A stretch of DNA of 64,000 nt, taken from the NCBI RefSeq assembly GCF_900113285.1, contig NZ_FOOT01000004.1, forward strand, positions 372,001 to 436,000. The letters are read 5' to 3'. Shown piece after piece: positions 1 to 64,000 of the stretch. The position numbers and the translations under genes are program-made. Under the pieces are notes generated by a model, which saw nothing but the letters and a program-made list of their open reading frames with translations, was not told the origin of the DNA and did no database searches. Origin of the DNA: Pontibacter chinhatensis (GTDB lineage Bacteria; Bacteroidota; Bacteroidia; Cytophagales; Hymenobacteraceae). Each line of letters opens with the position of its first letter. Position 1 is the stretch's first letter.

Positions 1-293
1 AGCACCTGCAGCTAAGCAAGCTGCACCCCAACAGCCACCTCTATACTTCGGCGCAGCTGCTGCCCCACTTCCCGGGCCGCAGCTTCAGGTGCCTTGACGT
101 GAGCCGCTACAACAAAAAGGAACTGCTCAAACACTTGCCGGAGAAGAAAGCCAACATTACGGTGCGCAACTTCCCGGAGTCGGTGGCGGATATCCGCAGG
201 AAGACTGGCATTAAAGAAGGCGGCCATACGTACCTTTTCTTCACCACCGACATGCACCAAAAGCCGGTCGTGCTCATCTGCGAGAAAGTATAA
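1..293 (+). CDS. SAM-dependent methyltransferase with THUMP-like C-terminal domain (3' part only)
   Basis: The reading frame is open from the window edge to the TAA at 291-293, so only the C-terminal ~96 residues are present. The visible part (VRNFPESV, RRKTGIKEGGHTYLFFTT, VVLICEKV) matches my memory of the THUMP-like C-terminal domain found on Bacteroidota class I SAM-dependent methyltransferases of unknown substrate. The catalytic Rossmann domain would lie upstream, outside the window. A motif-built hairpin follows at 313-363. The antisense frame over the same bases is open but looks like a shadow. The family call rests on recognition of the tail alone, so it is moderate. Confidence 0.6.
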   Translation, partial: HLQLSKLHPNSHLYTSAQLLPHFPGRSFRCLDVSRYNKKELLKHLPEKKANITVRNFPESVADIRRKTGIKEGGHTYLFFTTDMHQKPVVLICEKV

Positions 294-312
294 CCCACGC
301 AGCAAGCCAACA

Positions 313-363
313 CAAAGTATAAAAGTATAGCTGCGCTGCTTCAGCCCGTGCTTTTATACTTTG
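313..363 (+). terminator. Hairpin built from inverted AAGTATA motifs
   Basis: The 13-base arm CAAAGTATAAAAG (313-325) pairs perfectly with CTTTTATACTTTG (351-363) around a 25-base loop. It lies 20 bases after the methyltransferase stop. It is a plausible terminator made from two opposed copies of the iterated heptamer, although no strong T-tract follows. Confidence 0.45.
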
Positions 364-603
364 TCCCGTTTCCCGCACGCACCGCATGACCGGAAACTCT
401 CATAGCAGACGGTGCCCTGGCGCCCACCAGAATTAACTCTCATAACGCCAGCGACATCCCCAACAGCCGCCCTTAAACTGACTCCAATAACAAAAGACGC
501 ACTCAGGAGTTGTAACATAACATACACAGCAAACTGCCGTACACCTCTAGAACGGCTATGGCTGTAAGGTTTTTATGTTTCACCAATAATCTTCTGAAAA
601 CGA
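364..603. other. Intergenic, no gene seen
   Basis: Between the hairpin and the start at 604 I see no supported ORF, tRNA or repeat. It presumably carries the promoter of the two small hydrophilic genes downstream, but no clear TAnnTTTG box could be assigned. Confidence 0.4.
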
Positions 604-873
604 ATGAAAGACCAGAAAAAGAGAAGCTGGGAGTTCCACGGCTTTGCAAGCAACCCTGAAAAGTCATTTGAGGCAGGCAAAAAAGGCAACCGCCTGGCCA
701 TCGAAAACTCCATTAGGAACAGCAACAACAGCCCGAACAACCCAATGGCCGAAGACCGCACCGCCTCTAAAACCAGCAACCAGAACAAGCCTGCGCAGGG
801 CAAGGGCTGGCAAAGTGTTAAAGCAGGCTCCAAAGAGGCTGGCCGCAAAAACGAGCCCACAGCCGAGGAATAG
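604..873 (+). CDS. Small hydrophilic protein, unknown function
   Basis: This frame encodes 89 residues starting MKDQKKRSWEFHGFAS. It is rich in Lys, Asn, Ser, Gln and Glu, with no Cys, no hydrophobic segment and no signal peptide, so it is probably largely disordered. The composition resembles hydrophilin or general-stress proteins, but I recognise no family. It sits just upstream of a second protein of the same style (891-1070), suggesting co-transcription, and a strong terminator at 1091-1129 closes the pair. An overlapping frame (644-916) has a less natural composition and was rejected. Confidence 0.55.
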   Translation: MKDQKKRSWEFHGFASNPEKSFEAGKKGNRLAIENSIRNSNNSPNNPMAEDRTASKTSNQNKPAQGKGWQSVKAGSKEAGRKNEPTAEE

Positions 874-890
874 CCCGAATCACTTAACCT

Positions 891-1070
891 ATGAAAACCA
901 TGAAGAATCAGGATAAAAACAAGCAGAGTGATCTAACTGACAAAAACAAAAGCGGCAAGAAAGACATCGGCAACAGCCTGGAACGCGATGTAACCAATAG
1001 CAAGCAAACCGGCAGAACGCCCCAAGCCCGCACTGACAACGAACAGGATAGCGAAAGCAACAAGCGCTAA
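891..1070 (+). CDS. Very small hydrophilic protein, unknown function
   Basis: A 59-codon frame starts MKTMKNQDKNKQ and ends ESNKR. It is almost entirely charged or polar (Lys, Asp, Asn, Ser, Gln, Thr) with no membrane or signal segment, hence probably disordered. It lies 17 bases after its similar neighbour and 20 bases before a 17-bp-stem terminator, which supports a two-gene unit. A role as a stress or desiccation-type hydrophilin is only an inference from composition. An internal ATG at codon 4 is an alternative start. Confidence 0.5.
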   Translation: MKTMKNQDKNKQSDLTDKNKSGKKDIGNSLERDVTNSKQTGRTPQARTDNEQDSESNKR

Positions 1071-1090
1071 CTGCGTAGTTTGATATTTAG

Positions 1091-1129
1091 GCAAAACAGC
1101 CACAGCACTTTATGCTGTGGCTGTTTTGC
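1091..1129 (+). terminator. Rho-independent-type terminator
   Basis: A perfect 17-bp stem (1091-1107 with 1113-1129) encloses a 5-base loop (CTTTA) and includes A/T runs. It lies directly after the small gene ending at 1070 and before the next promoter region. Confidence 0.8.
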
Positions 1130-1179
1130 GTTACGCTTCTCTGTAAATCTTCGTACTTTACCCGTATACTTCTGTAACT

Positions 1180-2334
1180 ATGAAAAAGACGTTCCCGACG
1201 CTCCTGCTCCTGTGGCTGTGCTCGCTTTCGGCCCTTGCCCAGGCACCCTCCGAGAAGGTGGTGGGCTTTCTGCTGCACGCCCCCGGCCTGCCCGACACAG
1301 CGCAGGTATACATTACCGGCAATGCCCCTGAGCTGGGCAACTGGAGCCCTGGCAAAATACAGATGGAGCGTACGGGCCCCGATACCTGGCAGAAAGAGAT
1401 AGTGCTGCTGGAGCCGATGCTGTTGGAGTATAAGTATACCTTGGGAAGCTGGGAACAGGAAGCCGCCGACAGTACCGGAAACCCGCTCCGCAATTTCACT
1501 GTGAAGGTGGAAAGCAGCCTGCAGGTAAAAAACAAGGTAACCAACTGGCGCAGCGGCGACAGCAAGGAGCTGGTGAAAGGCGGTGTTACCGGCGAACTGG
1601 TGTACCACGAAAAGGTGGGCAAGAGCACCCTCATCCCGCCACGCGACCTGGTGGTGTGGCTCCCTCCCAATTATGAAAAGGACAAGAAAAAGCATTACCC
1701 GGTACTTTACCTGCACGACGGCCAGAACCTCTTCGACCCCAATACCAGCTCCTTCGGTGTGGATTGGCGCGTGGATGAAACTGCCGACAGCCTCATCCGC
1801 CAGAAGGCCATAGAGCCGATTATTATTGTGGGAATCAACAACACTCCAGACCGTATGCAGGAATACACCCCCGGTGAGAAAGGATCCGCTTACGTGGATT
1901 ATGTGGTAAACACGGTAAAGCCTTTTATCGACAGCACTTACCGTACCAGGCCGGGCGCAAAGTATACGGCCACCGGCGGCTCCTCGGCAGGCGGCACCAT
2001 CGCCTTTATGCTGGCCTGGGAGCATCCGGAGGTTTTCTCCAAGGCCATCTGCATGTCGCCGGCCTTTAAGATTCAGCACATCGACTACGTGGACGACGTG
2101 CAGGCTTACAAGGGGAAAAAGAAGCCAGTATACTTTTACATCGATAACGGCGGTGTGGAACTGGAGGAGCAGCTGCAGCCAGGCATAGACGAGATGCTGC
2201 AAACCCTGAAGCAGAAAGGCTACCGCGAGGGCAAAGACTATACTTGGGTGAAGGACGAAAAAGCCAAGCACTTCGAGTCGGCGTGGGGCAAGCGCATGCC
2301 GCAGGCGCTGCAGCTGGTCTTCCCGGCAAAATAG
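1180..2334 (+). CDS. Secreted esterase (alpha/beta hydrolase) with N-terminal CBM20-type starch-binding domain
   Basis: The protein has 384 residues. It starts with a Sec signal peptide (MKKTFPTLLLLW...ALAQA). Residues ~25-110 look like a CBM20/48 beta-sandwich (VYITGNAPELGNWSP, followed by W and Y ligand-type positions). The rest is an esterase-D/Fes-like alpha/beta hydrolase (PF00756 type): LPPNYEKD, PVLYLHDGQNLFD, the nucleophile elbow GGSSAGG around residue 268, and a late His in KAKHFESAW as probable catalytic base. It is likely exported and deacylates a carbohydrate-linked, siderophore-type or other ester; the substrate is not visible. The long antisense ORF across it is a composition shadow. 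Confidence 0.85.
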   Translation: MKKTFPTLLLLWLCSLSALAQAPSEKVVGFLLHAPGLPDTAQVYITGNAPELGNWSPGKIQMERTGPDTWQKEIVLLEPMLLEYKYTLGSWEQEAADSTGNPLRNFTVKVESSLQVKNKVTNWRSGDSKELVKGGVTGELVYHEKVGKSTLIPPRDLVVWLPPNYEKDKKKHYPVLYLHDGQNLFDPNTSSFGVDWRVDETADSLIRQKAIEPIIIVGINNTPDRMQEYTPGEKGSAYVDYVVNTVKPFIDSTYRTRPGAKYTATGGSSAGGTIAFMLAWEHPEVFSKAICMSPAFKIQHIDYVDDVQAYKGKKKPVYFYIDNGGVELEEQLQPGIDEMLQTLKQKGYREGKDYTWVKDEKAKHFESAWGKRMPQALQLVFPAK

Positions 2335-2462
2335 ACCGTGCCGCTTCTCCAAAATTTAGCATTCTCTTAACACGGGCAGTTTTCACGGTTGCCCATTATT
2401 CGTTAAATTGCTTTTCACTCCTGGCTGAAAAAAAGCTTCGGGATGTAACTAATGCGAAGGCA

Positions 2463-2936
2463 ATGTTTGAGATCCGATACCTGCACGAAGCTCCCCAACA
2501 CTTCGACACCGTAGCCGACTGGATTTACCGGCAGTGGTGGCAGAAGCCCGGCAACACCGCAGAGGTGGTGCGGGTGCCGCTGCGCGAGCACCTGCAGGCA
2601 CAACCTCTGCCTGCTGCCTTTGTGGCGCTGGATGCCGAAAAGCCGATAGGCTCTGTGCTGCTGATAGAGAGCGATGGTGTGGATGCCCTGCCCGACCTGA
2701 AGCCCTGGCTGGCCGCCCTCTACGTGCTGCCAGCCTACCGCGGGCAAGGCGTGGGCAAGCAACTGGTGCAGGCCCTGGAGCTGCACGCCCTGCAGGCAGG
2801 CTTTACCGACCTGTACCTGGTCGCCACCGACAGGGTAAGCTTTTATTATGAGCTGGGCTGGCGCGTGTACACCAAACTGGTAGGCAAAAACGGAATTACC
2901 ATCATGCACAAAAGTATGGCTTCCGCCTCTGCGTAG
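2463..2936 (+). CDS. GNAT family N-acetyltransferase
   Basis: The 157-residue protein starts MFEIRYLHEAP. The acetyl-CoA binding signature is visible as LYVLPAYRGQGVGKQL (motif A with R/Q-x-x-G-x-G/A), followed by the usual helix and the terminal strands LYLVATD and FYYELGW. It is soluble and lacks a signal peptide. The frame is open further upstream into the esterase end, but ATG 2463 is the first methionine giving a normal GNAT N-terminus. The acceptor substrate cannot be read from sequence. Confidence 0.85.
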   Translation: MFEIRYLHEAPQHFDTVADWIYRQWWQKPGNTAEVVRVPLREHLQAQPLPAAFVALDAEKPIGSVLLIESDGVDALPDLKPWLAALYVLPAYRGQGVGKQLVQALELHALQAGFTDLYLVATDRVSFYYELGWRVYTKLVGKNGITIMHKSMASASA

Positions 2937-3048
2937 CGCCAACAGGAAGTATAAGACAGTCGTTTGTGCTGAAGTATAGTTTGTAGGATATAAAGCGTTA
3001 TCTAAATCCTACTCATACTCTCTTTCTACTGTTTATCCATACAGGTTT

Positions 3049-3477
3049 ATGCTGCAAAAAATCTTACGCACTGATGATGCCCGCACAACCATTCTAATCC
3101 GACTGATGGTGGGCGTCGTGTTTCTGTCGGAGGGAATCCAGAAGTTCCTGTTTCCGGACGTCCGCGGCGCGGGGCGCTTCGAGAAGATTGGCCTGCCCTC
3201 GCCCGAGTTCCTGGGCACTTTGGTGGGCTTTGTAGAAACTAACTGCGGCGCATTGCTTATACTTGGGTTCTTTACCCGCCTGGCCAGCATTCCGCTTATC
3301 ATCATTATGTTGGTGGCCCTGGGCACGACCAAGCTGGAGATTCTGGCAAACGAGGGCCTTTGGGAAATGCTGCATGCCTTCCGCACAGACTGGGCGATGC
3401 TGCTGGGCAGTATTTTTCTGCTGATAAAGGGCGGCGGGTATGGGTCTGTGGATAGAAAACTGATGAATGAAAAATAA
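3049..3477 (+). CDS. DoxX family integral membrane protein
   Basis: The 142-residue protein has about four hydrophobic helices. It carries the DoxX-type pattern RLMVGVVFLSEGIQKFLFP near the N-terminus and FVETNCGALLILGFFTRLA in the middle. DoxX proteins are small quinone or redox-linked membrane proteins; the exact role here is unknown. Its 3' end overlaps the chromate transporter start by 11 bases, indicating translational coupling in one operon. Confidence 0.85.
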   Translation: MLQKILRTDDARTTILIRLMVGVVFLSEGIQKFLFPDVRGAGRFEKIGLPSPEFLGTLVGFVETNCGALLILGFFTRLASIPLIIIMLVALGTTKLEILANEGLWEMLHAFRTDWAMLLGSIFLLIKGGGYGSVDRKLMNEK

Positions 3478-4594
3478 CAACGGAGAGTTAAAGGAGGTTG
3501 GCAAACTATTCCTGAAACTCGGCACGATAGCGTTCGGGGGACCGGCCGCGCACATCGCCATGATGGAGGACGAAGTGGTGAAGAAGCTCAAATGGATGAC
3601 GCACGAGCACTTCCTGGACCTGGTAGGCGCCACCAACCTTATCCCCGGCCCCAACTCCACCGAAATGACCATGCACTGCGGCCACGAGCGCGCCGGCTGG
3701 AAAGGCCTGGTAGTGGCGGGCGCAGCTTTTATACTTCCGGCAGTGCTGATTACGATGGTGTTTGCCTGGCTTTACAGCAAGTATGGACAACTGCCCCAGG
3801 TGGAACCTTACCTCTACGGCATCAAGCCTGCAGTTATTGCCATCATACTCTCCGCCTTGATCAGCCTCGGTCAGAAAGCGCTGAAAAGTACAGCGCTTTG
3901 GATTTTGGGCATCTTAACCGCTGCAGCTGCCCTGTTAGGAGTAAATGAAATTCTGGCGCTCTTTGGTTGCGGCTTTGCCGGGCTGCTGCTCTATCTTATC
4001 CGGAACCGCGCTACAACCGCCAATGGGTTCGCCCCGCTCCTACTCTTGCAGGCGCCGTTGCTGGCAGTTCAGAGCAGTAACTTCAAAATCTGGCTGAGCT
4101 TCCTAAAAGTAGGTGCCCTGCTCTATGGCAGCGGCTATGTGCTGTTTGCTTTTCTGGATGCGGAGTTGGTAGCCAAAGGCCTGCTAACGCGGCAGGAACT
4201 GATTGACGCCGTAGCCGTGGGGCAGTTTACGCCAGGGCCAGTGCTCTCTACCGCCACGTTTGTAGGTTGGCAGCTAAATGGTTTCTGGGGTGCGGTGGCC
4301 GCCACCGTGGGGATTTTCCTGCCTTCCTTTGTTTTTGTAGCTCTCCTGAACCCGCTCATCCCCAAACTGCGGAAGAGCAAAGCCATGTCCGCCTTTCTGG
4401 ATGCTATCAACGTGGCCGCCGTCGCCGTTATACTTGCCGTTGCCGTTGAAATGAGCCGCGATACCCTCACCGATTGGCGCACTGTCCTCATTGCCGTTAT
4501 CAGCTTTATCGTTGTCTTCAAGTTCAAGAAGCTGAATAGCGCCTTTATAGTGATTGGCGGGGCTGTGCTGGGGTATTTGCTGACGCTGGTGTAG
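3467..4594 (+). CDS. chrA: Chromate efflux transporter (ChrA/CHR family)
   Basis: The 375-residue polytopic protein is a long-chain CHR protein with two homologous halves. The first half has FLKLGTIAFGGPAAHIAMMEDEVV and LVGATNLIPGPNSTEMTMHCG. The second repeats the pattern with FLKVGALLYGSGYVLFAFLDAELV and AVAVGQFTPGPVLSTATFVG. CHR transporters export chromate, coupled to the proton motive force; some paralogues move other anions. The start lies inside the end of the DoxX gene (overlap 3467-3477). Two Ile-Leu pairs are encoded ATA CTT, creating copies of the window's iterated heptamer. Confidence 0.9.
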   Translation: MKNNNGELKEVGKLFLKLGTIAFGGPAAHIAMMEDEVVKKLKWMTHEHFLDLVGATNLIPGPNSTEMTMHCGHERAGWKGLVVAGAAFILPAVLITMVFAWLYSKYGQLPQVEPYLYGIKPAVIAIILSALISLGQKALKSTALWILGILTAAAALLGVNEILALFGCGFAGLLLYLIRNRATTANGFAPLLLLQAPLLAVQSSNFKIWLSFLKVGALLYGSGYVLFAFLDAELVAKGLLTRQELIDAVAVGQFTPGPVLSTATFVGWQLNGFWGAVAATVGIFLPSFVFVALLNPLIPKLRKSKAMSAFLDAINVAAVAVILAVAVEMSRDTLTDWRTVLIAVISFIVVFKFKKLNSAFIVIGGAVLGYLLTLV

Positions 4595-4600
4595 ATCCCG

Positions 4601-4630
4601 CCCCTGCCCCTCTTTGGCTAAGGAGGGGAG
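4601..4630. repeat. Solo palindromic repeat related to the DUF559 element arm
   Basis: The 22-base core 4607-4628 (CCCCTC TTTGGCTA AGGAGGGG) differs by one base from the palindromic core in the right inverted repeat flanking the DUF559 gene at 63.4 kb. A smaller perfect palindrome (GTCCCCT-CA-AGGGGAC) lies at 4690-4705. No endonuclease gene is adjacent, so this is a solo copy; it may also terminate chrA. Confidence 0.7.
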
Positions 4631-4639
4631 CTCTGTAGC

Positions 4640-5093
4640 TGCTGATGCTGAAGTATGAGTTGCATAGTCAAAGTATGAACACCCCTATAGTCCCCTCAAG
4701 GGGACACTCTTTGTACTACTAACTTTACACTTCTTTTTCCGATAGCAAAGGCTTGAGCCAAGAAGTATCAATCCCAGTCCTTGGGTTGAGCGCCTTCTAG
4801 ATTTCCGGTGCCGCAGGCAGCCCGAGGTACGAGGGCAGGAAATGTAGACAGCGCGATGCCCAAGGGCGAGCCCTCTCGGGCTTGAGAGCACCCAAGCCAG
4901 AAATGCAACAAGACGTTTGTGGGAACTAGAGGATGAACGGCAGCTAGTAAGAACAGCTTGTATCCAGTTGCGGGAAGCAGCGGCTCAGGGAAGTATAGCC
5001 AAAGTATAAAACCTGGTTTTTCAAGCCAGTCAAGTTGCAAACTTGACCTCATAAAAGGACACAAGTCTGAAGATTTGCGCCATAAATTGCATC
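4640..5093. other. Gene-free structured intergenic region
   Basis: About 450 bases carry no convincing gene; the short frames here have poor composition. Visible structures are a GC-rich hairpin around 4858-4885 (GCCC/GGGC with nested GGG/CCC) and a perfect 8-bp stem near 5031-5049 (GTCAAGTT-GCA-AACTTGAC). Just after it comes the segment GGACACAAGTCTGAAGATTT, which resembles palindromic repeats I associate with Bacteroidota mobile elements. It could be a transposon remnant or a structured RNA; the sequence alone does not decide. Confidence 0.4.
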
Positions 5094-5693
5094 TCACTTC
5101 TTCCTACTCACCCACTTATTCCCCTTTAACCAAAACCGCCAGGGTAGCAAGGCATCCTCCCCGGCATAATCCACCCCGATGCGGGGACCGGCGGCTATAC
5201 TTTCTGCTGGCAGTACCAGGCCTTTATCCTCCAGCCAAATGGTGTCACCCGTCAGGTCGGCGCCGTAGAGCTTTCTGTCTATCCCCAGGGCTATACTTAG
5301 CACACCCGGACCGGCTGTTAAGTTCGATTTTATACTCTCAAAGCCGCGGCGCAACAGCATTTCCTCTATCCCTACTTCCGGCTCAATGGCCCGCACCAGC
5401 ACGGCATCGGCTTTGTCTTGCTCGTTGGTGATGATGTTGAACAGGTGGTATATGCCGTAGATGAGGTACACGTAAGCCACGCCGCCTTCGCTGTACATGA
5501 TTTCGGTGCGGGCGGTGCGGCGGTTGAGGTGGGCGTGGCAGGCACGGTCGTTTTGCCCCGAGTAAGCCTCGGTCTCCACAATCATTCCGCCGGTCAACAT
5601 ACCATCTACACAAGTATAAAGGTACTTGCCCAGCAGCTCCTGCGCCAGTTGCACCACATCAGGCCGGGTATAGAATTCCTTCGGAAGCTTCAA
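5094..5693 (-). CDS. mpg: DNA-3-methyladenine glycosylase (AAG/MPG family)
   Basis: The 199-residue protein fits the alkyladenine glycosylase family: LAQELLGKYL near the start, the active-site stretch GGMIVETEAYSGQNDRACHA (with the catalytic Glu), GGVAYVYLIYGIYHLFNI and the C-terminal GPRIGVDYAGE with WRFW. It excises alkylated purines (3-methyladenine, hypoxanthine) in base-excision repair. It is a single gene, divergent from the riboswitch-controlled B12 operon to its right. Length is normal for the bacterial family. Confidence 0.92.
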   Translation of the reverse strand: MKLPKEFYTRPDVVQLAQELLGKYLYTCVDGMLTGGMIVETEAYSGQNDRACHAHLNRRTARTEIMYSEGGVAYVYLIYGIYHLFNIITNEQDKADAVLVRAIEPEVGIEEMLLRRGFESIKSNLTAGPGVLSIALGIDRKLYGADLTGDTIWLEDKGLVLPAESIAAGPRIGVDYAGEDALLPWRFWLKGNKWVSRKK

Positions 5694-5795
5694 GTTTAGT
5701 TATTCGTTGGTCGTTATTTGTTGTTGGGGTACGTGCTCTTAGGAGCAGAGTTAATCGCCATGATAAATGTTAACTGTTAAATGAAAAATGTTCCC

Positions 5796-5803
5796 TACCT
5801 TTG
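5796..5803 (+). promoter_or_regulatory. Bacteroidota -7 promoter element (TACCTTTG)
   Basis: TACCTTTG fits the TAnnTTTG -7 consensus of Bacteroidota sigma factors. It sits immediately upstream of the cobalamin riboswitch, as expected for the start of a leader RNA. No clear -33 TTTG could be assigned. Confidence 0.55.
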
Positions 5804-5807
5804 CCTT

Positions 5808-5990
5808 CAGATTGGTGGCCGTGAAACTATCGTTTTATGGCCTTAAAAGGGAAGCAGGTGTGAGTCCTGCGCTGTTCCCGCAACTGTCATCTTCTTAAAA
5901 AGGGTTAGCCAACACCTTAGCCACTGTGCCGCTCGCGCTGCATGGGAAGGCGCGCTAACTGAAGAGAGCCAGGAGACCTGCCAGTCCGAC
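5808..5990 (+). ncRNA. Cobalamin (B12) riboswitch
   Basis: The leader carries the hallmark blocks of the AdoCbl-type riboswitch in the right order. These are GGCC and AAAAGGGAAGCAGGTG with TGAGTCCTGCGCTGTTCCCG (5844-5880), CAACTGT, GCCACTGTGCC, CATGGGAAGGCGC (5941-5953) and the B12 box AGCCAGGAGACCTGCC (5967-5982). It lies ~120 bases upstream of the BtuB-type receptor start, so B12 binding would repress uptake genes. The identification comes from the conserved blocks; the expression platform was not resolved. Confidence 0.95.
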
Positions 5991-6109
5991 ACTGATTTTG
6001 TCGTATGCTTTCGGGTAAAAAGCTGCACGGCCACCGCTATACTTTATCGCGTTTGCTGTTCCTGCCTTTGCCCCTCCTAGCATGCTTCGGGATGTAAGCA
6101 CCGTTTGTT

Positions 6110-8029
6110 TTGGCTAGATTCTCATTTCTGAACGTATGGCTTGGCGCCTGCCTGAGCAGCGTGCCTGTCGCGGCGATGGCCCAGCAGGACACCACGCAGC
6201 ACCAGTTGCGCACCGTGGAGGTGTTCGGCAAACCCGCCGAAGTATACGCCGCCGGTAGCCGCGTGGTGCAGCTGGACAGCGCCTTCCTCAGCACCTACAG
6301 CTCCGGCTCCCTGGCCGAGGCGCTGCAGGCACGCACGCCGCTATACTTTAAAACCTATGGAGCCAGCGGAAGTTCTACGGTAGCTTTCCGGGGCACCAAT
6401 GCCTCCCAAACGGCCGTGCTTTGGAACGGACTCCACATCGCCTCTCCCACCTTGGGGCAGGCTGATTTCTCTGTCTTACCCCTGAGTGGCATCGGGGAGG
6501 TGGCGGTGCAGCATGGCTCAGCGGCGGCAACTTATGGCAGCGGAGCGATTGGTGGGGCGGTGCTGCTCAACTCTCCCAAGTATAACACCCAAGGTTTGGG
6601 GGGTGACGTGAAGTTGGAGACAGGTAGTTTTGGTCGCTACTTTGGCAGCGGCAGCCTGGGTTACGGCAGCAAGAACTTCAGCTATGCCCTCAGCGCCTAC
6701 GGCCACCTGGCAGAGAACAGCTTCAAGTATAAAGACCTGAGCCGCTTTGGCACCCCGGAAGTACGGCAGGAGCACGCCCAGGTGCAGCAGCATGGGCTCA
6801 CGCAGGACCTGAACTGGCACATCTCTCCGAGCACCGCGCTAAGCCTGCACGGCTGGTATACCTTCTCGGACCGGGAGTTGCAGCCGGCCATGGGCTCTGT
6901 GAATGCCAATGCCCGGCAGCTGGACAAAAGCCTGCGCCTGATGGCGGACCTGCAGCACCAGAGCCGGCTGGGGCAAACAGACGTGAAACTCGCTTACTTC
7001 AACGACCTGCTGCACTACACGGACAATAGCACCGACTCTGAAGCTAACGTGGAAACCTACCAGCTGCAGGCGGAGCAGACCTATACCTATGGCGAGCGCT
7101 GGAGCCTGCGCGGTGGCATCAATTTACAGCACTTTGTAGCAAGGAACGATGGCTATGCCAGCCAGCAGGAGGAAAGCCGCGCCTCCCTGTTCGCCCTTTT
7201 CCGCTACGACCCGGTGCAGCCCCTGCAACTTACCCTGAATTTGCGCCAGGCGCTGGTAGAAAACTATAATCCGCCGCTCACCCCTGCGCTTGGCTTTAAC
7301 TGGAAGTTCTTCAACAGCAACCTACATCAGGTATCCCTGAAAGGCAATGCCAGCGGCAGTTACCGGGTGCCTACGCTCAACGACCGTTTCTGGGCGGGTG
7401 CCGGCAACCCTGACCTAAAGCCGGAGCAGGGTTGGAACTACGAACTGGGCCTGCGCCACGTGTTGGTGCAAGGCAACACTTTCCTGCTGGAAACGGAGGT
7501 TACCGGCTACTACATGCTTATCGACGACTGGATTCAGTGGGCCCCCAACCACACCGGCCTCTGGCGCCCGACCAACCTGCAGAAGGTGAAGAGCGAGGGC
7601 CTTGAACTTAGCACGACTGCAACCGCTACGCTTGGCGAACTCAAGCTCAGCTCCACGGCGGGCTATACTTATACTTCATCGGTGCAGGCCAAAGTATACG
7701 AGGGCAGCGGCAGCGACCAAGGCAAGCAATTAATGTATGTGCCGCGCCATAAGGGCCTATTGGCTGCAGAGGCCAAGTATAAAAATTGGAGCCTGCTGGG
7801 CAACCTGAACTACACCGGCCTGCGCTATACGTCCAACTCCGAAACCAGCCACCTCGACAGTTTTATGCTGCTGAACCTGGCCCTGAGCCGGAGGCTGCAG
7901 CTGGGGTCAAACACGCTGCTGCTCACGCTCCGATCCGACAACCTGACCAATGCCGCCTACCAGACCATGGCGTACCGCGCCATGCCGCCACGCGGTTATA
8001 CTTTCAGCTTGCGCTTTATCATTCCATAA
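6110..8029 (+). CDS. btuB: TonB-dependent vitamin B12 receptor (BtuB-like)
   Basis: The 639-residue outer-membrane receptor has a signal peptide (ending VAAMAQQ), then a plug domain of ~130 residues (VEVFGKPAEV, QARTPLYFKTYG, TVAFRGTNASQTAVLWNG, YGSGAIGGAVLLNS). A 22-strand-type barrel follows, ending with an aromatic C-terminal residue region (YTFSLRFIIP). B12 specificity is inferred from the riboswitch upstream and the BtuG-like lipoprotein downstream. The only start compatible with a signal peptide is TTG at 6110; an in-frame stop at 6095 excludes earlier starts. It acts with TonB-ExbBD to move cobalamin into the periplasm. Confidence 0.92.
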   Translation: MARFSFLNVWLGACLSSVPVAAMAQQDTTQHQLRTVEVFGKPAEVYAAGSRVVQLDSAFLSTYSSGSLAEALQARTPLYFKTYGASGSSTVAFRGTNASQTAVLWNGLHIASPTLGQADFSVLPLSGIGEVAVQHGSAAATYGSGAIGGAVLLNSPKYNTQGLGGDVKLETGSFGRYFGSGSLGYGSKNFSYALSAYGHLAENSFKYKDLSRFGTPEVRQEHAQVQQHGLTQDLNWHISPSTALSLHGWYTFSDRELQPAMGSVNANARQLDKSLRLMADLQHQSRLGQTDVKLAYFNDLLHYTDNSTDSEANVETYQLQAEQTYTYGERWSLRGGINLQHFVARNDGYASQQEESRASLFALFRYDPVQPLQLTLNLRQALVENYNPPLTPALGFNWKFFNSNLHQVSLKGNASGSYRVPTLNDRFWAGAGNPDLKPEQGWNYELGLRHVLVQGNTFLLETEVTGYYMLIDDWIQWAPNHTGLWRPTNLQKVKSEGLELSTTATATLGELKLSSTAGYTYTSSVQAKVYEGSGSDQGKQLMYVPRHKGLLAAEAKYKNWSLLGNLNYTGLRYTSNSETSHLDSFMLLNLALSRRLQLGSNTLLLTLRSDNLTNAAYQTMAYRAMPPRGYTFSLRFIIP

Positions 8030-8048
8030 ATCATACTTTAAAACCATA

Positions 8049-9137
8049 ATGAAGAAACTCAATTTTTTCCGCAGCTTTCTCCTGGCTGCCACCCTTGCCC
8101 TAACCTCCGTGGGCTTTACCAGCTGCGACGACAACAACGACGGGCCAAGCGGTGTCTATGCTGAGGATGGGGTCTTTGTCCTGAATGAAGGAAACTTCGA
8201 GCATACCAATGCTTCTATTTCCTACTACAACAAGAGCACCCAGCAAGTGCAAAACAACATATTCAGCAAGGAGAACGCCGACCGTCCGCTTGGCGATGTA
8301 GTGCAGGACATGCACATCTATGATAATCGTGCGTTCTTGGTGGTGAACAACAGCAATAAGATTGAAGTGGTGAACGCTACCACCTTTAAATCGGTAGGGG
8401 TGATAGAAGGCCTGAGCGCTCCCCGCTACTTTGTGGCGCTCAACAACGAGAAAGGTTACGCCACCGAATGGCTGCCCCCAAATGCTGACTGGAGCTATAA
8501 CAATGGCCGTGTTGCCGTTATCGACCTGAAAAACAATAAGGTCATCAAGACAATAGAAGTAGAAAAGCAGCCGGAGCAACTTCGTATAATTAACGGCAAG
8601 CTGTATGTCACCAACCAGGGCGGCAGCACGGTAACTGTTATCAATACAGCTACCGATGCCATAGAAACCAGCATTCCGGTTACCTATGGCTCCAACAGCC
8701 TGGCGCTGGACAAAAACAAAGTCCTGTGGGTGCTCAGCTCCGGCAACAAGGACTGGAACCTGCCTGAGTCAGAATACACAGCTGGCGCCTTGACTAAAAT
8801 AAACCCTGCTGATAACTCCATTATAGGTACTATCACCTTTCCGGAAGTGACTGCCTCGGCCAGCAAGTTGCTCATCAACGGCAACAAGGATAGGCTATAC
8901 TTTCTTTACAATGGAGGCGTGCACCAGCTAAGTATAGATGCCAGCGCGCTAAACACAACACCGTTAATCAACCGCACCTTTTATGGCTTAGGCGTAGATC
9001 CGGAAACGGGTAATATCTATGGAGGGGATGAGAACAATTGGTCTGGCGATGGTACGGTGTATGTGTACAGTCCGGAGGGCACGCAGCTCAGCAGCTTTAG
9101 AGCAAGCATCGGTCCGAACGGCTTCGTGTTCAACTAA
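8049..9137 (+). CDS. Surface beta-propeller lipoprotein, BtuG-like B12-binding (DUF5074/YncE-like)
   Basis: The protein has 362 residues from ATG 8049. It begins with a lipoprotein signal (lipobox around FTSCDD), then NDGPSG, a Bacteroidota surface-export-like acidic stretch. The body is a YncE-like propeller with repeated blades (FVLNEGNFEHTNASI, VVNNSNKIEVVNATTF, GRVAVIDLKNNKVIKTI, LYVTNQGGSTVTVINTAT). In Bacteroides, BtuG is such a propeller, binding B12 at the cell surface on top of BtuB. Its position 19 bases after the BtuB gene under one riboswitch supports that role. The frame extends upstream of 8049, but only this ATG gives the lipoprotein signal. Confidence 0.85.
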   Translation: MKKLNFFRSFLLAATLALTSVGFTSCDDNNDGPSGVYAEDGVFVLNEGNFEHTNASISYYNKSTQQVQNNIFSKENADRPLGDVVQDMHIYDNRAFLVVNNSNKIEVVNATTFKSVGVIEGLSAPRYFVALNNEKGYATEWLPPNADWSYNNGRVAVIDLKNNKVIKTIEVEKQPEQLRIINGKLYVTNQGGSTVTVINTATDAIETSIPVTYGSNSLALDKNKVLWVLSSGNKDWNLPESEYTAGALTKINPADNSIIGTITFPEVTASASKLLINGNKDRLYFLYNGGVHQLSIDASALNTTPLINRTFYGLGVDPETGNIYGGDENNWSGDGTVYVYSPEGTQLSSFRASIGPNGFVFN

Positions 9138-9153
9138 AATCACTAGGCTTACA

Positions 9154-9207
9154 AAGTATAAAGCCAGGCTTACCCTTACCGGGACAGGCTGGCTCTATAC
9201 TTTTATA
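9154..9207 (+). terminator. Motif-armed hairpin after the B12 operon
   Basis: AAAGTATAAAGCCAG near 9155-9169 can pair with CTGGCT..TATACTTT around 9190-9208. The outer arms are opposed copies of the iterated heptamer and the inner arm is AGCCAG/CTGGCT. It follows the propeller gene stop by ~17 bases. Confidence 0.5.
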
Positions 9208-9222
9208 CTTTAAAACAGGCTA

Positions 9223-9510
9223 CTACTGGTCATTCACGTCGTCGCGGTCGGTGCCATCGCTTTTTCCGTCGCCGGCATGCACGGCAGAACCTTTTTCGGT
9301 GCGCTCGTAGTGCTGCTCCATACTATCGCGCTCGGCTTCATTCTCGTCTTTAGCCTCACTGCCTACCATGCTTCCCTCGTCGTGGTGTTCGCTGTCTTCC
9401 ACATTGGTATCACCAGGCTGGGTGCCTGTATCGCATGCCGAGAAGCCAAAAGTGGCCACGGCTGTCGCCATTAGCGCAAAAAAAGCAGTCCTTATCTTTC
9501 GTGTATTCAT
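9223..9510 (-). CDS. Small acidic lipoprotein, unknown function
   Basis: From the ATG at 9510 the protein has 95 residues: a lipoprotein signal (MNTRKIRTAFFALMAT, lipobox near GFSACD) followed by a strongly acidic, low-complexity tail rich in Asp, Glu, Gly and His. Twelve extra N-terminal codons in the longer frame would spoil the signal peptide. No domain is recognised. It is convergent with the B12 operon. Confidence 0.6.
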   Translation of the reverse strand: MNTRKIRTAFFALMATAVATFGFSACDTGTQPGDTNVEDSEHHDEGSMVGSEAKDENEAERDSMEQHYERTEKGSAVHAGDGKSDGTDRDDVNDQ

Positions 9511-9666
9511 TATCCTGATTCCTTTCCGGTTAAACATACTTGCCAAGGGCCTTTATACTTTGCCCCGGCCTTAAACGTGTACGTTGCAGCGCATTTTAAT
9601 GTTGAAAACCGCACCGGCAGGCAGCGTTGCCCGTACATGAGCACATAACCATACTTTTTACCCGCC

Positions 9667-9834
9667 ATGGAAGAGCAAAAACCGAAGCAACCACCCCAAG
9701 AATCCACCAAAGACGACTCCTCTGACGTGGAGAAAGTACGACAGGACAAGCAGGGCCCACCGCCCGAGCCTGATCCGCAGGGCAGCCAGGCGGATGAGGA
9801 AGAGGACGAAGAAGCAGAAAAAGGCCACTCCTGA
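9667..9834 (+). CDS. Small acidic disordered protein (55 aa)
   Basis: ATG 9667 opens 55 codons (MEEQKPKQPPQEST ... EEDEEAEKGHS) ending TGA 9834. The product is Glu, Asp, Gln and Pro rich with no hydrophobic segment. Coding potential is suggested by the coherent composition and by the position between a promoter-like region and the next gene. No homologous family is recognised, so this is tentative. Confidence 0.45.
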   Translation: MEEQKPKQPPQESTKDDSSDVEKVRQDKQGPPPEPDPQGSQADEEEDEEAEKGHS

Positions 9835-9859
9835 TTTTTTAATCTCCTGGTCTGCCGCC

Positions 9860-9867
9860 TATCTTTG
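9860..9867 (+). promoter_or_regulatory. Bacteroidota -7 element (TATCTTTG)
   Basis: TATCTTTG matches TAnnTTTG 20 bases before the ATG at 9888. This implies a very short leader for the small membrane protein gene. A T-rich stretch lies at the expected -33 distance. Confidence 0.5.
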
Positions 9868-9887
9868 GGCCAACAGAAAGTATACTT

Positions 9888-10112
9888 ATGGCAAAGCCCT
9901 TCCTGAAACCACACCTGCGCCGCAAGCTGCTGCTCATCGGCCTTATCAGCCTGCTGCTGGCCTCGGCGCTGGAGCTGTATGCCTTTGGCCTGAACTCAGA
10001 CTTTCCGCTCCGGCTGTTGCGCAGCTTTTTTGTGCTGTTTCTGATGATTTCGTTAACGGTACTGGCCATTGTGCCGGGAGTGGGCAAGGCGGTGGATAAA
10101 GTACTAAAGTAG
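9888..10112 (+). CDS. Small two-helix membrane protein
   Basis: The 74-residue product has a basic N-terminus (MAKPFLKPHLRRK), then two hydrophobic helices (LLLIGLISLLLASALEL and FFVLFLMISLTVLAIVP) and a short Lys-containing tail. No known domain is recognised; a two-helix inner-membrane topology is the only firm statement. A -7 element lies directly upstream and a bidirectional terminator downstream. An AAGTATACTT palindrome, overlapping both orientations of the iterated motif, lies just before the start. Confidence 0.65.
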   Translation: MAKPFLKPHLRRKLLLIGLISLLLASALELYAFGLNSDFPLRLLRSFFVLFLMISLTVLAIVPGVGKAVDKVLK

Positions 10113-10168
10113 CCTGTTCGAAACCCTCTTTTACATTTATACTTCGTGCGGCCATTTGGCTCCAAAAC

Positions 10169-10200
10169 ACAAGCGCCCGTGCTATGGCACAGGCGCTTGT
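10169..10200. terminator. Bidirectional terminator hairpin
   Basis: ACAAGCGCCCGTGC and GCACAGGCGCTTGT pair over 14 positions (one G-T wobble) around TATG, between two convergent genes. Confidence 0.7.
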
Positions 10201-10236
10201 TAATTATAGGGGTTAGTTGGTACGGGTGCCAAAAAA

Positions 10237-10542
10237 TTAGTTATAGTTGCCTGCTGCCAGGTGTGCAGCTGAGTCGAGCTGCAGCTGCATCATCCCCGTC
10301 TTAAAGACCTGCTTTTCATCCCCACCTGTTGTGTAAGCGCCTCTTCCTTCTGCTGCCTCCAGCGCGTGATACAAACAGCAATCAGCGTAAGCGACTGCCC
10401 TGGTCAATGGCTTCCTCTGGCTCTGCTGATGCTTTGCCACTGGGGTTTGCCGGCTTATTCTTTCCTGCCAGTTCATGGCAAGTATAGCCAGTATCAACAG
10501 CAGTATGGTCAGTACCATCTGCAGGCTCTTTTGTGTGCTCAT
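10237..10542 (-). CDS. Hypothetical membrane-anchored small protein
   Basis: From the ATG at 10542 the product has 101 residues: one N-terminal hydrophobic helix (LQMVLTILLLILAILAM) followed by a basic and then a polar segment with two adjacent Cys (ADCCLYHAL). No family is recognised. It could be a single-pass inner-membrane protein. The six codons before this methionine in the longer frame are less likely. Confidence is limited because composition alone supports it. Confidence 0.4.
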   Translation of the reverse strand: MSTQKSLQMVLTILLLILAILAMNWQERISRQTPVAKHQQSQRKPLTRAVAYADCCLYHALEAAEGRGAYTTGGDEKQVFKTGMMQLQLDSAAHLAAGNYN

Positions 10543-10560
10543 CATGAAGGGTGTAGGCAT

Positions 10561-10830
10561 AGTGGCAGCGCGTTATAAGTCCCTCAGCAACAATTTATTT
10601 TCTCAGAACAAATATAAAAGCCGGAATATTAAATACAAAATAAATTATATAAATTATTTTTAAAATATAATGATTAAATAATATTCGATATACCTTCTAT
10701 GGCTTTATACTCCTGGGTGAACCACAATGCCCGCCTGCGCTGTTAACGCTGAAAGTGTGGGCTATTATCCATACTTTTGTGTTTTGGCTTATTAGCCGCC
10801 ATTCTGTTATATTTTAAGCCCATTTATACT
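10561..10830. other. AT-rich intergenic spacer
   Basis: About 270 bases carry no gene. The stretch 10600-10695 is strikingly A/T rich for this genome (AAATTATATAAATTATTTTT) and probably holds divergent promoters for the membrane protein (minus) and the radical SAM gene (plus). Confidence 0.5.
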
Positions 10831-13038
10831 TTGGAGAAGAAGCCGACCATCCTGCTCATCACGCCGCCGCTCACGCAACTGAACACCCCCTACCCTGCCA
10901 CCGCTTACCTGAAGGGTTTTTTAAAAGGCCGTGGCTACGAGGTGGTGCAGGCCGACATGGGCATTGAGCTGGTGCTGCGCATGTTCTCCCGCAAAGGGCT
11001 TCGGCGCATTTTTGAGGCCATTGAGCAGGGTAATTACGAGCTCTCCGACAACAGCCTGCGCATCCTGCACCTCAAGCGCGATTACCTGAACACCATCGAG
11101 CCGGTTATCCGCTTTCTGCAGAACAAGGACCACACACTGGCGCAGCAAATCAGCTACAGCCGCTTTCTGCCCGAGGCCTCGCGTTTCGACCAGGTGGAGG
11201 ACATCGACTGGGCCTTTGGAAGTATGGGCATTACCGACAGGGCGCGTTACTTGGCTACTTTATACCTGGAGGACCTTGGCGATCTTATTAAAGAAACCAT
11301 CTCGCCATACTTTGCCTTCAGCCGCTACGCCGAAAAACTGGCTTTGTCGGCCACCTCGTTCAACCCGCTGGAGGAGGCGTTGCAGGAGGCCCCAAGCCTC
11401 GTGGACCTTATGTTACTGGAGCTGCTGGAAGAGCACCTGCAGGCGGCTCAACCCGATGTGGTGGGTTTCTCGATCCCTTTCCCGGGCAACCTGTACGGCG
11501 GCCTGCGCATGGCAAAGTATATCAAAGAGAAAAACCCAAGTATAAGAACAGCGATGGGCGGCGGCTACCCTAATACGGAGCTGCGCAGCCTGCGCGAGCC
11601 GCGCCTGTTTAAGTATATCGATTTCGTGACGCTGGACGACGGCGAAGGCCCCTGGCTGAAACTTTTGGAGCACCTGCAGGGCGAGCGTGAGGCTGAAAAG
11701 CTGCAGCGCACGTTTATACTTGCCGGGGAGGAGGTGAGGTATGTGAACGGCTGCACCGACCCGGATATTCCGCATGCCGAGGTAGGCACGCCCGACTACA
11801 GCGACTTGCCCCTGCCCGATTACCTGTCGGTGATTGACGTGATAAACCCCATGCACCGCCTCTGGAGTGACGGCCGCTGGAACAAGCTTACCATCGCCCA
11901 CGGCTGTTACTGGAAGCGCTGCTCCTTCTGTGACGTGACGCTGGACTATATTAACCGCTACGATGTGGCACCTGCCACCCTACTTGTAGACCGTGTGGAG
12001 CAGATCATCGCTCAGACCGGGCAAACAGGCTTCCATTTTGTAGACGAGGCCGCGCCGCCTGCCCCGCTCCGCGACATGGCCATCGAACTTATCCGTCGTG
12101 GTGTGAAAATCAGTTGGTGGGGAAACATCCGCTTCGAAAAAACCTTTACGCCGGACCTATGCCGCCTGCTGGCCGCCTCAGGCTGTATCGCCGTGTCGGG
12201 TGGCTTGGAAGTAGCCTCTGACCGCTTGCTGCAGCTCATGGCCAAGGGGGTAAGTATAGAGCAGGTGGCCCGCGTAACCGACAGCTTTACGCAGGCAGGC
12301 ATCATGGTGCACGCCTACCTCATGTATGGCTTCCCGACGCAAACTGCTCAGGAAACCATCGATTCGCTGGAGGTGGTGCGGCAGCTGTTCGAGACCGGCG
12401 TGATTCAATCAGGTTACTGGCACCGCTTCAGCATGACGGCGCACAGCCCTATCGGCAAGGAGCCCGAGAAGTATGGGGTCGTAAAGGTGGGTCCGCCGGA
12501 AGGGGATTTCGCCAACAACGACCTGTGGCACGACGACCCGAGGGGCACCGATCACAGCATGTTTGGCGAAGGCCTGAGTAAGGCGCTCTACAACTACATG
12601 CACGGCATTGGCCTGGAGGAGCCGCTTTCATTCTGGTTTGACTTTAAGGTACCGCGCACGACCGAGAAGCCAAGCCTTATTGCTGAGGCCATCTCTGCCC
12701 CGCACCGCCCCGACAGCACCCGCCCCAACGCACGCGTGCTCTGGCTGGGCAACACACCAGCCGTCGACTTCACCATGATGGCCAAAAAAGGACAGACGAT
12801 TGAGCGCTGCCTGCTTACCTTCTTCGAAAAGGGCGAGGATTTTCAGGTGAAGACCACCGCTACCATTGGCCAGTGGCTGTTTGAGGTACTGCAGAAAGCA
12901 ACGCCGGATAACCCGGAGGCTATAACGCTAAAGCAACTGGAGGCCAGCTTCCCGGCCGAGGCACACCTGAGCTTTGCCGAATTCCTCAGCTCTCCGAGCT
13001 GGTTTGATTTGCGGGAGAAGGGGCTGTTGTTGCTGTAG
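10831..13038 (+). CDS. B12-binding-type radical SAM protein
   Basis: From TTG 10831 the product has 735 residues, beginning EKKPTILLITPPLTQLNTPY. Residues ~1-320 resemble the N-terminal cobalamin-binding Rossmann region of B12 radical SAM enzymes (VVGFSIPFPGNLYGG, MGGGYPNTE, LDDGEGPW). The radical SAM core has the cluster motif HGCYWKRCSFCD with Cys at about 359, 364 and 367, i.e. C-x4-C-x2-C spacing rather than C-x3-C-x2-C. Such enzymes do methylations or rearrangements; the substrate is unknown. The frame is open from TTG 10777, but the extra codons add a hydrophobic tail atypical of this family. It lies 1.7 kb from a B12 uptake operon. Confidence 0.85.
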   Translation: MEKKPTILLITPPLTQLNTPYPATAYLKGFLKGRGYEVVQADMGIELVLRMFSRKGLRRIFEAIEQGNYELSDNSLRILHLKRDYLNTIEPVIRFLQNKDHTLAQQISYSRFLPEASRFDQVEDIDWAFGSMGITDRARYLATLYLEDLGDLIKETISPYFAFSRYAEKLALSATSFNPLEEALQEAPSLVDLMLLELLEEHLQAAQPDVVGFSIPFPGNLYGGLRMAKYIKEKNPSIRTAMGGGYPNTELRSLREPRLFKYIDFVTLDDGEGPWLKLLEHLQGEREAEKLQRTFILAGEEVRYVNGCTDPDIPHAEVGTPDYSDLPLPDYLSVIDVINPMHRLWSDGRWNKLTIAHGCYWKRCSFCDVTLDYINRYDVAPATLLVDRVEQIIAQTGQTGFHFVDEAAPPAPLRDMAIELIRRGVKISWWGNIRFEKTFTPDLCRLLAASGCIAVSGGLEVASDRLLQLMAKGVSIEQVARVTDSFTQAGIMVHAYLMYGFPTQTAQETIDSLEVVRQLFETGVIQSGYWHRFSMTAHSPIGKEPEKYGVVKVGPPEGDFANNDLWHDDPRGTDHSMFGEGLSKALYNYMHGIGLEEPLSFWFDFKVPRTTEKPSLIAEAISAPHRPDSTRPNARVLWLGNTPAVDFTMMAKKGQTIERCLLTFFEKGEDFQVKTTATIGQWLFEVLQKATPDNPEAITLKQLEASFPAEAHLSFAEFLSSPSWFDLREKGLLLL

Positions 13039-13061
13039 GGGGATTAAAGGCGAAGCATGAG

Positions 13062-14243
13062 CTATTGCGGCACGCTGTTTTGTGCTGCCTGCATAGTAGA
13101 CTTCATCCATTCGATGATCTGCGGGTATAGGTCTGCAACCCGCTCGCCTTTTTTCCTGTGTTTATACAAGCGCAGCAACTCCTCGTTAAACTCTCTAAAT
13201 CTTATAAAGCCTCTCTTGGAGGCCATAATTTCAACCTGGCGCTCTATCACGCGCTCAAACACATCGGCGGGATACGTATCGTAAGCGTAGAGTGTGTAGA
13301 CACCCCACGTCATGTACTCATTAAAGGTAAGGGGAAAGGAGTTGTAGCCGCCAATCACTTTCTCTGTCTTCCAGCTCCCGAGCTCCTGCATAGCTGCCTC
13401 TATCTGTTCTAAATATATGTCCGTTGTCGGATTTACGTAGCTGTGGTCAATTTCTGTAAAGATGATTCTGGTAGCGTAAGCTGACTTCTCCTGCTCAGAA
13501 AGGTCTTTCCATACTCCTTCCTCAAAGTTTGGAGCGCTCACGAACATGACCATCTGCTTCTTCTGTCCGTCCTTGCTCAGGTAATCCCTTTGGCTATGGG
13601 ATCCTCCCGTAAGGGGGGAGAATACAACCAGCAGGGCCTGGTTCTGCACTTTGGGAAACTCGCGCTCCAGCCATTGCTTCATTCCAGCATAGTCACAGAG
13701 CTCATGGCTCCTGGCGATGAGAGACGCATAGTGGCTGCCGTGCTGGCTATAAAACTCTTCGAACCCGGTTTCCTGCACAAAAGAGTTAAACAAGCGTCTA
13801 TTGCTGTGAAGCAGGAACAGCGGGTATGGTGCCACGTTGTAAATAAAGGGTATTCTATAGCGGCTCTTCTTAAGCAGTTTCCCGTCCTCTAATTTATAGT
13901 TTAGGGACTGTAGACTCGTTAATGTATTTACCTGACCGTAAGCACCAGCCTTCTTCAGCTTTCTGTCTAGTTTTAAGACGAGCGGGTGCGTTTTATGCAT
14001 TCCAAAATGGCTGACCATTTCCTGATAGTAAGGAGTCGATTTATTTATCAGGTTCGGGTCCGACTGGTAGGTATCTGTAAGGCTTAGGGCTATTTGCATT
14101 GCCTCGTATACCTCTGGCACCTCCACCTGAGGCTCCTCTTTTAAAGCATTTTCATAGCTTTTCGAAATTGTTGGGACTGGTGCTTTGCAACTACCCAGTA
14201 AAAGTAGAACAACAACAGAGAAGGCTGTTAAGTAAGTTTTCAT
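13062..14243 (-). CDS. DUF4932-type lipoprotein
   Basis: The 393-residue product starts with a lipoprotein signal (lipobox around LLGSCKAP). The remainder resembles the DUF4932 family of Bacteroidota: FSPLTGGSHSQRDY, VMFVSAPNF, IIFTEIDHSYVNPTTD and FNEYMTWGVYTLY. The invariant-looking His and Asn in EIDHSYVNP suggest metal binding, possibly peptidase-like, but no catalytic role is established to my knowledge. Gene and radical SAM gene converge only 23 bases apart. The coding region is less GC-rich than its neighbours. Confidence 0.7.
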   Translation of the reverse strand: MKTYLTAFSVVVLLLLGSCKAPVPTISKSYENALKEEPQVEVPEVYEAMQIALSLTDTYQSDPNLINKSTPYYQEMVSHFGMHKTHPLVLKLDRKLKKAGAYGQVNTLTSLQSLNYKLEDGKLLKKSRYRIPFIYNVAPYPLFLLHSNRRLFNSFVQETGFEEFYSQHGSHYASLIARSHELCDYAGMKQWLEREFPKVQNQALLVVFSPLTGGSHSQRDYLSKDGQKKQMVMFVSAPNFEEGVWKDLSEQEKSAYATRIIFTEIDHSYVNPTTDIYLEQIEAAMQELGSWKTEKVIGGYNSFPLTFNEYMTWGVYTLYAYDTYPADVFERVIERQVEIMASKRGFIRFREFNEELLRLYKHRKKGERVADLYPQIIEWMKSTMQAAQNSVPQ

Positions 14244-14565
14244 CAGCTTAGGTTAAACTATGCAAAAGTATAACTTCTTCAATATATAAATTCTCTGCTA
14301 CTGTTGGTGCCATCCCCAACAATTTATACTTTTCAACTGGCTTCACTCGCCCGCGCAAACACTTTAATTGGGCACCTGCAGCAGCCTCACCTCCCGAATG
14401 ACTGGGAGGCATCCTTTGACGTATCTGGAAAACTGTTATGCCCTGAACCTTGCCGCTATCCTAAAAAACCTAACCAAAGTCATCTCTGCAGGTAACCAAA
14501 ATCATATTTCCTTAAGTGTTTGTGTAGCAATATTGTAAGACACAACACATCCAAATTTGAAGTAT
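14244..14565. other. Intergenic, no gene seen
   Basis: The ~320 bases between the divergent DUF4932 and fasciclin genes should hold both promoters. Two iterated heptamers (near 14267 and 14320) are visible. The short ORF within it has no plausible composition, and no tRNA cloverleaf elements were found. Confidence 0.4.
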
Positions 14566-15123
14566 ATGAAAAGAATCTTACCCATGGCCGTCGTCATAGC
14601 CGCAGGCGCTATGCTGGCCGCTTGTAATTCATCGGAGCAACAGGCCACTACCACAGAAGTGCAACATGAGGCCCCGGCCACCGCAGGTCAGTCGGCTGTG
14701 CAGGACGATGAATCGCAGAAGAACGTGGTGCAGGTAGCTGCCTCCTCCCCCGACCATACCACACTGGTGACAGCCGTGCAAAAGGCCGAACTGGTAGACG
14801 TACTTACCAATGCCGGGCCGTTTACGGTATTTGCACCAACCAACGAGGCCTTTGCACAACTGCCTGCCGGTACGGTAGAAGGCCTGCTGAAGCCTGAGAA
14901 ACGCAGCGACCTCCGCAACATCCTGCAGTACCACGTGTACGTGGGCGTGTTGAATGCCGACAGCTTTGAGGATGGCCAGAGCCTGGGCCAGGTAAACGGT
15001 GGCCGCGTAACGATGGGCGTGAAAGATGGCAAGGTAACCGTGAACGGAGCAAACATCGTGGCTTCTATCCCTACGTCCAATGGCGTAATCCACGTGATTG
15101 ACAAGGTGCTGTTGCCGCAATAA
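14566..15123 (+). CDS. Fasciclin-domain lipoprotein
   Basis: The 185-residue product has a lipoprotein signal (MKRILPMAVV, lipobox LAACNS), a Thr/Gln/Ala-rich linker, then one FAS1 domain. The domain shows H1 motif GPFTVFAPTNEAFAQLP, ILQYHVYVG, and H2-like NGVIHVIDKVLLPQ at the C-terminus. FAS1 domains mediate adhesion or surface interactions. ATG 14566 is preferred over TTG 14557 because it gives a normal basic start. A perfect terminator follows. Confidence 0.9.
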   Translation: MKRILPMAVVIAAGAMLAACNSSEQQATTTEVQHEAPATAGQSAVQDDESQKNVVQVAASSPDHTTLVTAVQKAELVDVLTNAGPFTVFAPTNEAFAQLPAGTVEGLLKPEKRSDLRNILQYHVYVGVLNADSFEDGQSLGQVNGGRVTMGVKDGKVTVNGANIVASIPTSNGVIHVIDKVLLPQ

Positions 15124-15146
15124 GTATAGCCAAAGGTCAAACCCTA

Positions 15147-15198
15147 CAGGGGCATCCACCTCATACTTGCAAGTATGAGGTGGATGCCCCTGTTTTTT
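15147..15198 (+). terminator. Terminator with 46-bp perfect palindrome
   Basis: Bases 15147-15192 form an uninterrupted palindrome: arms start CAGGGGCATCCACC and the centre is TTGCAA. A run of seven T follows. It is an unusually long stem for a terminator, 24 bases after the fasciclin stop. Confidence 0.85.
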
Positions 15199-15685
15199 TA
15201 AGAAAATATTTTCCGGCCCATGCAACCTCTCCGGCAAATCCGGAATCTTATTATTGGAAGCCGGCAGAAAAGCTGCCAGCTTTCAGACTACTACCTACTA
15301 CTACCAAATAAAACTATGATGAAAACCTGGCCCTGCCCCTGCGTCCCCACATTGCAGGGGCAGGAACACCAGATTACCCACCGTACCTAACCCTGCTCTA
15401 TATACATGAAAAGCACCTACAGCCCAGGCCGCAGGTGCTTTTCTGTTTTTATACTTCAGGTTGGGTTTTATGGCTTTCATGTGATAGTGTAAACCCACCC
15501 CCACCCCTCCAAGGAGGGGAATCATATTTTACTTACAGGAAATCCTTTCTTAGAGGAGTTAATGGTAAGTTAATCACAACTTAGGTTTTATACTTTCTAA
15601 CTTTTTAACTTTCTAACTCCAAAGACGCAAAGTATAGCGCCTCTGCAACTCTTAAACTCCTCAACTCTCTAACTCCCAAACCCGC
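15199..15685. other. Gene-free region with hairpins and a degenerate CT-rich repeat
   Basis: No supported gene lies in these ~490 bases. Visible items are a hairpin near 15340-15372 (CCTGCCCCTGC with GCAGGGGCAGG) and a second near 15410-15446 (GAAAAGCACCT with AGGTGCTTTTC, then a T run, terminator-like). A palindrome lies at 15504-15519, and a degenerate repeat of CTAACTC/AACTCTT units spans 15594-15676 next to uvrB. The 74-codon minus frame here runs through the hairpins and is not credible. Confidence 0.5.
15504..15519. repeat. Short solo palindrome of the CCCCTCC-type repeat
   Basis: CCCCTCC-AA-GGAGGGG is preceded by ACCCACCCCCA, the same arrangement as the arm of the inverted repeats flanking the DUF559 gene (AACCACCCCTA then CCCCTCC). 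It looks like a shortened dispersed copy. Confidence 0.55.
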
Positions 15686-17713
15686 TCAGTCTCTCTTGGT
15701 CTTGAGCAATTTGCGCAGTTCAGCCAGCTCGTCCCGATACTTGGCAGCCTGCAGGAAGTCCAGGTCTTTGGCGGCTGCCTCCATCTGCTTCTCGGTTTTC
15801 TTGATGAGCTTCTCGAGCTCTTCACGGCCCATCATCTGTATCACTGGCTCTGCCGCAATCGAGACTTCCTCCGGACCCGCGTACATCTTCACCTCTTTCT
15901 TGCGCATGTCGGCCACCGACGTCTGCTCAAAGATCTCGTCCTTCGACTTCAGCACCGTACGCGGCGTGATGCCATGCTCCTCGTTGTAGGCCATCTGCGT
16001 GGCACGGCGGCGGTTGGTCTCGTCCATCGCCCGCTGCATAGAGCCCGTGATACGGTCGGCATACATGATGACTTTGCCCTTTTCGTTTCGGGCGGCTCGG
16101 CCCATGGTCTGTATCAGCGAGCGCTGGTCGCGCAGGAAGCCTTCCTTATCGGCATCCAATATAGCCACCAGGCTTACCTCCGGCAGGTCCAGGCCCTCGC
16201 GCAGCAGGTTTACACCCACCAGCACGTCGATTTCCCCCAAGCGCAGCTCGCGCAGGATCTCCACACGGTCCAGGGCCTTTACCTCGGAGTGCAGGTATTT
16301 TACTTTTATGTTGAGTCGCTCCAGGTACTTGGTCAGTTCTTCGGACATGCGCTTGGTAAGCGTGGTCACCAGCACACGCGCCCCTTCTTTTACGCGCTCG
16401 TCAATCTCATCCAGCAAGTCGTCTACCTGGTTTGTGCTTGGGCGCACCTCTATTTCTGGGTCCAGCAGGCCGGTTGGGCGGATAATCTGCTCTACAATCA
16501 CACCTTCGGATTTCTGTATCTCATAATCTCCGGGCGTGGCGCTCACAAACACCACCTGGTGCATCAGGCTCTCAAACTCGTTGAAGGTAAGCGGACGGTT
16601 GTCCATGGCAGCCGGCAAGCGGAAGCCATACTCTACCAGCGCCACCTTGCGCGAGCGGTCGCCGCCCCACATGGCACGCACCTGCGGCACGGTTACGTGG
16701 CTCTCGTCTATCACCATCAGAAAATCGTCCGGGAAGTAATCGAGCAGGCAGAATGGGCGCGCACCCGGCGCACGGCGGTCGAAGTAGCGGGAGTAGTTCT
16801 CAATGCCGGAGCAGTAGCCCAACTCGCGGATCATCTCCAGGTCGAACTCGGTACGCTCTTTGATGCGCTTGGCCTCTACCGGGCGATCCTCCTTTAGGAA
16901 ATAGTCGTGCTGGGCCACCATATCGAACTGAATCTCCTTAATGGCCTGGTGCAACGTGTCCTTGCCGGTCACGAAAAGGTTGGCCGGGTACAGCGTTACC
17001 GCTTTTTCGTCCGAGAGCTTCTTACCTGAGACCGGATCGATGCGATGAATGGCCTCCAGCTCGTCGCCGAAGAAGTATAAGCGGTAGGCAAAATCCGCGT
17101 AGGCCGGAAAAATGTCCACCGTGTCGCCTTTCACCCGAAATGTTCCACGTGTGAACTCAGCCTCGGTGCGGCTATAGAGAATCTGCACAAACGTATAAAG
17201 CAGGTTGTTGCGGCTATAGCGCTGCCCTGGCGCCAAGTAAACCACGTTCTTGCCAAACTCCTCGGGGTTACCGATACCGTAGATGCACGACACCGACGCC
17301 ACCACTACTATATCGCGGCGGCCCGAGAGCAAAGCCGAGGTAGTATGCAGGCGCAGCTTCTCAATCTCCTCGTTAATGGCCAGGTCTTTCTCGATGAACA
17401 CATCCGAAGAAGCGATGTAAGCTTCCGGCTGGTAGTAGTCGTAGTAGGAGATGAAGTACTCGACGGCGTTATCAGGAAAGAATTGCTTAAACTCACCGTA
17501 CAGCTGCGCGGCCAGCGTTTTGTTGTGACAAAGCACCAGCGTGGGCTTGCCGGTATTGGCAATTACGTTGGCCATGGTAAAGGTTTTACCCGTGCCCGTG
17601 GCACCCAGCAATACCTGTACAGGCTCACCTTTGTTTACACCTTCTGTAAGTTGAGCGATGGCCTTGGGCTGGTCGCCTGTCGGCTGAAACTCAGATGTCA
17701 GTTTAAAATCCAT
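15686..17713 (-). CDS. uvrB: Excinuclease ABC subunit UvrB
   Basis: The 675-residue protein has the full UvrB layout. Walker A is GATGTGKTFT (~38-47) and the beta-hairpin region is YYDYYQPEAY. The helicase motif is VIDESHVTVPQ, motif VI is TMGRAARN, and the C-terminal UVR domain is KQMEAAAKDLDFLQAAKYRDEL. It loads damaged DNA for UvrC after UvrA recognition in nucleotide-excision repair. Length is standard. The gene stands alone. The long frames on the opposite strand are shadows. Only one in-gene iterated heptamer (near 17073) was noted. Confidence 0.98.
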   Translation of the reverse strand: MDFKLTSEFQPTGDQPKAIAQLTEGVNKGEPVQVLLGATGTGKTFTMANVIANTGKPTLVLCHNKTLAAQLYGEFKQFFPDNAVEYFISYYDYYQPEAYIASSDVFIEKDLAINEEIEKLRLHTTSALLSGRRDIVVVASVSCIYGIGNPEEFGKNVVYLAPGQRYSRNNLLYTFVQILYSRTEAEFTRGTFRVKGDTVDIFPAYADFAYRLYFFGDELEAIHRIDPVSGKKLSDEKAVTLYPANLFVTGKDTLHQAIKEIQFDMVAQHDYFLKEDRPVEAKRIKERTEFDLEMIRELGYCSGIENYSRYFDRRAPGARPFCLLDYFPDDFLMVIDESHVTVPQVRAMWGGDRSRKVALVEYGFRLPAAMDNRPLTFNEFESLMHQVVFVSATPGDYEIQKSEGVIVEQIIRPTGLLDPEIEVRPSTNQVDDLLDEIDERVKEGARVLVTTLTKRMSEELTKYLERLNIKVKYLHSEVKALDRVEILRELRLGEIDVLVGVNLLREGLDLPEVSLVAILDADKEGFLRDQRSLIQTMGRAARNEKGKVIMYADRITGSMQRAMDETNRRRATQMAYNEEHGITPRTVLKSKDEIFEQTSVADMRKKEVKMYAGPEEVSIAAEPVIQMMGREELEKLIKKTEKQMEAAAKDLDFLQAAKYRDELAELRKLLKTKRD

Positions 17714-18001
17714 TTGTTGATTTTACGGATTAGTAAAGATAAACTATAACATGTAAACTATACCGTAAGTTTACCTTCTTGCCAATTTATACTTGCCATG
17801 GCACAGCGTGTTACGCCGCGCTTTGCACACGAAAAAAGCCTGTTGCAGAACAACAGGCTTAGTGTACTAAAATTACAGAAAATTCTTCTCCGGAAAGGGT
17901 TTACATGCTCCACGCCATCCACACAAAGTATAGCCAGGCTTTAGAGTATACCCTTTACCATACATAACTTCCAGTGAGCGGTTTAGGTTACGAGTTCCCA
18001 T
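17714..18001. other. Intergenic with one hairpin
   Basis: No gene is seen. A hairpin at 17836-17860 (AAGCCTGTTG-CAGAA-CAACAGGCTT) has an A-run on its left side, so it would terminate minus-strand transcription. Two iterated heptamers are present. The uvrB promoter should lie in the first ~80 bases. Confidence 0.5.
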
Positions 18002-18035
18002 AAAAAAGGCAGCCCGAAATCTCTTCCGGGCTGCC
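18002..18035 (-). terminator. Terminator of the Kelch gene
   Basis: The stem GGCAGCCCG/CGGGCTGCC (18008-18016 with 18027-18035) is flanked by six A on the left, giving U-run termination for the minus-strand gene ending at 18059. Confidence 0.75.
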
Positions 18036-18058
18036 TGTAACTATAATTTTTTTGGTAA

Positions 18059-19066
18059 TTACTCGTTAGCTGTGGTTGGGTTAAGCTTCCACAGGTCGTC
18101 GAAGCGGGTAGCGCCACTGTTGCCAAGGCCGATGTACCCAAACTCTCCAACACCAAAACCAATGGCTCCCATGCGGATGCCTGCCTTGAAGTCACCCAAT
18201 TTGGTCCACTGATCTGCCGCAGGGTCATACTTCCACACATCATTCAGGGGGGCACCGTTGTTACCTCCTACTACATAGCCAAAGTTATGGATGCTGAAGG
18301 TAGCTGCATACGTACGCCCGCTTGGGAAGGCCTGGTTCGGGCGGTCGTCGCTGGTCAACCCTTTCAGGGATTTCCACTGCCCGGTGGCAGGGTCAAACTC
18401 CATCAGGTCTGTCTGGTACAGGCTGTTGTTCTGACCTCCACCGATGTAGCCCTTGCCATTTACCGTGAAAGCAAAACCGTTCAATCGCTTGGCTCCTATC
18501 AGGCCAATCTGCTCCACCCAGGCGCCAGCGGCAGGGTCATACTTCCAGAAGTCTTTCTGATAGTTGCCATCAAAGCCTGCGCCTACATAACCCGCGTTCT
18601 CAAACGACAGAGCAACGGCGCCGTAGCGGCCAGTAGCCGGGTAGTCGGCTATCTGCGTCCATGTCTGGGCAACCGGATCATACTCATAAAAATCCTTAAG
18701 GTAGTTCACACCGTCGTAGCCGGTGCCCACGTAGCCTTTGCCAGCCGCCGAGAAAGCAACAGCGGCGCTGCGCGCATCTCCCGGAAAATCAGGGAGCCTT
18801 ACCCAGTTGTTAATGGCAGGATCGTACATCCAGAAGTCTTTCAGGCGCTTAGTGCCGTCATAACCGGTGCCCACGTATACTTTGCCATCAATGGTAAACG
18901 AGACAGCGCTGTTACGGGCCACACCGGCAAAGTCCGATTGCTTTTGCCAGTTGCCCAGCGCCGGGGCATCGTCTTTGGTTTCCGTGTCGCAGGAGGAGAG
19001 CAGGCCCACCGATAGCAGCAGGGCCATCAGCATAAACAGGCGGGTGGATTTAAACTGTTTTTTCAT
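18059..19066 (-). CDS. Kelch-repeat beta-propeller lipoprotein
   Basis: The 335-residue product has a lipoprotein signal (lipobox LLSSCDTE). About six Kelch-type blades follow, each with a Gly-Tyr-Gly-Thr/Ala-Gly-Tyr/Phe-Asp stretch and a paired WxxYDP (KVYVGTGYDGTKRLKDFWMYDP, KGYVGTGYDGVNYLKDFYEYDP). It is probably surface or periplasm facing and protein or glycan binding; no ligand can be named. It follows the DUF4270 lipoprotein by 9 bases, a pairing I regard as typical in Bacteroidota. Confidence 0.88.
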   Translation of the reverse strand: MKKQFKSTRLFMLMALLLSVGLLSSCDTETKDDAPALGNWQKQSDFAGVARNSAVSFTIDGKVYVGTGYDGTKRLKDFWMYDPAINNWVRLPDFPGDARSAAVAFSAAGKGYVGTGYDGVNYLKDFYEYDPVAQTWTQIADYPATGRYGAVALSFENAGYVGAGFDGNYQKDFWKYDPAAGAWVEQIGLIGAKRLNGFAFTVNGKGYIGGGQNNSLYQTDLMEFDPATGQWKSLKGLTSDDRPNQAFPSGRTYAATFSIHNFGYVVGGNNGAPLNDVWKYDPAADQWTKLGDFKAGIRMGAIGFGVGEFGYIGLGNSGATRFDDLWKLNPTTANE

Positions 19067-19075
19067 AGTTGTAGG

Positions 19076-20476
19076 TTATTGGATAGTAGTATAGTAGATG
19101 CGGAGGCGTACACTTTTAATAGCAGAGTTTGGGGCACCCACCACCAGACGGCTCACACCACCCTGCACTTCAGCGGCAGTCGGGGCCAGGAACAGCGGCT
19201 TATCCAGTGTCCTTCCATCTTTCAGCCTGTTGATCAGGTACTCTGTAATCGAGAACTCATAACGGCCATCCGTAGCGGTTTCGCTGGACTTGATAAAGTT
19301 GGAGGTCAGCAACTGCGGACTTCTTGGATCAGGATACTCCATAGGGAGCGGCGAGTACTGCACATTGTTTCCAGCTGTTTGGTACAGCCCCATCGAGGCT
19401 GGCACTGGGAACGGGTAAGTGGTAGAAGCGCCTCTGAAAGGCTCTACAACCAGCGTGGCTTTGTTGATGAGTTCCGGACGCACAATCTCACGCAGCTTAT
19501 CCAGGTGCGGAATGTCTATCCGGATAAAGAGACCCGTGCCACTCTGGGCTACAGCGATTTCACCGGCCTGGCTTGCTGGCAGCTCTTTAGCATTTTGAAG
19601 CCCTTCCAGCGGGGTGCCTGTATAGTCTCCCTCATACCGGTTATACTGCAGCGGCGCGTTTGCCAGCGGGAAATCCATTGTTTTTACCGTTCTGGCGCCT
19701 CCTGAGGCGGAAGGCTCAGAAAAGTATAGCCTCACAATGGCGCCCGAAGTAGGGAAGCCAATAACGGCGTTACCTGCAGTAGACGTAATGGCCAGTCCTT
19801 TGAAGTACGCCACAAAGTTAGCCACGTCCTTTATCTTCTCGTCGCCGGCCTTGTGCAGGTCGAACCACCTTTTGCCAAGATCATCGCTCATGTCAATGTT
19901 CAGGGTATCTTTCCGAACAGGCCTTGGCGCGAACGTATATGTAGCCAGCGGCTCTGGCTGCAGGGTTGCTTTGGTGGTATTGTAAAGGGCAGCGTTCTGG
20001 TAGAAGTATGAGTTAGGCTCCTCCTGCGGCACAGTGGGCGGCAGAGCGCGTGCCGTCAGTGCGGAGGTAAGCTCGTGTATGCTTAGCGTCAGGCTCTGCG
20101 TGGTGTCGCCGTAGTAATAGCCTGAAGTGGGCAAGTGCAGCTTTATGGAATCATAAGCCGCCTCTGCGTTGAGGGTTGGCAGCGCCGACGGCCCAACCTG
20201 AAAATAAGTGGAGGCGCGCAGGGTGCCGGTTTGCGGGGTAGTATACTGCCCCACAATCATACTTCCTCTGCCGGAGGTGGCGATTGAGTCTGCTTTTACA
20301 GTAGTCAGGTTTAGGGTAAGCGTGTCCACGAAGGTACCTGACACGTTATCCTCAACCAGCTCCAGGCCCAGTTCGTTCGGGTCCTCGCAAGAGGCCAGCA
20401 ACAGCACAGCGCCCAGGCAGTAAAGCAGGTGATTAAACTTTTTCCTGAAAAGGGATTTTTTTGTAGGGAATTGCAT
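19076..20476 (-). CDS. DUF4270 family lipoprotein
   Basis: From the ATG at 20476 the product has 466 residues: a basic signal region (MQFPTKKSLFRKKFNHLLY), lipobox LLASCEDP, then the DUF4270 opening NELGLELV and a beta-rich body with AAYDSIKLHLPTSGYYYGD and the conserved C-terminal LVVGAPNSAIKSVRLRIYYT. Function is unknown; the family is an exported Bacteroidota lipoprotein. Eleven upstream codons in the open frame were trimmed because they precede the natural signal peptide. It is co-transcribed with the Kelch gene. Confidence 0.82.
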   Translation of the reverse strand: MQFPTKKSLFRKKFNHLLYCLGAVLLLASCEDPNELGLELVEDNVSGTFVDTLTLNLTTVKADSIATSGRGSMIVGQYTTPQTGTLRASTYFQVGPSALPTLNAEAAYDSIKLHLPTSGYYYGDTTQSLTLSIHELTSALTARALPPTVPQEEPNSYFYQNAALYNTTKATLQPEPLATYTFAPRPVRKDTLNIDMSDDLGKRWFDLHKAGDEKIKDVANFVAYFKGLAITSTAGNAVIGFPTSGAIVRLYFSEPSASGGARTVKTMDFPLANAPLQYNRYEGDYTGTPLEGLQNAKELPASQAGEIAVAQSGTGLFIRIDIPHLDKLREIVRPELINKATLVVEPFRGASTTYPFPVPASMGLYQTAGNNVQYSPLPMEYPDPRSPQLLTSNFIKSSETATDGRYEFSITEYLINRLKDGRTLDKPLFLAPTAAEVQGGVSRLVVGAPNSAIKSVRLRIYYTTIQ

Positions 20477-20746
20477 ATGAAAATGACCTTGAAAACAGGT
20501 TTTCCTCAAATGAGCAGAGGCGGCCTTTTTGTGCTTGCCTCACCTGGCCTTGAAGAGAAACATCGTGTAAAGATTCCTTTTGAAACCGTAGCCACGAGGC
20601 TACAATTAATTCAGCTTCAAATATAACACTAAATTTTTCTTCATCAGAAAGATATTACCTCCTGTAAACTGCAAACACAGCAGAATATTGTGCTGTAAAG
20701 CAGCGCTTGCCAGCCGCAGCGAAATCGCAACCTGTTGGGGAAACAA

Positions 20747-20767
20747 AAGGCCTGCCAAGCAGGCCTT
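20747..20767 (-). terminator. Short GC-rich terminator
   Basis: AAGGCCTGC-CAA-GCAGGCCTT is a perfect 9-bp stem about 53 bases downstream of the minus-strand lipoprotein gene ending at 20821. Confidence 0.6.
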
Positions 20768-20820
20768 CTGATTTTTCACCTTATTTAATCGATCACATTA
20801 CACTTATTCACTTCACATTA

Positions 20821-21195
20821 TTAACTGGCCCCGGGCTCGCTGCAAACACCTGCCACACGCACAGGTGGGTACAGCATCGCGTTGGCGGTGCAGCGTGGGC
20901 CGTCGGAGCCGTTCAGCTCCAGGCGCAGGCTCACCTTCTGACCGGGCTGCCTGTACTGCTCTGGCAGGTTGCTGGTCGTAACATAGCCGCCATGCAGCTG
21001 TCCTACATAGCTCCCGGCCTTGGTGGCCACATCCTCGGTGTCATCCTCCAGCTTAAGTATAAACCAGCCGGGTGCGCAGTCCTGGGCTACCACCTCTGCC
21101 ATGGTGCAGGCCGGCACCGGCGCTGTTTTGTTGCAGCCCGATACCATCAGCGCAAGGCAAAGGTAAAGTAAGATGATGCAGCCGATGGTTTTCAT
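20821..21195 (-). CDS. Small lipoprotein, unknown function
   Basis: The 124-residue product has a clear lipoprotein signal (MKTIGCIILLYLCLALMV, lipobox VSGCNK). Four or more further Cys (PACTMAEVVAQDCAPGW, PRCTANAM, AGVCSEP) could form two disulphides in the periplasm. No family is recognised. A terminator follows it. Confidence 0.6.
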   Translation of the reverse strand: MKTIGCIILLYLCLALMVSGCNKTAPVPACTMAEVVAQDCAPGWFILKLEDDTEDVATKAGSYVGQLHGGYVTTSNLPEQYRQPGQKVSLRLELNGSDGPRCTANAMLYPPVRVAGVCSEPGAS

Positions 21196-21279
21196 ATTGA
21201 TACGTAGGGACGATGAGTACTTAGCTGCCTCTTTGCGGGAGGCAGTACTGATTCATAGCTCAGAATATGGCACTGATTG

Positions 21280-21384
21280 TTAGAGTATAGCCAGGATTAG
21301 AAGCACCAGCAGCAGGTACCACCCGTACAGGTTCTCTTGAGCCGCAAACAGGAGTAGTTCAAATATGTCCAGCAGTGGCTTCAT
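21280..21384 (-). CDS. Putative 34-aa membrane miniprotein
   Basis: An ATG at 21384 opens 34 codons (MKPLLDIFELLLFAAQENLY then GWYLLLVLLILAIL) ending TAA at 21280. The second half is a single hydrophobic helix. It lies 80 bases after the anti-sigma/barrel gene on the same strand. No homologue is known to me and chance is possible, so confidence is low. Confidence 0.35.
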   Translation of the reverse strand: MKPLLDIFELLLFAAQENLYGWYLLLVLLILAIL

Positions 21385-21464
21385 AGGCGGCAGCTTTTAT
21401 CCTTCTACAATATAATGACCCCTAAACAGCGTCGAGCGTTGCAGGCTCCCGAAGAAAATTATAC

Positions 21465-23126
21465 TTACCTGCGGCCAGCGCCCAGCTCGTAATTTAGCGC
21501 CATGTTGATGCCAATGGTGTACGGCTTGCCTTGCGGTGCCTGGGCTTTGTCTGAGCCCGTAAGCAGCGTATCGAAGTATGCCCTGTACTCCGGACCGATG
21601 GCCACGGACAGGTTATTGGAGAGCCGCTTGCCCACACCGGCTGTCGCATTGCCGGACCATTGCAGTTTCCGGAACGGGGAGTTCTCATCGTTCAGGCCGT
21701 AGTCAATATCCTTTACCTCAGCCGAGGAAGCAATCACAGAGGTTTGCAGCAGAATATTGGCCGCCACGCCTCCTCCGGCGTACCAGAACCAGTCCTTGCC
21801 CAGATTGCCCTCGTATTGCGCCCCAACTGGCACGGTGAGGTGACGGTAACGGTAGGTGACATTAAATTCATCGGTTTTGGCCAGGCTGAGCGAGTCGGAG
21901 GCATAGTTGCTGCTGAGTGTCGGCACGAAAACGGTACTCTCCGCCGACGCCTTTCCCTGTCTTGAGCCTGGGTTGCGCCAGAACTGCTGCATCACGTAGC
22001 TCGACTTGGAACGGGCTGTACTTTGCATAAAGCCCAAACCGCCCAGCAGCTTCCATTTCTTCCCGACTCTCATACCTGCCTTCACCTCCACGCCGAACGA
22101 GAAGCCCGGCTCCATTTCCTGGTCATGCTCCTCGCGGGCCTCATCCATCAGGCGTGAAGATTGCTCCATGGCTGTAGACGGTGCAAGGGATGCAAAGCTG
22201 GTTACTGGCCCCATTGTTTGGGCGGGGGAACTAATGTTCTGCTCGAAATAACTAGGAGCGTAAGCCATGCCCAGCGACCACCTTCCTCCGGCGCTTGTGC
22301 CCTGCTCCGGTTCGGAAACCCCGACAGCTGCCAGCGCTTTGTTATCAGACTTATAAGTTTGCAGCACAGATTCCTGCTCTTTCCGAATTTGCTTCATGCG
22401 GCTGATCACGGCCTCGTTCAAGGCTCTAAAATCATCAGCAGGATTTGGTGCAGCCTCCGCGAAGCCTTGATTTCTACCTGAAGACACGAGGCCGCCAGTG
22501 GAGTTTGATCTGTCAAGAAAAGTGGCATTTATACTTCCTGCACTTATGGCGCGGCTCAGGTTTATACTTTGCCTGTTTCCGTTGTGCTGGCTTGTGGCGG
22601 TATACTTTCCTGCTGGCTGGCTGTACCAGGCTCCCGGCGCTGTTGTTTCTGCCTTAGCCATACTTTCAGGCTCTGTCGCTATTGTAGTTGCTTCTGCCAC
22701 AGGGGCAGCAGAGGCGATTGGCCGCGATGCCGGTTTCTGGCGGGGCTGTTCTTCCTGCGGCCTTACAGCTGCCTGCATGGCGGCGGCAATGGCTTCGTCT
22801 GGGGCCGCGGTTTCTGCTGCCTTTTGGGTTGGCTCAACAGCGGCGATGCCCTGCATTTGAGGCTGTGCTCCGGCTACCGGACTGTCAGGTTGTCCGCCGA
22901 AGTAGTAGGCGGCAAATCCGCCCGCCACAAGCAGCAGGGTGATACAGGCAGCGGCCAGCTGCCTGTAAAACAACATCCCTCGTTTATATTGTCCGTTTTC
23001 CTGTACCGTCAGGCTATGGTCAATGCGTGCCCATAGGTCTGCTGACGGAGAGGCCTCAGCGTCCTGCAGGCGACGGCGAAACTCTTCCTCAAAGTTTCCT
23101 CGCTTATGGTTAGTTGCTGATGACAT
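21465..23126 (-). CDS. Anti-sigma-like membrane protein with C-terminal outer-membrane-type beta-barrel domain
   Basis: The 553-residue product starts with a cytoplasmic segment typical of anti-sigma partners (FEEEFRRRLQDAEASPSADLWARI). A single hydrophobic helix follows near residues 55-75 (LAAACITLLLVAGGFAAYYF), then a long Ala/Pro/Glu/Ser-rich linker. Residues ~275-553 form a beta-rich domain like porin-family barrels (WSLGMAYAPSYFEQ, GVEVKAGMRVGKKWKLLGGLGF, GAQYEGNLGKDWFWYAGGG, ending MALNYELGAGRR). The gene start overlaps the end of the ECF sigma gene by 17 bases, so the two are coupled. It probably sequesters the sigma factor in response to an envelope signal. Confidence 0.78.
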   Translation of the reverse strand: MSSATNHKRGNFEEEFRRRLQDAEASPSADLWARIDHSLTVQENGQYKRGMLFYRQLAAACITLLLVAGGFAAYYFGGQPDSPVAGAQPQMQGIAAVEPTQKAAETAAPDEAIAAAMQAAVRPQEEQPRQKPASRPIASAAPVAEATTIATEPESMAKAETTAPGAWYSQPAGKYTATSQHNGNRQSINLSRAISAGSINATFLDRSNSTGGLVSSGRNQGFAEAAPNPADDFRALNEAVISRMKQIRKEQESVLQTYKSDNKALAAVGVSEPEQGTSAGGRWSLGMAYAPSYFEQNISSPAQTMGPVTSFASLAPSTAMEQSSRLMDEAREEHDQEMEPGFSFGVEVKAGMRVGKKWKLLGGLGFMQSTARSKSSYVMQQFWRNPGSRQGKASAESTVFVPTLSSNYASDSLSLAKTDEFNVTYRYRHLTVPVGAQYEGNLGKDWFWYAGGGVAANILLQTSVIASSAEVKDIDYGLNDENSPFRKLQWSGNATAGVGKRLSNNLSVAIGPEYRAYFDTLLTGSDKAQAPQGKPYTIGINMALNYELGAGRR

Positions 23127-23688
23127 GTTCCTTAACTTTTTGCTCCTGCCGCAGCAGCATACCCTGTAGTATGGCCCTGGCTCGTGAGTATTGTGACTTA
23201 GAAGTTCCCTCTGAAATGCCCAGCATCTCCCCTATCTCCTTATGGTTGTAGCCCTCAATGGCGTACAGGTTAAACACCATACGGTAGCGGGGAGCCAGGC
23301 TCTGGATCATGCCCATCAGTTCGCTCATCGTGTAGCCGCTCAGGCTTACGTCTTCAGCGCTAATGTTGGCCACTTCCTCTGCTTCATGCGACACCGTCAG
23401 CAACTGCTTGCTGCGCAGGTGCTTCAGGGCGGTGTTTATCACGATGCGGCGGATCCAGAACTCAAGCGGACAATCCTTTTTAAAGCTGCCAATATGGTTG
23501 AACACCTTCACGAAGGCGTCCTGCATGATATCCTCAGCTTCAAAGGTGGTGGGGGCGTAACGCAGGCAGACAGCCATCATCTTCTTTGAGTATAGGTCAT
23601 AGAGCAGACGCTGCATATCGCGCTTGCCTGCGATGCACCCCTCTATGAGTTTATCCTCGTCCGACTTTGGTTTTGTAAAAAGCTTCAA
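23110..23688 (-). CDS. ECF-type RNA polymerase sigma factor
   Basis: The 192-residue product has region 2 (DLYSKKMMAVCLRYAPTTFE with EDIMQDAFVKVFNHIGSFK and FWIRRIVINTALKHLR) and region 4 (LAPRYRMVFNLYAIEGYNHK then EIGEMLGISEGTSKSQYSRA). No region 1.1 or 3 is present, as expected for sigma-70 ECF factors. It would direct core polymerase to envelope or stress genes and is held by the protein encoded by the overlapping downstream gene. Target promoters are not evident in this window. Confidence 0.93.
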   Translation of the reverse strand: MKLFTKPKSDEDKLIEGCIAGKRDMQRLLYDLYSKKMMAVCLRYAPTTFEAEDIMQDAFVKVFNHIGSFKKDCPLEFWIRRIVINTALKHLRSKQLLTVSHEAEEVANISAEDVSLSGYTMSELMGMIQSLAPRYRMVFNLYAIEGYNHKEIGEMLGISEGTSKSQYSRARAILQGMLLRQEQKVKEHVISN

Positions 23689-23950
23689 GCGCGCCTTGCT
23701 TACGTTTCCTTTTCTCTATGATTCCTGCCGCGCGGGTATGGTTGCAAGCAGGTTAAAATATTTTTCGGGGGCAGGCAAGCCCCTGACAGAGACCTGCTTT
23801 GCGGATCTAAAGATAGGAAAATCCTGCAGGAGCATCAGCAACGCCTGCTATGTTTATACCAGATTTTACCAAACAAAATACTATCCGGCACGCAGCAGGC
23901 AGATGTATACTTTAGCAAGTGCCGTAAAAAGTATAGGCACCTAAAAAAGT
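23689..23950. other. Intergenic, promoter region of the sigma operon
   Basis: No gene is seen in these ~260 bases. Two iterated heptamers lie at about 23906 and 23932. The sigma-factor promoter should be in the first ~100 bases. Confidence 0.4.
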
Positions 23951-23973
23951 AAAGCCTCCCGGGGAGGGAGGCT
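23951..23973 (-). terminator. Terminator of the DUF1232 gene
   Basis: AGCCTCCC-GGGGA-GGGAGGCT is a perfect 8-bp stem with an A-run on the left, about 70 bases past the minus-strand stop at 24045. Confidence 0.65.
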
Positions 23974-24044
23974 CTCTTCTTTCGCAGCAAGCTTTTGTAG
24001 TGTTGTAAATCATCTTAAACCTCGCTCAAAAGATCTTTGGTGTC

Positions 24045-24437
24045 TTAGTAAGGCATTTTAATATAAAGCAGCTTGTAGCAAAGTATGGCTATTACCGTCA
24101 ACAATAAAATCCAGGTATAACTGATGGCTCTTAACGCCAGTACAGATTCATTCATGTCCTCTATGGCGTTCAGCCTTGCCTCGTCCCACACTTTTTCGGG
24201 CAACAGCCTGTACGAAGCGGTCAGTCCCACTGCTACGATGACCACGTCATCCAGGTAACCGAAAACCGGCACCAGGTCGGGCAGCAGGTCCAGCGGGCTT
24301 ACTGCATATACCAGGGATAAAGCCAAGAGCACTCTCACATACCACTTCACGCGCGCATCGCGATAAGCCAGGTACAACGCGTAAATTTCAGTATGGAATA
24401 GGTGTGCTTTTTGTTTAAGGGTGTATAAGTGCGTCAT
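24045..24437 (-). CDS. DUF1232 (YkvA-like) membrane protein
   Basis: From the ATG at 24437 the product has 130 residues. The DUF1232 signature is clear: VYAVSPLDLLPDLVPVFGYL followed by DDVVIVAVGL, then a C-terminal hydrophobic helix (YTWILLLTVIAILCYKLLY). Family members are small membrane proteins of unknown role. Twelve upstream codons in the open frame were excluded because MTHLYTLKQKAH fits the family start better. Confidence 0.82.
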   Translation of the reverse strand: MTHLYTLKQKAHLFHTEIYALYLAYRDARVKWYVRVLLALSLVYAVSPLDLLPDLVPVFGYLDDVVIVAVGLTASYRLLPEKVWDEARLNAIEDMNESVLALRAISYTWILLLTVIAILCYKLLYIKMPY

Positions 24438-24540
24438 GCAGTAGGGTTTAAGTGCTTCACTACTTAAACGCATTTAACACAGGGTAAAGTTGCAGTGCAA
24501 GAGGCTTTTCTTGCATGCCTAGTAATTGTATAACAAAATA

Positions 24541-25275
24541 TTATAAATTCCAAATATTCCAGGCAGCCTCTGCCTGCAGGTACAGCATGGGCAGCCCGTT
24601 AAGCACCTTGGCTCCCTTGCCGGCAGCATGCTGCAAAAACAGGGTCTGCTCCGGGTTATACACCAGGTCGTAGAAGTAATGTCGGCTCGTTATACTTTCG
24701 TATGGCAGCTCCGGCGCCTCCTGCACCTGCGGATACATGCCCAGTGGCGTGGTGTTGATGATGAGGTTATACTTTTGCAGCAGCTCCGGGGTAAGCTGGG
24801 CATAGCTTAGCTGCTCCTCCCCTGCTTGCCTGGAGACGCGCTTGTAGGGAATTTGCAGCGCATCCAGTGCGGCCCACACAGCTTTAGCGGCCCCGCCCGT
24901 GCCCAGTACCAAGGCCTGCCCCCGCTCCTGCTCCGGGTAAAATGCCTCCAGCGAGTCCCGGAATCCGATATAGTCGGTGTTGTAGCCTTTGGTGCGGCCA
25001 CCGCTTATCTTAATGGTGTTCACTGCTCCGATTTTGGCGGCGGCTTCGTCGAGCTCATCCAGTAGCGGGATCACCTGCTCTTTGTAGGGCACCGTTACGT
25101 TCAGGCCCACCAGTTCGGGCTCCTGCGACAATAATTGCGGCAGTTCTGCTGCTGAGGACAGCTCGTACAATTCGTAGGCGGCATCCGTCACGCCCTCTCG
25201 CAGAAACTTCTCTGTAAAATATTTCTTGGAGAACGAGTGGCCAAGCTTTTTACCGATGAGACCGAACTTTCGCAT
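24541..25275 (-). CDS. aroE: Shikimate dehydrogenase
   Basis: The 244-residue product carries AroE motifs: FGLIGKKLGHSFSKKYF at the N-terminus (shikimate-binding Ser-x-Ser variant HSFS), GLNVTVPYKEQVIPLLDEL with the catalytic Lys, GAVNTIKI, NTDYIGFRDSL, and the NADP-binding GTGGAAKAV. It reduces 3-dehydroshikimate to shikimate in aromatic amino-acid synthesis. It is slightly short compared with E. coli AroE (272 aa), as is usual in Bacteroidota. It lies 9 bases after the DUF368 gene. Confidence 0.95.
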   Translation of the reverse strand: MRKFGLIGKKLGHSFSKKYFTEKFLREGVTDAAYELYELSSAAELPQLLSQEPELVGLNVTVPYKEQVIPLLDELDEAAAKIGAVNTIKISGGRTKGYNTDYIGFRDSLEAFYPEQERGQALVLGTGGAAKAVWAALDALQIPYKRVSRQAGEEQLSYAQLTPELLQKYNLIINTTPLGMYPQVQEAPELPYESITSRHYFYDLVYNPEQTLFLQHAAGKGAKVLNGLPMLYLQAEAAWNIWNL

Positions 25276-25284
25276 AGCAGGGAG

Positions 25285-26229
25285 TTATACTTTGGTCGTG
25301 TTATCGTCTGTGTAATGGTCGATGAGGTACACGAACAGGAAGCCGAAGATGGCCAGCAGCACGCCGTAGAGCAAGTATGGCTCATGGCCGGTCAGGGCCT
25401 CGTAAGTACCCGGCAGCACATTTTCCTGCACCAGCGGTTTTACCTCGCCGTGGCGGTCGGTGTACGTCTCCAGGGTCTGCTTCCAGGGCCATACTTTGTT
25501 CAGGGATCCGATCATAAAGCCCGTCAGCAGCGCCACGGTTACGTTGTGGTAGTTCTTCAGCATCCAGTTAAGCACATGCGAGAAGAGCAGGATACCGGTA
25601 ACACACCCCAGGCCGAAGGTAAGTATAATACTTATCCGGAGCTCTTTGAGCGCCAGCATAATAAATTCATACTTTGCCAGCAGCACCAGGATAAAGCTCC
25701 CGGAGATGCCGGGCAGAATCATGGCGCAGATGGCGATGGCGCCCGAAAGGAACACAAACCAGTAGGCATCCGGAGTTTGTGCGGGCGTGGCCACCGTAAT
25801 GTAGTAAGCCAAGGCAACCCCCAGCAAACCGGCCAGCACCACCCCCAGGGTCCAGCGGGTGATCTTTTTGGCCACCACCACGGCAGAGGCCACAATCAGC
25901 CCAAAGAAAAAGGCCCACAGCATCTCGGAGTGAAATTCCAGCAAGTATAAAATCAGCCGGGAGAGTGAAACAATAGACAGGCCAATGCCCGCCAGCAGCA
26001 CTACCAGGAAGTTGCCGTTGATGTGTTTCCAGAACCCGCTGATGTTGAAGCGCAGCAGGAGCTTCAGCGCCTCGCCATTGACGGAGCGGATGGAGCCCAG
26101 CAGCTCCTCGTAGATACCGGTGATAAAGGCAATGGTACCTCCCGAAACGCCCGGCACGACGTCGGCGGCGCCCATGCCTATGCCCTTCGAGAACAGCAGC
26201 AAATACTCTTTCAGCGATCTTCTTTCCAT
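25285..26229 (-). CDS. DUF368 membrane protein (undecaprenyl-phosphate translocase-type)
   Basis: From the ATG at 26229 the product has 314 residues and ~8 hydrophobic helices, with the DUF368 signature GIGMGAADVVPGVSGGTIAF near the N-terminus and a second inverted motif MILPGISGSFILVLLAKYE. DUF368 proteins (PopT) have been reported to recycle undecaprenyl phosphate across the membrane for wall and surface polymer synthesis. The longer open frame adds 24 codons without membrane character and was trimmed. It is probably co-transcribed with aroE, while a terminator separates it from comA. Confidence 0.88.
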   Translation of the reverse strand: MERRSLKEYLLLFSKGIGMGAADVVPGVSGGTIAFITGIYEELLGSIRSVNGEALKLLLRFNISGFWKHINGNFLVVLLAGIGLSIVSLSRLILYLLEFHSEMLWAFFFGLIVASAVVVAKKITRWTLGVVLAGLLGVALAYYITVATPAQTPDAYWFVFLSGAIAICAMILPGISGSFILVLLAKYEFIMLALKELRISIILTFGLGCVTGILLFSHVLNWMLKNYHNVTVALLTGFMIGSLNKVWPWKQTLETYTDRHGEVKPLVQENVLPGTYEALTGHEPYLLYGVLLAIFGFLFVYLIDHYTDDNTTKV

Positions 26230-26270
26230 ATATGTGCTAAAGCTATAGGTTGGTTGGCCTCTATAAAAAG

Positions 26271-26304
26271 AAATTGCCCGCACGGCCACACCGACGGGCA
26301 ATTT
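26271..26304 (-). terminator. Terminator between comA and the DUF368 gene
   Basis: AAATTGCCCG (26271-26280) pairs perfectly with CGGGCAATTT (26295-26304), followed in the minus direction by a T-rich stretch. It lies 20 bases after the comA stop, before the DUF368 start. Confidence 0.7.
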
Positions 26305-26323
26305 ATACTTTCATACTTATACT

Positions 26324-27106
26324 TTAGATCTGCAGACCGTTCTTTTCCATGTTCAGGAAATGGTCGAAGGTGTCGCCGCGCAGGCCCAGGCGGATGGTCT
26401 CCAGCGGAATAACCTCGCTCGGGGCGATGTTGCCCAGGTTCACGTTCGCGCCCAGCAGCTTGATAAACCATACTTGCTGCGCCTTCTGCGGGGCTTCCCA
26501 CAGGATTTTCTCGAAAGGCACCTGCGTCAGGATTTCCTCTACCAGACCGCTGCGCACCTCACCGGTGGAACGGAACAAGCCAACGTTACCTCCCTCGCGG
26601 GCCTCGCCGATCACTTTCCAGGCGCCTGCCTCCAGCTCAGCCTTCATCAGCCTGATCCACATATAAGGAGGGATGATCTTCTCGGCATCCTTGGAGCCCA
26701 CCTCCGACAGCACCGTTACCTGCTCCGACAGCTTGGCGATATACTCGCACTTTGCCTCATGCGGCATTTCCAGCGAGCCGTCCGATACCTCGGCAAAGGT
26801 CATTTCATACTTGTCCAGCACCCGGCGGTAATCGTCGAACTGGTTGCGTGCAATAAAGGCCTCAAACAAGGTGCCTCCAAAGTATGTGGGGATACCGGCA
26901 GCCCTGTACACTTCCAGCTTCCTTGTAAGGTTAGGCGTCACGTAGGACGTGGCCCAGCCCAGCTTTACAATATCAACATACTCTCCGGCTACCTCCAGGA
27001 AGTCCTCTACTTCCCGTATGCTCAGGCCTTTGTCCATGGCCATGGTAAAACCACGCTCACGCGGCTTTGCCTCGCGCTCCGGAATGCTTTTAAGGGTGTA
27101 ATTCAT
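26324..27106 (-). CDS. comA: Phosphosulfolactate synthase (ComA family)
   Basis: The 260-residue TIM-barrel protein matches the ComA family: RGFTMAMDKGLSIREVEDFL, VDIVKLGWATSYV, YFGGTLFEAFI, FAEVSDGSLEMP, EVGSKDAEKI, KVIGEAREGGNVGLF, EILTQVPFEKILWEAPQK and GANVNLGNIAPSEVI. The enzyme adds sulfite to phosphoenolpyruvate to give phosphosulfolactate, the first step of coenzyme M synthesis in methanogens. No other coenzyme M genes are here, so the product probably goes to another sulfonate, such as sulfolactate or cysteate; that is inference. It lies 6 bases after the TPR gene on the same strand. Confidence 0.9.
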   Translation of the reverse strand: MNYTLKSIPEREAKPRERGFTMAMDKGLSIREVEDFLEVAGEYVDIVKLGWATSYVTPNLTRKLEVYRAAGIPTYFGGTLFEAFIARNQFDDYRRVLDKYEMTFAEVSDGSLEMPHEAKCEYIAKLSEQVTVLSEVGSKDAEKIIPPYMWIRLMKAELEAGAWKVIGEAREGGNVGLFRSTGEVRSGLVEEILTQVPFEKILWEAPQKAQQVWFIKLLGANVNLGNIAPSEVIPLETIRLGLRGDTFDHFLNMEKNGLQI

Positions 27107-27112
27107 CTGATT

Positions 27113-28510
27113 CTATTTGCGGTACTGATCAATTAATCGGGCCAATGCACGCTGCGACTCCAGCTCAGGGAAGAACTCGAACAGCAGCTTGTGCTTGTCG
27201 AAGTCCAAAATTAATGCATTTTCCAGATAATTGTATGCCTCGCGGTATTTTCCTGCAGAAAGCATGTAAGCGCAGGCTCTGTAATATAGCTCTGCCTCAC
27301 GGGGTTGCAGCTCTATGGCGTTCAGAATAATGTCCGTGGCCTCTTCGAAATTACCCTGCTCGTAAAGTATAACCGACCAGTTCAGGTAGATATTCTTGTC
27401 GTCCGGGCGAATCTCGGCAGCGCGCTCATAGCTCTCCAGCGCCGATACCACATGGCCCACATGGTACTCCGCGCCAGCCAGGGCCACCCAATAGTCGGCG
27501 CTGTCGTCGTACAAGTCAACGGCCTTCTTAAAAAAGTGAATAGCCTCATACCACTTGCCCTGTGCATCCAGAATAACGCCAATGCCAAACCAGGCCTCGT
27601 CCATTTCCGGGTCCAGGTCCACCGACTTCTGGTAATAGCGCCGGGAAAGGTCCCACTGCCGCAGCTTCTCGTAGCACTCGCCGATGTTGCAGTAGATTTC
27701 CGCGTTTGGCTTGCCATGCTCTATCATGGCATTAAAGGCATCAATTGCCTTGCTATACTCGCCCGTAAACACCAGGGCATTGGCCATGTTGTTGTAGGCC
27801 GTAATAAAGTCGGGGCGAATGATGGTGGCGTAATCGTAGGCGCCTATGGCCTTGTCGTAGGCCCCCATCTTGTTGTACACGTTGCCCAGGTTAAACCAGG
27901 CCACATACGAGTACGGGTCGTCGTCCACGAACTTCTGGAAGAACGGCACATTCTCGCTCACAGTGTTGGTCACGTCCAGGCAGTAAAGTATTTCCTGCAT
28001 GGCCGCCTCGTTCTCCAGGTTCAGCTCGATGCATTTTTTATAGTACTTCACAGCCGACGCCAGTTTCCCCCAGGTTTGGTAGGCAAGCGCTATGTTGAAA
28101 TAGATATCATCGCGGTCATCGGCATAGGCCAGGGCCTTTTTAAAGTAGTCGATGGCATCGCGAAACTCGCCACGCTGGGTATAGATAATGCCCCGGGTCA
28201 GCTGCACGTCGGCATTCTCCGGATCCACCTCGGCCACTTTGTTGATTAGCTCCAGGGCCTCGTTAAAGCTGCCGGACATGGCCAGCAGTTGCGCCTTGTC
28301 TATCTGCAGGTCCATCGAGAAGGGATACTGCGTTAAAGCAGCATCGCAGGCAGCCAGGGCCTTTTTATACTCAAAGTTCGCAGTGTAGTGATCTATAATA
28401 TACTCAAAATCAGTGAGGTCGAAAAACGCCGTCTCATTGCTACTGAGCGTGCGCTCGTAACGCTGAATGAGCTCTAGCTCCTCGCTGTGTTCGTCAAAGT
28501 CTTCTTTCAT
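27113..28510 (-). CDS. Tetratricopeptide-repeat protein
   Basis: The 465-residue soluble protein is built almost entirely of TPR units (e.g. VQLTRGIIYTQRGEFRDAID, VAWFNLGNVYNKMGAYDKAI, YNNMANALVFTGEYSKAI, EAWFGIGVILDAQGKWYEAI), about ten by eye. An acidic N-terminus (MKEDFDEHSEELELIQRY) precedes them and there is no signal peptide. It is a scaffold for protein interaction. A long single-domain TPR protein of this kind is common in Bacteroidota next to comA or aroE-like genes, but its partner is unknown. Confidence 0.88.
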   Translation of the reverse strand: MKEDFDEHSEELELIQRYERTLSSNETAFFDLTDFEYIIDHYTANFEYKKALAACDAALTQYPFSMDLQIDKAQLLAMSGSFNEALELINKVAEVDPENADVQLTRGIIYTQRGEFRDAIDYFKKALAYADDRDDIYFNIALAYQTWGKLASAVKYYKKCIELNLENEAAMQEILYCLDVTNTVSENVPFFQKFVDDDPYSYVAWFNLGNVYNKMGAYDKAIGAYDYATIIRPDFITAYNNMANALVFTGEYSKAIDAFNAMIEHGKPNAEIYCNIGECYEKLRQWDLSRRYYQKSVDLDPEMDEAWFGIGVILDAQGKWYEAIHFFKKAVDLYDDSADYWVALAGAEYHVGHVVSALESYERAAEIRPDDKNIYLNWSVILYEQGNFEEATDIILNAIELQPREAELYYRACAYMLSAGKYREAYNYLENALILDFDKHKLLFEFFPELESQRALARLIDQYRK

Positions 28511-28575
28511 CTCCAGTATCCAACCAGCTGCTCTGGGCAGCTTTTTTCTTACTACATATTAACACTGCAAATAGT

Positions 28576-29568
28576 TTATTTGGCCGCCTGCAGTGCACCT
28601 TTGGCCATCATTCCCTGCAGCTCGTGGCACACCCAGCTCACTGACTTTGACACGGGCCTGAACTGCAGCCCGATTGCCTTCTGGATTTTATCGCTGTTGA
28701 AGAAATGGGTTTTGCGCGATACCCTTGCCGTGTCTTTTGTGATAAGGGGCCGACTGCCGGTCAGCCAGGCACGGGCGTGCTCCAGTCGCCACACCACCTC
28801 CGCCAGCGGGCCAGGCACTTTCACACCGGGGGCTTTCTTGCTGAAACAGCGCGCCACCATCTCAAAAAACGCTTTATAGCTTAGCCGCTCTGAGTTCAGG
28901 ATAAACCTCTCTCCGGAGATACCCGAGAAGGTTAGCTGCAGCATGGCCTCCACCACATCCCGCACATCCACAAAATTCGCCTCCCCCGCGGTATAGAAGG
29001 GGCGCTCCCGGTATACATACCGGAACAGCTGCGTGCTGCTGCGGTTCCAGTCGGCCGGGCCAAGTATGATGGACGGGTTCACGATAACGGCATCCAGGCC
29101 TTCTGCCACGCCGCGCCATACTTCCAACTCCCCGAAGTACTTGGAGCTGGCATAGGCCGATGTCTTCTCGGCCGGATCCCACTTGGCCTTCTCTGTCAGG
29201 TTTTCTTTTTCTTTGGGCCGCCCGATAGCGGCAATGGAACTTACGTGGCACAGTTTTATACTTCCGGCCTCCAGGCAGGCATCCACTATGTTGGCGGTAC
29301 CCTCTATGTTCACCTGTTTCAGCAGCTCCTCGTCCTGCGGCGCATACGATATCAGCCCCGCACTATGGAACACATACCTGACATCCACCAGCTCGGCCCG
29401 CAACAGGGCGGGGTCCAGTATGTCGCCCTCCACCCACTGCACCTGGTCTGCCCCGGCCACAGCTGGTACACTGCCGCGGTAAAGCGCCTTTACCTGGTAC
29501 CCGCGCCGCAAAAGCTCCGGTATCAGAAAACTGCCGATGAGGCCACTGCCGCCCGTTACGAATACCAT
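28576..29568 (-). CDS. NAD-dependent epimerase/dehydratase (extended SDR)
   Basis: The 330-residue product starts with the dinucleotide-binding motif MVFVTGGSGLIGSFL (Gly-x-x-Gly-x-x-Gly) and has VFHSAGLIS, the active-site pair in SAYASSKYFGE (Tyr-x-x-x-Lys), and VNPSIILGP. These define an extended short-chain dehydrogenase, of the nucleoside-sugar epimerase or dihydroflavonol-reductase-like type. The substrate is not identifiable. It lies 65 bases before the TPR gene on the same strand and 40 bases after the PHP phosphatase. Confidence 0.88.
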   Translation of the reverse strand: MVFVTGGSGLIGSFLIPELLRRGYQVKALYRGSVPAVAGADQVQWVEGDILDPALLRAELVDVRYVFHSAGLISYAPQDEELLKQVNIEGTANIVDACLEAGSIKLCHVSSIAAIGRPKEKENLTEKAKWDPAEKTSAYASSKYFGELEVWRGVAEGLDAVIVNPSIILGPADWNRSSTQLFRYVYRERPFYTAGEANFVDVRDVVEAMLQLTFSGISGERFILNSERLSYKAFFEMVARCFSKKAPGVKVPGPLAEVVWRLEHARAWLTGSRPLITKDTARVSRKTHFFNSDKIQKAIGLQFRPVSKSVSWVCHELQGMMAKGALQAAK

Positions 29569-29608
29569 ATGTTGATGTGGAAGTATAAAGTATAAAACAA
29601 GGTGATAA

Positions 29609-30358
29609 TTATAGTTGCCTGTTCCGAAGCGGCAAGGCCAGGGCCTTTACAAGGTATTTTGAACTTAGCACCTTATGCAGAGTCGCAATATGCTTCAGCC
29701 CGTGCGTATCGGTACCCAGGAAGTCTACATACCCTTGCTCTATCAAACGCTCCGCTACATCCCTGGCGCCGGGAGAGTAATAGCCTGCCAGCGAGTTGAG
29801 GTTAGGCTGAAACAGCACCCCAAGCTCCCGCAACGCCACCAGCTCCTCGAACTTGCCATAGAAATAGGTATAGCGTTCCGGGTGCGCCAGCACAGGCTGG
29901 TACCCTTTGGAGCGCATCTTAAAGATGGTTTCCCGCAGGTTCAGGGGCTCATTCAGGAAAGATGTCTCAAACAGCAGGTAGTTTTTACCAAATGTGAGCA
30001 ACTCCTCGTCGTTGTCCAGCTTGTCCAGCAGGCCCTCGTCCAGGTAATACTCTGCCGCACAGTCCAGCTCCATCTCAATTCCCGCCTCCTCCACGGCCTG
30101 CCGCAGCAGCTGCAGCTTCTCACGGATAATCTCGGGGGTGTTCTTGTAGAAGTCGCTCATGATGTGCGGCGTCATGATCAGCTTACGGTAGCCCAGCTCC
30201 TTCATGCCCCGCACCAGCTCCAGCGACTGTTCCAGGCTATCAGAACCATCGTCTATACCCGGAAGTATATGCGAATGCATGTCCGCGCCGAGCTCGCTAA
30301 GCGATACACCCAGCACAGGCTCACTTCCTCCAAACAGGTTCTTTATAAACTGTATCAT
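29609..30358 (-). CDS. PHP-domain tyrosine phosphatase, CpsB/YwqE-like
   Basis: From the ATG at 30358 the product has 249 residues. Metal-binding PHP motifs are visible in order: ADMHSHILPGIDDGS, MTPHIMSDFYKNT, LFETSF, PVLAHPERYTYF and FLGTDTHGLKH. Bacteroidota and Firmicutes members dephosphorylate BY-kinases of capsule and exopolysaccharide export. No polysaccharide genes are adjacent, although the epimerase downstream could act on a sugar. The 16 codons before this start lack a plausible N-terminus. Confidence 0.88.
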   Translation of the reverse strand: MIQFIKNLFGGSEPVLGVSLSELGADMHSHILPGIDDGSDSLEQSLELVRGMKELGYRKLIMTPHIMSDFYKNTPEIIREKLQLLRQAVEEAGIEMELDCAAEYYLDEGLLDKLDNDEELLTFGKNYLLFETSFLNEPLNLRETIFKMRSKGYQPVLAHPERYTYFYGKFEELVALRELGVLFQPNLNSLAGYYSPGARDVAERLIEQGYVDFLGTDTHGLKHIATLHKVLSSKYLVKALALPLRNRQL

Positions 30359-30502
30359 CTTACCAACGTTGGCGCCTACGGCCCTGCTGCGGGTGCAGAA
30401 CGGCAAACGAACTTCAAAATAACAGAAATAAAATTCACTGTCAAAATAAAGCAGCCATCACACAGGTGCCTCTTTTACATACGTTTAAATCTATATAGGT
30501 GA

Positions 30503-30533
30503 TTGGTGCTTTGGGTGCAATTATATAGTTTTG
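30503..30533 (+). promoter_or_regulatory. Promoter of the acyl-CoA dehydrogenase gene
   Basis: TAGTTTTG at 30526-30533 fits the TAnnTTTG -7 box, and TTG at 30503 lies 20 bases upstream as the -33 element. This implies transcription from ~30540, ~70 bases ahead of the start codon. Confidence 0.55.
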
Positions 30534-30608
30534 TAAACATCGGATATTCTTATCCCGTTATACTTCCGACACATATCACCTTAACTACTTTCAACCCAAA
30601 ACTATTAC

Positions 30609-31748
30609 ATGGAATTAAAAACGACTGAAAACCAGCGCATGATTGCGGACATGGTTCGCGACTTTGGCGCCAGGCACATCAAACCCAAGATGCGTGAGTG
30701 GGACGAGACCCAGGAATTCCCGGTGGATCTGTTCCGGCAACTGGGCGAGCTGGGGCTGATGGGCGTGCTTGTGCCAACCGAGTACGGCGGTTCAGGCTTT
30801 GGCTACCTGGAGTACGTGACAGCCATCGCAGAGCTGTCCAAAATCGACGGCTCTATCGGCCTTTCGATGGCAGCGCATAACTCCCTGTGCACCGGACACA
30901 TCCTGGCGTTCGGTAACGAGGAGCAGAAAAGAAAATACCTGCCCAAGCTGGCCACCGGCGAATGGATCGGGGCCTGGGGCCTGACAGAACCCAACACCGG
31001 CTCGGATGCCGGCAACATGCGCACTGTGGCCGTACAGGACGGTGATCATTGGGTTATCAACGGAGCCAAGAATTTTATCACGCACGGTAAATCGGGCCAG
31101 GTGGCCGTCGTAATAGTGCGCACCGGTGAAGTTGGCGACTCACATGGCATGACCGCCTTCGTTATCGAAAAAGGCACCCCGGGCTTCAGCGCAGGCCGCA
31201 AGGAGGACAAACTGGGTATGCGTGCCTCCGAAACCACAGAGCTTATCTTCCAGGACTGCCGCGTGCATAAAGACCAGATCCTGGGCGAGGTTGGCGATGG
31301 CTTTGTACAGGCCATGAAAGTGCTGGACGGTGGCCGCATCTCCATCGCGGCGCTTTCGCTGGGCATTGCACAGGGTGCCCTAGAGGCCGCTGTAGCTTAC
31401 TCCAAGGAGCGCCATCAGTTTAACAAACCCATCTCTAGCTTTCAGGGAATAGCCTTCAAACTGGCCGATATGGCCACAGACGTAGAAGCGGCCTCCCTGC
31501 TTACGTATCAGGCAGCTGACATGAAGAACCGCGGACTGAATGTGAACAAAGAGTCGGCGATGGCGAAGCTTTTTGCCTCAGAGGTGGCGGTACGCGTGGC
31601 AAATGAGGGGGTACAGATATTCGGCGGCTACGGCTTCACGAAGGATTACCCGGCAGAGAAGTACTACCGCGACGCCAAGCTATGCACCATTGGCGAGGGA
31701 ACCAGCGAGATACAAAAGCTTGTTATTTCCAGAGCCATCCTGAAATAA
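30609..31748 (+). CDS. Acyl-CoA dehydrogenase (short/medium-chain type)
   Basis: The 379-residue flavoenzyme has standard ACAD blocks: GELGLMGVLVPTEYGGSGFG, the FAD signature GAWGLTEPNTGSDAGNMRT, FVIEKGTPGFSAGRKEDKLG and the C-terminal VQIFGGYGFTKDYPAEKYYR with the catalytic Glu in GEGTSEIQ. It oxidises acyl-CoA to enoyl-CoA, passing electrons to ETF. Butyryl-CoA-type specificity is inferred from overall similarity. It is a single gene with its own promoter and terminator. It contains none of the iterated heptamers, as expected for a highly expressed gene with strict codon choice. Confidence 0.95.
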   Translation: MELKTTENQRMIADMVRDFGARHIKPKMREWDETQEFPVDLFRQLGELGLMGVLVPTEYGGSGFGYLEYVTAIAELSKIDGSIGLSMAAHNSLCTGHILAFGNEEQKRKYLPKLATGEWIGAWGLTEPNTGSDAGNMRTVAVQDGDHWVINGAKNFITHGKSGQVAVVIVRTGEVGDSHGMTAFVIEKGTPGFSAGRKEDKLGMRASETTELIFQDCRVHKDQILGEVGDGFVQAMKVLDGGRISIAALSLGIAQGALEAAVAYSKERHQFNKPISSFQGIAFKLADMATDVEAASLLTYQAADMKNRGLNVNKESAMAKLFASEVAVRVANEGVQIFGGYGFTKDYPAEKYYRDAKLCTIGEGTSEIQKLVISRAILK

Positions 31749-31750
31749 AG

Positions 31751-31793
31751 AAGTGGCGCAAAAAAGCTGTATCGTTCTTTTGCGCCACTTTTT
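31751..31793 (+). terminator. Rho-independent terminator
   Basis: AAGTGGCGCAAAA (31751-31763) pairs perfectly with TTTTGCGCCACTT (31778-31790) and a T-run follows, directly after the acyl-CoA dehydrogenase stop. Confidence 0.88.
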
Positions 31794-31835
31794 GGAAATA
31801 AAACATGGCTGGCTAATAAATATTTAGCGCTTGCA

Positions 31836-31865
31836 TTGACTTAAGTATAATATTGTTTAAATTTG
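31836..31865 (+). promoter_or_regulatory. rpsU promoter
   Basis: TTGAC at 31836-31840 and TAAATTTG at 31858-31865 (TAnnTTTG) are separated by 17 bases, a good Bacteroidota promoter ~33 bases before the rpsU start. The sequence before the start (GCGAGG, 7 bases from ATG) is at best a weak Shine-Dalgarno. Confidence 0.65.
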
Positions 31866-31898
31866 CGTCCCTAAATCCAAAGAGAAGCGAGGAAAAAT

Positions 31899-32093
31899 AT
31901 GATTATTGTAAACGTAAAAGATAACGAGTCTGTAGACCGTGCTCTGAAGAGATTCAAGAAGAAATTTGAGAGAACTGGTGTTTTGAAAGAACTGCGCTCA
32001 AGAGCGTATTTCGAGAAGCCTTCTGTTACCAAAAGAAAGCAGAAAGAAAGAGCTGTGTACAAGCAGCAGATGTTTGCTAACGAAAACTACTAG
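31899..32093 (+). CDS. rpsU: 30S ribosomal protein bS21
   Basis: The 64-residue basic protein reads MIIVNVKDNESVDRALKRFK, continues with KKFERTGVLKELRSRAYFEK and ends with a Lys/Arg-rich tail, typical of Bacteroidota bS21. In this phylum bS21 helps occlude the 16S anti-Shine-Dalgarno. It begins the rpsU-xerC-hpf cluster conserved in the phylum. Confidence 0.96.
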   Translation: MIIVNVKDNESVDRALKRFKKKFERTGVLKELRSRAYFEKPSVTKRKQKERAVYKQQMFANENY

Positions 32094-32120
32094 TATCTCT
32101 AACAAGATATACTATTTTTC

Positions 32121-32167
32121 CATACTTTAGTATACCTGGGTTATCTGACCAGGTATACTAAAGTATG
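32121..32167 (+). promoter_or_regulatory. 19-bp perfect hairpin enclosing the xerC start codon
   Basis: CATACTTTAGTATACCTGG (32121-32139) and its exact complement (32149-32167) form a stem with a 9-base loop. The last three stem bases are the ATG of the recombinase gene. There is no T-run, so it is not a standard terminator. It could hide the start codon, act as an RNA processing site, or be a binding site for the recombinase. Confidence 0.6.
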
Positions 32168-33043
32168 GATTTGTTTTTCAAGTATTTACAGTACGAGAAG
32201 CGGTATAGCCCGCATACCCTTACCTCTTATCATACCGATCTGGGGCAGTTTGCCGATTACCTGAAAGAGGTATACCAGATCTCCGATGCCGCCGAGGCCG
32301 ATCACACCATTATCCGTTCCTGGATACTGACCCTGGTGCAGAACAACATCAAGCCGCGTTCTATCAACCGGAAGATCGCCTGCCTCCGCTCCTACTACAA
32401 ATTTTTGCTGGCGCAGGAACGCATCAAGGTAAACCCCATGCTGCGTATTAAGGCGCCCAAGGCCAGCAAGCGGCTACCCGCCTTTGTGCAGGAGGAGCCA
32501 TTCAACAACCTACTCGACAGCTTTACATTTGAGGATACCTTCGAAGGACAGCGCGACAGGCTGATCCTGGAGTTTCTGTATGGCACCGGCATCCGCCTTG
32601 CCGAGCTTATCAACATCGAGGCCTCCGACATAAACCTAAGTGCTAAAACAGTACGTGTGCTGGGCAAGGGTAACAAGGAGCGCATCGTACCCCTGAACGA
32701 CTCGCTCTTATTGGCGCTAGATGCCTACAAAACTGAGAAAAAGCATTTTTTAGGTGATAACAATTCGGTAAAATTGCTCGTTACCAATAAAGCACGGCCT
32801 CTTTACCCGAAGTTTGTGTATCGTGTCGTAAAAAAATATATCAGCTTGATTACCACATCCGAACACAATAGCCCGCATGTGCTGCGACACTCATTCGCCA
32901 CTCACTTGCTCAATAAGGGAGCCGATCTTAACGCGATCAAAGATCTGCTTGGCCATGCCAGCCTGGCTGCTACCCAGGTGTACACGCACAATTCCATCGA
33001 GCAACTCAAATCAATTTTTGAGAAGGCTCACCCGAAAGCATAA
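32165..33043 (+). CDS. xerC: Tyrosine recombinase XerC/XerD-like
   Basis: The 292-residue recombinase has an N-terminal SAM-like core-binding domain (KYLQYEKRYSPHTLTSYHTD) and a catalytic domain with the conserved residues: Arg in LYGTGIRLAELINIE, Lys in VLGKGNKERIVPL, His-x-x-Arg in HVLRHSFATHLL, His in LLGHASL and the nucleophile Tyr in ATQVYTHNS. It resolves chromosome dimers at dif with a partner. Position between rpsU and hpf indicates the housekeeping Xer rather than a phage integrase. Its start codon lies in a hairpin. The second Xer is not in the window. Confidence 0.92.
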   Translation: MDLFFKYLQYEKRYSPHTLTSYHTDLGQFADYLKEVYQISDAAEADHTIIRSWILTLVQNNIKPRSINRKIACLRSYYKFLLAQERIKVNPMLRIKAPKASKRLPAFVQEEPFNNLLDSFTFEDTFEGQRDRLILEFLYGTGIRLAELINIEASDINLSAKTVRVLGKGNKERIVPLNDSLLLALDAYKTEKKHFLGDNNSVKLLVTNKARPLYPKFVYRVVKKYISLITTSEHNSPHVLRHSFATHLLNKGADLNAIKDLLGHASLAATQVYTHNSIEQLKSIFEKAHPKA

Positions 33044-33072
33044 TTAAGTTTAACTTTTTAATTGTAAAGCAT

Positions 33073-33375
33073 ATGAAGCTACAGATGCATTCCATCCACT
33101 TCGAGGCAGACAAACAACTTACTGACTTTGTACAGCAGAAAGTGAACAAACTCGAAACATTCTATGATCGCATTGTGGAAGGCGAAGTGTTTCTTAAACA
33201 TAACAACAAGGATGGCGTGGACAACAAGACCGTGGAGATCAAGTTGTTTGTGCCAGGCTCTACCCTATTCTCGCAGGAGGACGCCCCCTCGTTTGAAGCT
33301 GCCGCTGACGCTGCCGTTGAGGCGATGCGACGCCAGCTAAAGCGCTTTAAGCAAAAGCAAATGGCCCACCACTAA
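33073..33375 (+). CDS. hpf: Ribosome hibernation-promoting factor (HPF/RaiA family)
   Basis: The 100-residue protein has the beta-alpha-beta-beta-beta-alpha pattern of short HPF/YfiA: MKLQMHSIHFEADKQLTDFV, KVNKLETFYDRIVEGEVFL, KTVEIKLFVPG and FEAAADAAVEAMRRQLKRFK with a basic C-terminus. It binds the 30S subunit in stationary phase. It lies 29 bases after xerC in the same operon. In many Bacteroidota the cluster continues into tRNA genes and tuf; here a strong terminator ends it. Confidence 0.93.
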   Translation: MKLQMHSIHFEADKQLTDFVQQKVNKLETFYDRIVEGEVFLKHNNKDGVDNKTVEIKLFVPGSTLFSQEDAPSFEAAADAAVEAMRRQLKRFKQKQMAHH

Positions 33376-33377
33376 GA

Positions 33378-33401
33378 TTTATACTTATCAGAAAGTATAA
33401 A
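33378..33401. repeat. Inverted pair of iterated heptamers
   Basis: TTTATACTT and AAGTATAAA are separated by six bases, forming a 9-bp stem just before the large terminator after hpf. It illustrates the paired, hairpin-forming use of the motif at gene ends. Confidence 0.55.
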
Positions 33402-33443
33402 AACAGCGGGGCCTGCTATTCTGTAGCAGGCCCCGCTGTTTTT
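33400..33443. terminator. Strong bidirectional terminator between hpf and metK
   Basis: A perfect 19-bp stem (33400-33418 with 33424-33442, arm AAAACAGCGGGGCCTGCTA) with a 5-base loop is flanked by A and T runs. It serves both convergent genes. Confidence 0.9.
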
Positions 33444-33462
33444 ATTACCAAATCAAGCCTTA

Positions 33463-34767
33463 TTACAGGCCAAACTCAGCTTTTATCTTGTCTACATAAT
33501 CCAGCTTCTCCCAGGTGAAGGTCTCAAACTCGCGCACCTCTTTCTGGCCGTTTACAAGTACTTCTACTTGCTTCGTGCCTGGTGTTCTGCCCATGTGGCC
33601 ATAGGCAGCCGTCTCAGAGAAAATAGGGTTCTGCAAACCAAAGCGCTGGACAATGGCATAAGGGCGCATGTCAAAAAGCTTGTTTACCTTCTCGGCAATT
33701 TCGCCATCGCTCATAATGTTGCCGCTCGCGTCTTTTACTTTCGTAGAACCATACGTTGTAACATACAGACCCACTGGCTTGGCCACACCAATAGCATAAG
33801 CCACCTGCACCAACGCCTGGCTGGCTACACCGGCCGCAACCAAGTTTTTAGCGATATGGCGGGCAGCATATGCCGCAGATCGGTCTACTTTAGAAGAGTC
33901 CTTCCCGGAGAAAGCTCCTCCGCCGTGAGCACCTTTGCCCCCGTACGTGTCCACAATAATCTTACGTCCTGTCAGGCCAGTATCGCCGTGCGGTCCACCA
34001 ATTACAAACTTGCCTGTCGGGTTGATGTGATAGATAATATCTGAGTTGAACAACTGCTGGATACGCTCAGGCAGCTGCTTCAGTACGCGCGGAATCAGAA
34101 TGCTATCCACATCCTCTTTAATCCTTGCCAGCATCTGGCGCTCTGCCTCGTTTTTCGCCTCCGTACTATCGTTATCCGCCTTCACAAACTCATCGTGCTG
34201 GGTAGAGATAACAATGGTATCAATCTTCTCGGGCACGTGGTTATCGCTGTAGCGGATGGTAACCTGAGACTTTGCGTCTGGGCGCAGGTAGGTCATTTCT
34301 TTGCCTTCCTTGCGAATAGCAGCCAACTCCTGCAGCAGCAGGTGCGAAATGCTCAGCGCAAGCGGCATGTAATTGTTTGTCTCGTCTGTAGCATACCCGA
34401 ACATCATGCCCTGGTCACCGGCACCCTGGTCTTCCGGGTTGGCGCGCTCAACGCCCTGGTTTATATCTGCAGACTGTTCGTGGATGGCCGAGATAACCCC
34501 ACAGGCATCTGCATCAAACATATATTCTGACTTGGTATAGCCAATGCGTTTGATAACATCGCGGGCAACCTTCTGCACGTCCACGTAAGCCTCTGACTTC
34601 ACTTCCCCGCTCAATACCACCAGGCCGGTAGTTACAAGCGTCTCACAGGCTACCTTAGACTGCGGGTCTTGCTTTAAGAATTCATCTAACAGCGCATCCG
34701 AAATCTGATCGGCCACTTTATCCGGGTGCCCTTCTGACACAGACTCAGATGTAAATAAATAAGGCAT
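33463..34767 (-). CDS. metK: S-adenosylmethionine synthetase
   Basis: From the ATG at 34767 the enzyme has 434 residues with MetK motifs: [76 protein letters not shown] and ARHIAKNLV. It makes SAM from ATP and methionine. It is somewhat longer than E. coli MetK because of an insertion after the first domain, as usual in Bacteroidota. Eight upstream codons in the open frame were dropped. No iterated heptamer occurs inside the gene. Confidence 0.97.
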
Positions 34768-35016
34768 ATTTTTCGATGGGTTTAGGTACAAAGTATAAAC
34801 CGACTGCCCCCTTTGGCAGCGGGTACAAAGCTAAGATAAATCTGCCACACTTGAAACTGATTACAGGCACTCTACAGTGGCATGTAATGATTTATCAGCA
34901 TAACGGTTACGCCCCATCTGAGCCTGCTTTGGCAGAGAGCAGCAAGCATAGCAACACAACCTTTGAAAACGCCCCCCGTTCATTTACTTCAAATTGTATT
35001 ATTTGAAAGAATCTAT

Positions 35017-35820
35017 ATGAAACGCCTATTAACTATACTTTGCCTTTTAACTTTTCTGGCAGGGCAAGTACACGCCCAAGATGACTCCCCTTACAAGACT
35101 AGCTTCAAAGTGGATGCCCCCATTATAGTGGCCGGCATGGGCCTCAGTGCCTATGGCCTTAAGCTGATGCAGGATAAAAGCGGACTAAGCGAGGCTGAAA
35201 TTATGGCACTGAGCAAGCGTGACGTAAACGGCTTTGATCGTTTTGCGGCCGGGTATGATTCGGAAAACGCCAAGAAAATCAGCGACTATCCATTTTACGC
35301 CTCGTTTGGTACTCCCTTTCTGATGCTCCTGAATGACAACGTTGGTAGCAAGGCTGGTCAGGTACTGGTACTTTATGTGGAGACGATGGCTGTGACAGGT
35401 GCATTCTTTACCATGACGAATGGTAGCGTAGAGCGCGAGCGCCCGCTAGTGTACAGCCCGGATGTCGACATTTCGGATAAGAATGACGCAAACGCCCGCA
35501 ACTCCTTTTATGCCGGCCATACAGCTGCCACTGCCAGTGCCACTTTCTTTGCGGCCAAAATATTTCATGACTTCAACCCCGACTCCCCTGCCCGCCCCTA
35601 TGTATGGGCTGCCGCGGCTGCAGTGCCTGCCGCTGTTGGCTACCTGCGCCTGAAGGCCGGAAAACACTTTTTAAGTGACAACCTGCTGGGCTATACCATG
35701 GGCGCAGCGGCCGGCATACTGGTGCCGCAGCTGCACAAGAAAACGAACAAGCGCAATATTAGCCTTATGCCTGTGTCGGGTAAATACTTTAACGGTGCTT
35801 TGATGACGTACACTTTTTAA
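35017..35820 (+). CDS. PAP2-family phosphatase, exported
   Basis: From the ATG at 35017 the product has 267 residues with a signal peptide (MKRLLTILCLLTFLAGQVHA). The PAP2 motifs are present in divergent form: motif 1 in NGSVERERP, motif 2 SFYAGHTAATAS (canonical PSGH replaced by YAGH), and motif 3 LRLKAGKHFLSDNLLG with Arg, His and Asp. It is probably periplasmic or membrane associated and acts on lipid phosphates. The gene is divergent from metK across ~250 bases and has its own terminator. Confidence 0.82.
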   Translation: MKRLLTILCLLTFLAGQVHAQDDSPYKTSFKVDAPIIVAGMGLSAYGLKLMQDKSGLSEAEIMALSKRDVNGFDRFAAGYDSENAKKISDYPFYASFGTPFLMLLNDNVGSKAGQVLVLYVETMAVTGAFFTMTNGSVERERPLVYSPDVDISDKNDANARNSFYAGHTAATASATFFAAKIFHDFNPDSPARPYVWAAAAAVPAAVGYLRLKAGKHFLSDNLLGYTMGAAAGILVPQLHKKTNKRNISLMPVSGKYFNGALMTYTF

Positions 35821-35837
35821 GGCTACCGATCTAAACA

Positions 35838-35866
35838 CAAAGGGCCGCCCAATGGGCGGCCCTTTG
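35838..35866 (+). terminator. Terminator after the PAP2 gene
   Basis: CAAAGGGCCGCCC-AAT-GGGCGGCCCTTTG is a perfect 13-bp stem between the convergent PAP2 and SusD-like genes. Confidence 0.85.
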
Positions 35867-35888
35867 TTAAATCATCAAAATAGGATGC

Positions 35889-37388
35889 TTATGGGTTCTG
35901 CACCATGTTCGGATTAGCATCTATCTCACCCTGTGGAATCTGGTGAATAAACAGATCCGAGTTCGCTGGCGTAACACCTACTTTAGCAGTATGGTTACCT
36001 TCACGAACAAGTGGTTTCTGCAGACGTTTTATGTCGAACAGTCCGAATCCTTCTCCATAAAGCTCTTTTCTACGCTCTGTGTAGATTTCCTCCAGAAGAG
36101 CTTCTCCAGTGTTCACAGAAGGCAGTACTAAAGCAGTATCAGTATAGCGGTTGCGACGCAGCTCAAGCAGCAAGCCCTGTGCACCTACGAAATCGCCTAA
36201 CTTAGCTTTAGCCTCAGCTTCTATTAACAGCATTTCCGCAGAACGCATCAGCACAATATGTCCGCCTAAGTCTACCAAGTCCTTAAATTTGGTGATGGTA
36301 TAGCGGTCTGAGTTCCATACTTTCTCGCCTGCGTTGTTTGTTGTAAAGGCTTTCTCGTCTTCCTGGAACTCGCGGCGTGCATCATTTTTATCGAACAGCT
36401 CTACGAACTTATCATTTGCACGGAGGTTGTTGTAACCTCTGCGGGCATATACCCTGCTGCCAGTGCTGCTGATTGTATAGCGACCATCTATGAACGAATA
36501 GAAGGAAGCGTATGCGTTGTTCTGATCGGCAGACTGTGGCAGACCCCAAATCCACTCTCCATTACTGTAGTTATTGAAGCCTGCTTTGTATGTTGCTGCA
36601 CTCATCAATGGATACCCTTCACGTGCTTTAGCTGCGTACTCTGCTGCTTTCTGCCACTCTCCCATCTCCAGGTACACACGAGCAAGTAAGCCCTGTGCTA
36701 CATTCTTGTTAATGCGGCTCTTGCTAGGACGTGCCGTAGAAAGGCTCTGCTCAGCTTCTGTTAAGTCAGCTAATATCTGAGTGTATACCTGCTCAAGAGT
36801 AGCTCTCTCTTTTCCCTCAGTCTGTGGTGTAGCTGGGTCAAGCATAAGAGGTACGGCAGGGGCATTTCTGTCTTTTAGGTACGTATGCTGATAAACACGT
36901 GCCAGGTTGAAATAAGCGAATGCTCTAACCACCTTAGCCTCTCCCTCAAAAGATTTTATTTCACCTTCTGTGGCATCTGGCAGGTTCTTAGCATTGGCTA
37001 TGATGTTATTGGCGTTAGTGATCAGGTTGTAAGCATGCCCCCACAGGATACGGGTACCGCGGTATGTGGCATTCTTATTATCAAGTTCATACTGAAACAC
37101 GAACCAGTTGCTGTTAGCCATCACATCCTGTCCCATCACATCGAAGGTCATCATCAGAGCTGGAACACCATAGCTATCATGGCTTACTGCACCTTGGTTA
37201 ACAGGGGCTTGACGCATTAAGCGGATAATACCTGTTAATGCTGCCTCCATTCCATCCTTCGTGCTGTATGCCTGATCATAGGATACGGCGTTGGAAGGAA
37301 CTACCTCCAGGTAGTCTTTCTCGCATGCAGTTAAGCTTAGGGTTGCACCAAGCAGAGCTACAATATATTTCTTATTTATAATATTCAT
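35889..37388 (-). CDS. RagB/SusD family nutrient-uptake lipoprotein
   Basis: The 499-residue lipoprotein (lipobox LTACEKDYLEVVP) has the SusD N-terminal pattern YDQAYSTKDGMEAALTGIIR, TPR-like helices (EAKVVRAFAYFNLARVYQHT, VAQGLLARVYLEMGEWQKAA) and the C-terminal ERRKELYGEGFGLFDIKRL. It caps the SusC barrel encoded 22 bases upstream and captures oligomeric nutrient at the surface. The substrate is unknown: no glycosidase, sigma or anti-sigma gene is adjacent, while an S9 peptidase lies beyond SusC. GC content appears lower than in surrounding genes. Confidence 0.95.
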   Translation of the reverse strand: MNIINKKYIVALLGATLSLTACEKDYLEVVPSNAVSYDQAYSTKDGMEAALTGIIRLMRQAPVNQGAVSHDSYGVPALMMTFDVMGQDVMANSNWFVFQYELDNKNATYRGTRILWGHAYNLITNANNIIANAKNLPDATEGEIKSFEGEAKVVRAFAYFNLARVYQHTYLKDRNAPAVPLMLDPATPQTEGKERATLEQVYTQILADLTEAEQSLSTARPSKSRINKNVAQGLLARVYLEMGEWQKAAEYAAKAREGYPLMSAATYKAGFNNYSNGEWIWGLPQSADQNNAYASFYSFIDGRYTISSTGSRVYARRGYNNLRANDKFVELFDKNDARREFQEDEKAFTTNNAGEKVWNSDRYTITKFKDLVDLGGHIVLMRSAEMLLIEAEAKAKLGDFVGAQGLLLELRRNRYTDTALVLPSVNTGEALLEEIYTERRKELYGEGFGLFDIKRLQKPLVREGNHTAKVGVTPANSDLFIHQIPQGEIDANPNMVQNP

Positions 37389-37410
37389 TATCTTCTACTT
37401 ATAAAAATAC

Positions 37411-40400
37411 TTACAGAGTTGCGCGCACACCTACAGAGAAAGTCTTTTGAGCAGGGAATCTGTTGTCTGTTATACCATCAATCGACTGCTCCGGATCCAA
37501 GCCTTTTGTCTTGAAGGCTGTCCACAGGTTGTCACCTTGTACAAAGATTCTGGCATTCTTCAAACCAACCTTGTCCTGAAGTGTCTTTGGCAATGTATAA
37601 CCAAGCGTTACGTTACGCAGACGTAGATAAGAAGCATCCACAAGGAATCTTGATGACTGACCGTTAGAGTTCAGTTCCTGCACAGTACCTAATCTTGGCA
37701 CGTCAGTTACATCACCTGGCTTCTGCCATCTGTTCAGGATGTCTGTGTGCCAGTTTGTACCGGCACGATCGCCTCCGTGCATCAAGCCACTGTAGTCTGT
37801 GTTAAGAATCTCTCCACCAATGCTGTAAGTAAAGAACACGCTTAGGTCAAAGTTTCTGTACTGTAGGTTGTTTGTAACACCACCTGTTACATCAGGCAGA
37901 GCAGTTCCTACATAGTAGCGAGTAGCGTCATCGTAATCAGAAGTAGTAGTTCTTATAGTGTTGCCATCCGCATCTTCAGCATCCATGTACCAAAGGCTAC
38001 GACCAGTTTCTGGATCTACACCAGCAAAGTCACGCAGGTAGAAGTCGTAGATAGAGTGACCTACTTTAAGCTGCTTAGTACCTTGCATGATAGTTTCCTG
38101 AGGAAGCTTGGTCAACTCGTTCTTGTTATGAGCTGCGTTGGCGTTAATGCTCCAGAAGAAATTATCTGAATCAATAAGACGTGCATCCACATTTATCTCA
38201 ACACCTCTGTTTCTCATAGTACCCAAGTTGTCGAATACTGATGTAAAACCGGTTGAAGGAGCAAGAGGCTTGTTGAAGAGCAGGTCTTTAGATGTTCTTT
38301 CGTAGTAGTCCAACGACACATCTACTCTGTCAAAGATGGTCGCATCAAGGCCAACGTTGAAGGCAGCCTGCTTCTCCCATGACAGGGCAGCATTTTCTAA
38401 CTTAGAAAGAATGATACCTGGTGAAGACAGATCACTGTATCCCGTTTGGTATAAACCTCTGTAAGCATAGAAGTCAGCAGCACCTCCAGAAGTCAGCAGG
38501 CCTTCGTTACCAGACGTACCGTAGCTAGCACGTAGCTTGGCATCATTCACCCACGAAACAGCGCTCATGAAATCCTCTTGCGAGATTCTGTAAGAACCAC
38601 CAACCGAGAAGAAGTTACCCCAACGGTTGTCAGCATGGAAGCGAGAAGAACCATCGCGACGGAAGGAAGCTGACAGGTAATACTTGTCCTGGAAGTTATA
38701 GTTCAACTGGCCAAGGAAGCTAAGCAGCGAACGTCTGTCTGACTGGCTATTCAGCGCGTTGATTGTTGAAGCATTATCAAGCTCAGTTAAGCCTGGTAGC
38801 GCCAGGAAGTTGGTCTTTTGACCATACAGGTAGTCATACTTATAGTTGAAAGCCTCGAAACCACCCAAAGCGTCAATTTGATGCTGTCCTAATGATTTGC
38901 TGTAGCTCAGGATGTGGTTGATGGTATACTCCACGAAAGAGCTTCTCCACTGTGTACCACGACCTCCTACACCAGCGCCATCGCCGTAGTTCGGGTTGTA
39001 GAACGTAAAGTCCTTAGTGTTGTCTCCTGTAAGAGCAAATGTAGTTTTATACCTCAGGTTCAATGGAAGTTCAACCTCACCGAAGGTGTTCAGGCTCCAG
39101 GTAAGTACGTTGCGCTTCAGCATGTCCAGTTCTGTAGTACCAACAGGGTTGCTGTTACCACCGTACGGACGGCTTGTGTTAAAGTCAAACTCAAATGGGT
39201 TGGTTACAAAAGTACCATCCGCATTTCTTCTTCTGTAGATTGGGTAAACAGAAGAAATGTTTCTACCCCAAGAAACTACGTTACGGAAAGAGGTACCGCC
39301 AGTAGTAGGGCTGTTCTGATCTGTATTTGCGATCAATGCATTTACACCGAATCTGATTTTGTCGGTAACCTGAGAAGCTACACGAAGACGGCCAGTATAA
39401 CGCTTGAATCCTGAGGTAATGAACGCACCCTCTTGGTTCAGGTAGTTACCGGAGAAATAGTAGTTCGTTTTATCGTTACCTCCCTGGATACCGAAGTCAT
39501 ACTCCTGACGAGTAGCATTTCTGTAAAGAGCGTCTCTCCAATCATCCTCCCAAGCAGGAGTAAGGCCTGACTTTATTTTGCCATCCAGTCCAACTGGCTC
39601 AGGATCGCTAAATGGGTTATACTGCTGTCCGTTAGCTGCGCCTGCAATACGCCCAACCACACTCTTTGTAGCATACTCCTCCGGAGAGGCAAACTTACCT
39701 TCCCACTTCGTACGGTCTGTGGCAGCATCATTTCGCAGCGCCTCCCAAGTCAGTTCATAATACTGGTTTGGATTAACTGTTTTGTAGTCTTTTACTGCAA
39801 AGTCAGATACACCAAATGTAGCACCGAAAGTGATAGTAGGCTCCTGAGGTGCTTTACCCCCTTTAGTTGTAATTACAACTACACCGTTAGCGGCACGAGA
39901 GCCGTAAAGAGCTGCTGCACTAGCGTCTTTCAGAACCGTCATAGACTCGATGTCGTTCGGGTTAATTGCGTTCAGGTCACCTGAATAAGGGGCGCCATCA
40001 ACCACATAAAGCGGTGTAGAAGACGAAGCAACTGAACCGATACCACGGATACGGATTTGGCCTGTAGAACCAGGCTGACCGCTTGTCTGCACTACCTGTA
40101 CACCTGGTGTTAAACCACCCAGTGCTTTAGTAACGTCGTTTGCCTGAATCTTCTCGATGGCTTCTGCTTTGATAGCTGAAGCTGAACCGGTAAAAGACTT
40201 TTCGTCAGCTGTACCGTAAGCAACAACAATTACTTCGGACAGGGCTTTGGTATCAGTGCCCAGCTTTACGTTAACCGTGCTTCTTCCGGAGATAGCTACT
40301 TCTTGAGTTTCGTAACCGATGTAGCGGAACACCAAGGTAGTTCCGTTTGCAGGCACGCTCACACTATAGTCCCCCTCTACACCTGTGGTTGCACCAACAG

Positions 40401-40548
40401 TTGTGCCTTTTACAATGACAGCAACACCTGGCAATGGTTGTCCATTGCTGGCGTCGGTCACCTTACCCGTTACAGTTTGGCTTTGCGCCCACGCTTGGTT
40501 CACAAGCGTAAGAAGCATCACCAAACTAAATAATAGAACTTTTCTCAT
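37411..40548 (-). CDS. SusC/RagA family TonB-linked outer-membrane protein
   Basis: The 1045-residue protein has a signal peptide (LVNQAWAQ) and a carboxypeptidase-regulatory-like domain (TVTGKVTDASNGQPLPGVAV). The TonB-linked linker region SEVIVVAYG and the plug (IQANDVTKALGGLTPGVQVV, GQIRIRGIGSVASSSTPLYV, LKDASAAALYGSRAANGVVV) follow. The C-terminal barrel ends KTFSVGVRATL. It forms the energised transport barrel with the SusD lid in one operon. No exact copy of the iterated heptamer was found in the whole 4.7 kb SusCD locus, unlike most of the window. Confidence 0.97.
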   Translation of the reverse strand: MRKVLLFSLVMLLTLVNQAWAQSQTVTGKVTDASNGQPLPGVAVIVKGTTVGATTGVEGDYSVSVPANGTTLVFRYIGYETQEVAISGRSTVNVKLGTDTKALSEVIVVAYGTADEKSFTGSASAIKAEAIEKIQANDVTKALGGLTPGVQVVQTSGQPGSTGQIRIRGIGSVASSSTPLYVVDGAPYSGDLNAINPNDIESMTVLKDASAAALYGSRAANGVVVITTKGGKAPQEPTITFGATFGVSDFAVKDYKTVNPNQYYELTWEALRNDAATDRTKWEGKFASPEEYATKSVVGRIAGAANGQQYNPFSDPEPVGLDGKIKSGLTPAWEDDWRDALYRNATRQEYDFGIQGGNDKTNYYFSGNYLNQEGAFITSGFKRYTGRLRVASQVTDKIRFGVNALIANTDQNSPTTGGTSFRNVVSWGRNISSVYPIYRRRNADGTFVTNPFEFDFNTSRPYGGNSNPVGTTELDMLKRNVLTWSLNTFGEVELPLNLRYKTTFALTGDNTKDFTFYNPNYGDGAGVGGRGTQWRSSFVEYTINHILSYSKSLGQHQIDALGGFEAFNYKYDYLYGQKTNFLALPGLTELDNASTINALNSQSDRRSLLSFLGQLNYNFQDKYYLSASFRRDGSSRFHADNRWGNFFSVGGSYRISQEDFMSAVSWVNDAKLRASYGTSGNEGLLTSGGAADFYAYRGLYQTGYSDLSSPGIILSKLENAALSWEKQAAFNVGLDATIFDRVDVSLDYYERTSKDLLFNKPLAPSTGFTSVFDNLGTMRNRGVEINVDARLIDSDNFFWSINANAAHNKNELTKLPQETIMQGTKQLKVGHSIYDFYLRDFAGVDPETGRSLWYMDAEDADGNTIRTTTSDYDDATRYYVGTALPDVTGGVTNNLQYRNFDLSVFFTYSIGGEILNTDYSGLMHGGDRAGTNWHTDILNRWQKPGDVTDVPRLGTVQELNSNGQSSRFLVDASYLRLRNVTLGYTLPKTLQDKVGLKNARIFVQGDNLWTAFKTKGLDPEQSIDGITDNRFPAQKTFSVGVRATL

Positions 40549-40932
40549 AAAGTTAGATTAGATTGATTGGTAAAATAGTTTATGGTTGTTTCTCAAATAT
40601 AGGTCGATGTTGCAACACTTCCCATAGCCATTTAAAAAAAACATCCCGAAAACTTAACCTAACCTTAATTTTGACGTAAAAAGCAAGTTTGTTGCATATT
40701 CAATCTGCTGTAGATAAACCACTTACCACACCCTAGCGATCAGTTTGTCATTTTTCTCATATCGTTAAAAAAAAGTGGTTCAGAGAAAATATGTAGCCGT
40801 TTCGCTATAGAAAATCTCTGTTATAACTCCTTTTAAGCTTGGGGCTTACCTACATCCTGTATTAGGCGAGTAATTATACTTTTTATGTATACTGAAAAGT
40901 ATATGTAACACGTTATCACTTGATGGTAATAC
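40549..40932. other. Promoter region of the SusCD operon, no gene
   Basis: No gene is seen in ~380 bases. On the minus strand TATATTTG (40594-40601) fits the TAnnTTTG -7 element for susC, ~45 bases before its start. A cluster of iterated heptamers lies near 40875-40905 (TATACTT then AAGTATA). The rest is AT-rich. Confidence 0.5.
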
Positions 40933-40972
40933 AAAAAAGGCGCGTCAGACTTATGCCTGACGCGCCTTTTTT
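40933..40972 (-). terminator. Terminator of the S9 peptidase gene
   Basis: AAAAAAGGCGCGTCAG pairs perfectly with CTGACGCGCCTTTTTT (16-bp stem, 8-base loop), directly past the minus-strand stop at 40990. Confidence 0.9.
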
Positions 40973-40989
40973 ACAAACCTAAAAGAGTG

Positions 40990-43395
40990 TTATTTTTCCC
41001 CTTTCAGATTCTGCTCAAACAGCTTATAAATACGCTTATACTCATCCGTCCAGCTGGCTGGCTCCGTGAAGCCATGGTCTTCTACCGGGTACACGGCCAG
41101 CTCCCAGTTGTCTTTGCCCAGCTCTATCAAACGCTGCGACAGCCGCACCACATCCTGGAAGTGCACGTTTGTATCCACCATACCATGGCAAATCAACAGC
41201 GCGCCTTTCAAGCCTTCCGCATAGTAGATTGGGGAGCTCTTGGCATAAGCCGTGCTATCGGTGTAGGGCGTGTTGAGGATATTGGAAGTATAACCGTGGT
41301 TGTAGTGCGCCCAGTCGGTCACGGAGCGGAGCGCGGCACCGGCGGCAAACACATCCGGCTCCGTGAACATGGCCATCAGGGTGATGAAGCCACCGTAGGA
41401 GCCGCCATAGATACCGATGCGTTTCGGGTCCACGTTATACTTCTCCACTAGGTGCTTGGCCCCGTCCACGTGGTCGCTCAGGTCTTTGCCGCCCATGAAC
41501 TGGTAGATGCCCGTGCGCACATCGCGGCCATAGCCGGCGCTGCCACGGTAGTCGATATCCATCACGGTATAGCCCTGGTCGGCCAGGAAGTTATGGAACA
41601 TGTACTCGCGGAAGTAAGAGCTCCACCACTTGTGCGCGTTCTGCAGGTAACCGGCACCATGCACAAAAATCACGGCCGGACCGTTCTGCACCGCATTTTC
41701 CGGACGATACAGGCGGGCGTATACATCCACGCCATCTTCCGCTTTAAAGGTGATCACCTCTGGTTCGCGCCAGTCGTATGACTTGAACTCATCAGTCAGG
41801 GAACTGGTGATTTGCTTGGGCTTAGCGCCTTTCTTGTTGTCCATCACAAACAGCTCCCAGGGCTTGTTGCTGTAAGAGTAGCGGATGGCCAGCTTCTTCT
41901 CGTCCGGCGACAGCTCTACCTCGTGCGCTCCGGTCATGCTGGTCAGCTGCACCATCTCGCCGCCATTTACCGGCATGCGGTAGAAGTGCTTTTCGCCCGG
42001 ATGTACTTTGTTAGCCGTGAAGTAGAAGTGCTTTTTATCGTTGGATAGGCGCACGTCCGACACCTCATACTTGCCGCTGGTCAGGGCTTTTTTCTGGCCG
42101 GTGTTCACGTTTACGGCATACAGGTGCGAGTAGCCGCTCTCTTCCGAATGGAACCACACACGCTCGTTGTCCGGCATCCAGCCGATGGCACCAGGGCCAT
42201 AGCTAATGCCCGGGCCATTAATCCAGGCCTCGTCGCGCTGGCGGTCCAGCACGGTGAGCTTCGAAGTGGCCGGGTCCAGCTTCAGGATCCAGCGGTCTTT
42301 GTTGTCGGCGGAGCGGGCCACCACTACGGCGTGTTTGCCATTGTCGGACCAGTAGGTGCCATAGATGGCTGCGGCACGCGGCTCCGGCTTTTTGGTTTTG
42401 CTGTCGGCGGCAGAGGTAGACGCGCTGGCCTTTGCCTCCTGCTGCAGCAGGTAAGCCGGCTGGTCGTAGATGCCTTCCACGTCGTTCATCAGCACGGCAT
42501 AGGCACTGTCGCGCTGCGTGTCGTACACAAAGAACTCGTACGTGCTTTGGGCATCGCCTACCTTGGTGCGGGTGTTGATGTCCTCGGTGTAACCGGAGGC
42601 AGTTACGAAATCCGGTACAATGGCCACTTTGGCGTTCTTCGGACGCGTGATCAACTGGTAGGTGATAAAACGCTCGTTCGGCCCCAGCACCACGCTACTC
42701 ACGATCTTATCCTCTATGTAAATCTCTTTCGGGCGGGCCGGCGCGTCCAGTTTCTGCTGCTTCTCGGCGGCTTCCTTGTCTTCCTTGCGGTCACGCACAA
42801 TCTGGAGCAGGGTCAGCTGCTGCTCCTTCAGCCAGTCGCGCTGCGGGTTCTTGCCTTCCTCTGCCGGCTTGCGGCCTTTCCTGAAATCGGTGAGCTGCGC
42901 TGTCTGACCTGTGCCGATGCTCCAGGAAAAGAGGTTGCTGTCCTTGGTATACACCACCTTCTGCTCGTTGTGGCTGAAGGCCGGGTTGCTCTCGCGCTCC
43001 ACGGTGTTGGTTACCTGCTGCGATTTGCCGGTTTTTACATCATACAGGAAGATGTCGCCGTTCTGCTCGTATACTTTCTTGGTTCGGGCGCGGTTATACA
43101 CCCCGCGTTGGGCCGGCAGGCTGCGGCGCTCCCGGGCACTTACCTTCTGCAGGTTTCGGCCGTCGGCGCTCACGCTGTAGAGCGAGTCTTTGCGGTTGCC
43201 CTCGGGGTTCCAGTCGAAGTAAATTTTCTTGCCGTCTTCAGACCAGAACACGTTGCTTGGAGAGGTGCCGATCCACTTCGGGTCGCGCATGATTTTCTCC
43301 ACGCTCAGTTCCAGCTTACTGTTTTGCGCCTGTAGCTCGGCGCTGCCGATTAGCAGCAAAGCCATAAACGCCACGGCCTTTTGTTTCAGTTGCAT
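40990..43395 (-). CDS. S9-family prolyl oligopeptidase/dipeptidyl-peptidase-type exported peptidase
   Basis: From the ATG at 43395 the product has 801 residues. It has a signal peptide (MQLKQKAVAFMALLLIGSA), then a WD/propeller-like domain with repeated strand patterns (FSHNEQKVVYTKDSNLFSW, LSNDKKHFYFTANKV). The C-terminal alpha/beta hydrolase has the S9 triad: Ser in GIYGGSYGGFI, Asp in ICHGMVDTNV and His in PVEDHGFTEP. It cleaves short peptides in the periplasm. It lies behind SusCD on the same strand with a terminator between. ATG 43395 is preferred over the in-frame GTG two codons upstream. Confidence 0.93.
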   Translation of the reverse strand: MQLKQKAVAFMALLLIGSAELQAQNSKLELSVEKIMRDPKWIGTSPSNVFWSEDGKKIYFDWNPEGNRKDSLYSVSADGRNLQKVSARERRSLPAQRGVYNRARTKKVYEQNGDIFLYDVKTGKSQQVTNTVERESNPAFSHNEQKVVYTKDSNLFSWSIGTGQTAQLTDFRKGRKPAEEGKNPQRDWLKEQQLTLLQIVRDRKEDKEAAEKQQKLDAPARPKEIYIEDKIVSSVVLGPNERFITYQLITRPKNAKVAIVPDFVTASGYTEDINTRTKVGDAQSTYEFFVYDTQRDSAYAVLMNDVEGIYDQPAYLLQQEAKASASTSAADSKTKKPEPRAAAIYGTYWSDNGKHAVVVARSADNKDRWILKLDPATSKLTVLDRQRDEAWINGPGISYGPGAIGWMPDNERVWFHSEESGYSHLYAVNVNTGQKKALTSGKYEVSDVRLSNDKKHFYFTANKVHPGEKHFYRMPVNGGEMVQLTSMTGAHEVELSPDEKKLAIRYSYSNKPWELFVMDNKKGAKPKQITSSLTDEFKSYDWREPEVITFKAEDGVDVYARLYRPENAVQNGPAVIFVHGAGYLQNAHKWWSSYFREYMFHNFLADQGYTVMDIDYRGSAGYGRDVRTGIYQFMGGKDLSDHVDGAKHLVEKYNVDPKRIGIYGGSYGGFITLMAMFTEPDVFAAGAALRSVTDWAHYNHGYTSNILNTPYTDSTAYAKSSPIYYAEGLKGALLICHGMVDTNVHFQDVVRLSQRLIELGKDNWELAVYPVEDHGFTEPASWTDEYKRIYKLFEQNLKGEK

Positions 43396-43757
43396 GCTCA
43401 CTGTTTAGGTTATAAAGATTAGATTAGGATTTGGTTTAGGTTCTATTTCCAAAATAAAGTATAAACAGAGAAGTTAACAAAAAACCGCCTCCAGTAACTG
43501 GTACCTCCAGCCGGTTTTATACTTTTTCTGCGGGCAAAGTATAGGCAGTGAAGTATAAACAGGTAAGCTATACTTTGCTAAGCCCGATTTATACTTAGGA
43601 ACCACTTGATGTTTGTGGTAGCGACATCAGATACTTTTGCAGCGTGTTCTTAGCAGCAAGGGCTAAAGTATCCGAAGCATTAAAAGTATAAACAGCAAAG
43701 TATAAACGCGTCCTTTATACTTTGAAATCTATACTTGCCACCGAAGCGGGCTATACT
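43396..43757. repeat. Intergenic cluster of AAGTATA/TATACTT motifs
   Basis: Within about 300 bases (43,455-43,755) at least ten exact heptamers in both orientations occur, several as opposed pairs, giving alternative hairpins. One larger hairpin near 43483-43518 (AAAACCG with CGGTTTT) may terminate the amidase gene. No gene is present. Confidence 0.7.
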
Positions 43758-45431
43758 TTAGGATTTCTTCTTTTTGGCAAAGTCCATGCTGGGGTGCTGC
43801 TCCTCGTGCGGCGTTATACTTTGGTAGAAGCTGGCAAAGCGCAGCAGCTCGGCCTCCCCGAAAAGTTTGCCCATAAACGTAATGGTGGTCGGCATGCCGT
43901 TTTTCTGAAAGCCGTTTGGCACCACCACGCACGGATGGCCCGTCAGGTTCGTTACCATGAGGTTCGTGCTGGCAAAGGAGGGGCTGATGTACACGTCTAC
44001 GTCTCGGAGCTTCTCCTCCATCTGCTGCACGAGCAAGGTGCGCACGCGCTGCGCCTGCAAATACTCCACGGCAGGTATAAAGCGGGCCGTGCGGAAGATG
44101 TTGGGCCACGCGTTTTTATGCTGCGCCACCAACAGGCTGTCGCGGCCGCTGCGGGTAAGATCATCAAAAGCGGCAGCTCCTTCTACCGAAATAGTCAGCA
44201 GCAGGTCGCTGACCGGCAGGTCAGGCAGGGAGAGCGGCACTAGCTCTACGCCAGCCTTACGCAGCGCCTCCAGTGTTGCCTGGTCGTTTTCCTGAAAGCC
44301 ATACTTCTTGGCAAAGTCATCCTTGAGGTAACCCGCGCGCAGCTTCTTCGGGTTTATACTCGCCGTATAGTTAAAGGGCGCGTCGTACACCGATTGGTCT
44401 TTCCCGTCGGGGCCATAGATGGCGTTGAACACAATGGCGCAGTCCTCGGCAGAGCGGGCAATCGGCCCGATTTTATCCATCGACCAGCTCAGGGCCATCG
44501 CCCCGTGGCGGCTCACGCGGCCGTAGGTAGGCCGGAGCCCCGTGGTTCCGCAGGCCGTGGATGGCGAAACAATAGAGCCTAAGGTCTCGGTGCCGATGGC
44601 ATAGGGCAACAAACCGGCTGCCACCGCCGCTGCCGAACCCGCCGAGGAACCACTGGAGCCTTTGCTCACATCCCACGGAGAACGGGTTTTGCCGCCATAC
44701 CATACATCGCCCATAGCCAGGGCACCCAGCGTTAGTTTGGCCACCAGCACCCCGCCGGCCTCCTGCAGGCGCTGCACCACTGTGGCATCCTCGTCAATTA
44801 ATTGGTCTTTGTAAGGCATGGCGCCCCAGGTGGTTTTATACGTGCGTGTGGAGAGCAAATCCTTCACCCCAAACGGGATGCCGTGCAGCATGCCTTTATA
44901 CTTACCGGCTTTGATTTCCCGGTCGGCCTGGCGGGCCTGCTGCAACGCCAGCTCTTCGGTCAGGGTGGTCACGCATTCCAGCGCTGGGCCATACTTTTTC
45001 AGGCGGTCGATGTAGAATTTGGTGAGCTCCTCGGAAGTGATCTGCTGGGTGCGCACCAGCTCGGCCAGCTGCGGGATAGTATAAAATGCCAGCTCCTCGC
45101 GCTTTCTGGGCAACTTTACGTTTTGCGGCCGCTCCACCTCAAAAGCCGATTCACCAGCCGGGAAAGTATATCCTACCGGAATGGGATTGAACATCAGGGC
45201 AGGCGGAACGCTGTTGGGCAGGTTTTGCTGGCGCAGCACCTCGTAGCTCTTCCGAAAGTCCTCCAGCTCCGAAACAGTGGAGTCGAGCTGAGCCTCCGTA
45301 AAGTTCAGGCCAATAAGCTTCTGTGCCTCCTGCAGCACATTCACCGTAATTGCATTATCTGCCACTCTGGCCACAAAAGCCCCTGACATAAAGCAGGCGA
45401 CGCCAAGCAAGGCTATGGTTCTGTTTTTCAT
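43758..45431 (-). CDS. Amidase-signature family hydrolase, exported
   Basis: The 557-residue product has an N-terminal hydrophobic signal (IALLGVACFMSGAFVARV), a ~90-residue N-terminal extension, then the amidase-signature core. The catalytic Lys is in GIPFGVKDLLS, the Gly/Ser stretch is KGSSGSSAGSAAAVAAG, and the Ser-cisSer region is ETLGSIVSPSTACGTTGLRP. This triad hydrolyses amide bonds. Substrate is unknown; export suggests peptide or peptidoglycan-type amides. It differs slightly from the canonical GGSSGGSA pattern. It is not the GatA subunit, since it carries a signal peptide and stands alone. Confidence 0.9.
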   Translation of the reverse strand: MKNRTIALLGVACFMSGAFVARVADNAITVNVLQEAQKLIGLNFTEAQLDSTVSELEDFRKSYEVLRQQNLPNSVPPALMFNPIPVGYTFPAGESAFEVERPQNVKLPRKREELAFYTIPQLAELVRTQQITSEELTKFYIDRLKKYGPALECVTTLTEELALQQARQADREIKAGKYKGMLHGIPFGVKDLLSTRTYKTTWGAMPYKDQLIDEDATVVQRLQEAGGVLVAKLTLGALAMGDVWYGGKTRSPWDVSKGSSGSSAGSAAAVAAGLLPYAIGTETLGSIVSPSTACGTTGLRPTYGRVSRHGAMALSWSMDKIGPIARSAEDCAIVFNAIYGPDGKDQSVYDAPFNYTASINPKKLRAGYLKDDFAKKYGFQENDQATLEALRKAGVELVPLSLPDLPVSDLLLTISVEGAAAFDDLTRSGRDSLLVAQHKNAWPNIFRTARFIPAVEYLQAQRVRTLLVQQMEEKLRDVDVYISPSFASTNLMVTNLTGHPCVVVPNGFQKNGMPTTITFMGKLFGEAELLRFASFYQSITPHEEQHPSMDFAKKKKS

Positions 45432-45643
45432 GCTGCTAGAATTTGAGTTTCCGAATATAAAGGTTTTGGAACATAAAAAGGCAGATTTCTGCAGCCTGAG
45501 TTTCCTGCCCTTTTCCAGTGAATACCGACAAGACTAATACGACGCTTATCACCACTTAAATTATGTAAAAGTTATACTTTGCCTTACCCCTGAAATTAAT
45601 TGCCTAAAAGTGTTAGTTTGCAACAGCAAAAACCAAAGAACCT

Positions 45644-46528
45644 ATGAACAAACGATTACACCTGCTGCTGGCGCTATTGCTGGTGCTAACACAATTAATG
45701 CCCGCACTCGCCAACGGTGGAAAGGAGGATAATGCGCTCCTCTGGAAAATCACGGGCAAGGGCCTGAAAAAGCCGTCTTACCTGTATGGCACCATACACG
45801 CGGTGTGTCCCGACAAAATGGTGATTTCGGAGACGCTGCAGAAAGCGCTCGGGCAGACGGAGCAATTATCGCTGGAGCTGGATATGGACGACCCGGACAT
45901 GATGTCCCAATTCATGATGCTGTCCACCCTGCCGGAGGGGCAATCCCTGAAGGCCATGTTCACTAAGGAGGAGTATGAGGCGGTGGGAGCACTTTTTAAG
46001 AGCACTTATGGGGCAGACCTGCAGTTTGTGGATAACCTCAAACCCTTTGTACTCTACTCCATGCTGATACCGGTACTTACTGAGTGCACCCCTGAGTCGT
46101 ATGAGCAGAAGCTGATGAACCTGGCGCACAGCCAGCAGAAGGAGGTGCTGGGTATAGAGTCCGTGCAGGAGCAAATGGCCGTGGTAGATGAGCTGCCCAA
46201 CAAGTTTTATGTGGACATGGTTACCCGCACAGCAACCAACCTGGCCAAATCCAGGGCCGAGTACAGCGAAATGGTGGATTTATACTTTGCCCAGGACTTA
46301 AAGGGCCTGCAGGAACTCATGCAGCGTGACTACTCGAAAGAAGAATACAGGAGGTTCAACGAGGCGTTCCTGGTTAAGCGCAACCGAAACTGGATACCGG
46401 TGATGGAGCGCATGGCGAAGGACAAACCCACCTTTTTTGCCGTTGGCGCGGCACACTTGTCAGGTGAGGAGGGCGTTGTGGCGCTGCTGCGCAAGCAGGG
46501 CTACAAAGTGGAGCCCGTTCAGAAATAA
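45644..46528 (+). CDS. TraB/GumN family protein, exported
   Basis: The 294-residue product has a signal peptide (MNKRLHLLLALLLVLTQLMP). The TraB/GumN pattern follows: LLWKITGKGLKKPSYLYGTI with His in GTIHAVCPD, LELDMDDP, and the C-terminal NRNWIPVMERMAKDKPTFFA followed by VGAAHLSGEEGVVALLRKQG. The conserved GTxH, Glu and GAxHL positions suggest a metal-dependent hydrolase fold, with function unproven. A terminator follows at 46546. Confidence 0.88.
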   Translation: MNKRLHLLLALLLVLTQLMPALANGGKEDNALLWKITGKGLKKPSYLYGTIHAVCPDKMVISETLQKALGQTEQLSLELDMDDPDMMSQFMMLSTLPEGQSLKAMFTKEEYEAVGALFKSTYGADLQFVDNLKPFVLYSMLIPVLTECTPESYEQKLMNLAHSQQKEVLGIESVQEQMAVVDELPNKFYVDMVTRTATNLAKSRAEYSEMVDLYFAQDLKGLQELMQRDYSKEEYRRFNEAFLVKRNRNWIPVMERMAKDKPTFFAVGAAHLSGEEGVVALLRKQGYKVEPVQK

Positions 46529-46545
46529 GGTTTAACCTAAAACTC

Positions 46546-46588
46546 AAAAGCGGCCAGATGCTATAACACGTACCTGGCCGCTTTTTTT
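46546..46588. terminator. Bidirectional terminator
   Basis: AAAAGCGGCCAG (46546-46557) pairs with CTGGCCGCTTTT (46574-46585), followed by more T, between the convergent TraB and TM2-domain genes. Confidence 0.85.
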
Positions 46589-46623
46589 ATGTCTTTCCTC
46601 TACTTAAGGTATAACAGAGCCTA

Positions 46624-46977
46624 CTACCGCCCGTAGCGCATCATGGCTACTACCTGGTCAGCCTCCTTCACGTTATACTCGTAAGCCAGCCGCTTGTGGT
46701 TTACCAGGTCGATGATGGTGCCGATGAAGCAGAGCCCGCCGGTAAAGAAGTATAGCAGCCCCATACCAATCTGCCCGGTCAGGAAGCGCTGGATGCCGGC
46801 CACGCCAAAGAATCCGATTAGCGTGGTGATCAGCAACAGCATGGGCTCGCGCCGGCGGGAGCGGTAAATACTGGCGAACTGGCGCGCCTCATCTTCGGTC
46901 ATGGGCTGCACCAGGGTCTGCACATAACCCATTTCATCCGGTTCGAGGTCCGGCATCAGGTGGAGTATACTTGCCAT
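46624..46977 (-). CDS. TM2-domain membrane protein
   Basis: The 117-residue product has a polar N-terminus and the TM2 signature: two helices (LLLITTLIGFFGVAGIQRFL and GLLYFFTGGLCFIGTIIDLV) joined by a short Gly-containing turn with FLTGQIGMG. The family is widespread with unknown function. It is clustered with a DUF2752 gene 25 bases upstream on the same strand, and the two may act in one envelope process. Confidence 0.88.
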   Translation of the reverse strand: MASILHLMPDLEPDEMGYVQTLVQPMTEDEARQFASIYRSRRREPMLLLITTLIGFFGVAGIQRFLTGQIGMGLLYFFTGGLCFIGTIIDLVNHKRLAYEYNVKEADQVVAMMRYGR

Positions 46978-47002
46978 ATAGTTTTATTTTGATGGTTTTA
47001 AC

Positions 47003-47290
47003 TCAAACATAACGGTAATGAAAGTACAGCAGCCTGCCGCAGCGCCATAGCAGCAACAGTACTGCCGGAACAGTGAGCGGATGCGCCTCCCACGATGCGC
47101 GCCACTCGCCCCGGGCCAGAAACGCAATGCCATGCCCCAGCCCACAGCCTGGACAACCGCTCTCCAGCACCCAGCTGAACGGGCAAAGACTCAGCAGATG
47201 ATCGCCCCTGGGATCCATGAGCGCCAGCAGCGTAAGCCCTACAAGCCATAGCAGCGCCTCCAGTGGCACCTTTCCAATCGTTTGCTGCAT
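47003..47290 (-). CDS. DUF2752 membrane protein
   Basis: From the ATG at 47290 the product has 95 residues with the DUF2752 motif CPFSWVLESGCPGCGLGHGI (Cys-Pro-Gly-Cys-Gly) between hydrophobic helices and a second helix VPAVLLLLWRCGRLLYF. Function is unknown. DUF2752 and TM2 genes are commonly neighbours in Bacteroidota, as here. The four codons upstream (MRSR) give an alternative start at 47302. Confidence 0.85.
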   Translation of the reverse strand: MQQTIGKVPLEALLWLVGLTLLALMDPRGDHLLSLCPFSWVLESGCPGCGLGHGIAFLARGEWRASWEAHPLTVPAVLLLLWRCGRLLYFHYRYV

Positions 47291-47398
47291 CCTGCTTCGC
47301 ATAAAGTAGCGTTTAAGCGGATTGAATGTAGTATAATTTTCTGATAATCAAAACACAGCCTCGGGATATTTGGCCTAATCAGAAGGAGTAGGGGCAAA

Positions 47399-47427
47399 AA
47401 AAAAGCTCCACAGAATGGAGCTTTTTT
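47399..47427 (-). terminator. Terminator of the Q-rich exported protein gene
   Basis: AAAAAAGCTCCA-CAGAA-TGGAGCTTTTTT is a perfect 12-bp stem with A and T runs, 25 bases past the minus-strand stop. Confidence 0.85.
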
Positions 47428-47451
47428 AAGCTTACTATATGACGTTCACAG

Positions 47452-47802
47452 TTATTCTTGACCTGAATCGGCGGCACCGCCTTTCTCATTCATTCTTACA
47501 ACACCTTCCTGACCTTCTGCATTGGTCATGGTGATTTCGTAAACCACCTCAGCGTTGGCAGCGCCCTCCTCTGGAGTTACCTTGTAGATTTCACCTACAG
47601 TCCAGTCTTTGTATACATCGCTTTTCAGAGCGTTCTTCACAGCCTCCGGCAAATTATCCTGAGTTACTAACTCACGGTTACCTTGGGCTTGCTCTGTCTG
47701 CTGTTGCTGCTGGCCTTGGTTCTGGCCCTGCGTCTGCGCAACGGCATCCAACGATGCAAAACCTAACAATCCTACTGCTGCTATTATGAATGTTGTTTTC
47801 AT
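47452..47802 (-). CDS. Small exported protein with Gln-rich N-terminus
   Basis: The 116-residue product has a Sec signal peptide (MKTTFIIAAVGLLGFASLDA), a Gln-rich run of about 20 residues following it, then a compact domain (LVTQDNLPEAVKNALKSDVY, WTVGEIYKVTPEE, VVYEITMTNAEGQEGVVRMN) resembling small PepSY-like or DUF2874-like periplasmic domains. The family assignment is tentative. It has its own terminator. Confidence 0.65.
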   Translation of the reverse strand: MKTTFIIAAVGLLGFASLDAVAQTQGQNQGQQQQQTEQAQGNRELVTQDNLPEAVKNALKSDVYKDWTVGEIYKVTPEEGAANAEVVYEITMTNAEGQEGVVRMNEKGGAADSGQE

Positions 47803-48101
47803 GTTCTATTGTAGTGTGGTTCAAAATCGTACTCGGCAGGTATAGTGACAGAATCGTGCCAAACTCATAACAAAGCCTATAGCGCTGATTTTTAGCCTTT
47901 AGAAGCCATAGCATAAAATCACAGGTTGTAGAATAAGCCTTGCACACTGTGCTGCAATTCCCCAATGTGTGGAAGTATTCTACACCCCGCCTTCCGGCTA
48001 ACTTGGTTTGAAAAATAATTCTACCGCAATAACAAGCTACCACGGCTTAACAAAAGCCCCTCCCTGAAGTATAACAACAAAAAGCATTTACTTCAGATAC
48101 C
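47803..48101. other. Intergenic, no gene seen
   Basis: About 300 bases lie between divergent genes. The minus-strand frame running through it is an upstream extension of the neighbouring gene's alternate frame. One iterated heptamer lies near 48067; promoters for both sides are expected but not resolved. Confidence 0.4.
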
Positions 48102-48311
48102 ATGGAATGTAACGTAGGAATTGTGGAGCAGAAAGCGCGCGTGCTGGCTGGCCTGGCGCTGATCGGAATCGGGGCTTACTATGACTCTAAACCGCTGGCG
48201 GCCGCCGGACTGATACCTATACTTACCGGCATGCTGCGCTGGTGCCCGCTGAACGCGGCCCTCGGGTACAACGGGTGCGGGCATGAGGAGCGGCAGCATG
48301 GCCAATACTAA
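48102..48311 (+). CDS. DUF2892 (YgaP-like) small membrane protein
   Basis: The 69-residue product (MECNVGIVEQKARVLAGLAL, GAYYDSKPLAAAGLIPILTG, MLRWCPLNAALGYNGCG) matches the DUF2892 pattern of an N-terminal amphipathic segment, two short helices and a conserved CPLN. Function is unknown; family members often accompany rhodanese or redox proteins. Its end overlaps the DCC-family oxidoreductase start by 14 bases, suggesting coupling. Confidence 0.85.
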   Translation: MECNVGIVEQKARVLAGLALIGIGAYYDSKPLAAAGLIPILTGMLRWCPLNAALGYNGCGHEERQHGQY

Positions 48312-48693
48312 CCCATCAGGCCTGACGCACCCCATGCTGGTGTACGACGGCGACTGTAGTTTCTGTAAGTATTGGGTAAACAGGTGGCGCCGCAAAACCG
48401 GTAATAAGGTGAAGTATACTCCTTTCCAGGAGCTACCAGAGGAGTTCCGCGGCACCACGCATGCCCAGTTCCGAAAGTCGGTGTACCTGTTTACAAAGTA
48501 TGGGCAGCGGCTGCACGGCGCTGAGGCCGTGGCTGCCCTGCTGCACCTGAGTGGCCATAGCACCTGGAACTGGCTGTACCACCGCCTGCCGCTGGCCGGC
48601 AAAGTGGCTGAGGTTGGCTACCGGCTCGTGGCAGACAACCGTGACTTTTTCTTCAAGCTCACGAAGCTCGTCTTCAGAGACAATTCCCGGTAA
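48298..48693 (+). CDS. DCC-family thiol-disulfide oxidoreductase (DUF393)
   Basis: From the ATG at 48298 the product has 131 residues with the family motif LVYDGDCSFCKYWVNRW (Asp-x-x-Cys) near the start and YLFTKYGQRLHGAEAVAALL, where the Gly-Ala/Ser-x-Ala block is conserved. DCC proteins are thioredoxin-like small oxidoreductases. It overlaps the DUF2892 gene and precedes the RibD-like gene by 11 bases, making a three-gene unit. Upstream MRSGS codons are an alternative start. Confidence 0.88.
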   Translation: MANTNPSGLTHPMLVYDGDCSFCKYWVNRWRRKTGNKVKYTPFQELPEEFRGTTHAQFRKSVYLFTKYGQRLHGAEAVAALLHLSGHSTWNWLYHRLPLAGKVAEVGYRLVADNRDFFFKLTKLVFRDNSR

Positions 48694-48704
48694 CCCGCCC
48701 ACAT

Positions 48705-49232
48705 ATGCGCAGAGTTATACTTTACATCGCCACCAGCCTCGATGGCTACATAGCCCGGCCGAACGGCGACACCAGTTGGCTGCATGACGAAAGGTATAGT
48801 CTGGAGGGCGAGGACTTCGGATATGGCGCCCTGCTGCAAAGTATAGATACCACCCTGATGGGCTACAAGACCTACCAGGTTATACTTGGCTTCGACATGC
48901 CTTTCCCCTACCCCGACAAGGTAAACTACGTGCTTAGCCGCAGCCCCCATGCCGACGCAGCCCATGTGCAGTTTGTGCAGGAGGATGCTACCGTCTTTGT
49001 TCGGAACCTAAAGCGGCAGCAGGGAAAGAACATCTGGCTGATTGGCGGAGGGCAGGTAAACACGCTCCTGCTAAAGGCGGGCCTGATAGATGAATTCATC
49101 ATCACCTATGTACCCGTTATACTTGGGGACGGCATCCCCCTGTTTGCCCAAGGCACCCCGGAGAAACAGCTGCACGTGCTGGAGAGCAAGAGCTTCCGGA
49201 ATGGCTTTGTGCAACTGTGGATGCAGCCTTAA
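48705..49232 (+). CDS. Dihydrofolate reductase/RibD C-terminal domain protein
   Basis: The 175-residue product has the DHFR/RibD_C pattern: RRVILYIATSLDGYIARPNG, DTTLMGYKTYQVILGF, NYVLSRSP, and the NADPH region NIWLIGGGQVNTLLLKAGLI with DEFIITYVPVILGDGIPLF. It is probably an NADPH-dependent reductase of unknown pteridine or pyrimidine substrate. All three Val-Ile-Leu stretches are encoded GTT ATA CTT, each making a TATACTT heptamer, a clear case of codon choice following the iterated motif. Confidence 0.9.
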   Translation: MRRVILYIATSLDGYIARPNGDTSWLHDERYSLEGEDFGYGALLQSIDTTLMGYKTYQVILGFDMPFPYPDKVNYVLSRSPHADAAHVQFVQEDATVFVRNLKRQQGKNIWLIGGGQVNTLLLKAGLIDEFIITYVPVILGDGIPLFAQGTPEKQLHVLESKSFRNGFVQLWMQP

Positions 49233-49240
49233 ATGAAAAC

Positions 49241-49273
49241 AGCCGCCCCACGCGCATCGGCGTGGCGGCGGCT
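49241..49273 (+). terminator. GC-rich terminator-like hairpin
   Basis: AGCCGCC-CCACGC pairs with GCGTGG-CGGCGGCT (one bulged base) shortly after the RibD-like gene stop. Confidence 0.6.
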
Positions 49274-49317
49274 GCTCCCCCATAATTGCATAAGTAGTAG
49301 TTAATCGGCGGATGGTG

Positions 49318-49560
49318 TTAAACCGCGTTTGTGGTGCTAGGTCTTTCGTCCAGAGAGCAGCTTGGGTAAATGGGTTCCACCTCTGCGTTGTGCTCTTTTT
49401 CCAACCTATGCTTGCGCAGTACGCGCTCCTCGTCCAACAGCCCTTGCTCAAGGGCGGCAGTAAATTCGTGGGTGAAGCCAAGGCTATTGCTTACAGTGTT
49501 CAAGCTGTAGTTCCATGTGTCGGAAATTGCCCCTGTAGAAGTTCTTGTGTGTCGTCTCAT
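49318..49560 (-). CDS. Small protein of unknown function with a strong Shine-Dalgarno
   Basis: From the ATG at 49560 the product has 80 residues: MRRHTRTSTGAISDTWNYSL, then NTVSNSLGFTHEFTAALEQG, LLDEERVLRKHRLEKEHNAE and a short tail. It is soluble, with a central charged helix and no recognised domain. It is preceded by a near-perfect extended Shine-Dalgarno, which is exceptional in this genome and supports the start. The upstream spacer is AT-rich and promoter-like. The longer frame starting at 49602 would bury the ribosome-binding site. Confidence 0.6.
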   Translation of the reverse strand: MRRHTRTSTGAISDTWNYSLNTVSNSLGFTHEFTAALEQGLLDEERVLRKHRLEKEHNAEVEPIYPSCSLDERPSTTNAV

Positions 49561-49566
49561 CTCACG

Positions 49567-49576
49567 CTCCTTTCTT
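49567..49576 (-). promoter_or_regulatory. Extended Shine-Dalgarno AAGAAAGGAG
   Basis: On the minus strand AAGAAAGGAG lies 6 bases before the ATG at 49560. AGAAAGGAG is complementary to the anti-Shine-Dalgarno tail of 16S rRNA over nine bases. Few other genes in the window have such a site, since Bacteroidota usually do not use one. Confidence 0.7.
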
Positions 49577-49894
49577 GCTAAATAAAACTTTGAACCGGGC
49601 AAATACCTTTAAACTTATTAAAGACTATTTACAATTTATTATACGAAAGTTACTGTAATTAGTAAAGCCAAACAGTTTATTTTAATACAATTTTTTTAAA
49701 ACTTAGCAAAAGGTACGAGCAACCAGCAAAAGCTGCCACAGCACCATACAAGCATGTTTTAAACGAACACTTGTTAGCAAACACCGACCAAACGCCCTTT
49801 ATTATCTACAAAAAGGCAGAACTTATCGGTGCAAAAACAAGAGGCCGGCGCAACTCATACTTGCACCGGCCCCGGCAATGGCAAAAGCGCCTGC
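49577..49894. other. AT-rich intergenic spacer
   Basis: No supported gene lies in about 320 bases. The part 49600-49710 is A/T rich (e.g. TTTTAATACAATTTTTTTAA) and should contain the promoter of the small gene to the left; the right part lies downstream of the helicase gene. The short plus-strand frames here lack plausible composition. Confidence 0.45.
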
Positions 49895-51160
49895 TTATTT
49901 TTTCTTTTTTGCCTTGGCTTTTGCCTTCTTACTTTTGGCTGCCTTGGCTTTCTGCTCTCCCTCCTCAGCCTCTTTCAGCAGGGCCTTCCAGTCATACTTG
50001 GCATCTGCGCTGAAGTCCAGCGTGGCTTCGTAGTCATCCTTCTCCACTTCCAGCACTTTGATATCCTTAGTTAGATACTGCTGTATCTCCTCCAGTATGG
50101 GTCTTTCCTCCAAGGCGCAGAAACTAACGGCAATGCCCTTTTCGGTACCACGGCCGGTCCGGCCCACGCGGTGCACGTAGTTCTCCGGTTGCTCGGGCAG
50201 GTCATAGTTCACCACATACTCCACGCCGGGTATGTCTATGCCGCGCGCGCTCACGTCGGTTGCAATCAGCAGTTTCACCTCGCCTTTTTTAAACCGGCGC
50301 ATAACCTCCAGGCGGTCTTGCTGCTCCTTGCCACCGTGTATGCTTTCTGCCTTTATCCCCACGCGGTCCATGGCTGCCACCACACGCTCGGCGCGCACCT
50401 TGGTGCGCACAAAGGCCAGAATCTTCTTCTCCGGGTTCTCCTTCACCACACGCTCCAGGAAAAAGCGCTTGTCGTCCATCTCCACAAACATTACCGAGTG
50501 GTCTACGTTTTTCGACACCGGGTCTTTGGGCGAGATTTGGATGCGCACCGGCTTGTTCACCAGCGAGTAGGCCAGCTCCTTTATCTTCTCGTTGATGGTG
50601 GCCGAGAAGAACAGCGTCTGGCGCTTGCGGGGCAGCTTGCTGGTAAGCTGGCGGATATCGTGGATAAAGCCCAGGTCCAGCATGTGGTCTGCCTCATCCA
50701 GTATCAGAACCTCCACGCGGTGCAGGTGCAAGTGCCCCTGGCTTACCAGGTCGAACAGGCGGCCCGGCGTGGCCACCAGCACATCAATGCCCTCTTCCAA
50801 CTTCGCGATCTGCGGCCCCTGCTCCACGCCGCCAAACACGCAAAAGGTCTTCACGCGGGTTCCGCGGCCAATCTCGTTAAATACTTCGGTTATCTGCAGG
50901 GCAAGCTCCCGGGTTGGCACCATCACCACACACTTGATGCCATCGCCGCGCTTGCGGTTTTTGCTAAACTGCAGCCTGTCGAGCACCGGAATAGCGAAAG
51001 CAGCCGTTTTGCCTGTACCCGTTTGGGCAATGGCCAGCACATCCTCCCCTTTCATGATGGGCGGGATGGCCTTAAACTGAATGTCAGTCGGTCTTTTAAA
51101 GCCCAGCTTGCTCAGGCTTTTCTTTATCTCGTCGGAAATGCGGTAATCTTCAAACTTCAT
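49895..51160 (-). CDS. DEAD-box RNA helicase
   Basis: The 421-residue protein has the full motif series: Q motif FKRPTDIQFKAIP, motif I AQTGTGKTAAF, PTRELALQ, ATPGRLFD, motif II LDEADHMLDLGF, SAT in FFSATINEK, and motif VI HRVGRTGRG, with a C-terminal Lys/Ala-rich tail (KKAKAKAKKKK) for RNA binding. It is of the RhlE/DbpA-like bacterial type and acts in ribosome assembly or RNA turnover, particularly in the cold. No partner gene is adjacent. Confidence 0.95.
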   Translation of the reverse strand: MKFEDYRISDEIKKSLSKLGFKRPTDIQFKAIPPIMKGEDVLAIAQTGTGKTAAFAIPVLDRLQFSKNRKRGDGIKCVVMVPTRELALQITEVFNEIGRGTRVKTFCVFGGVEQGPQIAKLEEGIDVLVATPGRLFDLVSQGHLHLHRVEVLILDEADHMLDLGFIHDIRQLTSKLPRKRQTLFFSATINEKIKELAYSLVNKPVRIQISPKDPVSKNVDHSVMFVEMDDKRFFLERVVKENPEKKILAFVRTKVRAERVVAAMDRVGIKAESIHGGKEQQDRLEVMRRFKKGEVKLLIATDVSARGIDIPGVEYVVNYDLPEQPENYVHRVGRTGRGTEKGIAVSFCALEERPILEEIQQYLTKDIKVLEVEKDDYEATLDFSADAKYDWKALLKEAEEGEQKAKAAKSKKAKAKAKKKK

Positions 51161-51344
51161 GGTGTAGCGGTGTTATACTTTGCCTTGCCTATACGTACGG
51201 CATAAGCAAGGTGCAAAGGTAGAGCTTATTCTTGATTGTTGAGCGGTTGTCAGTCGCAACAGAGGGTGGTATTGTCGGCCTGGGCTTTGGCCTCGCCCTG
51301 TAAACCGTAAAAAAAATCAGGCGCTAGGCTAAACTTTTTTGATA

Positions 51345-51357
51345 GTAATACTATTAC
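51345..51357 (+). promoter_or_regulatory. Candidate operator palindrome upstream of the tetR-like gene
   Basis: GTAATA-C-TATTAC is a perfect 13-base palindrome about 80 bases before the TetR-family start. Position and symmetry suit autoregulation of the efflux operon; binding is inferred, not shown. Confidence 0.35.
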
Positions 51358-51436
51358 AAATAAAAGCTTTCGTTACATTTTTAGAGCAGTTGCTCGTGGG
51401 AAGTATAACCAAAGACGCGCACTGTATACTTTATAT

Positions 51437-52114
51437 ATGGCAACCAGTATCCAGATAAACCTGAAACATCGATCGTACCTGCGGGAGCCCGAAGGCACCG
51501 AGCTTGGCCGAAAGATTATTGCCGAAAGTATAAGGCTGCTGGATGTGCTGGGCTACGAGGGCTTCACGTTTAAGAAGCTGGCGGCCGAAATGGGCTCCAC
51601 GGAGGCCTCCATTTACCGCTACTTCGAGAACAAGCACAAACTGCTGGTATACCTGGCATCCTGGTACTGGGCCTGGCTGCACTACCTGGTCACCCTACAG
51701 ACACGGAACATTGCCGACCCGCGCAAGCGCCTGAGCCGGGCCATTGAGGTGATTGCCAGAGCCGGTGAGGCCGATGACCCTACGGTACTGCACATTGATG
51801 AGCGTGCTCTGCACCGGGTAGTAGTGGCAGAAGCCTCCAAAGTATACCACACCAAAGAAGTGGACGCCGAGAACAAGGAAGGTTATTTCCTGGAGATGAA
51901 GCATTTGTGCCAACGCCTGGCCCAGATCGTGCTGGAGATAAACCCGGACTATCCTTACCCGCACGCCCTGATGAGCACCGTGCTTGAGGCGGCGCACCAG
52001 CAACTATTTTTTGCGCAGCACCTGCCCTCGCTCACAAACGTCCGCTCCGAGAAGTACACAGAAACAGTGGCCTTCCTGAAACAGTTGGTTTTTGCGGCAG
52101 TAGACAACTCCTAA
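51437..52114 (+). CDS. TetR-family transcriptional regulator
   Basis: The 225-residue product has an N-terminal helix-turn-helix of TetR type (GRKIIAESIRLLDVLGYEGF, TFKKLAAEMGSTEASIYRYF, ENKHKLLVYLASWYW) and a helical C-terminal ligand domain. It precedes an ABC-HlyD-TolC set by 21 bases and probably controls it. An operator-like palindrome lies at 51345. The inducer is unknown. Confidence 0.9.
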   Translation: MATSIQINLKHRSYLREPEGTELGRKIIAESIRLLDVLGYEGFTFKKLAAEMGSTEASIYRYFENKHKLLVYLASWYWAWLHYLVTLQTRNIADPRKRLSRAIEVIARAGEADDPTVLHIDERALHRVVVAEASKVYHTKEVDAENKEGYFLEMKHLCQRLAQIVLEINPDYPYPHALMSTVLEAAHQQLFFAQHLPSLTNVRSEKYTETVAFLKQLVFAAVDNS

Positions 52115-52135
52115 TCCCCTTACCTCCGGAATTAA

Positions 52136-53875
52136 ATGGATGCTAATTCAACGAACAAGAAACTGCCGCCTACCAAGCGCTTCCTGCAACTGCTGTCTAT
52201 AGAGCGCCGGGAGATTCTGTACATGTACGTGTATGCCATCGCCGCGGGCCTCATCACCCTGATGGTTCCTTTAGGCATACAAAGCATCATCGGCTTCGTG
52301 TCGAGCGGGCAGGTGACCACCTCGGTAGTCGTGCTGATAAGCCTGATTGTGCTGGCCCTGCTGATTGTGGGCGGGTTACAGGTCATGCAACTCTGGCTGG
52401 TGGAGTTCATCCAGCAGCGCCTGTTTGCGCGAACGGCCTCCGAGTTTGCCTACCGCATCCCCCGCTTCCAGCCGGAGGCCCTGCTACAGTATAACCCACC
52501 GGAGCTCATGAACCGCTTCTTTGATGTGGTAACGCTGCAGAAGGGCCTGGCCAAGATTCTGGTGGACTTCTCCACGGCGGTGATACAGATCGTGTTTGGC
52601 CTCCTCCTGCTGTCGCTCTACCACCCATACTTTATTTTCCTGGGCCTGATCCTGTTCATCGTGCTGATTCTGATCATCTGGCTTACGGGGGGCAAGGGCA
52701 TCGATACAAGTATAAAAGAGTCCACATACAAGTATAAGATGGTGGCCTGGCTCGAGGAAATGGCCCGCTCCATGAGCACCTTTAAGCTGGTAGGACACAC
52801 TAACCTGCCCATGGACCGCACCAACAGCTATGTAAAGAACTACCTTAAGGTGCGCCGGGAGCACTTTAAAGTGCTCATGACGCAGTACTATAGCTTTGTG
52901 GGCTTTAAGACCTTTATTACGGGTGGCCTGCTGGTGCTGGGCTGTATCCTGGTGGTGCAGCAGGAAATCAACATCGGCCAGTTCGTGGCCTCTGAGATCA
53001 TCATCATCATGATCATGAACGCGGTGGAGAAGGTGATCATGAAACTGGACACAGTGTATGATGTGATGACGAGCCTGGACAAGCTCGGGCTGGTGAGCGA
53101 TCTGCCGGTTGAGGAGTTTAAAGGGATTAAGCTCGATGAGTTGCCCCTGAACGGAGGGCTGAGCATACATGCCCGTAACCTAGGCTATAGGTTCCTGGAT
53201 ACCAAAAAAGTAGCACTGGAGGGACTTAACTTCACCATACAACCCTCTGAGCGTGTTTGCCTGGCAGGCTTCAACAGCTCCGGGAAAAGCACCCTGATCA
53301 GCATTATACTTGGGCTGCTGCCGTCCTACGAGGGAAGTCTATCCTTTAACGGTATCTCCATGCACGACCTTCACAAGGGCAACCTGCGCAGCCTGACCGG
53401 CGACAACATCGGTAAGGAGCAGGTGTTTGACGGAACGCTGTTGGAGAACATTACGCTGGGCCGCGACCTGCCCATACAGGACGTGCTCTGGGCGGTAGAG
53501 ATTACAGGCCTGGCGCCTTTTGTGCACACAACGCCGGGCGGCTTGCAGGCCAGCCTCACGGGCGGCAGCATGCGCCTGCCAGGCACCATCGCGCGTAAGA
53601 TAGTGATGGCCCGCAGCCTGGTGCGGCGCCCTAAGCTCCTGATTGTCGACAATTACTGGGCAGGGCTGGAGAAGAAGGAGCGGCTGGAGTTCCTGCGCCT
53701 GCTCACCGCCCCACAGTTCGACTGGACCATAATCATCGTATCGAACGACAAAGACATCATGCGCCTGTGCGACCGCACACTCCTGCTACAAAACGGGCAG
53801 TTGGCTGCCGACGGACACTACGAAGAGATAAAGCACCTGGAAGTAATGCAGGAACTAATAGACGTAACCGGCTAA
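52136..53875 (+). CDS. ABC exporter subunit (TMD-NBD fusion) with degenerate nucleotide-binding motifs
   Basis: The 579-residue half-transporter has ~6 hydrophobic helices (residues ~25-310, e.g. MVPLGIQSIIGFV and ITGGLLVLGCILVVQ) and a C-terminal NBD. Walker A is AGFNSSGKST (~377-386). The usual Q-loop, LSGGQ signature, catalytic Glu and H-loop His are all altered: the signature aligns to LPGTI (~481-485), Walker B reads LLIVDN with Asn506 in the Glu position, and the H-loop is SNDK with Asn537. Family resemblance is to type I secretion/peptide exporters (LapB or bacteriocin-type, no peptidase domain). It is followed 3 bases later by the HlyD gene. Transport by normal ATP hydrolysis is doubtful. 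Confidence 0.85.
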   Translation: MDANSTNKKLPPTKRFLQLLSIERREILYMYVYAIAAGLITLMVPLGIQSIIGFVSSGQVTTSVVVLISLIVLALLIVGGLQVMQLWLVEFIQQRLFARTASEFAYRIPRFQPEALLQYNPPELMNRFFDVVTLQKGLAKILVDFSTAVIQIVFGLLLLSLYHPYFIFLGLILFIVLILIIWLTGGKGIDTSIKESTYKYKMVAWLEEMARSMSTFKLVGHTNLPMDRTNSYVKNYLKVRREHFKVLMTQYYSFVGFKTFITGGLLVLGCILVVQQEINIGQFVASEIIIIMIMNAVEKVIMKLDTVYDVMTSLDKLGLVSDLPVEEFKGIKLDELPLNGGLSIHARNLGYRFLDTKKVALEGLNFTIQPSERVCLAGFNSSGKSTLISIILGLLPSYEGSLSFNGISMHDLHKGNLRSLTGDNIGKEQVFDGTLLENITLGRDLPIQDVLWAVEITGLAPFVHTTPGGLQASLTGGSMRLPGTIARKIVMARSLVRRPKLLIVDNYWAGLEKKERLEFLRLLTAPQFDWTIIIVSNDKDIMRLCDRTLLLQNGQLAADGHYEEIKHLEVMQELIDVTG

Positions 53876-53878
53876 AGT

Positions 53879-55243
53879 ATGGCTTCAGAGCTAAACAAGA
53901 TGGATAACACAGATCACGAGCTGGAGGTAATGGCGGAGGTGCAGACGCCGCGCCTGGGCCGCACCCTTACGTACTGGCTCGGCGGCATCTTCCTGATTAT
54001 TATCCTTTCGCTGTTCCTCCCCTGGACGCAGAACATCCGCTCGCAGGGAACGCTTACGGCACTAACCCCACAGGACAGGCCCCAAACCATAGAGGCAACC
54101 ATTGCAGGCCGCATCGAGCAGTGGCACGTGATGGAGGGGGCTTACGTGAAGAAGGGCGACACTATTGCCAGCTTGTCGGAGGTGAAGGAAAAGTACATGG
54201 ACCCGGACCTGCTCGTGCGCCTGGAGGAGCAGGTGCAGGCCAAAGAGGGAGCCATGGAAGCCAACCTGGCCAAGGAGAGGGCCATGCAGGAGCAGATAAA
54301 GGCACTGCGCGAGGGCCTGAGCTTTAGCCTGCAGAAGGCGCGTAACAAGGTGGGCCAAACACGCCTGAAGCTGCAAAGCGACAGCATGGAGGTGGTGGCG
54401 CAGCGTACTGAGCTGACTATAGCCGAGGCCCAGTTTGAGCGCCAGGAGAACCTGTATAAGCAGGGCCTGAAGTCGCTGACGGAGCTGGAGCAGCGCCGCC
54501 TGAAGCTACAGGAAGCGCAAGCCAAGCTGCTCTCGCTCATTAATAAGTATGAGGCCGCACAGGCCGAACTGCAGAACGCCCGCACCGAGCTAAACTCGCT
54601 GCAGGCAGAGTATGGCGATAAGGTTGCCAAGGCCGAGGCCGAACTCAGCGCCACCCGCTCTTACACATTTGCCACGCAGGCAGACATGGCCAAGCTACAG
54701 AATGAGCTCAGCAGCACCCGCATCCGCAGCCAGTACTACCAAATTGTGGCGCCCCAGGATGGCTATGTGGTACAAACCTTGAAAGCGGGTATCGGTGAGA
54801 CAATTAAGGAAGGTGAGGCGCTGGCTACCATCATGCCGCGCGACCCGCAGCTGGCCGCGGAACTGTACATCGATGCCCTGGACCTGCCGCTCATTAAACC
54901 CGGCGATGAGGTGCGCCTGCAGTTTGAGGGGTGGCCCACCATCGTCTTCTCAGGTTGGCCAGGAGCTACCTTTGGCACCTTTGGGGGCCGGGTGGCTGTA
55001 ATAGACAACACCGGCACCAACGGCCGCTACCGCATGCTGGTAGTGCCGGATTCCGATGAGGCGTCCTGGCCTGAGCCGCTCCGTGTAGGTTCGGGGGTAT
55101 ACGGTTGGGCGATGCTGAAAAAGGTGCCGATCTGGTATGAGATCTGGCGCCAGCTCAACAACTTCCCACCTGACTATACTGAAACCCAGGGAGCCCCTGC
55201 AGCCACTGGAAAAAAGACTTCTGACGTCTCTCAAAAGGAATAA
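53879..55243 (+). CDS. HlyD-family membrane fusion protein
   Basis: The 454-residue adaptor has a short cytoplasmic N-terminus, one membrane helix (LTYWLGGIFLIIILSLFLPW near 30-50), and a biotinyl/lipoyl half-motif (GRIEQWHVMEGAYVKKGDTI). A long coiled coil follows (residues ~105-285, rich in Glu, Leu, Gln, Arg), then the second lipoyl half (IVAPQDGYVVQTLKAGIGET) and a beta-barrel. It would link the ABC subunit to the TolC-like channel. The genes are nearly contiguous (3 and 7 bases apart). Confidence 0.93.
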   Translation: MASELNKMDNTDHELEVMAEVQTPRLGRTLTYWLGGIFLIIILSLFLPWTQNIRSQGTLTALTPQDRPQTIEATIAGRIEQWHVMEGAYVKKGDTIASLSEVKEKYMDPDLLVRLEEQVQAKEGAMEANLAKERAMQEQIKALREGLSFSLQKARNKVGQTRLKLQSDSMEVVAQRTELTIAEAQFERQENLYKQGLKSLTELEQRRLKLQEAQAKLLSLINKYEAAQAELQNARTELNSLQAEYGDKVAKAEAELSATRSYTFATQADMAKLQNELSSTRIRSQYYQIVAPQDGYVVQTLKAGIGETIKEGEALATIMPRDPQLAAELYIDALDLPLIKPGDEVRLQFEGWPTIVFSGWPGATFGTFGGRVAVIDNTGTNGRYRMLVVPDSDEASWPEPLRVGSGVYGWAMLKKVPIWYEIWRQLNNFPPDYTETQGAPAATGKKTSDVSQKE

Positions 55244-55250
55244 CCTTCGC

Positions 55251-56687
55251 ATGCGCATCCTTTACACCATCCTTGTAGCCCTTACTGCCTTGTTTATACT
55301 TGGCACAAGCCGTGCTGCTGCGCAGATGCCGGACTCCGCGCAGCAGGTGCTCACGCTGCAGGAGTTTCACCAGCTCATCCTGCTGCACCACCCGGTAGCC
55401 TCGCAGGCGGCGCTGCTGACGGAGCAGGCACGCCAGGAGCTGCGCATTGCCCGGGGCGCCCTCGATCCGGTTATCTCCAGCAAAGTATACCGCAAGGAGT
55501 TTGGGGGCAAAGAATACTACAACCTCTGGAGCAACACGCTGCAGGTACCGCTGTGGTTTGGCCCGGAGCTGAAGGCGGGCTTCGACAAGAACACAGGCTC
55601 CAACCTGAATCCCATGGATTATACTCCCTCCGAGGGGTTGAGCTCTGTAGGGATTTCGGTGCCGCTGGGCCAGGGCTTGTTTATAGACGAGCGTCGCGCC
55701 ACCATACGGCAGGCCCGCTTAATGCAGGAAATTGCCGAGGCAGAGCGCATTAAACTCATCAACAAGCTACTGCTGCAGGCTACCAAAGACTATTGGGACT
55801 GGCTTTTATACTTCCGGCAGGTACAGCTTTACGAGGAGGCAGTCGAGCTGGCTGACTTCAGGCTGAAGGCGGTGCGCGCCCGCGTGCAGGAAGGCGACCT
55901 GGCCGCCATAGACACCGTGGAGGCGCTGACAGAGGTACAGGCACGGCAGGTGCTGCTACAGGAGGCCCTGCTGGGCTATAACAACGCCCGCCTGCTAGTG
56001 GCCACCCACCTGTGGGCCGAGGATGAAACGCCGCTGGAGCTGCAGGATCAAACCATACCCGCTCTTACCGGCAGCGAGATCGCGTCGCTGTCGCAGAGCG
56101 ACCTGCAGCAGCTGCTAGAGACAGCAAAAGCCAACCACCCCGACCTGCGCAAGCTCAGCCTGAAAGGCCAGCAGTTACAACTGGACCGGCGCGTAGCCGC
56201 CGACAAGCTCAAGCCCAAGCTAAATGCAGAGTATAACCTGCTGCAAAGCGACTTTTACATGAGGCCCGAGGCCATAGACCGCAGCTTTATAGGAGAGAAC
56301 TACAAACTGGGCCTCAGTTTTAGCCTGCCCCTGTTCCTGCGGCAGGAGCGCGGCAAGCTGCAGCTTACCAAGGCCAAACAGCAGGCCAATGCCCTGGAGC
56401 TAACCCAAACCGCCCGGGAGGTGGAGAATAGCATACTGGCCGCTTACAACGAGTGGCTGGCCCTGGAGGAGCAGATCAGGCTGCAGGAGCAAATGGTGGC
56501 AAACGCTAACACCCTGCGCAACGGCGAAGTAACCCGCTTTCAGAGCGGCGAAAGCTCGCTGTTTCTGGTGAACTCCCGCGAGATGAAGCTGATGGAGGCG
56601 CAGGCAAAGCTTTATACGTTACGGGCAAAGTATGCCAAGGCCCGCACCTTCCTCTACTGGTCTGCCGGAAGTATAGAAATGGAATAA
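55251..56687 (+). CDS. TolC-family outer-membrane efflux protein
   Basis: From the ATG at 55251 the product has 478 residues with a signal peptide (ending SRAAAQM) and the TolC pattern of paired long helices: LTLQEFHQLILLHHPVASQA, ARLMQEIAEAERIKLINKLL, QARQVLLQEALLGYNNARLL, VAADKLKPKLNAEYNLLQSD and a C-terminal repeat of helix and strand. The upstream frame overlapping the hlyD end lacks a signal peptide. It completes the tripartite export system. Confidence 0.92.
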   Translation: MRILYTILVALTALFILGTSRAAAQMPDSAQQVLTLQEFHQLILLHHPVASQAALLTEQARQELRIARGALDPVISSKVYRKEFGGKEYYNLWSNTLQVPLWFGPELKAGFDKNTGSNLNPMDYTPSEGLSSVGISVPLGQGLFIDERRATIRQARLMQEIAEAERIKLINKLLLQATKDYWDWLLYFRQVQLYEEAVELADFRLKAVRARVQEGDLAAIDTVEALTEVQARQVLLQEALLGYNNARLLVATHLWAEDETPLELQDQTIPALTGSEIASLSQSDLQQLLETAKANHPDLRKLSLKGQQLQLDRRVAADKLKPKLNAEYNLLQSDFYMRPEAIDRSFIGENYKLGLSFSLPLFLRQERGKLQLTKAKQQANALELTQTAREVENSILAAYNEWLALEEQIRLQEQMVANANTLRNGEVTRFQSGESSLFLVNSREMKLMEAQAKLYTLRAKYAKARTFLYWSAGSIEME

Positions 56688-56797
56688 GCTGGTTGCTACA
56701 TTCATATAGCCTCTGTTTCTCAGGAGCGCATACTTAGGAACAGAGGTTCACTTTTTCATACCCCTCTACTGGGAGCGGTTTCTTTTAGCTTCCCTAA

Positions 56798-56830
56798 TTG
56801 TATAAAAAGACGAATATATCCCTACTTTTG
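56798..56830 (+). promoter_or_regulatory. Promoter of the DUF2059 gene
   Basis: TTG at 56798-56800 and TACTTTTG at 56823-56830 (TAnnTTTG) are separated by 22 bases. Transcription would start near 56837, giving a ~107-base leader before the DUF2059 start. Confidence 0.6.
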
Positions 56831-56857
56831 CAGCCGCGCACGACCCTACTACTCCAC

Positions 56858-56938
56858 ATGAAAACAGACCACTTCCGCTCCATAGGCAACCCCCCCATCC
56901 CCTCTGCCAGCTGCAATTTTTTATCTTTTATACTTTAA
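56858..56938 (+). CDS. Possible 26-codon leader peptide
   Basis: ATG 56858 opens a 26-codon frame (MKTDHFRSIGNPPIPSASCN, then FLSFIL) that ends TAA 5 bases before the DUF2059 ATG. It lies entirely in the predicted leader. It contains a Pro run and Cys but no simple attenuation signature. It may be a short upstream frame or chance. Confidence 0.25.
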   Translation: MKTDHFRSIGNPPIPSASCNFLSFIL

Positions 56939-56943
56939 CGTTC

Positions 56944-57390
56944 ATGAAACAACTTTACACCCTCACGCTGGTGTTGCTGCTAAGCTGTGCCTCGGCTTTC
57001 GCACAGGACAACGCCAAAATCAAGGACATCCGGGAACTGCTCCACCTGACCAAGGCCGGGGAACTCGGCATGCAGGCCATCAAAACAAGTATGGAATCCA
57101 TGCGCAGAACAAATACATCGGTTCCGGCAGAGTTGTGGGACGAGTTTGAAAAAGCCTTCACGGCTGAGGATCTTGTCAACCTGAACATCCCGATATACGA
57201 CAAGCACTACACGCACCAGGATATCCAAGACATGATTGCCCTGTACAAAACCCCTCTCGGGCAGAAGATGTTGGAAAAAACACCTTTGGTTATGCAGGAG
57301 TCGATGCTGAAGGGGCAGCAGTACGGTCAGGAAGTTGCCATGCGTATCATCCAGAAAATGCAGGCAGAAGGAAAACTACCTAAAAACTAA
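56944..57390 (+). CDS. DUF2059 family exported protein
   Basis: The 148-residue product has a signal peptide (MKQLYTLTLVLLLSCASAFA) and the DUF2059 pattern: IRELLHLTKAGELGMQAIKT, LVNLNIPIYDKHYTHQDIQD, MIALYKTPLGQKMLEKTPLV and GQEVAMRIIQKM. Function is unknown; it is periplasmic and all-helical. It has its own promoter and terminator. Confidence 0.88.
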   Translation: MKQLYTLTLVLLLSCASAFAQDNAKIKDIRELLHLTKAGELGMQAIKTSMESMRRTNTSVPAELWDEFEKAFTAEDLVNLNIPIYDKHYTHQDIQDMIALYKTPLGQKMLEKTPLVMQESMLKGQQYGQEVAMRIIQKMQAEGKLPKN

Positions 57391-57418
57391 GCTACCAAGC
57401 CGGTAAAACCTATAAGAA

Positions 57419-57462
57419 GCAACAGGCGCCATCCCTATAATTTAGGAGGTGGCGCCTGTTGC
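57419..57462. terminator. Bidirectional terminator
   Basis: GCAACAGGCGCCA pairs perfectly with TGGCGCCTGTTGC (57419-57431 with 57450-57462), between convergent DUF2059 and TSUP genes. Confidence 0.8.
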
Positions 57463-57482
57463 ATTTATAACCATACTTTTGG

Positions 57483-58304
57483 TTACCCTTTCCGGCCAAA
57501 CCACTGCTGCACGGTGCTGGCAAGCCCGGCAAAGTCGCTGCCGCCGGAGCCGTACGTGTCGTAGGCGAATTTGAGGATGATGCCGGTAACCACCACCAGG
57601 AACAGCACCCGCACAAAGCCCACTCCACGCTTGAGCGCCGTGCGGGTGCCCAATTGCGAGCCGATGATGCTGCAAACAGCCATAGGCACGGCCACCTCGT
57701 AGAGCACATGCCCGTTCCAGGCAAAGTAGAGCAACGCCGAGAGGTTAGTGGCCACGTTCACCACCTTGGCCGCCGCTGAGGCCGCCAGAAAGTTAAACCC
57801 GAACAGGCCGATAAAGATGAAGATGAGGAAGCTGCCTGTGCCGGGCCCGAAAAAGCCGTCGTAAAAGCCGATGGCAGCGCCAACCAGCAAACCATACAGC
57901 CGCTCTTTCGATTCGGTGAGTTTGGGCGCGTGCAGCGACCCGAAATCCTTTTTGATGAACGTATAAACGGCCACCAGCACCAACAGCACCAGGATAAGCG
58001 GCTTGAGCAGGCTGGCATCGAGGTGGCTCAGGGCACGGGCGCCCAGGAAAGAGCACACAAAAGCCGCCGCGGCCGCCGGAAGTATGGCCAGGTAGTTAAT
58101 CTGGACGCTGCGCACATACTTTACCATCGCCGCCGTAGTGCCTGCAATGCCCGCAAACTTGCCGGTGCCGAACACCGTGGGCAGCGGCACTCCGGGCAAA
58201 AACACCAACAGGGCTGGCACCTGTATCAGCCCGCCCCCTCCTACCACCGAATCTATGAAACCCGCCATAAAGGCAAACAGGCACAGGTAAATAATCTCTT
58301 CCAC
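57483..58304 (-). CDS. TSUP-family (TauE/SafE-type) membrane transporter
   Basis: From the GTG at 58304 the product has 273 residues and ~8 hydrophobic helices with the TSUP signature GFIDSVVGGGGLIQVPALLV and the inverted-repeat counterpart GFYDGFFGPGTGSFLIF. Members export sulfite, sulfoacetate or other organosulfur anions. The frame is open further upstream, but GTG 58304 starts MEEIIYLCLFAF, the normal N-terminus, and the codons before it lie in heptamer-rich spacer. Sulfur-anion export is family knowledge; the substrate here is unknown. Confidence 0.88.
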   Translation of the reverse strand: MEEIIYLCLFAFMAGFIDSVVGGGGLIQVPALLVFLPGVPLPTVFGTGKFAGIAGTTAAMVKYVRSVQINYLAILPAAAAAFVCSFLGARALSHLDASLLKPLILVLLVLVAVYTFIKKDFGSLHAPKLTESKERLYGLLVGAAIGFYDGFFGPGTGSFLIFIFIGLFGFNFLAASAAAKVVNVATNLSALLYFAWNGHVLYEVAVPMAVCSIIGSQLGTRTALKRGVGFVRVLFLVVVTGIILKFAYDTYGSGGSDFAGLASTVQQWFGRKG

Positions 58305-58464
58305 AGAAAGTATAAAGTATAAAAAAGCGGCACAAGATACGGCACGGCAACCTGAGCCCAAGCACCTGTCCTCCTATTTTTATTTTATCGCTTTACACTT
58401 TAGCAAAGGGCACTTCTTAGGCAAAAACGCTGTTTAACTTCTGCAAAACAGAAAGGCATCACCC

Positions 58465-59688
58465 GTGATAAAAAAACTCTTTATTTATACTTTGCTGCTC
58501 GGCACCCTGCTGGGCCATGCTTCCTGCGACAAGGAAGCCTCGGCCGCTGCCCCGGTAGCCGAAGAACAGCCTACCGCGCCGCCGGTAGCTGAAGACCTGT
58601 ATGTGTCGTCGGAGTTGCTGCTGAGCGTACCGAAGGAAATGCTGCAGCAGTTGGTTGCAAAGCAGGGCTTTGGCAGCTATGGCCACGAGATAAAGTATGG
58701 CGTGTCGGTTTTCAGGCTGATTTACACCACAACTTACCAGGGCCAGCCCATCCACGCCTCCGGACTGGTGTGCCTGCCGCAGAACATGAGCACGCCCGCC
58801 CCTGTCATCAGCGCCCAGCACGGCACTATTTTCACCGAGAAGGATGCTCCCTCTAACTTTGAGGGGTTGTCTGGTTTTGAGCTCTTTGCCTCGGCCGGCT
58901 ACATCACGCTAATTCCGGATTACATCGGGTTTGGGGCCTCCAAGAACGTCTTCCACCCCTACTACGACCAGAAGCACTCAGGTCTGGCAGTTGTTGACCT
59001 GATCAAGGCGGCCAAAACGCTTTATGAGAAGGAAAAAGTGGTGGCAGACGACAAGCTCTTCCTAGTAGGCTATTCGGAGGGTGGCTACGTGACCTTGGCT
59101 GCACAGAAAGAGATTGAAACCAACCCGGAGCACGGGCTGCAGGTAACGGCCTCGGCGGCAGGCGCGGGAGGCTACGATCTGGTGGAGATGCTCAGCGGCA
59201 TTAAAACCGGGCAAACATACCCTTACCCGGCCTACCTGGCGTATGTGCTGCAGTCCTATAACCGCACCAATAAGTGGGACAGGCCACTTTCAGAGTTCTT
59301 TCAGGAGCCTTACGCCAGCAGGCTGCCCTCCTTGTTCGACGGCAGCAAGAGCGGCAGCGCCATTAACCGCGAGCTCACCACCGATCCCAAAAAGCTTTTT
59401 AACCCCGAGTTCTTTGCCGACCTGCAGCAGGACGGGGAGGAACAGGCCCTGAAGCAGGCGCTCCGGGCCAATAGTTTCTATGATTGGGTGCCGCAAAGCC
59501 CTACCCGCCTCTACCATGGCACTACCGACAACATTGTGCCGATCAGCAACTCCCGCGCCACTTACGAGCGCTTTAAGGCGCGCGGCGCCAAACAGCTGGA
59601 GTTTATCCCGCTGGAAGGCAAAGGCCATGGTTCTGCGCTTGCCCCCATGCTGCAATCGCTGGTGCCCTGGCTGCAAGGATTTGAATAG
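58465..59688 (+). CDS. Exported alpha/beta hydrolase lipoprotein (secretory-lipase-like)
   Basis: The 407-residue product starts at GTG 58465, the only start giving a lipoprotein signal (lipobox GHASCDKE), followed by an Ala/Pro/Glu linker. The hydrolase has an oxyanion region (SAQHGTIFTEKDAP), the nucleophile elbow LVGYSEGGYVTLAA, Asp in HGTTDNIVPISNSRA and His in EGKGHGSALAP. It resembles secretory lipases or carboxylesterases anchored at the envelope. Substrate is unknown. Confidence 0.85.
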   Translation: MIKKLFIYTLLLGTLLGHASCDKEASAAAPVAEEQPTAPPVAEDLYVSSELLLSVPKEMLQQLVAKQGFGSYGHEIKYGVSVFRLIYTTTYQGQPIHASGLVCLPQNMSTPAPVISAQHGTIFTEKDAPSNFEGLSGFELFASAGYITLIPDYIGFGASKNVFHPYYDQKHSGLAVVDLIKAAKTLYEKEKVVADDKLFLVGYSEGGYVTLAAQKEIETNPEHGLQVTASAAGAGGYDLVEMLSGIKTGQTYPYPAYLAYVLQSYNRTNKWDRPLSEFFQEPYASRLPSLFDGSKSGSAINRELTTDPKKLFNPEFFADLQQDGEEQALKQALRANSFYDWVPQSPTRLYHGTTDNIVPISNSRATYERFKARGAKQLEFIPLEGKGHGSALAPMLQSLVPWLQGFE

Positions 59689-59795
59689 CACCTACAGCTA
59701 GCACGCCAGCGCACGTGCATACTTAAAGTATAGAAAGGCAAACAGCCAGCCCCAATAGGAACCGGCTGTTCTACCTTCAACACAAACAGGTATTT

Positions 59796-60137
59796 TTAGT
59801 CTCTTGGAATCACAAAGCGCTGACCGGGACGAATCAGGTCCGGGTTGTCACCGATTGTGGCTTTGTTGGCATTATAAATCTTGGTCCAGGCGTTGGCATC
59901 GCCGTAATGCTTCTTGGCAATCTTAGAAAGAGAGTCGCCGCTCTGCACGGTATACACGTCCTGGCCCGGCCCGGCATCAGTGGTTTTGTTCATGCCACCC
60001 TGCCCAAAGAAGCCGCCCTGGTTCGGTTGGCCTGGTTGGGTGCCCGGTTGCGTCTGCATGTTCTTCGAAGACGGCGCATTAGGCGATGGCTTGGCGGGCT
60101 CCTTCTTTCCCTTCTTAAAAAAATCTGACAGTCCCAT
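59796..60137 (-). CDS. LysM-domain protein
   Basis: The 113-residue product has a basic start (MGLSDFFKKGKKEPAKP), a Pro/Gln/Gly-rich linker, and one C-terminal LysM domain (VYTVQSGDSLSKIAKKHYGD then WTKIYNANKATIGDNPDLIR). It ends PGQRFVIP. It lacks a signal peptide. It resembles short BON/LysM-type proteins (such as LysM protein YgaU) that bind peptidoglycan or act in potassium and osmotic responses. Confidence 0.9.
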   Translation of the reverse strand: MGLSDFFKKGKKEPAKPSPNAPSSKNMQTQPGTQPGQPNQGGFFGQGGMNKTTDAGPGQDVYTVQSGDSLSKIAKKHYGDANAWTKIYNANKATIGDNPDLIRPGQRFVIPRD

Positions 60138-60305
60138 ATTTATTGTCTTTTTAAATCAAACTTGTTTTCACGGCAATGGCTGTTGGCAACCATTTGTGCA
60201 TAAAATAAGATACGCCGTATCAGCCACTTAGTTGTGCCATACTTTGCAACGACAATCCAAAACAGGACGTAAGCAACAGTCAGAACAAATGATAACTAAG
60301 AAACT

Positions 60306-60719
60306 ATGGAAACAATAAGAAAAAGTTGGCAAGGCCTGCTGGCAGTGCTGCTGGCCATACTGATAACAAGCTGCGGCGGAAACAAAGAGGAAGTAGGATC
60401 GGAGAGTATGATTGCCGGCACCAGCAGCAAAACATGGGTAGCCGATAAGGAGCGCAACGCCTCCGGCGACAAGGAGAAACTATCAGACGCGGAGAAGGAC
60501 CAAACCATGCAGTTTTATGCGGATGGCCGTTTTGCGCTGGGCGCAGGATCGGCGCTGCAAACCGGCACCTGGACGTTTGACCAGGCCGCCAAGCGCCTGA
60601 CGCTGCAGTTTGAGGGCGCTGACATGTCGGAGAACTTCGAGGTGATGAAGCTCGACGACGATGAACTGGACCTGAGAGCCCCGGATGGTACTGTGATGGA
60701 AATGGAGCTGAAGAAATAA
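60306..60719 (+). CDS. Lipocalin-like lipoprotein, unknown function
   Basis: The 137-residue product has a lipoprotein signal (LLAVLLAILITSCGGNKEEV) and a beta-rich body (KTWVADKERNASG, MQFYADGRFALGAG, GTWTFDQAAKRLTLQF, DDELDLRAPDGTVMEMELKK) like the small lipocalin-like/META-type domains of Bacteroidota. The function is not known. Confidence 0.7.
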   Translation: METIRKSWQGLLAVLLAILITSCGGNKEEVGSESMIAGTSSKTWVADKERNASGDKEKLSDAEKDQTMQFYADGRFALGAGSALQTGTWTFDQAAKRLTLQFEGADMSENFEVMKLDDDELDLRAPDGTVMEMELKK

Positions 60720-60762
60720 CTTTTCAGCACCTTCTAAAGTATAGAAATACGGTTTCGATTAC

Positions 60763-60797
60763 AGCGGCAGCCTGCGCACAGCGGGCTGCCGCTTTTA
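60763..60797. terminator. Bidirectional terminator
   Basis: AGCGGCAGCC (60763-60772) and GGCTGCCGCT (60784-60793) form a 10-bp stem followed by T, between convergent lipoprotein and MFS genes. Confidence 0.8.
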
Positions 60798-61976
60798 TTT
60801 TGCCCGGAGCAGCGGGCGCATAGAGAGTAGCCCCAGCAGCGGCCCCACTGCCAGTAGTATAAACACGCCCCGCAACGGCATCACCGTAAGCAGGTAACCC
60901 GTTAGCTGTATGCTGATAATTGTAATAGCGAAACCGATGGAAGTGACCACCGTGAGTGCCGTACCCACCAGTTGTGGCGGCGCGGCGCGGGCCGTAAGCG
61001 CAGAAAACTGCGGTGAGTCGCCGGCCACCACCACGCCCCAGAACAGCAGGAAGGGCAACAGCAGTTGGGGTAACTGCAGCACCCACACGCTTGCCACGCA
61101 GCACAGCCCCGACAAGAGCAACTGCACAAAGGCCACCCTCCCGCTTCCCCAGCGCTGCGAGAGGTAACCGCCCGCCACACAGCCCACAGCCCCGGCCGCT
61201 ATCACCAAAAAGCTAAACACCGACAGTTGCCCCGGTGCCCACTCCGGATAGGCATAGGCAAGTATAACCGGCACAAAGGCCCACAAAGTATAGAGCTCCC
61301 ACATGTGCCCAAAATAACCGAGCGCGGCCGCCCGCAGCTCCCCTACCCGGAATACCCGTAGCATATTGCCCACCTCAAAACGGGCTCCCTTGCCCATGTA
61401 GGGTCCGTTTGGCACGAGCAGGTACATCGCCAAGCCTCCGGCAGCAGCAAGTATACTTATTGCCAGCAGCATCGTCTGCCAGGGCAGCGACGCCCCCAGC
61501 CCCCGCAACAAGTATGGAAAGGCAGTGCCTAGCACCAGGGCGCCCACCAGGTAACCGATGGCTTTGCCTAGCCCGCCACTGTACCAGCTGGCCGCAATTC
61601 TCATCCCCACGGGGTAAATGCCCGCCAGTAAAAAGCCGGTCAGGCCACGCAACAGCAGCACGCCGGTTATACTTGTGGCGCCTGCCAGCAGCACATTCGC
61701 CAGCGCCCCCAGCAGTGAGCACAGCAGGAACAGCAAACGTGGCGACACCCTATCAGCCAGGGAAAAGAAGGCAAAGCAGAGCGTGCCAAGTATAAATCCC
61801 AGCTGCACGGAGGAAGTTAGCAGGCCGAGCGCCTCTCCCTTTAGCCCCAGCGATGCCTGCAGCTCTGGCAGCACTGCGTTTCCGGCAAACCACAGCGATG
61901 TGCCCGCAAACTGCGAGAGCACAATGACGGGTAGTATGCGGGCAGGTGCTGGTGCCACGATGGCTGAGTTGGTCAT
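60795..61976 (-). CDS. MFS-family transporter
   Basis: From the ATG at 61976 the product has 393 residues, beginning MTNSAIVAPAPARILPVIVL, and contains ~12 hydrophobic helices. MFS features are a conserved loop after helix 2 (FFSLADRVSPRLLF, A-x-x-x-D-R pattern) and helix 4 (LLRGLTGFLLAGIYPVGMRI). It is like cyanate- or sugar-type MFS permeases, with substrate unknown. The longer frame adds ~97 Arg/Trp-rich codons that belong to the overlapping hydrolase region and were discarded. Confidence 0.88.
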   Translation of the reverse strand: MTNSAIVAPAPARILPVIVLSQFAGTSLWFAGNAVLPELQASLGLKGEALGLLTSSVQLGFILGTLCFAFFSLADRVSPRLLFLLCSLLGALANVLLAGATSITGVLLLRGLTGFLLAGIYPVGMRIAASWYSGGLGKAIGYLVGALVLGTAFPYLLRGLGASLPWQTMLLAISILAAAGGLAMYLLVPNGPYMGKGARFEVGNMLRVFRVGELRAAALGYFGHMWELYTLWAFVPVILAYAYPEWAPGQLSVFSFLVIAAGAVGCVAGGYLSQRWGSGRVAFVQLLLSGLCCVASVWVLQLPQLLLPFLLFWGVVVAGDSPQFSALTARAAPPQLVGTALTVVTSIGFAITIISIQLTGYLLTVMPLRGVFILLAVGPLLGLLSMRPLLRAK

Positions 61977-62055
61977 GGAGGTGGGCGTCTTTAAAGTATA
62001 AAGGTACGCCCGGTTGGTTTTGAATGTATGCCTGGGCATCAGATTCCTTAACTTT

Positions 62056-62829
62056 TTACCCAAAGATTGTCTCAGCGAATTTCTCCAGGGCTTTGCGGGT
62101 TTCGTAGGTTCGCTCAAACATGCCCATGTGGCCGGTCTTCTCCAGGAAGTAGACCATACTGTTGCCCGGCAGGTGGCACTGTTCCAGCGCCTTGTCCATT
62201 GGCACGGCGCCATCCTCCTTACCAAAGATGAACAGCACCGGATACTTTGCCTCGCGCAGCACCTGGGCACGGTCGGGGCGGTCGCGCATGGCGGCCAGGG
62301 CCCCGGTTATACTTTCTTTAGGCGTGGCTTTGCCGATGTTTTTCATCAGCTCTATTTCCTGCTGCAGCCGCGCGCGGTTCCCCTCATAAAAGAGCGGCTC
62401 TGTGAAGGGGTTAATGAAGTTGTCCACGCCGTGGCGCTCCACAAAATCTATACTTTTGTTGCGTTGCTCTTTCTTCTCATCGGTATCCGGCAGGGCAGAG
62501 GAGTGGAAAAGGCAGAGGCCGCGGAGCAGGTGGCCATACTTTTCGGCAAAGGCCATCCCCACATAGCCACCCATCGAGTGGCCTACCAAGAGGCAGCTTT
62601 TTATACTTAGCTCGTCCAGCTGCCGCTTCACTTCGTCGGCCATACTTTCCATACTATAGCTGCCGGAGTTTGGGGTGTTGTCGCCGAAGCCGGGCAGGTC
62701 CAGGGCCAGGATTCTGAACTTCTGCTGCAGCGGCTGGGTAAACTCAGCCCATACTTCTTTGCTCTCGCAGAAGCCGTGCAGGAAAACCAGCGCATCGCCG
62801 GAGCCGTGGTCGGTGTAGGTGTTTGTCAT
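62056..62829 (-). CDS. Alpha/beta hydrolase
   Basis: The 257-residue soluble hydrolase has ALVFLHGFCESKEVW, the nucleophile elbow LLVGHSMGGYVGMA, Asp in FIFGKEDGAVP and His in EKTGHMGMFE, the classic Ser-Asp-His set. Close relatives are BioH/MhpC-like esterases; the substrate is unknown. Its start codon abuts the outer inverted repeat of the DUF559 element (62833), so that element forms its leader or promoter region. Confidence 0.9.
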   Translation of the reverse strand: MTNTYTDHGSGDALVFLHGFCESKEVWAEFTQPLQQKFRILALDLPGFGDNTPNSGSYSMESMADEVKRQLDELSIKSCLLVGHSMGGYVGMAFAEKYGHLLRGLCLFHSSALPDTDEKKEQRNKSIDFVERHGVDNFINPFTEPLFYEGNRARLQQEIELMKNIGKATPKESITGALAAMRDRPDRAQVLREAKYPVLFIFGKEDGAVPMDKALEQCHLPGNSMVYFLEKTGHMGMFERTYETRKALEKFAETIFG

Positions 62830-62880
62830 GAGATCAGGATTTACAGGATAGCAAAGTTAATGGATACGAAACTTCTGCGG

Positions 62881-62925
62881 TACCGGGTCCAACCACCCCT
62901 ACCCCTCCTTATCCAAGGAGGGGAG
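62881..62925 (+). repeat. Left inner inverted repeat of the DUF559 element
   Basis: It begins TACCGGGTCCAACCACCCCT and ends in the palindromic core CCCCTCCTTATCCAAGGAGG. It is the inverse of 63361-63406, with one missing A and one T/G difference. Confidence 0.85.
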
Positions 62926-62996
62926 CTTTTTATACTTGTTTCTCTGTCTTCCGTTTAGTAAAATGCCTTTATTCGTAACGATAGCACAACTTCGTA

Positions 62997-63356
62997 ATGA
63001 TGGCGCATCATAACCGTAAATACCTGAAGGATAACCGTAAAGCATTGCGTAGCAATTTAACTCCTGCTGAAGCCGAATTATGGAAATATCTCAAAGGGGG
63101 CAGCATGGAAGGTCGGAAATTTAGACGACAACATAGTGTCGGAAATTATATGCTCGATTTCTACTGCCCGTCGGAGTATTTAGCTGTTGAATTAGATGGT
63201 CAGGTGCATTATCATGCTGCAGCCGAGTACGCAGATCGTGAAAAGGATTTATACTTGAACAACTTAAATATTCAGGTTATTCGCTTTGAGAATAAGGACG
63301 TGTTTGAAAACTTAGAAGCTATACTACAGGAAATCCGCAGCAACTTTAGGAAGTAG
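62997..63356 (+). CDS. DUF559 endonuclease-domain protein
   Basis: The 119-residue protein is a stand-alone DUF559 (Vsr/restriction-like nuclease fold): RSNLTPAEAELWKYLKGGSM, EGRKFRRQHSVGNYMLDFYC, SEYLAVELDGQVHYH, then AEYADREKDLYLNNLNIQVI and RFENKDVFENLEAIL. The Asp in LDFYC, Glu-Leu-Asp-Gly, and Gln-Val-His positions correspond to the expected nuclease active site. The whole gene is framed by inverted repeats ending 4 bases after its stop. Alternative start is the next ATG (63000). It may nick or cut DNA; mobility of its own repeats is inference. Confidence 0.9.
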   Translation: MMAHHNRKYLKDNRKALRSNLTPAEAELWKYLKGGSMEGRKFRRQHSVGNYMLDFYCPSEYLAVELDGQVHYHAAAEYADREKDLYLNNLNIQVIRFENKDVFENLEAILQEIRSNFRK

Positions 63357-63360
63357 AAAA

Positions 63361-63406
63361 CTCCCCTCCTTGGCTAAGGAGGGGTTAGGGGTGGTTGGAC
63401 CCGGTA
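63361..63406 (-). repeat. Right inner inverted repeat of the DUF559 element
   Basis: It starts CTCCCCTCCTTGGCTAAGGA and ends GGTTGGACCCGGTA, four bases after the DUF559 stop. Its palindromic core could double as a terminator. Confidence 0.85.
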
Positions 63407-63451
63407 TGACAATTGAGCTAATTCCCTAATCCTGTAAATCCTGATTCAGAC

Positions 63452-63486
63452 AAAAAAAGCCCCGCAGCTTTTACACTGCGGGGCTT
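63452..63486 (-). terminator. Terminator of dxs
   Basis: AAGCCCCGCAG (63457-63467) pairs with CTGCGGGGCTT (63476-63486). A run of seven A on the left gives U-run termination for the minus-strand gene ending at 63516. Confidence 0.85.
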
Positions 63487-63515
63487 GCTCTGGATTCTTA
63501 CTGTTATACTTCAGT

Positions 63516-64000
63516 TCATACTTTCACCGGCACACCTGCCAGCTCGCGCACGGTATTCTCGATGTCGATTGGGGCGAAGCCTGCCTCGTGCTGCAGCTCC
63601 AGCTGGGAGCCGTGCTCGAAGATTCTGTCCGGAATTCCCAGGCGCTTTACCTGCGAGGTATAGCCGTTGTCGACCATAAACTCGAGCACCGCGCTTCCGA
63701 AACCGCCCTGCAGGCAGCCGTCTTCTACGGTTATCACTTTCTCATACTTCGAGAAAATGTGGTGCAGCAGCTCCTCGTCCAGCGGCTTGGCAAAGCGCAT
63801 GTCGTAGTGGCCTGGGTGGATGCCGTCGTGCGCCAGCTTCTGGCAAACCTCCACGGCGTAGTTGCCCACGTGCCCGAAAGTAAGTATGGCCACTTCCTCG
63901 CCTTCCTGGATGGTGCGGCCTTTGCCTACCTGTATAGGCGCTAGCGGCGTGCGCCAGTTCGGCATCACACCCTCGCCACGGGGGTAGCGGATCGTGAACG
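63516..64000 (-). CDS. dxs: 1-deoxy-D-xylulose-5-phosphate synthase (3' part)
   Basis: The frame is open to the window edge, so only the C-terminal ~160 residues are visible: TIRYPRGEGVMPNWRTPLAP, AILTFGHVGNYAVEVCQKLA, GIHPGHYDMRFAKPLDEELL, ITVEDGCLQGGFGSAVLEFM and LGIPDRIFEHGSQLELQHEA. These are typical of the transketolase C-terminal domain of DXS, which condenses pyruvate with glyceraldehyde-3-phosphate for isoprenoid and thiamine/pyridoxal precursors. The catalytic N-terminal part lies outside. Alternatives (E1 of pyruvate dehydrogenase) are less likely given RYPRGEG. Confidence 0.9.
   Translation of the reverse strand, partial: FTIRYPRGEGVMPNWRTPLAPIQVGKGRTIQEGEEVAILTFGHVGNYAVEVCQKLAHDGIHPGHYDMRFAKPLDEELLHHIFSKYEKVITVEDGCLQGGFGSAVLEFMVDNGYTSQVKRLGIPDRIFEHGSQLELQHEAGFAPIDIENTVRELAGVPVKV

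Follow-up and report, generated by a model that had tools for sequence, protein, structure and literature searches.

In the genome of Pontibacter chinhatensis (labelled G000 below) a small DUF559 nuclease gene on contig NZ_FOOT01000004.1 is packed between two nested inverted repeats, which raises the question of what kind of element such a unit represents and which enzyme acts on its ends. The original prediction likened it to REP-associated transposase units in which a Vsr-like nuclease stands in place of the Y1 transposase. The window, that is, the whole stretch of DNA analysed, comprises 64,000 nt, and its relevant features are collected in Table 1.

Table 1. Repeats, nuclease gene and neighbouring genes of the unit, with positions in the window
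Feature	Position	Strand	Remarks
Alpha/beta hydrolase neighbour	62056..62829	-	site marker
Outer repeat, left arm	62833..62849	+	perfect 17-nt inverted repeat; separate family, TCTGAATCAGGATTTACAGGATT type
Inner repeat, left arm, type A	62881..62925	+	45 nt; tag CCAACCACCCC facing outward, then hairpin with 9-bp stem
Left-arm hairpin	62902..62923	+	9-bp stem, 4-nt loop; also terminator-like
DUF559 nuclease gene, clade A	62997..63356	+	119 aa; PF04480 E 2.6e-28
Inner repeat, right arm, type A	63361..63406	-	46 nt; hairpin 63363-63384, then outward tag GGGGTGGTTGG
Outer repeat, right arm	63429..63445	-	separate family; continues as ...GATTCAGACA
dxs-type neighbour, C-terminal part	63516..63998	-	leaves the window; TIGR00204 dxs E 3.5e-36, partial; Transketolase_C

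The repeats and the enclosed nuclease

The inner arms are reverse complements of each other with one substitution and one indel, as predicted, and their similarity extends to 62937/63351 via a 2-nt gap and one mismatch; the local score of this alignment was 44 versus a maximum of 14 in 2000 random window pairs of like geometry. The outer arms pair without mismatch. The predicted AT-richness was also found, the G+C content being 0.426 in the unit and 0.408 in the ORF versus 0.53 in the window and 0.564 and 0.584 in the flanks. Since the minus-strand hydrolase begins with its start codon at 62829, the unit adjoins it with a gap of three bases between gene and outer repeat. DUF559 is indeed the sole gene of the unit: neither a transposase-family gene, sought as the mark of an insertion sequence or MITE, nor the Y1 HUH transposase gene of a REPtron lies between the ends. 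Both hairpins of the unit score as terminator-like.

The part of the prediction that did not hold is the treatment of the two nested repeats as one unit. At the hydrolase/dxs site, which could be read in 30 of 41 genomes, the outer repeat has at least one copy in 19 of the 30 loci (scanned in full), is found on both strands in seven of them without any type A repeat, and in three genomes (G012, G014, and G032; loci L104, L110, and L116) its TCTGAATCAGGATTT... type encloses, at this same site, a GxxExxY gene instead of DUF559 (TIGR04256, E 1.7e-34, 5.1e-39, and 2.1e-38, respectively). Because the outer repeat occurs independently and encloses another gene, the nesting is one of two repeat systems, one within the other; the outer is presumably the older, being more widely spread at the site. 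GxxExxY appears as a second small protein with a repeat family of its own. The names dxs, leuS, methylase, and GxxExxY used here were assigned first by eye and then by family searches.

The 119-aa protein matches DUF559 with 98.5 bits against a cut-off of 20.6. Its AlphaFold2 model (pLDDT 90.6) was matched by Foldseek to the endonuclease-like structure 3hrl (E 5.8e-8) and to the catalytic domain of the homing endonuclease I-Bth0305I (3r3p; E 1.9e-3, TMt 0.75), and a profile search agreed on both structures (3r3p, E 3.1e-6), while Vsr itself was matched weakly (1vsr, Foldseek E 0.12). Judged from this predicted structure, the nuclease shares the fold of I-Bth0305I and belongs to the EDxHD-Vsr nuclease superfamily. 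Passages of PMC9403480 and PMC3943268 describe EDxHD nucleases, including I-Bth0305I (Taylor et al. 2011, as cited there), and the catalytic relatives of the DUF559 nuclease are homing endonucleases; a section on inteins in PMC9403480 places a DUF559-containing gene in the EDxHD group. Six residues are near-invariant, namely, E25, D54, D67, and H71 (85 of 86 sequences each) and E65 and D80 (86 of 86), and dN/dS was 0.05–0.25 in the ten scorable pairs of twelve, two being saturated, so the nuclease is under purifying selection. The loci closest to the protein, among the best 80 of at least 582 confirmed matches, are those of Pontibacter.

Several other identities were considered and set aside. 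A defence-system search with PADLOC gave weak partial matches only; plasmid carriage was seen in 9 of 72,556 records, four of the nine exceeding 1.6 Mb; and no known RNA family reached the gathering score in ten loci.

Nuclease clades and palindrome types

In the genus five nuclease clades and five palindrome types (A–E) were distinguished. The types were defined on 92 loci, five of them from outside the genus (L010 and L042 being one place), of which 87 carry an inverted repeat at E up to 0.01. Typed units make up 87 of the 100 DUF559 matches of the genus; the 13 untyped ones, mostly fragments, are L012, L331, which has E patterns on both sides, and 11 further places. The predicted association of matching flanks with DUF559 genes was found when the genome and its relatives were searched: with fuzzy patterns (up to 2 mismatches for C, D, and E, zero for A and B) 85 of 87 typed units (A 23/23, B 14/14, C 16/16, D 19/21, and E 13/13) have the palindrome type of the nuclease's own clade within 300 bp of the gene on one or both sides, and 58 have it on both sides in inverted order. 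The nearest arm is of foreign type in three units (L079, L080, and L082), and L093 has none. The patterns had been written from flanks already seen, so the definition of type and clade was not a blind one. A tree of 88 nuclease proteins, four of them from outside the genus, into which the repeats did not enter, requires 9 changes of type label versus 55.7 after shuffling (0 of 200), though with few columns and 36 open forks; the A labels and the B labels each form one side of a starred branch.

All five types bear a G-rich tag 3' of the hairpin (A, GGGGTGG; B, GGGGGAGGT; C, GGGGGATGA; D, GGGGTGT; and E, GGGGTGGGT), which, as judged by eye, faces outward in units of types A and B and inward in C, D, and E. 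Like a REPtron, the gene is flanked by its own dispersed palindrome type. The 5' GTAG foot of REPtrons was absent from the sequences read, where the tag is 3' and differs among the five types, and only certain copies have the string GTAG at their 3' foot.

The palindromes are far more numerous than the genes. In the P. chinhatensis genome BLAST gave 86 type A matches on both strands (a first pass scored 40 of 226 candidates), and an exact pattern search gave 132; the same genome has three DUF559 genes of full length and a further match that is weak and partial. The reversed-pattern control gave 0 matches in all 41 genomes. At least one DUF559 match is present in 42 of 59 genomes searched, this one counted. 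Pattern matches in 37 genomes, unit arms included, numbered 1039 for A, 98 for B, 696 for C, 519 for D, and 584 for E, along with 87 gene units. Four genus genomes without DUF559 have 0, 1, 3, and, in G005, 27 matches of all types.

In tests that ignore phylogeny, with clade labels taken from protein motifs and corrected by the nuclease tree, solitary repeats were commoner where the matching nuclease is present for types A, C, D, and E (p 0.025, 0.026, 0.016, and 0.010, respectively), with no such enrichment for type B (p 0.39). In correlations that likewise ignore phylogeny, nuclease E tracks all five repeat types (rho 0.34–0.50) and nucleases A and B also track repeat E (0.36 and 0.39), so that specificity across genomes is blurred. 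Solitary copies occur in many genomes without their matching nuclease; the P. chinhatensis genome holds 62 type E matches, while a typed E gene is absent. Solitary A repeats tend to share their spacer length (one or two bases) with the arms around the resident gene (rho 0.58, p 0.012, n=18 of 19 genomes), the two-group form of this test being not significant (p 0.072). Across four stretches that total 841 kb, same-type inverted pairs at a distance of 250–1200 bp were confined to the DUF559 units of G000 and G013.

In one region of the genome (G000:C15:280258-314030; L246-L248) the intergenic 3' regions are mosaics of several repeat types, in which A is combined with D or E in direct orientation; G000 and G013 differ in these mosaics. 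They have diverged too far for clean empty sites to be recognised, and a comparison of the two genomes yielded no clean insertion/empty-site pair for any solitary repeat.

Abundance of this kind could have another cause: the palindromes might be spread by a different enzyme, for example, a RAYT, with the DUF559 genes as passengers that settle there, perhaps because such sites are safe or recombinogenic. In favour of this, 34 of 41 genus genomes have Y1_Tnp genes, solitary repeats are also found where the matching nuclease is missing, and a part of PMC6006769 describes double-foot REPs with TnpAREP subclass 2.4 as abundant in Bacteroidetes and Cyanobacteria. However, none of 30 Y1 loci (those returned out of all matches, with crude frame ends) has types A–E within 300 bp, 12 of the 30 having an inverted repeat of other sequence, and a match between clade and type is not expected of a passenger. 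This explanation is consequently considered unlikely, and RAYT was rejected as the mover of types A–E. The likeness to REP-associated transposase units proposed at the outset stands, since the repeats track DUF559 clades, are dispersed, and were absent from the 30 Y1 loci examined. Five of the Y1_Tnp loci (L277, L279, L280, L281, and L288) have a GCTGGCGCGAGCTTGCAGCTCGTGCC-type inverted repeat in common, and seven others have inverted repeats of different sequence.

Genomic sites and distribution of the units

At the hydrolase/dxs site G000 and G013 have the DUF559 gene in one orientation, G023 and G035 in the opposite one; the copy of the P. chinhatensis genome is not freshly mobile, as these four genomes have the gene at the same site. 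The search for sites lacking the unit, which the original prediction had recommended, found 26 of the 30 genomes read without the gene (the site of G028 being cut by a contig end), among them G021 with a tag-hairpin-tag, G027 with an A pair, and G018 with one A repeat.

Contexts without a common flank were counted as 16 for 23 units of type A, 6 for 14 of B, 9 for 16 of C, 20 for 21 of D, and 9 for 13 of E, counts that divergence can inflate; several units, as those of type B show, stand at conserved sites. In G011 two D units are alike over 598 bp (96.3%, gap-free) and the similarity stops outside, which makes them a recent duplicate; their loci have two further short matches elsewhere. Aligning such copies had been proposed for defining the unit ends, and this succeeded on one side only: on the right the end is well defined, immediately beyond the D arm, while on the left it runs into an A repeat, and the exact ends are therefore not fixed by this pair. 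A clean base-level pair of empty and filled sites was not obtained from G000 versus G013, the leuS site, or the G011 duplicates, and a target-site duplication was not established.

Whole units are also found in frame within genes, namely, in leuS of G054, G055, and G106 and in Eco57I-type methylase genes of G049, the host-gene family having been checked for G055 and G049. One leuS site in G055 and G106, which belong to the same genus, holds two DUF559 domains that are 50% identical, whereas the LeuRS sequences are 99% identical over an 85-aa query; in G052 the same site holds a palindrome pair without a gene, and a short linker occupies it in 11 of 14 pattern-parsed leuS genes (of 30 loci). 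At one leuS site L134, L302, and L319, from genomes of the order, show differing DUF559 units or a gene-less palindrome pair, and the DUF559 units within Eco57I-type methylase genes at L138, L139, and L338 lie directly ahead of the DPAxGSG motif. At L338 the DUF559 gene is 3' of a DUF1156 CDS and may split it. A leuS-like frame of G040 (L140) carries a degenerate DUF559-like domain at another position, which may be domesticated, since its translated flanks have no palindrome-like stretches.

Beyond the genus, the best 80 of at least 582 confirmed DUF559 matches were taken as named loci, of which 76 were used and 4 dropped for short flanks. In 36 of the 76 an inverted repeat flanks the gene with E no higher than 1e-4, versus 0 of 320 control intervals, and at the other 40 none passed this threshold. 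According to the record titles, the loci with such repeats belong to Bacteroidota, Acidobacteria, Desulfuromonadales, Nitrospirae, Patescibacteria, and a cyanobacterium. A pyrimidine-rich hairpin, by a descriptor written after viewing 23 flanks, lies within 250 bp at 60 of the 76 loci (16 without) versus 12 of 456 controls, and on both sides at 26 versus 0 of 456.

In E. coli TOP10 the DUF559 gene ycjD stands between sapF and fabI with an inverted palindrome pair just downstream (L341:2121-2910). Of 5426 E. coli genomes, 5375 contain a 43-nt piece of this palindrome, the median being 19 places per genome. The link is weaker here because ycjD is not enclosed by the palindrome on both sides. Strains without ycjD beside sapF (L340 and L342) were considered as empty sites and rejected, as efflux genes are found there instead.

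The stability of certain sites suggests another reading, also judged improbable, in which the nuclease has been domesticated by the host to process or guard the repeats (in chromosome structure, at mRNA ends, at replication hairpins, or as self-marks in defence) and mobility belongs to the past. Consistent with it are the low dN/dS, the long-lived sites of types B and C, the sapF-ycjD-fabI query stretch, at least 80% of which is present in 3362 of 5426 E. coli genomes, and the terminator-like score of both hairpins. However, the presence of the gene is patchy among genomes and some copies carry stops, the 21 D units stand in 20 contexts, a recent duplicate and leuS insertions exist, and PADLOC yielded only the weak partial matches mentioned above. 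Even less probable is a static, vertically inherited gene of a single site with incidental repeats: four genomes do have the gene at the hydrolase/dxs site, but this reading is contradicted by the absence of the gene there from 26 of 30 genomes and by the 16 contexts of A units. Nor was the finding encountered that would have refuted the original prediction, the unit at one site in all relatives with no other copies, many other copies being present. That the palindromes are ordinary intergenic terminators which converged in sequence and flank the gene by coincidence has next to no likelihood, since, for all their terminator-like score, they are type-specific, no such inverted repeat occurs in 320 control intervals, and in-frame copies inside genes cannot be terminators.

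Proposed mechanism and related systems

The association of nuclease and palindrome, its type specificity, the dispersal of the palindromes, and the conservation of the enzyme were shown. According to the match of clade and type, the dispersal, the many contexts, the in-frame units, the duplicate, and the purifying selection, the unit rather probably belongs, as an autonomous member, to a REP-like system of selfish repeats in which a DUF559 nuclease takes the place of the Y1 (RAYT) transposase. Presumably the nuclease acts on its own palindrome by binding, cutting, and homing. It would bind the cognate palindrome, in double-stranded form or folded into a hairpin in single-stranded DNA, and nick or cut at the tag or stem, after which host repair would copy a palindrome-bounded segment into the break, giving new units when the gene is included and gene-less pairs and solitary palindromes when it is not. 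In this the nuclease would behave like a homing endonuclease that uses its own repeat as the homing site. The geometry of the arms may account for both the inverted and the gene-less state by plain recombination: as the two hairpins also form a direct repeat, recombination between hairpins would delete the gene and leave a tag-hairpin-tag, as at the G021 site, and recombination between arms would invert it, as the orientation in G023 and G035 suggests.

With a little less than an even chance, the hypothesis may be extended to DUF559 as a second, ancient REP class of several phyla, perhaps including E. coli (ycjD), in which a single-domain EDxHD-fold nuclease, in place of an HUH transposase, propagates clade-specific palindromes by cutting and repair, GxxExxY with the outer repeat forming a third such class. 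The finding that each nuclease branch has its own repeat type, scattered by the dozen, points to bacterial selfish repeats of a kind not yet described, which may have a relative in E. coli. No paper joining DUF559/PF04480 to REP-like repeats appeared among those listed in searches of the open-access literature, and prior notice in subscription papers or preprints is possible. The existence of abundant palindromic repeats for which no mover is known poses an open problem, and the pairing with DUF559 offers a candidate enzyme for repeats of this sort, a testable substrate for a "domain of unknown function", and a new compact nuclease-target pair, which through ycjD could be tested in E. coli.

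With REP/RAYT (TnpAREP) REPtrons, as described in parts of PMC3733652 and PMC6006769, the system has in common small tagged palindromes that are high in copy number and frequently form inverted pairs, a single dedicated nuclease gene between the repeats with enzyme subclass matching repeat type, and some in-frame insertions. It differs in the enzyme, which has a predicted Vsr/EDxHD fold instead of being an HUH Y1 transposase, and in the foot, theirs being a 5' GTAG and the present one a G-rich tag 3' of the hairpin; moreover, the Y1 loci examined in the genus have other repeats or none. The EDxHD homing endonucleases share the catalytic fold predicted here (3r3p), whereas the present nuclease is free-standing, of about 120 aa, without an extra DNA-binding domain, and lies outside any intron or intein, framed by palindromes that are themselves dispersed. 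Vsr mismatch endonuclease has a related fold by the weak match to 1vsr and differs in genomic context. Gene-less inverted pairs are common to MITEs and Rickettsia palindromic elements (RPE), the latter also being inserted in frame into protein genes according to a part of PMC3733652; in contrast to both, the present system has a coding member with a nuclease gene that bears the same ends. In G030 two similar gene-less A pairs (L147 and L148), whose spacer sequence is seemingly common, appeared MITE-like by eye.
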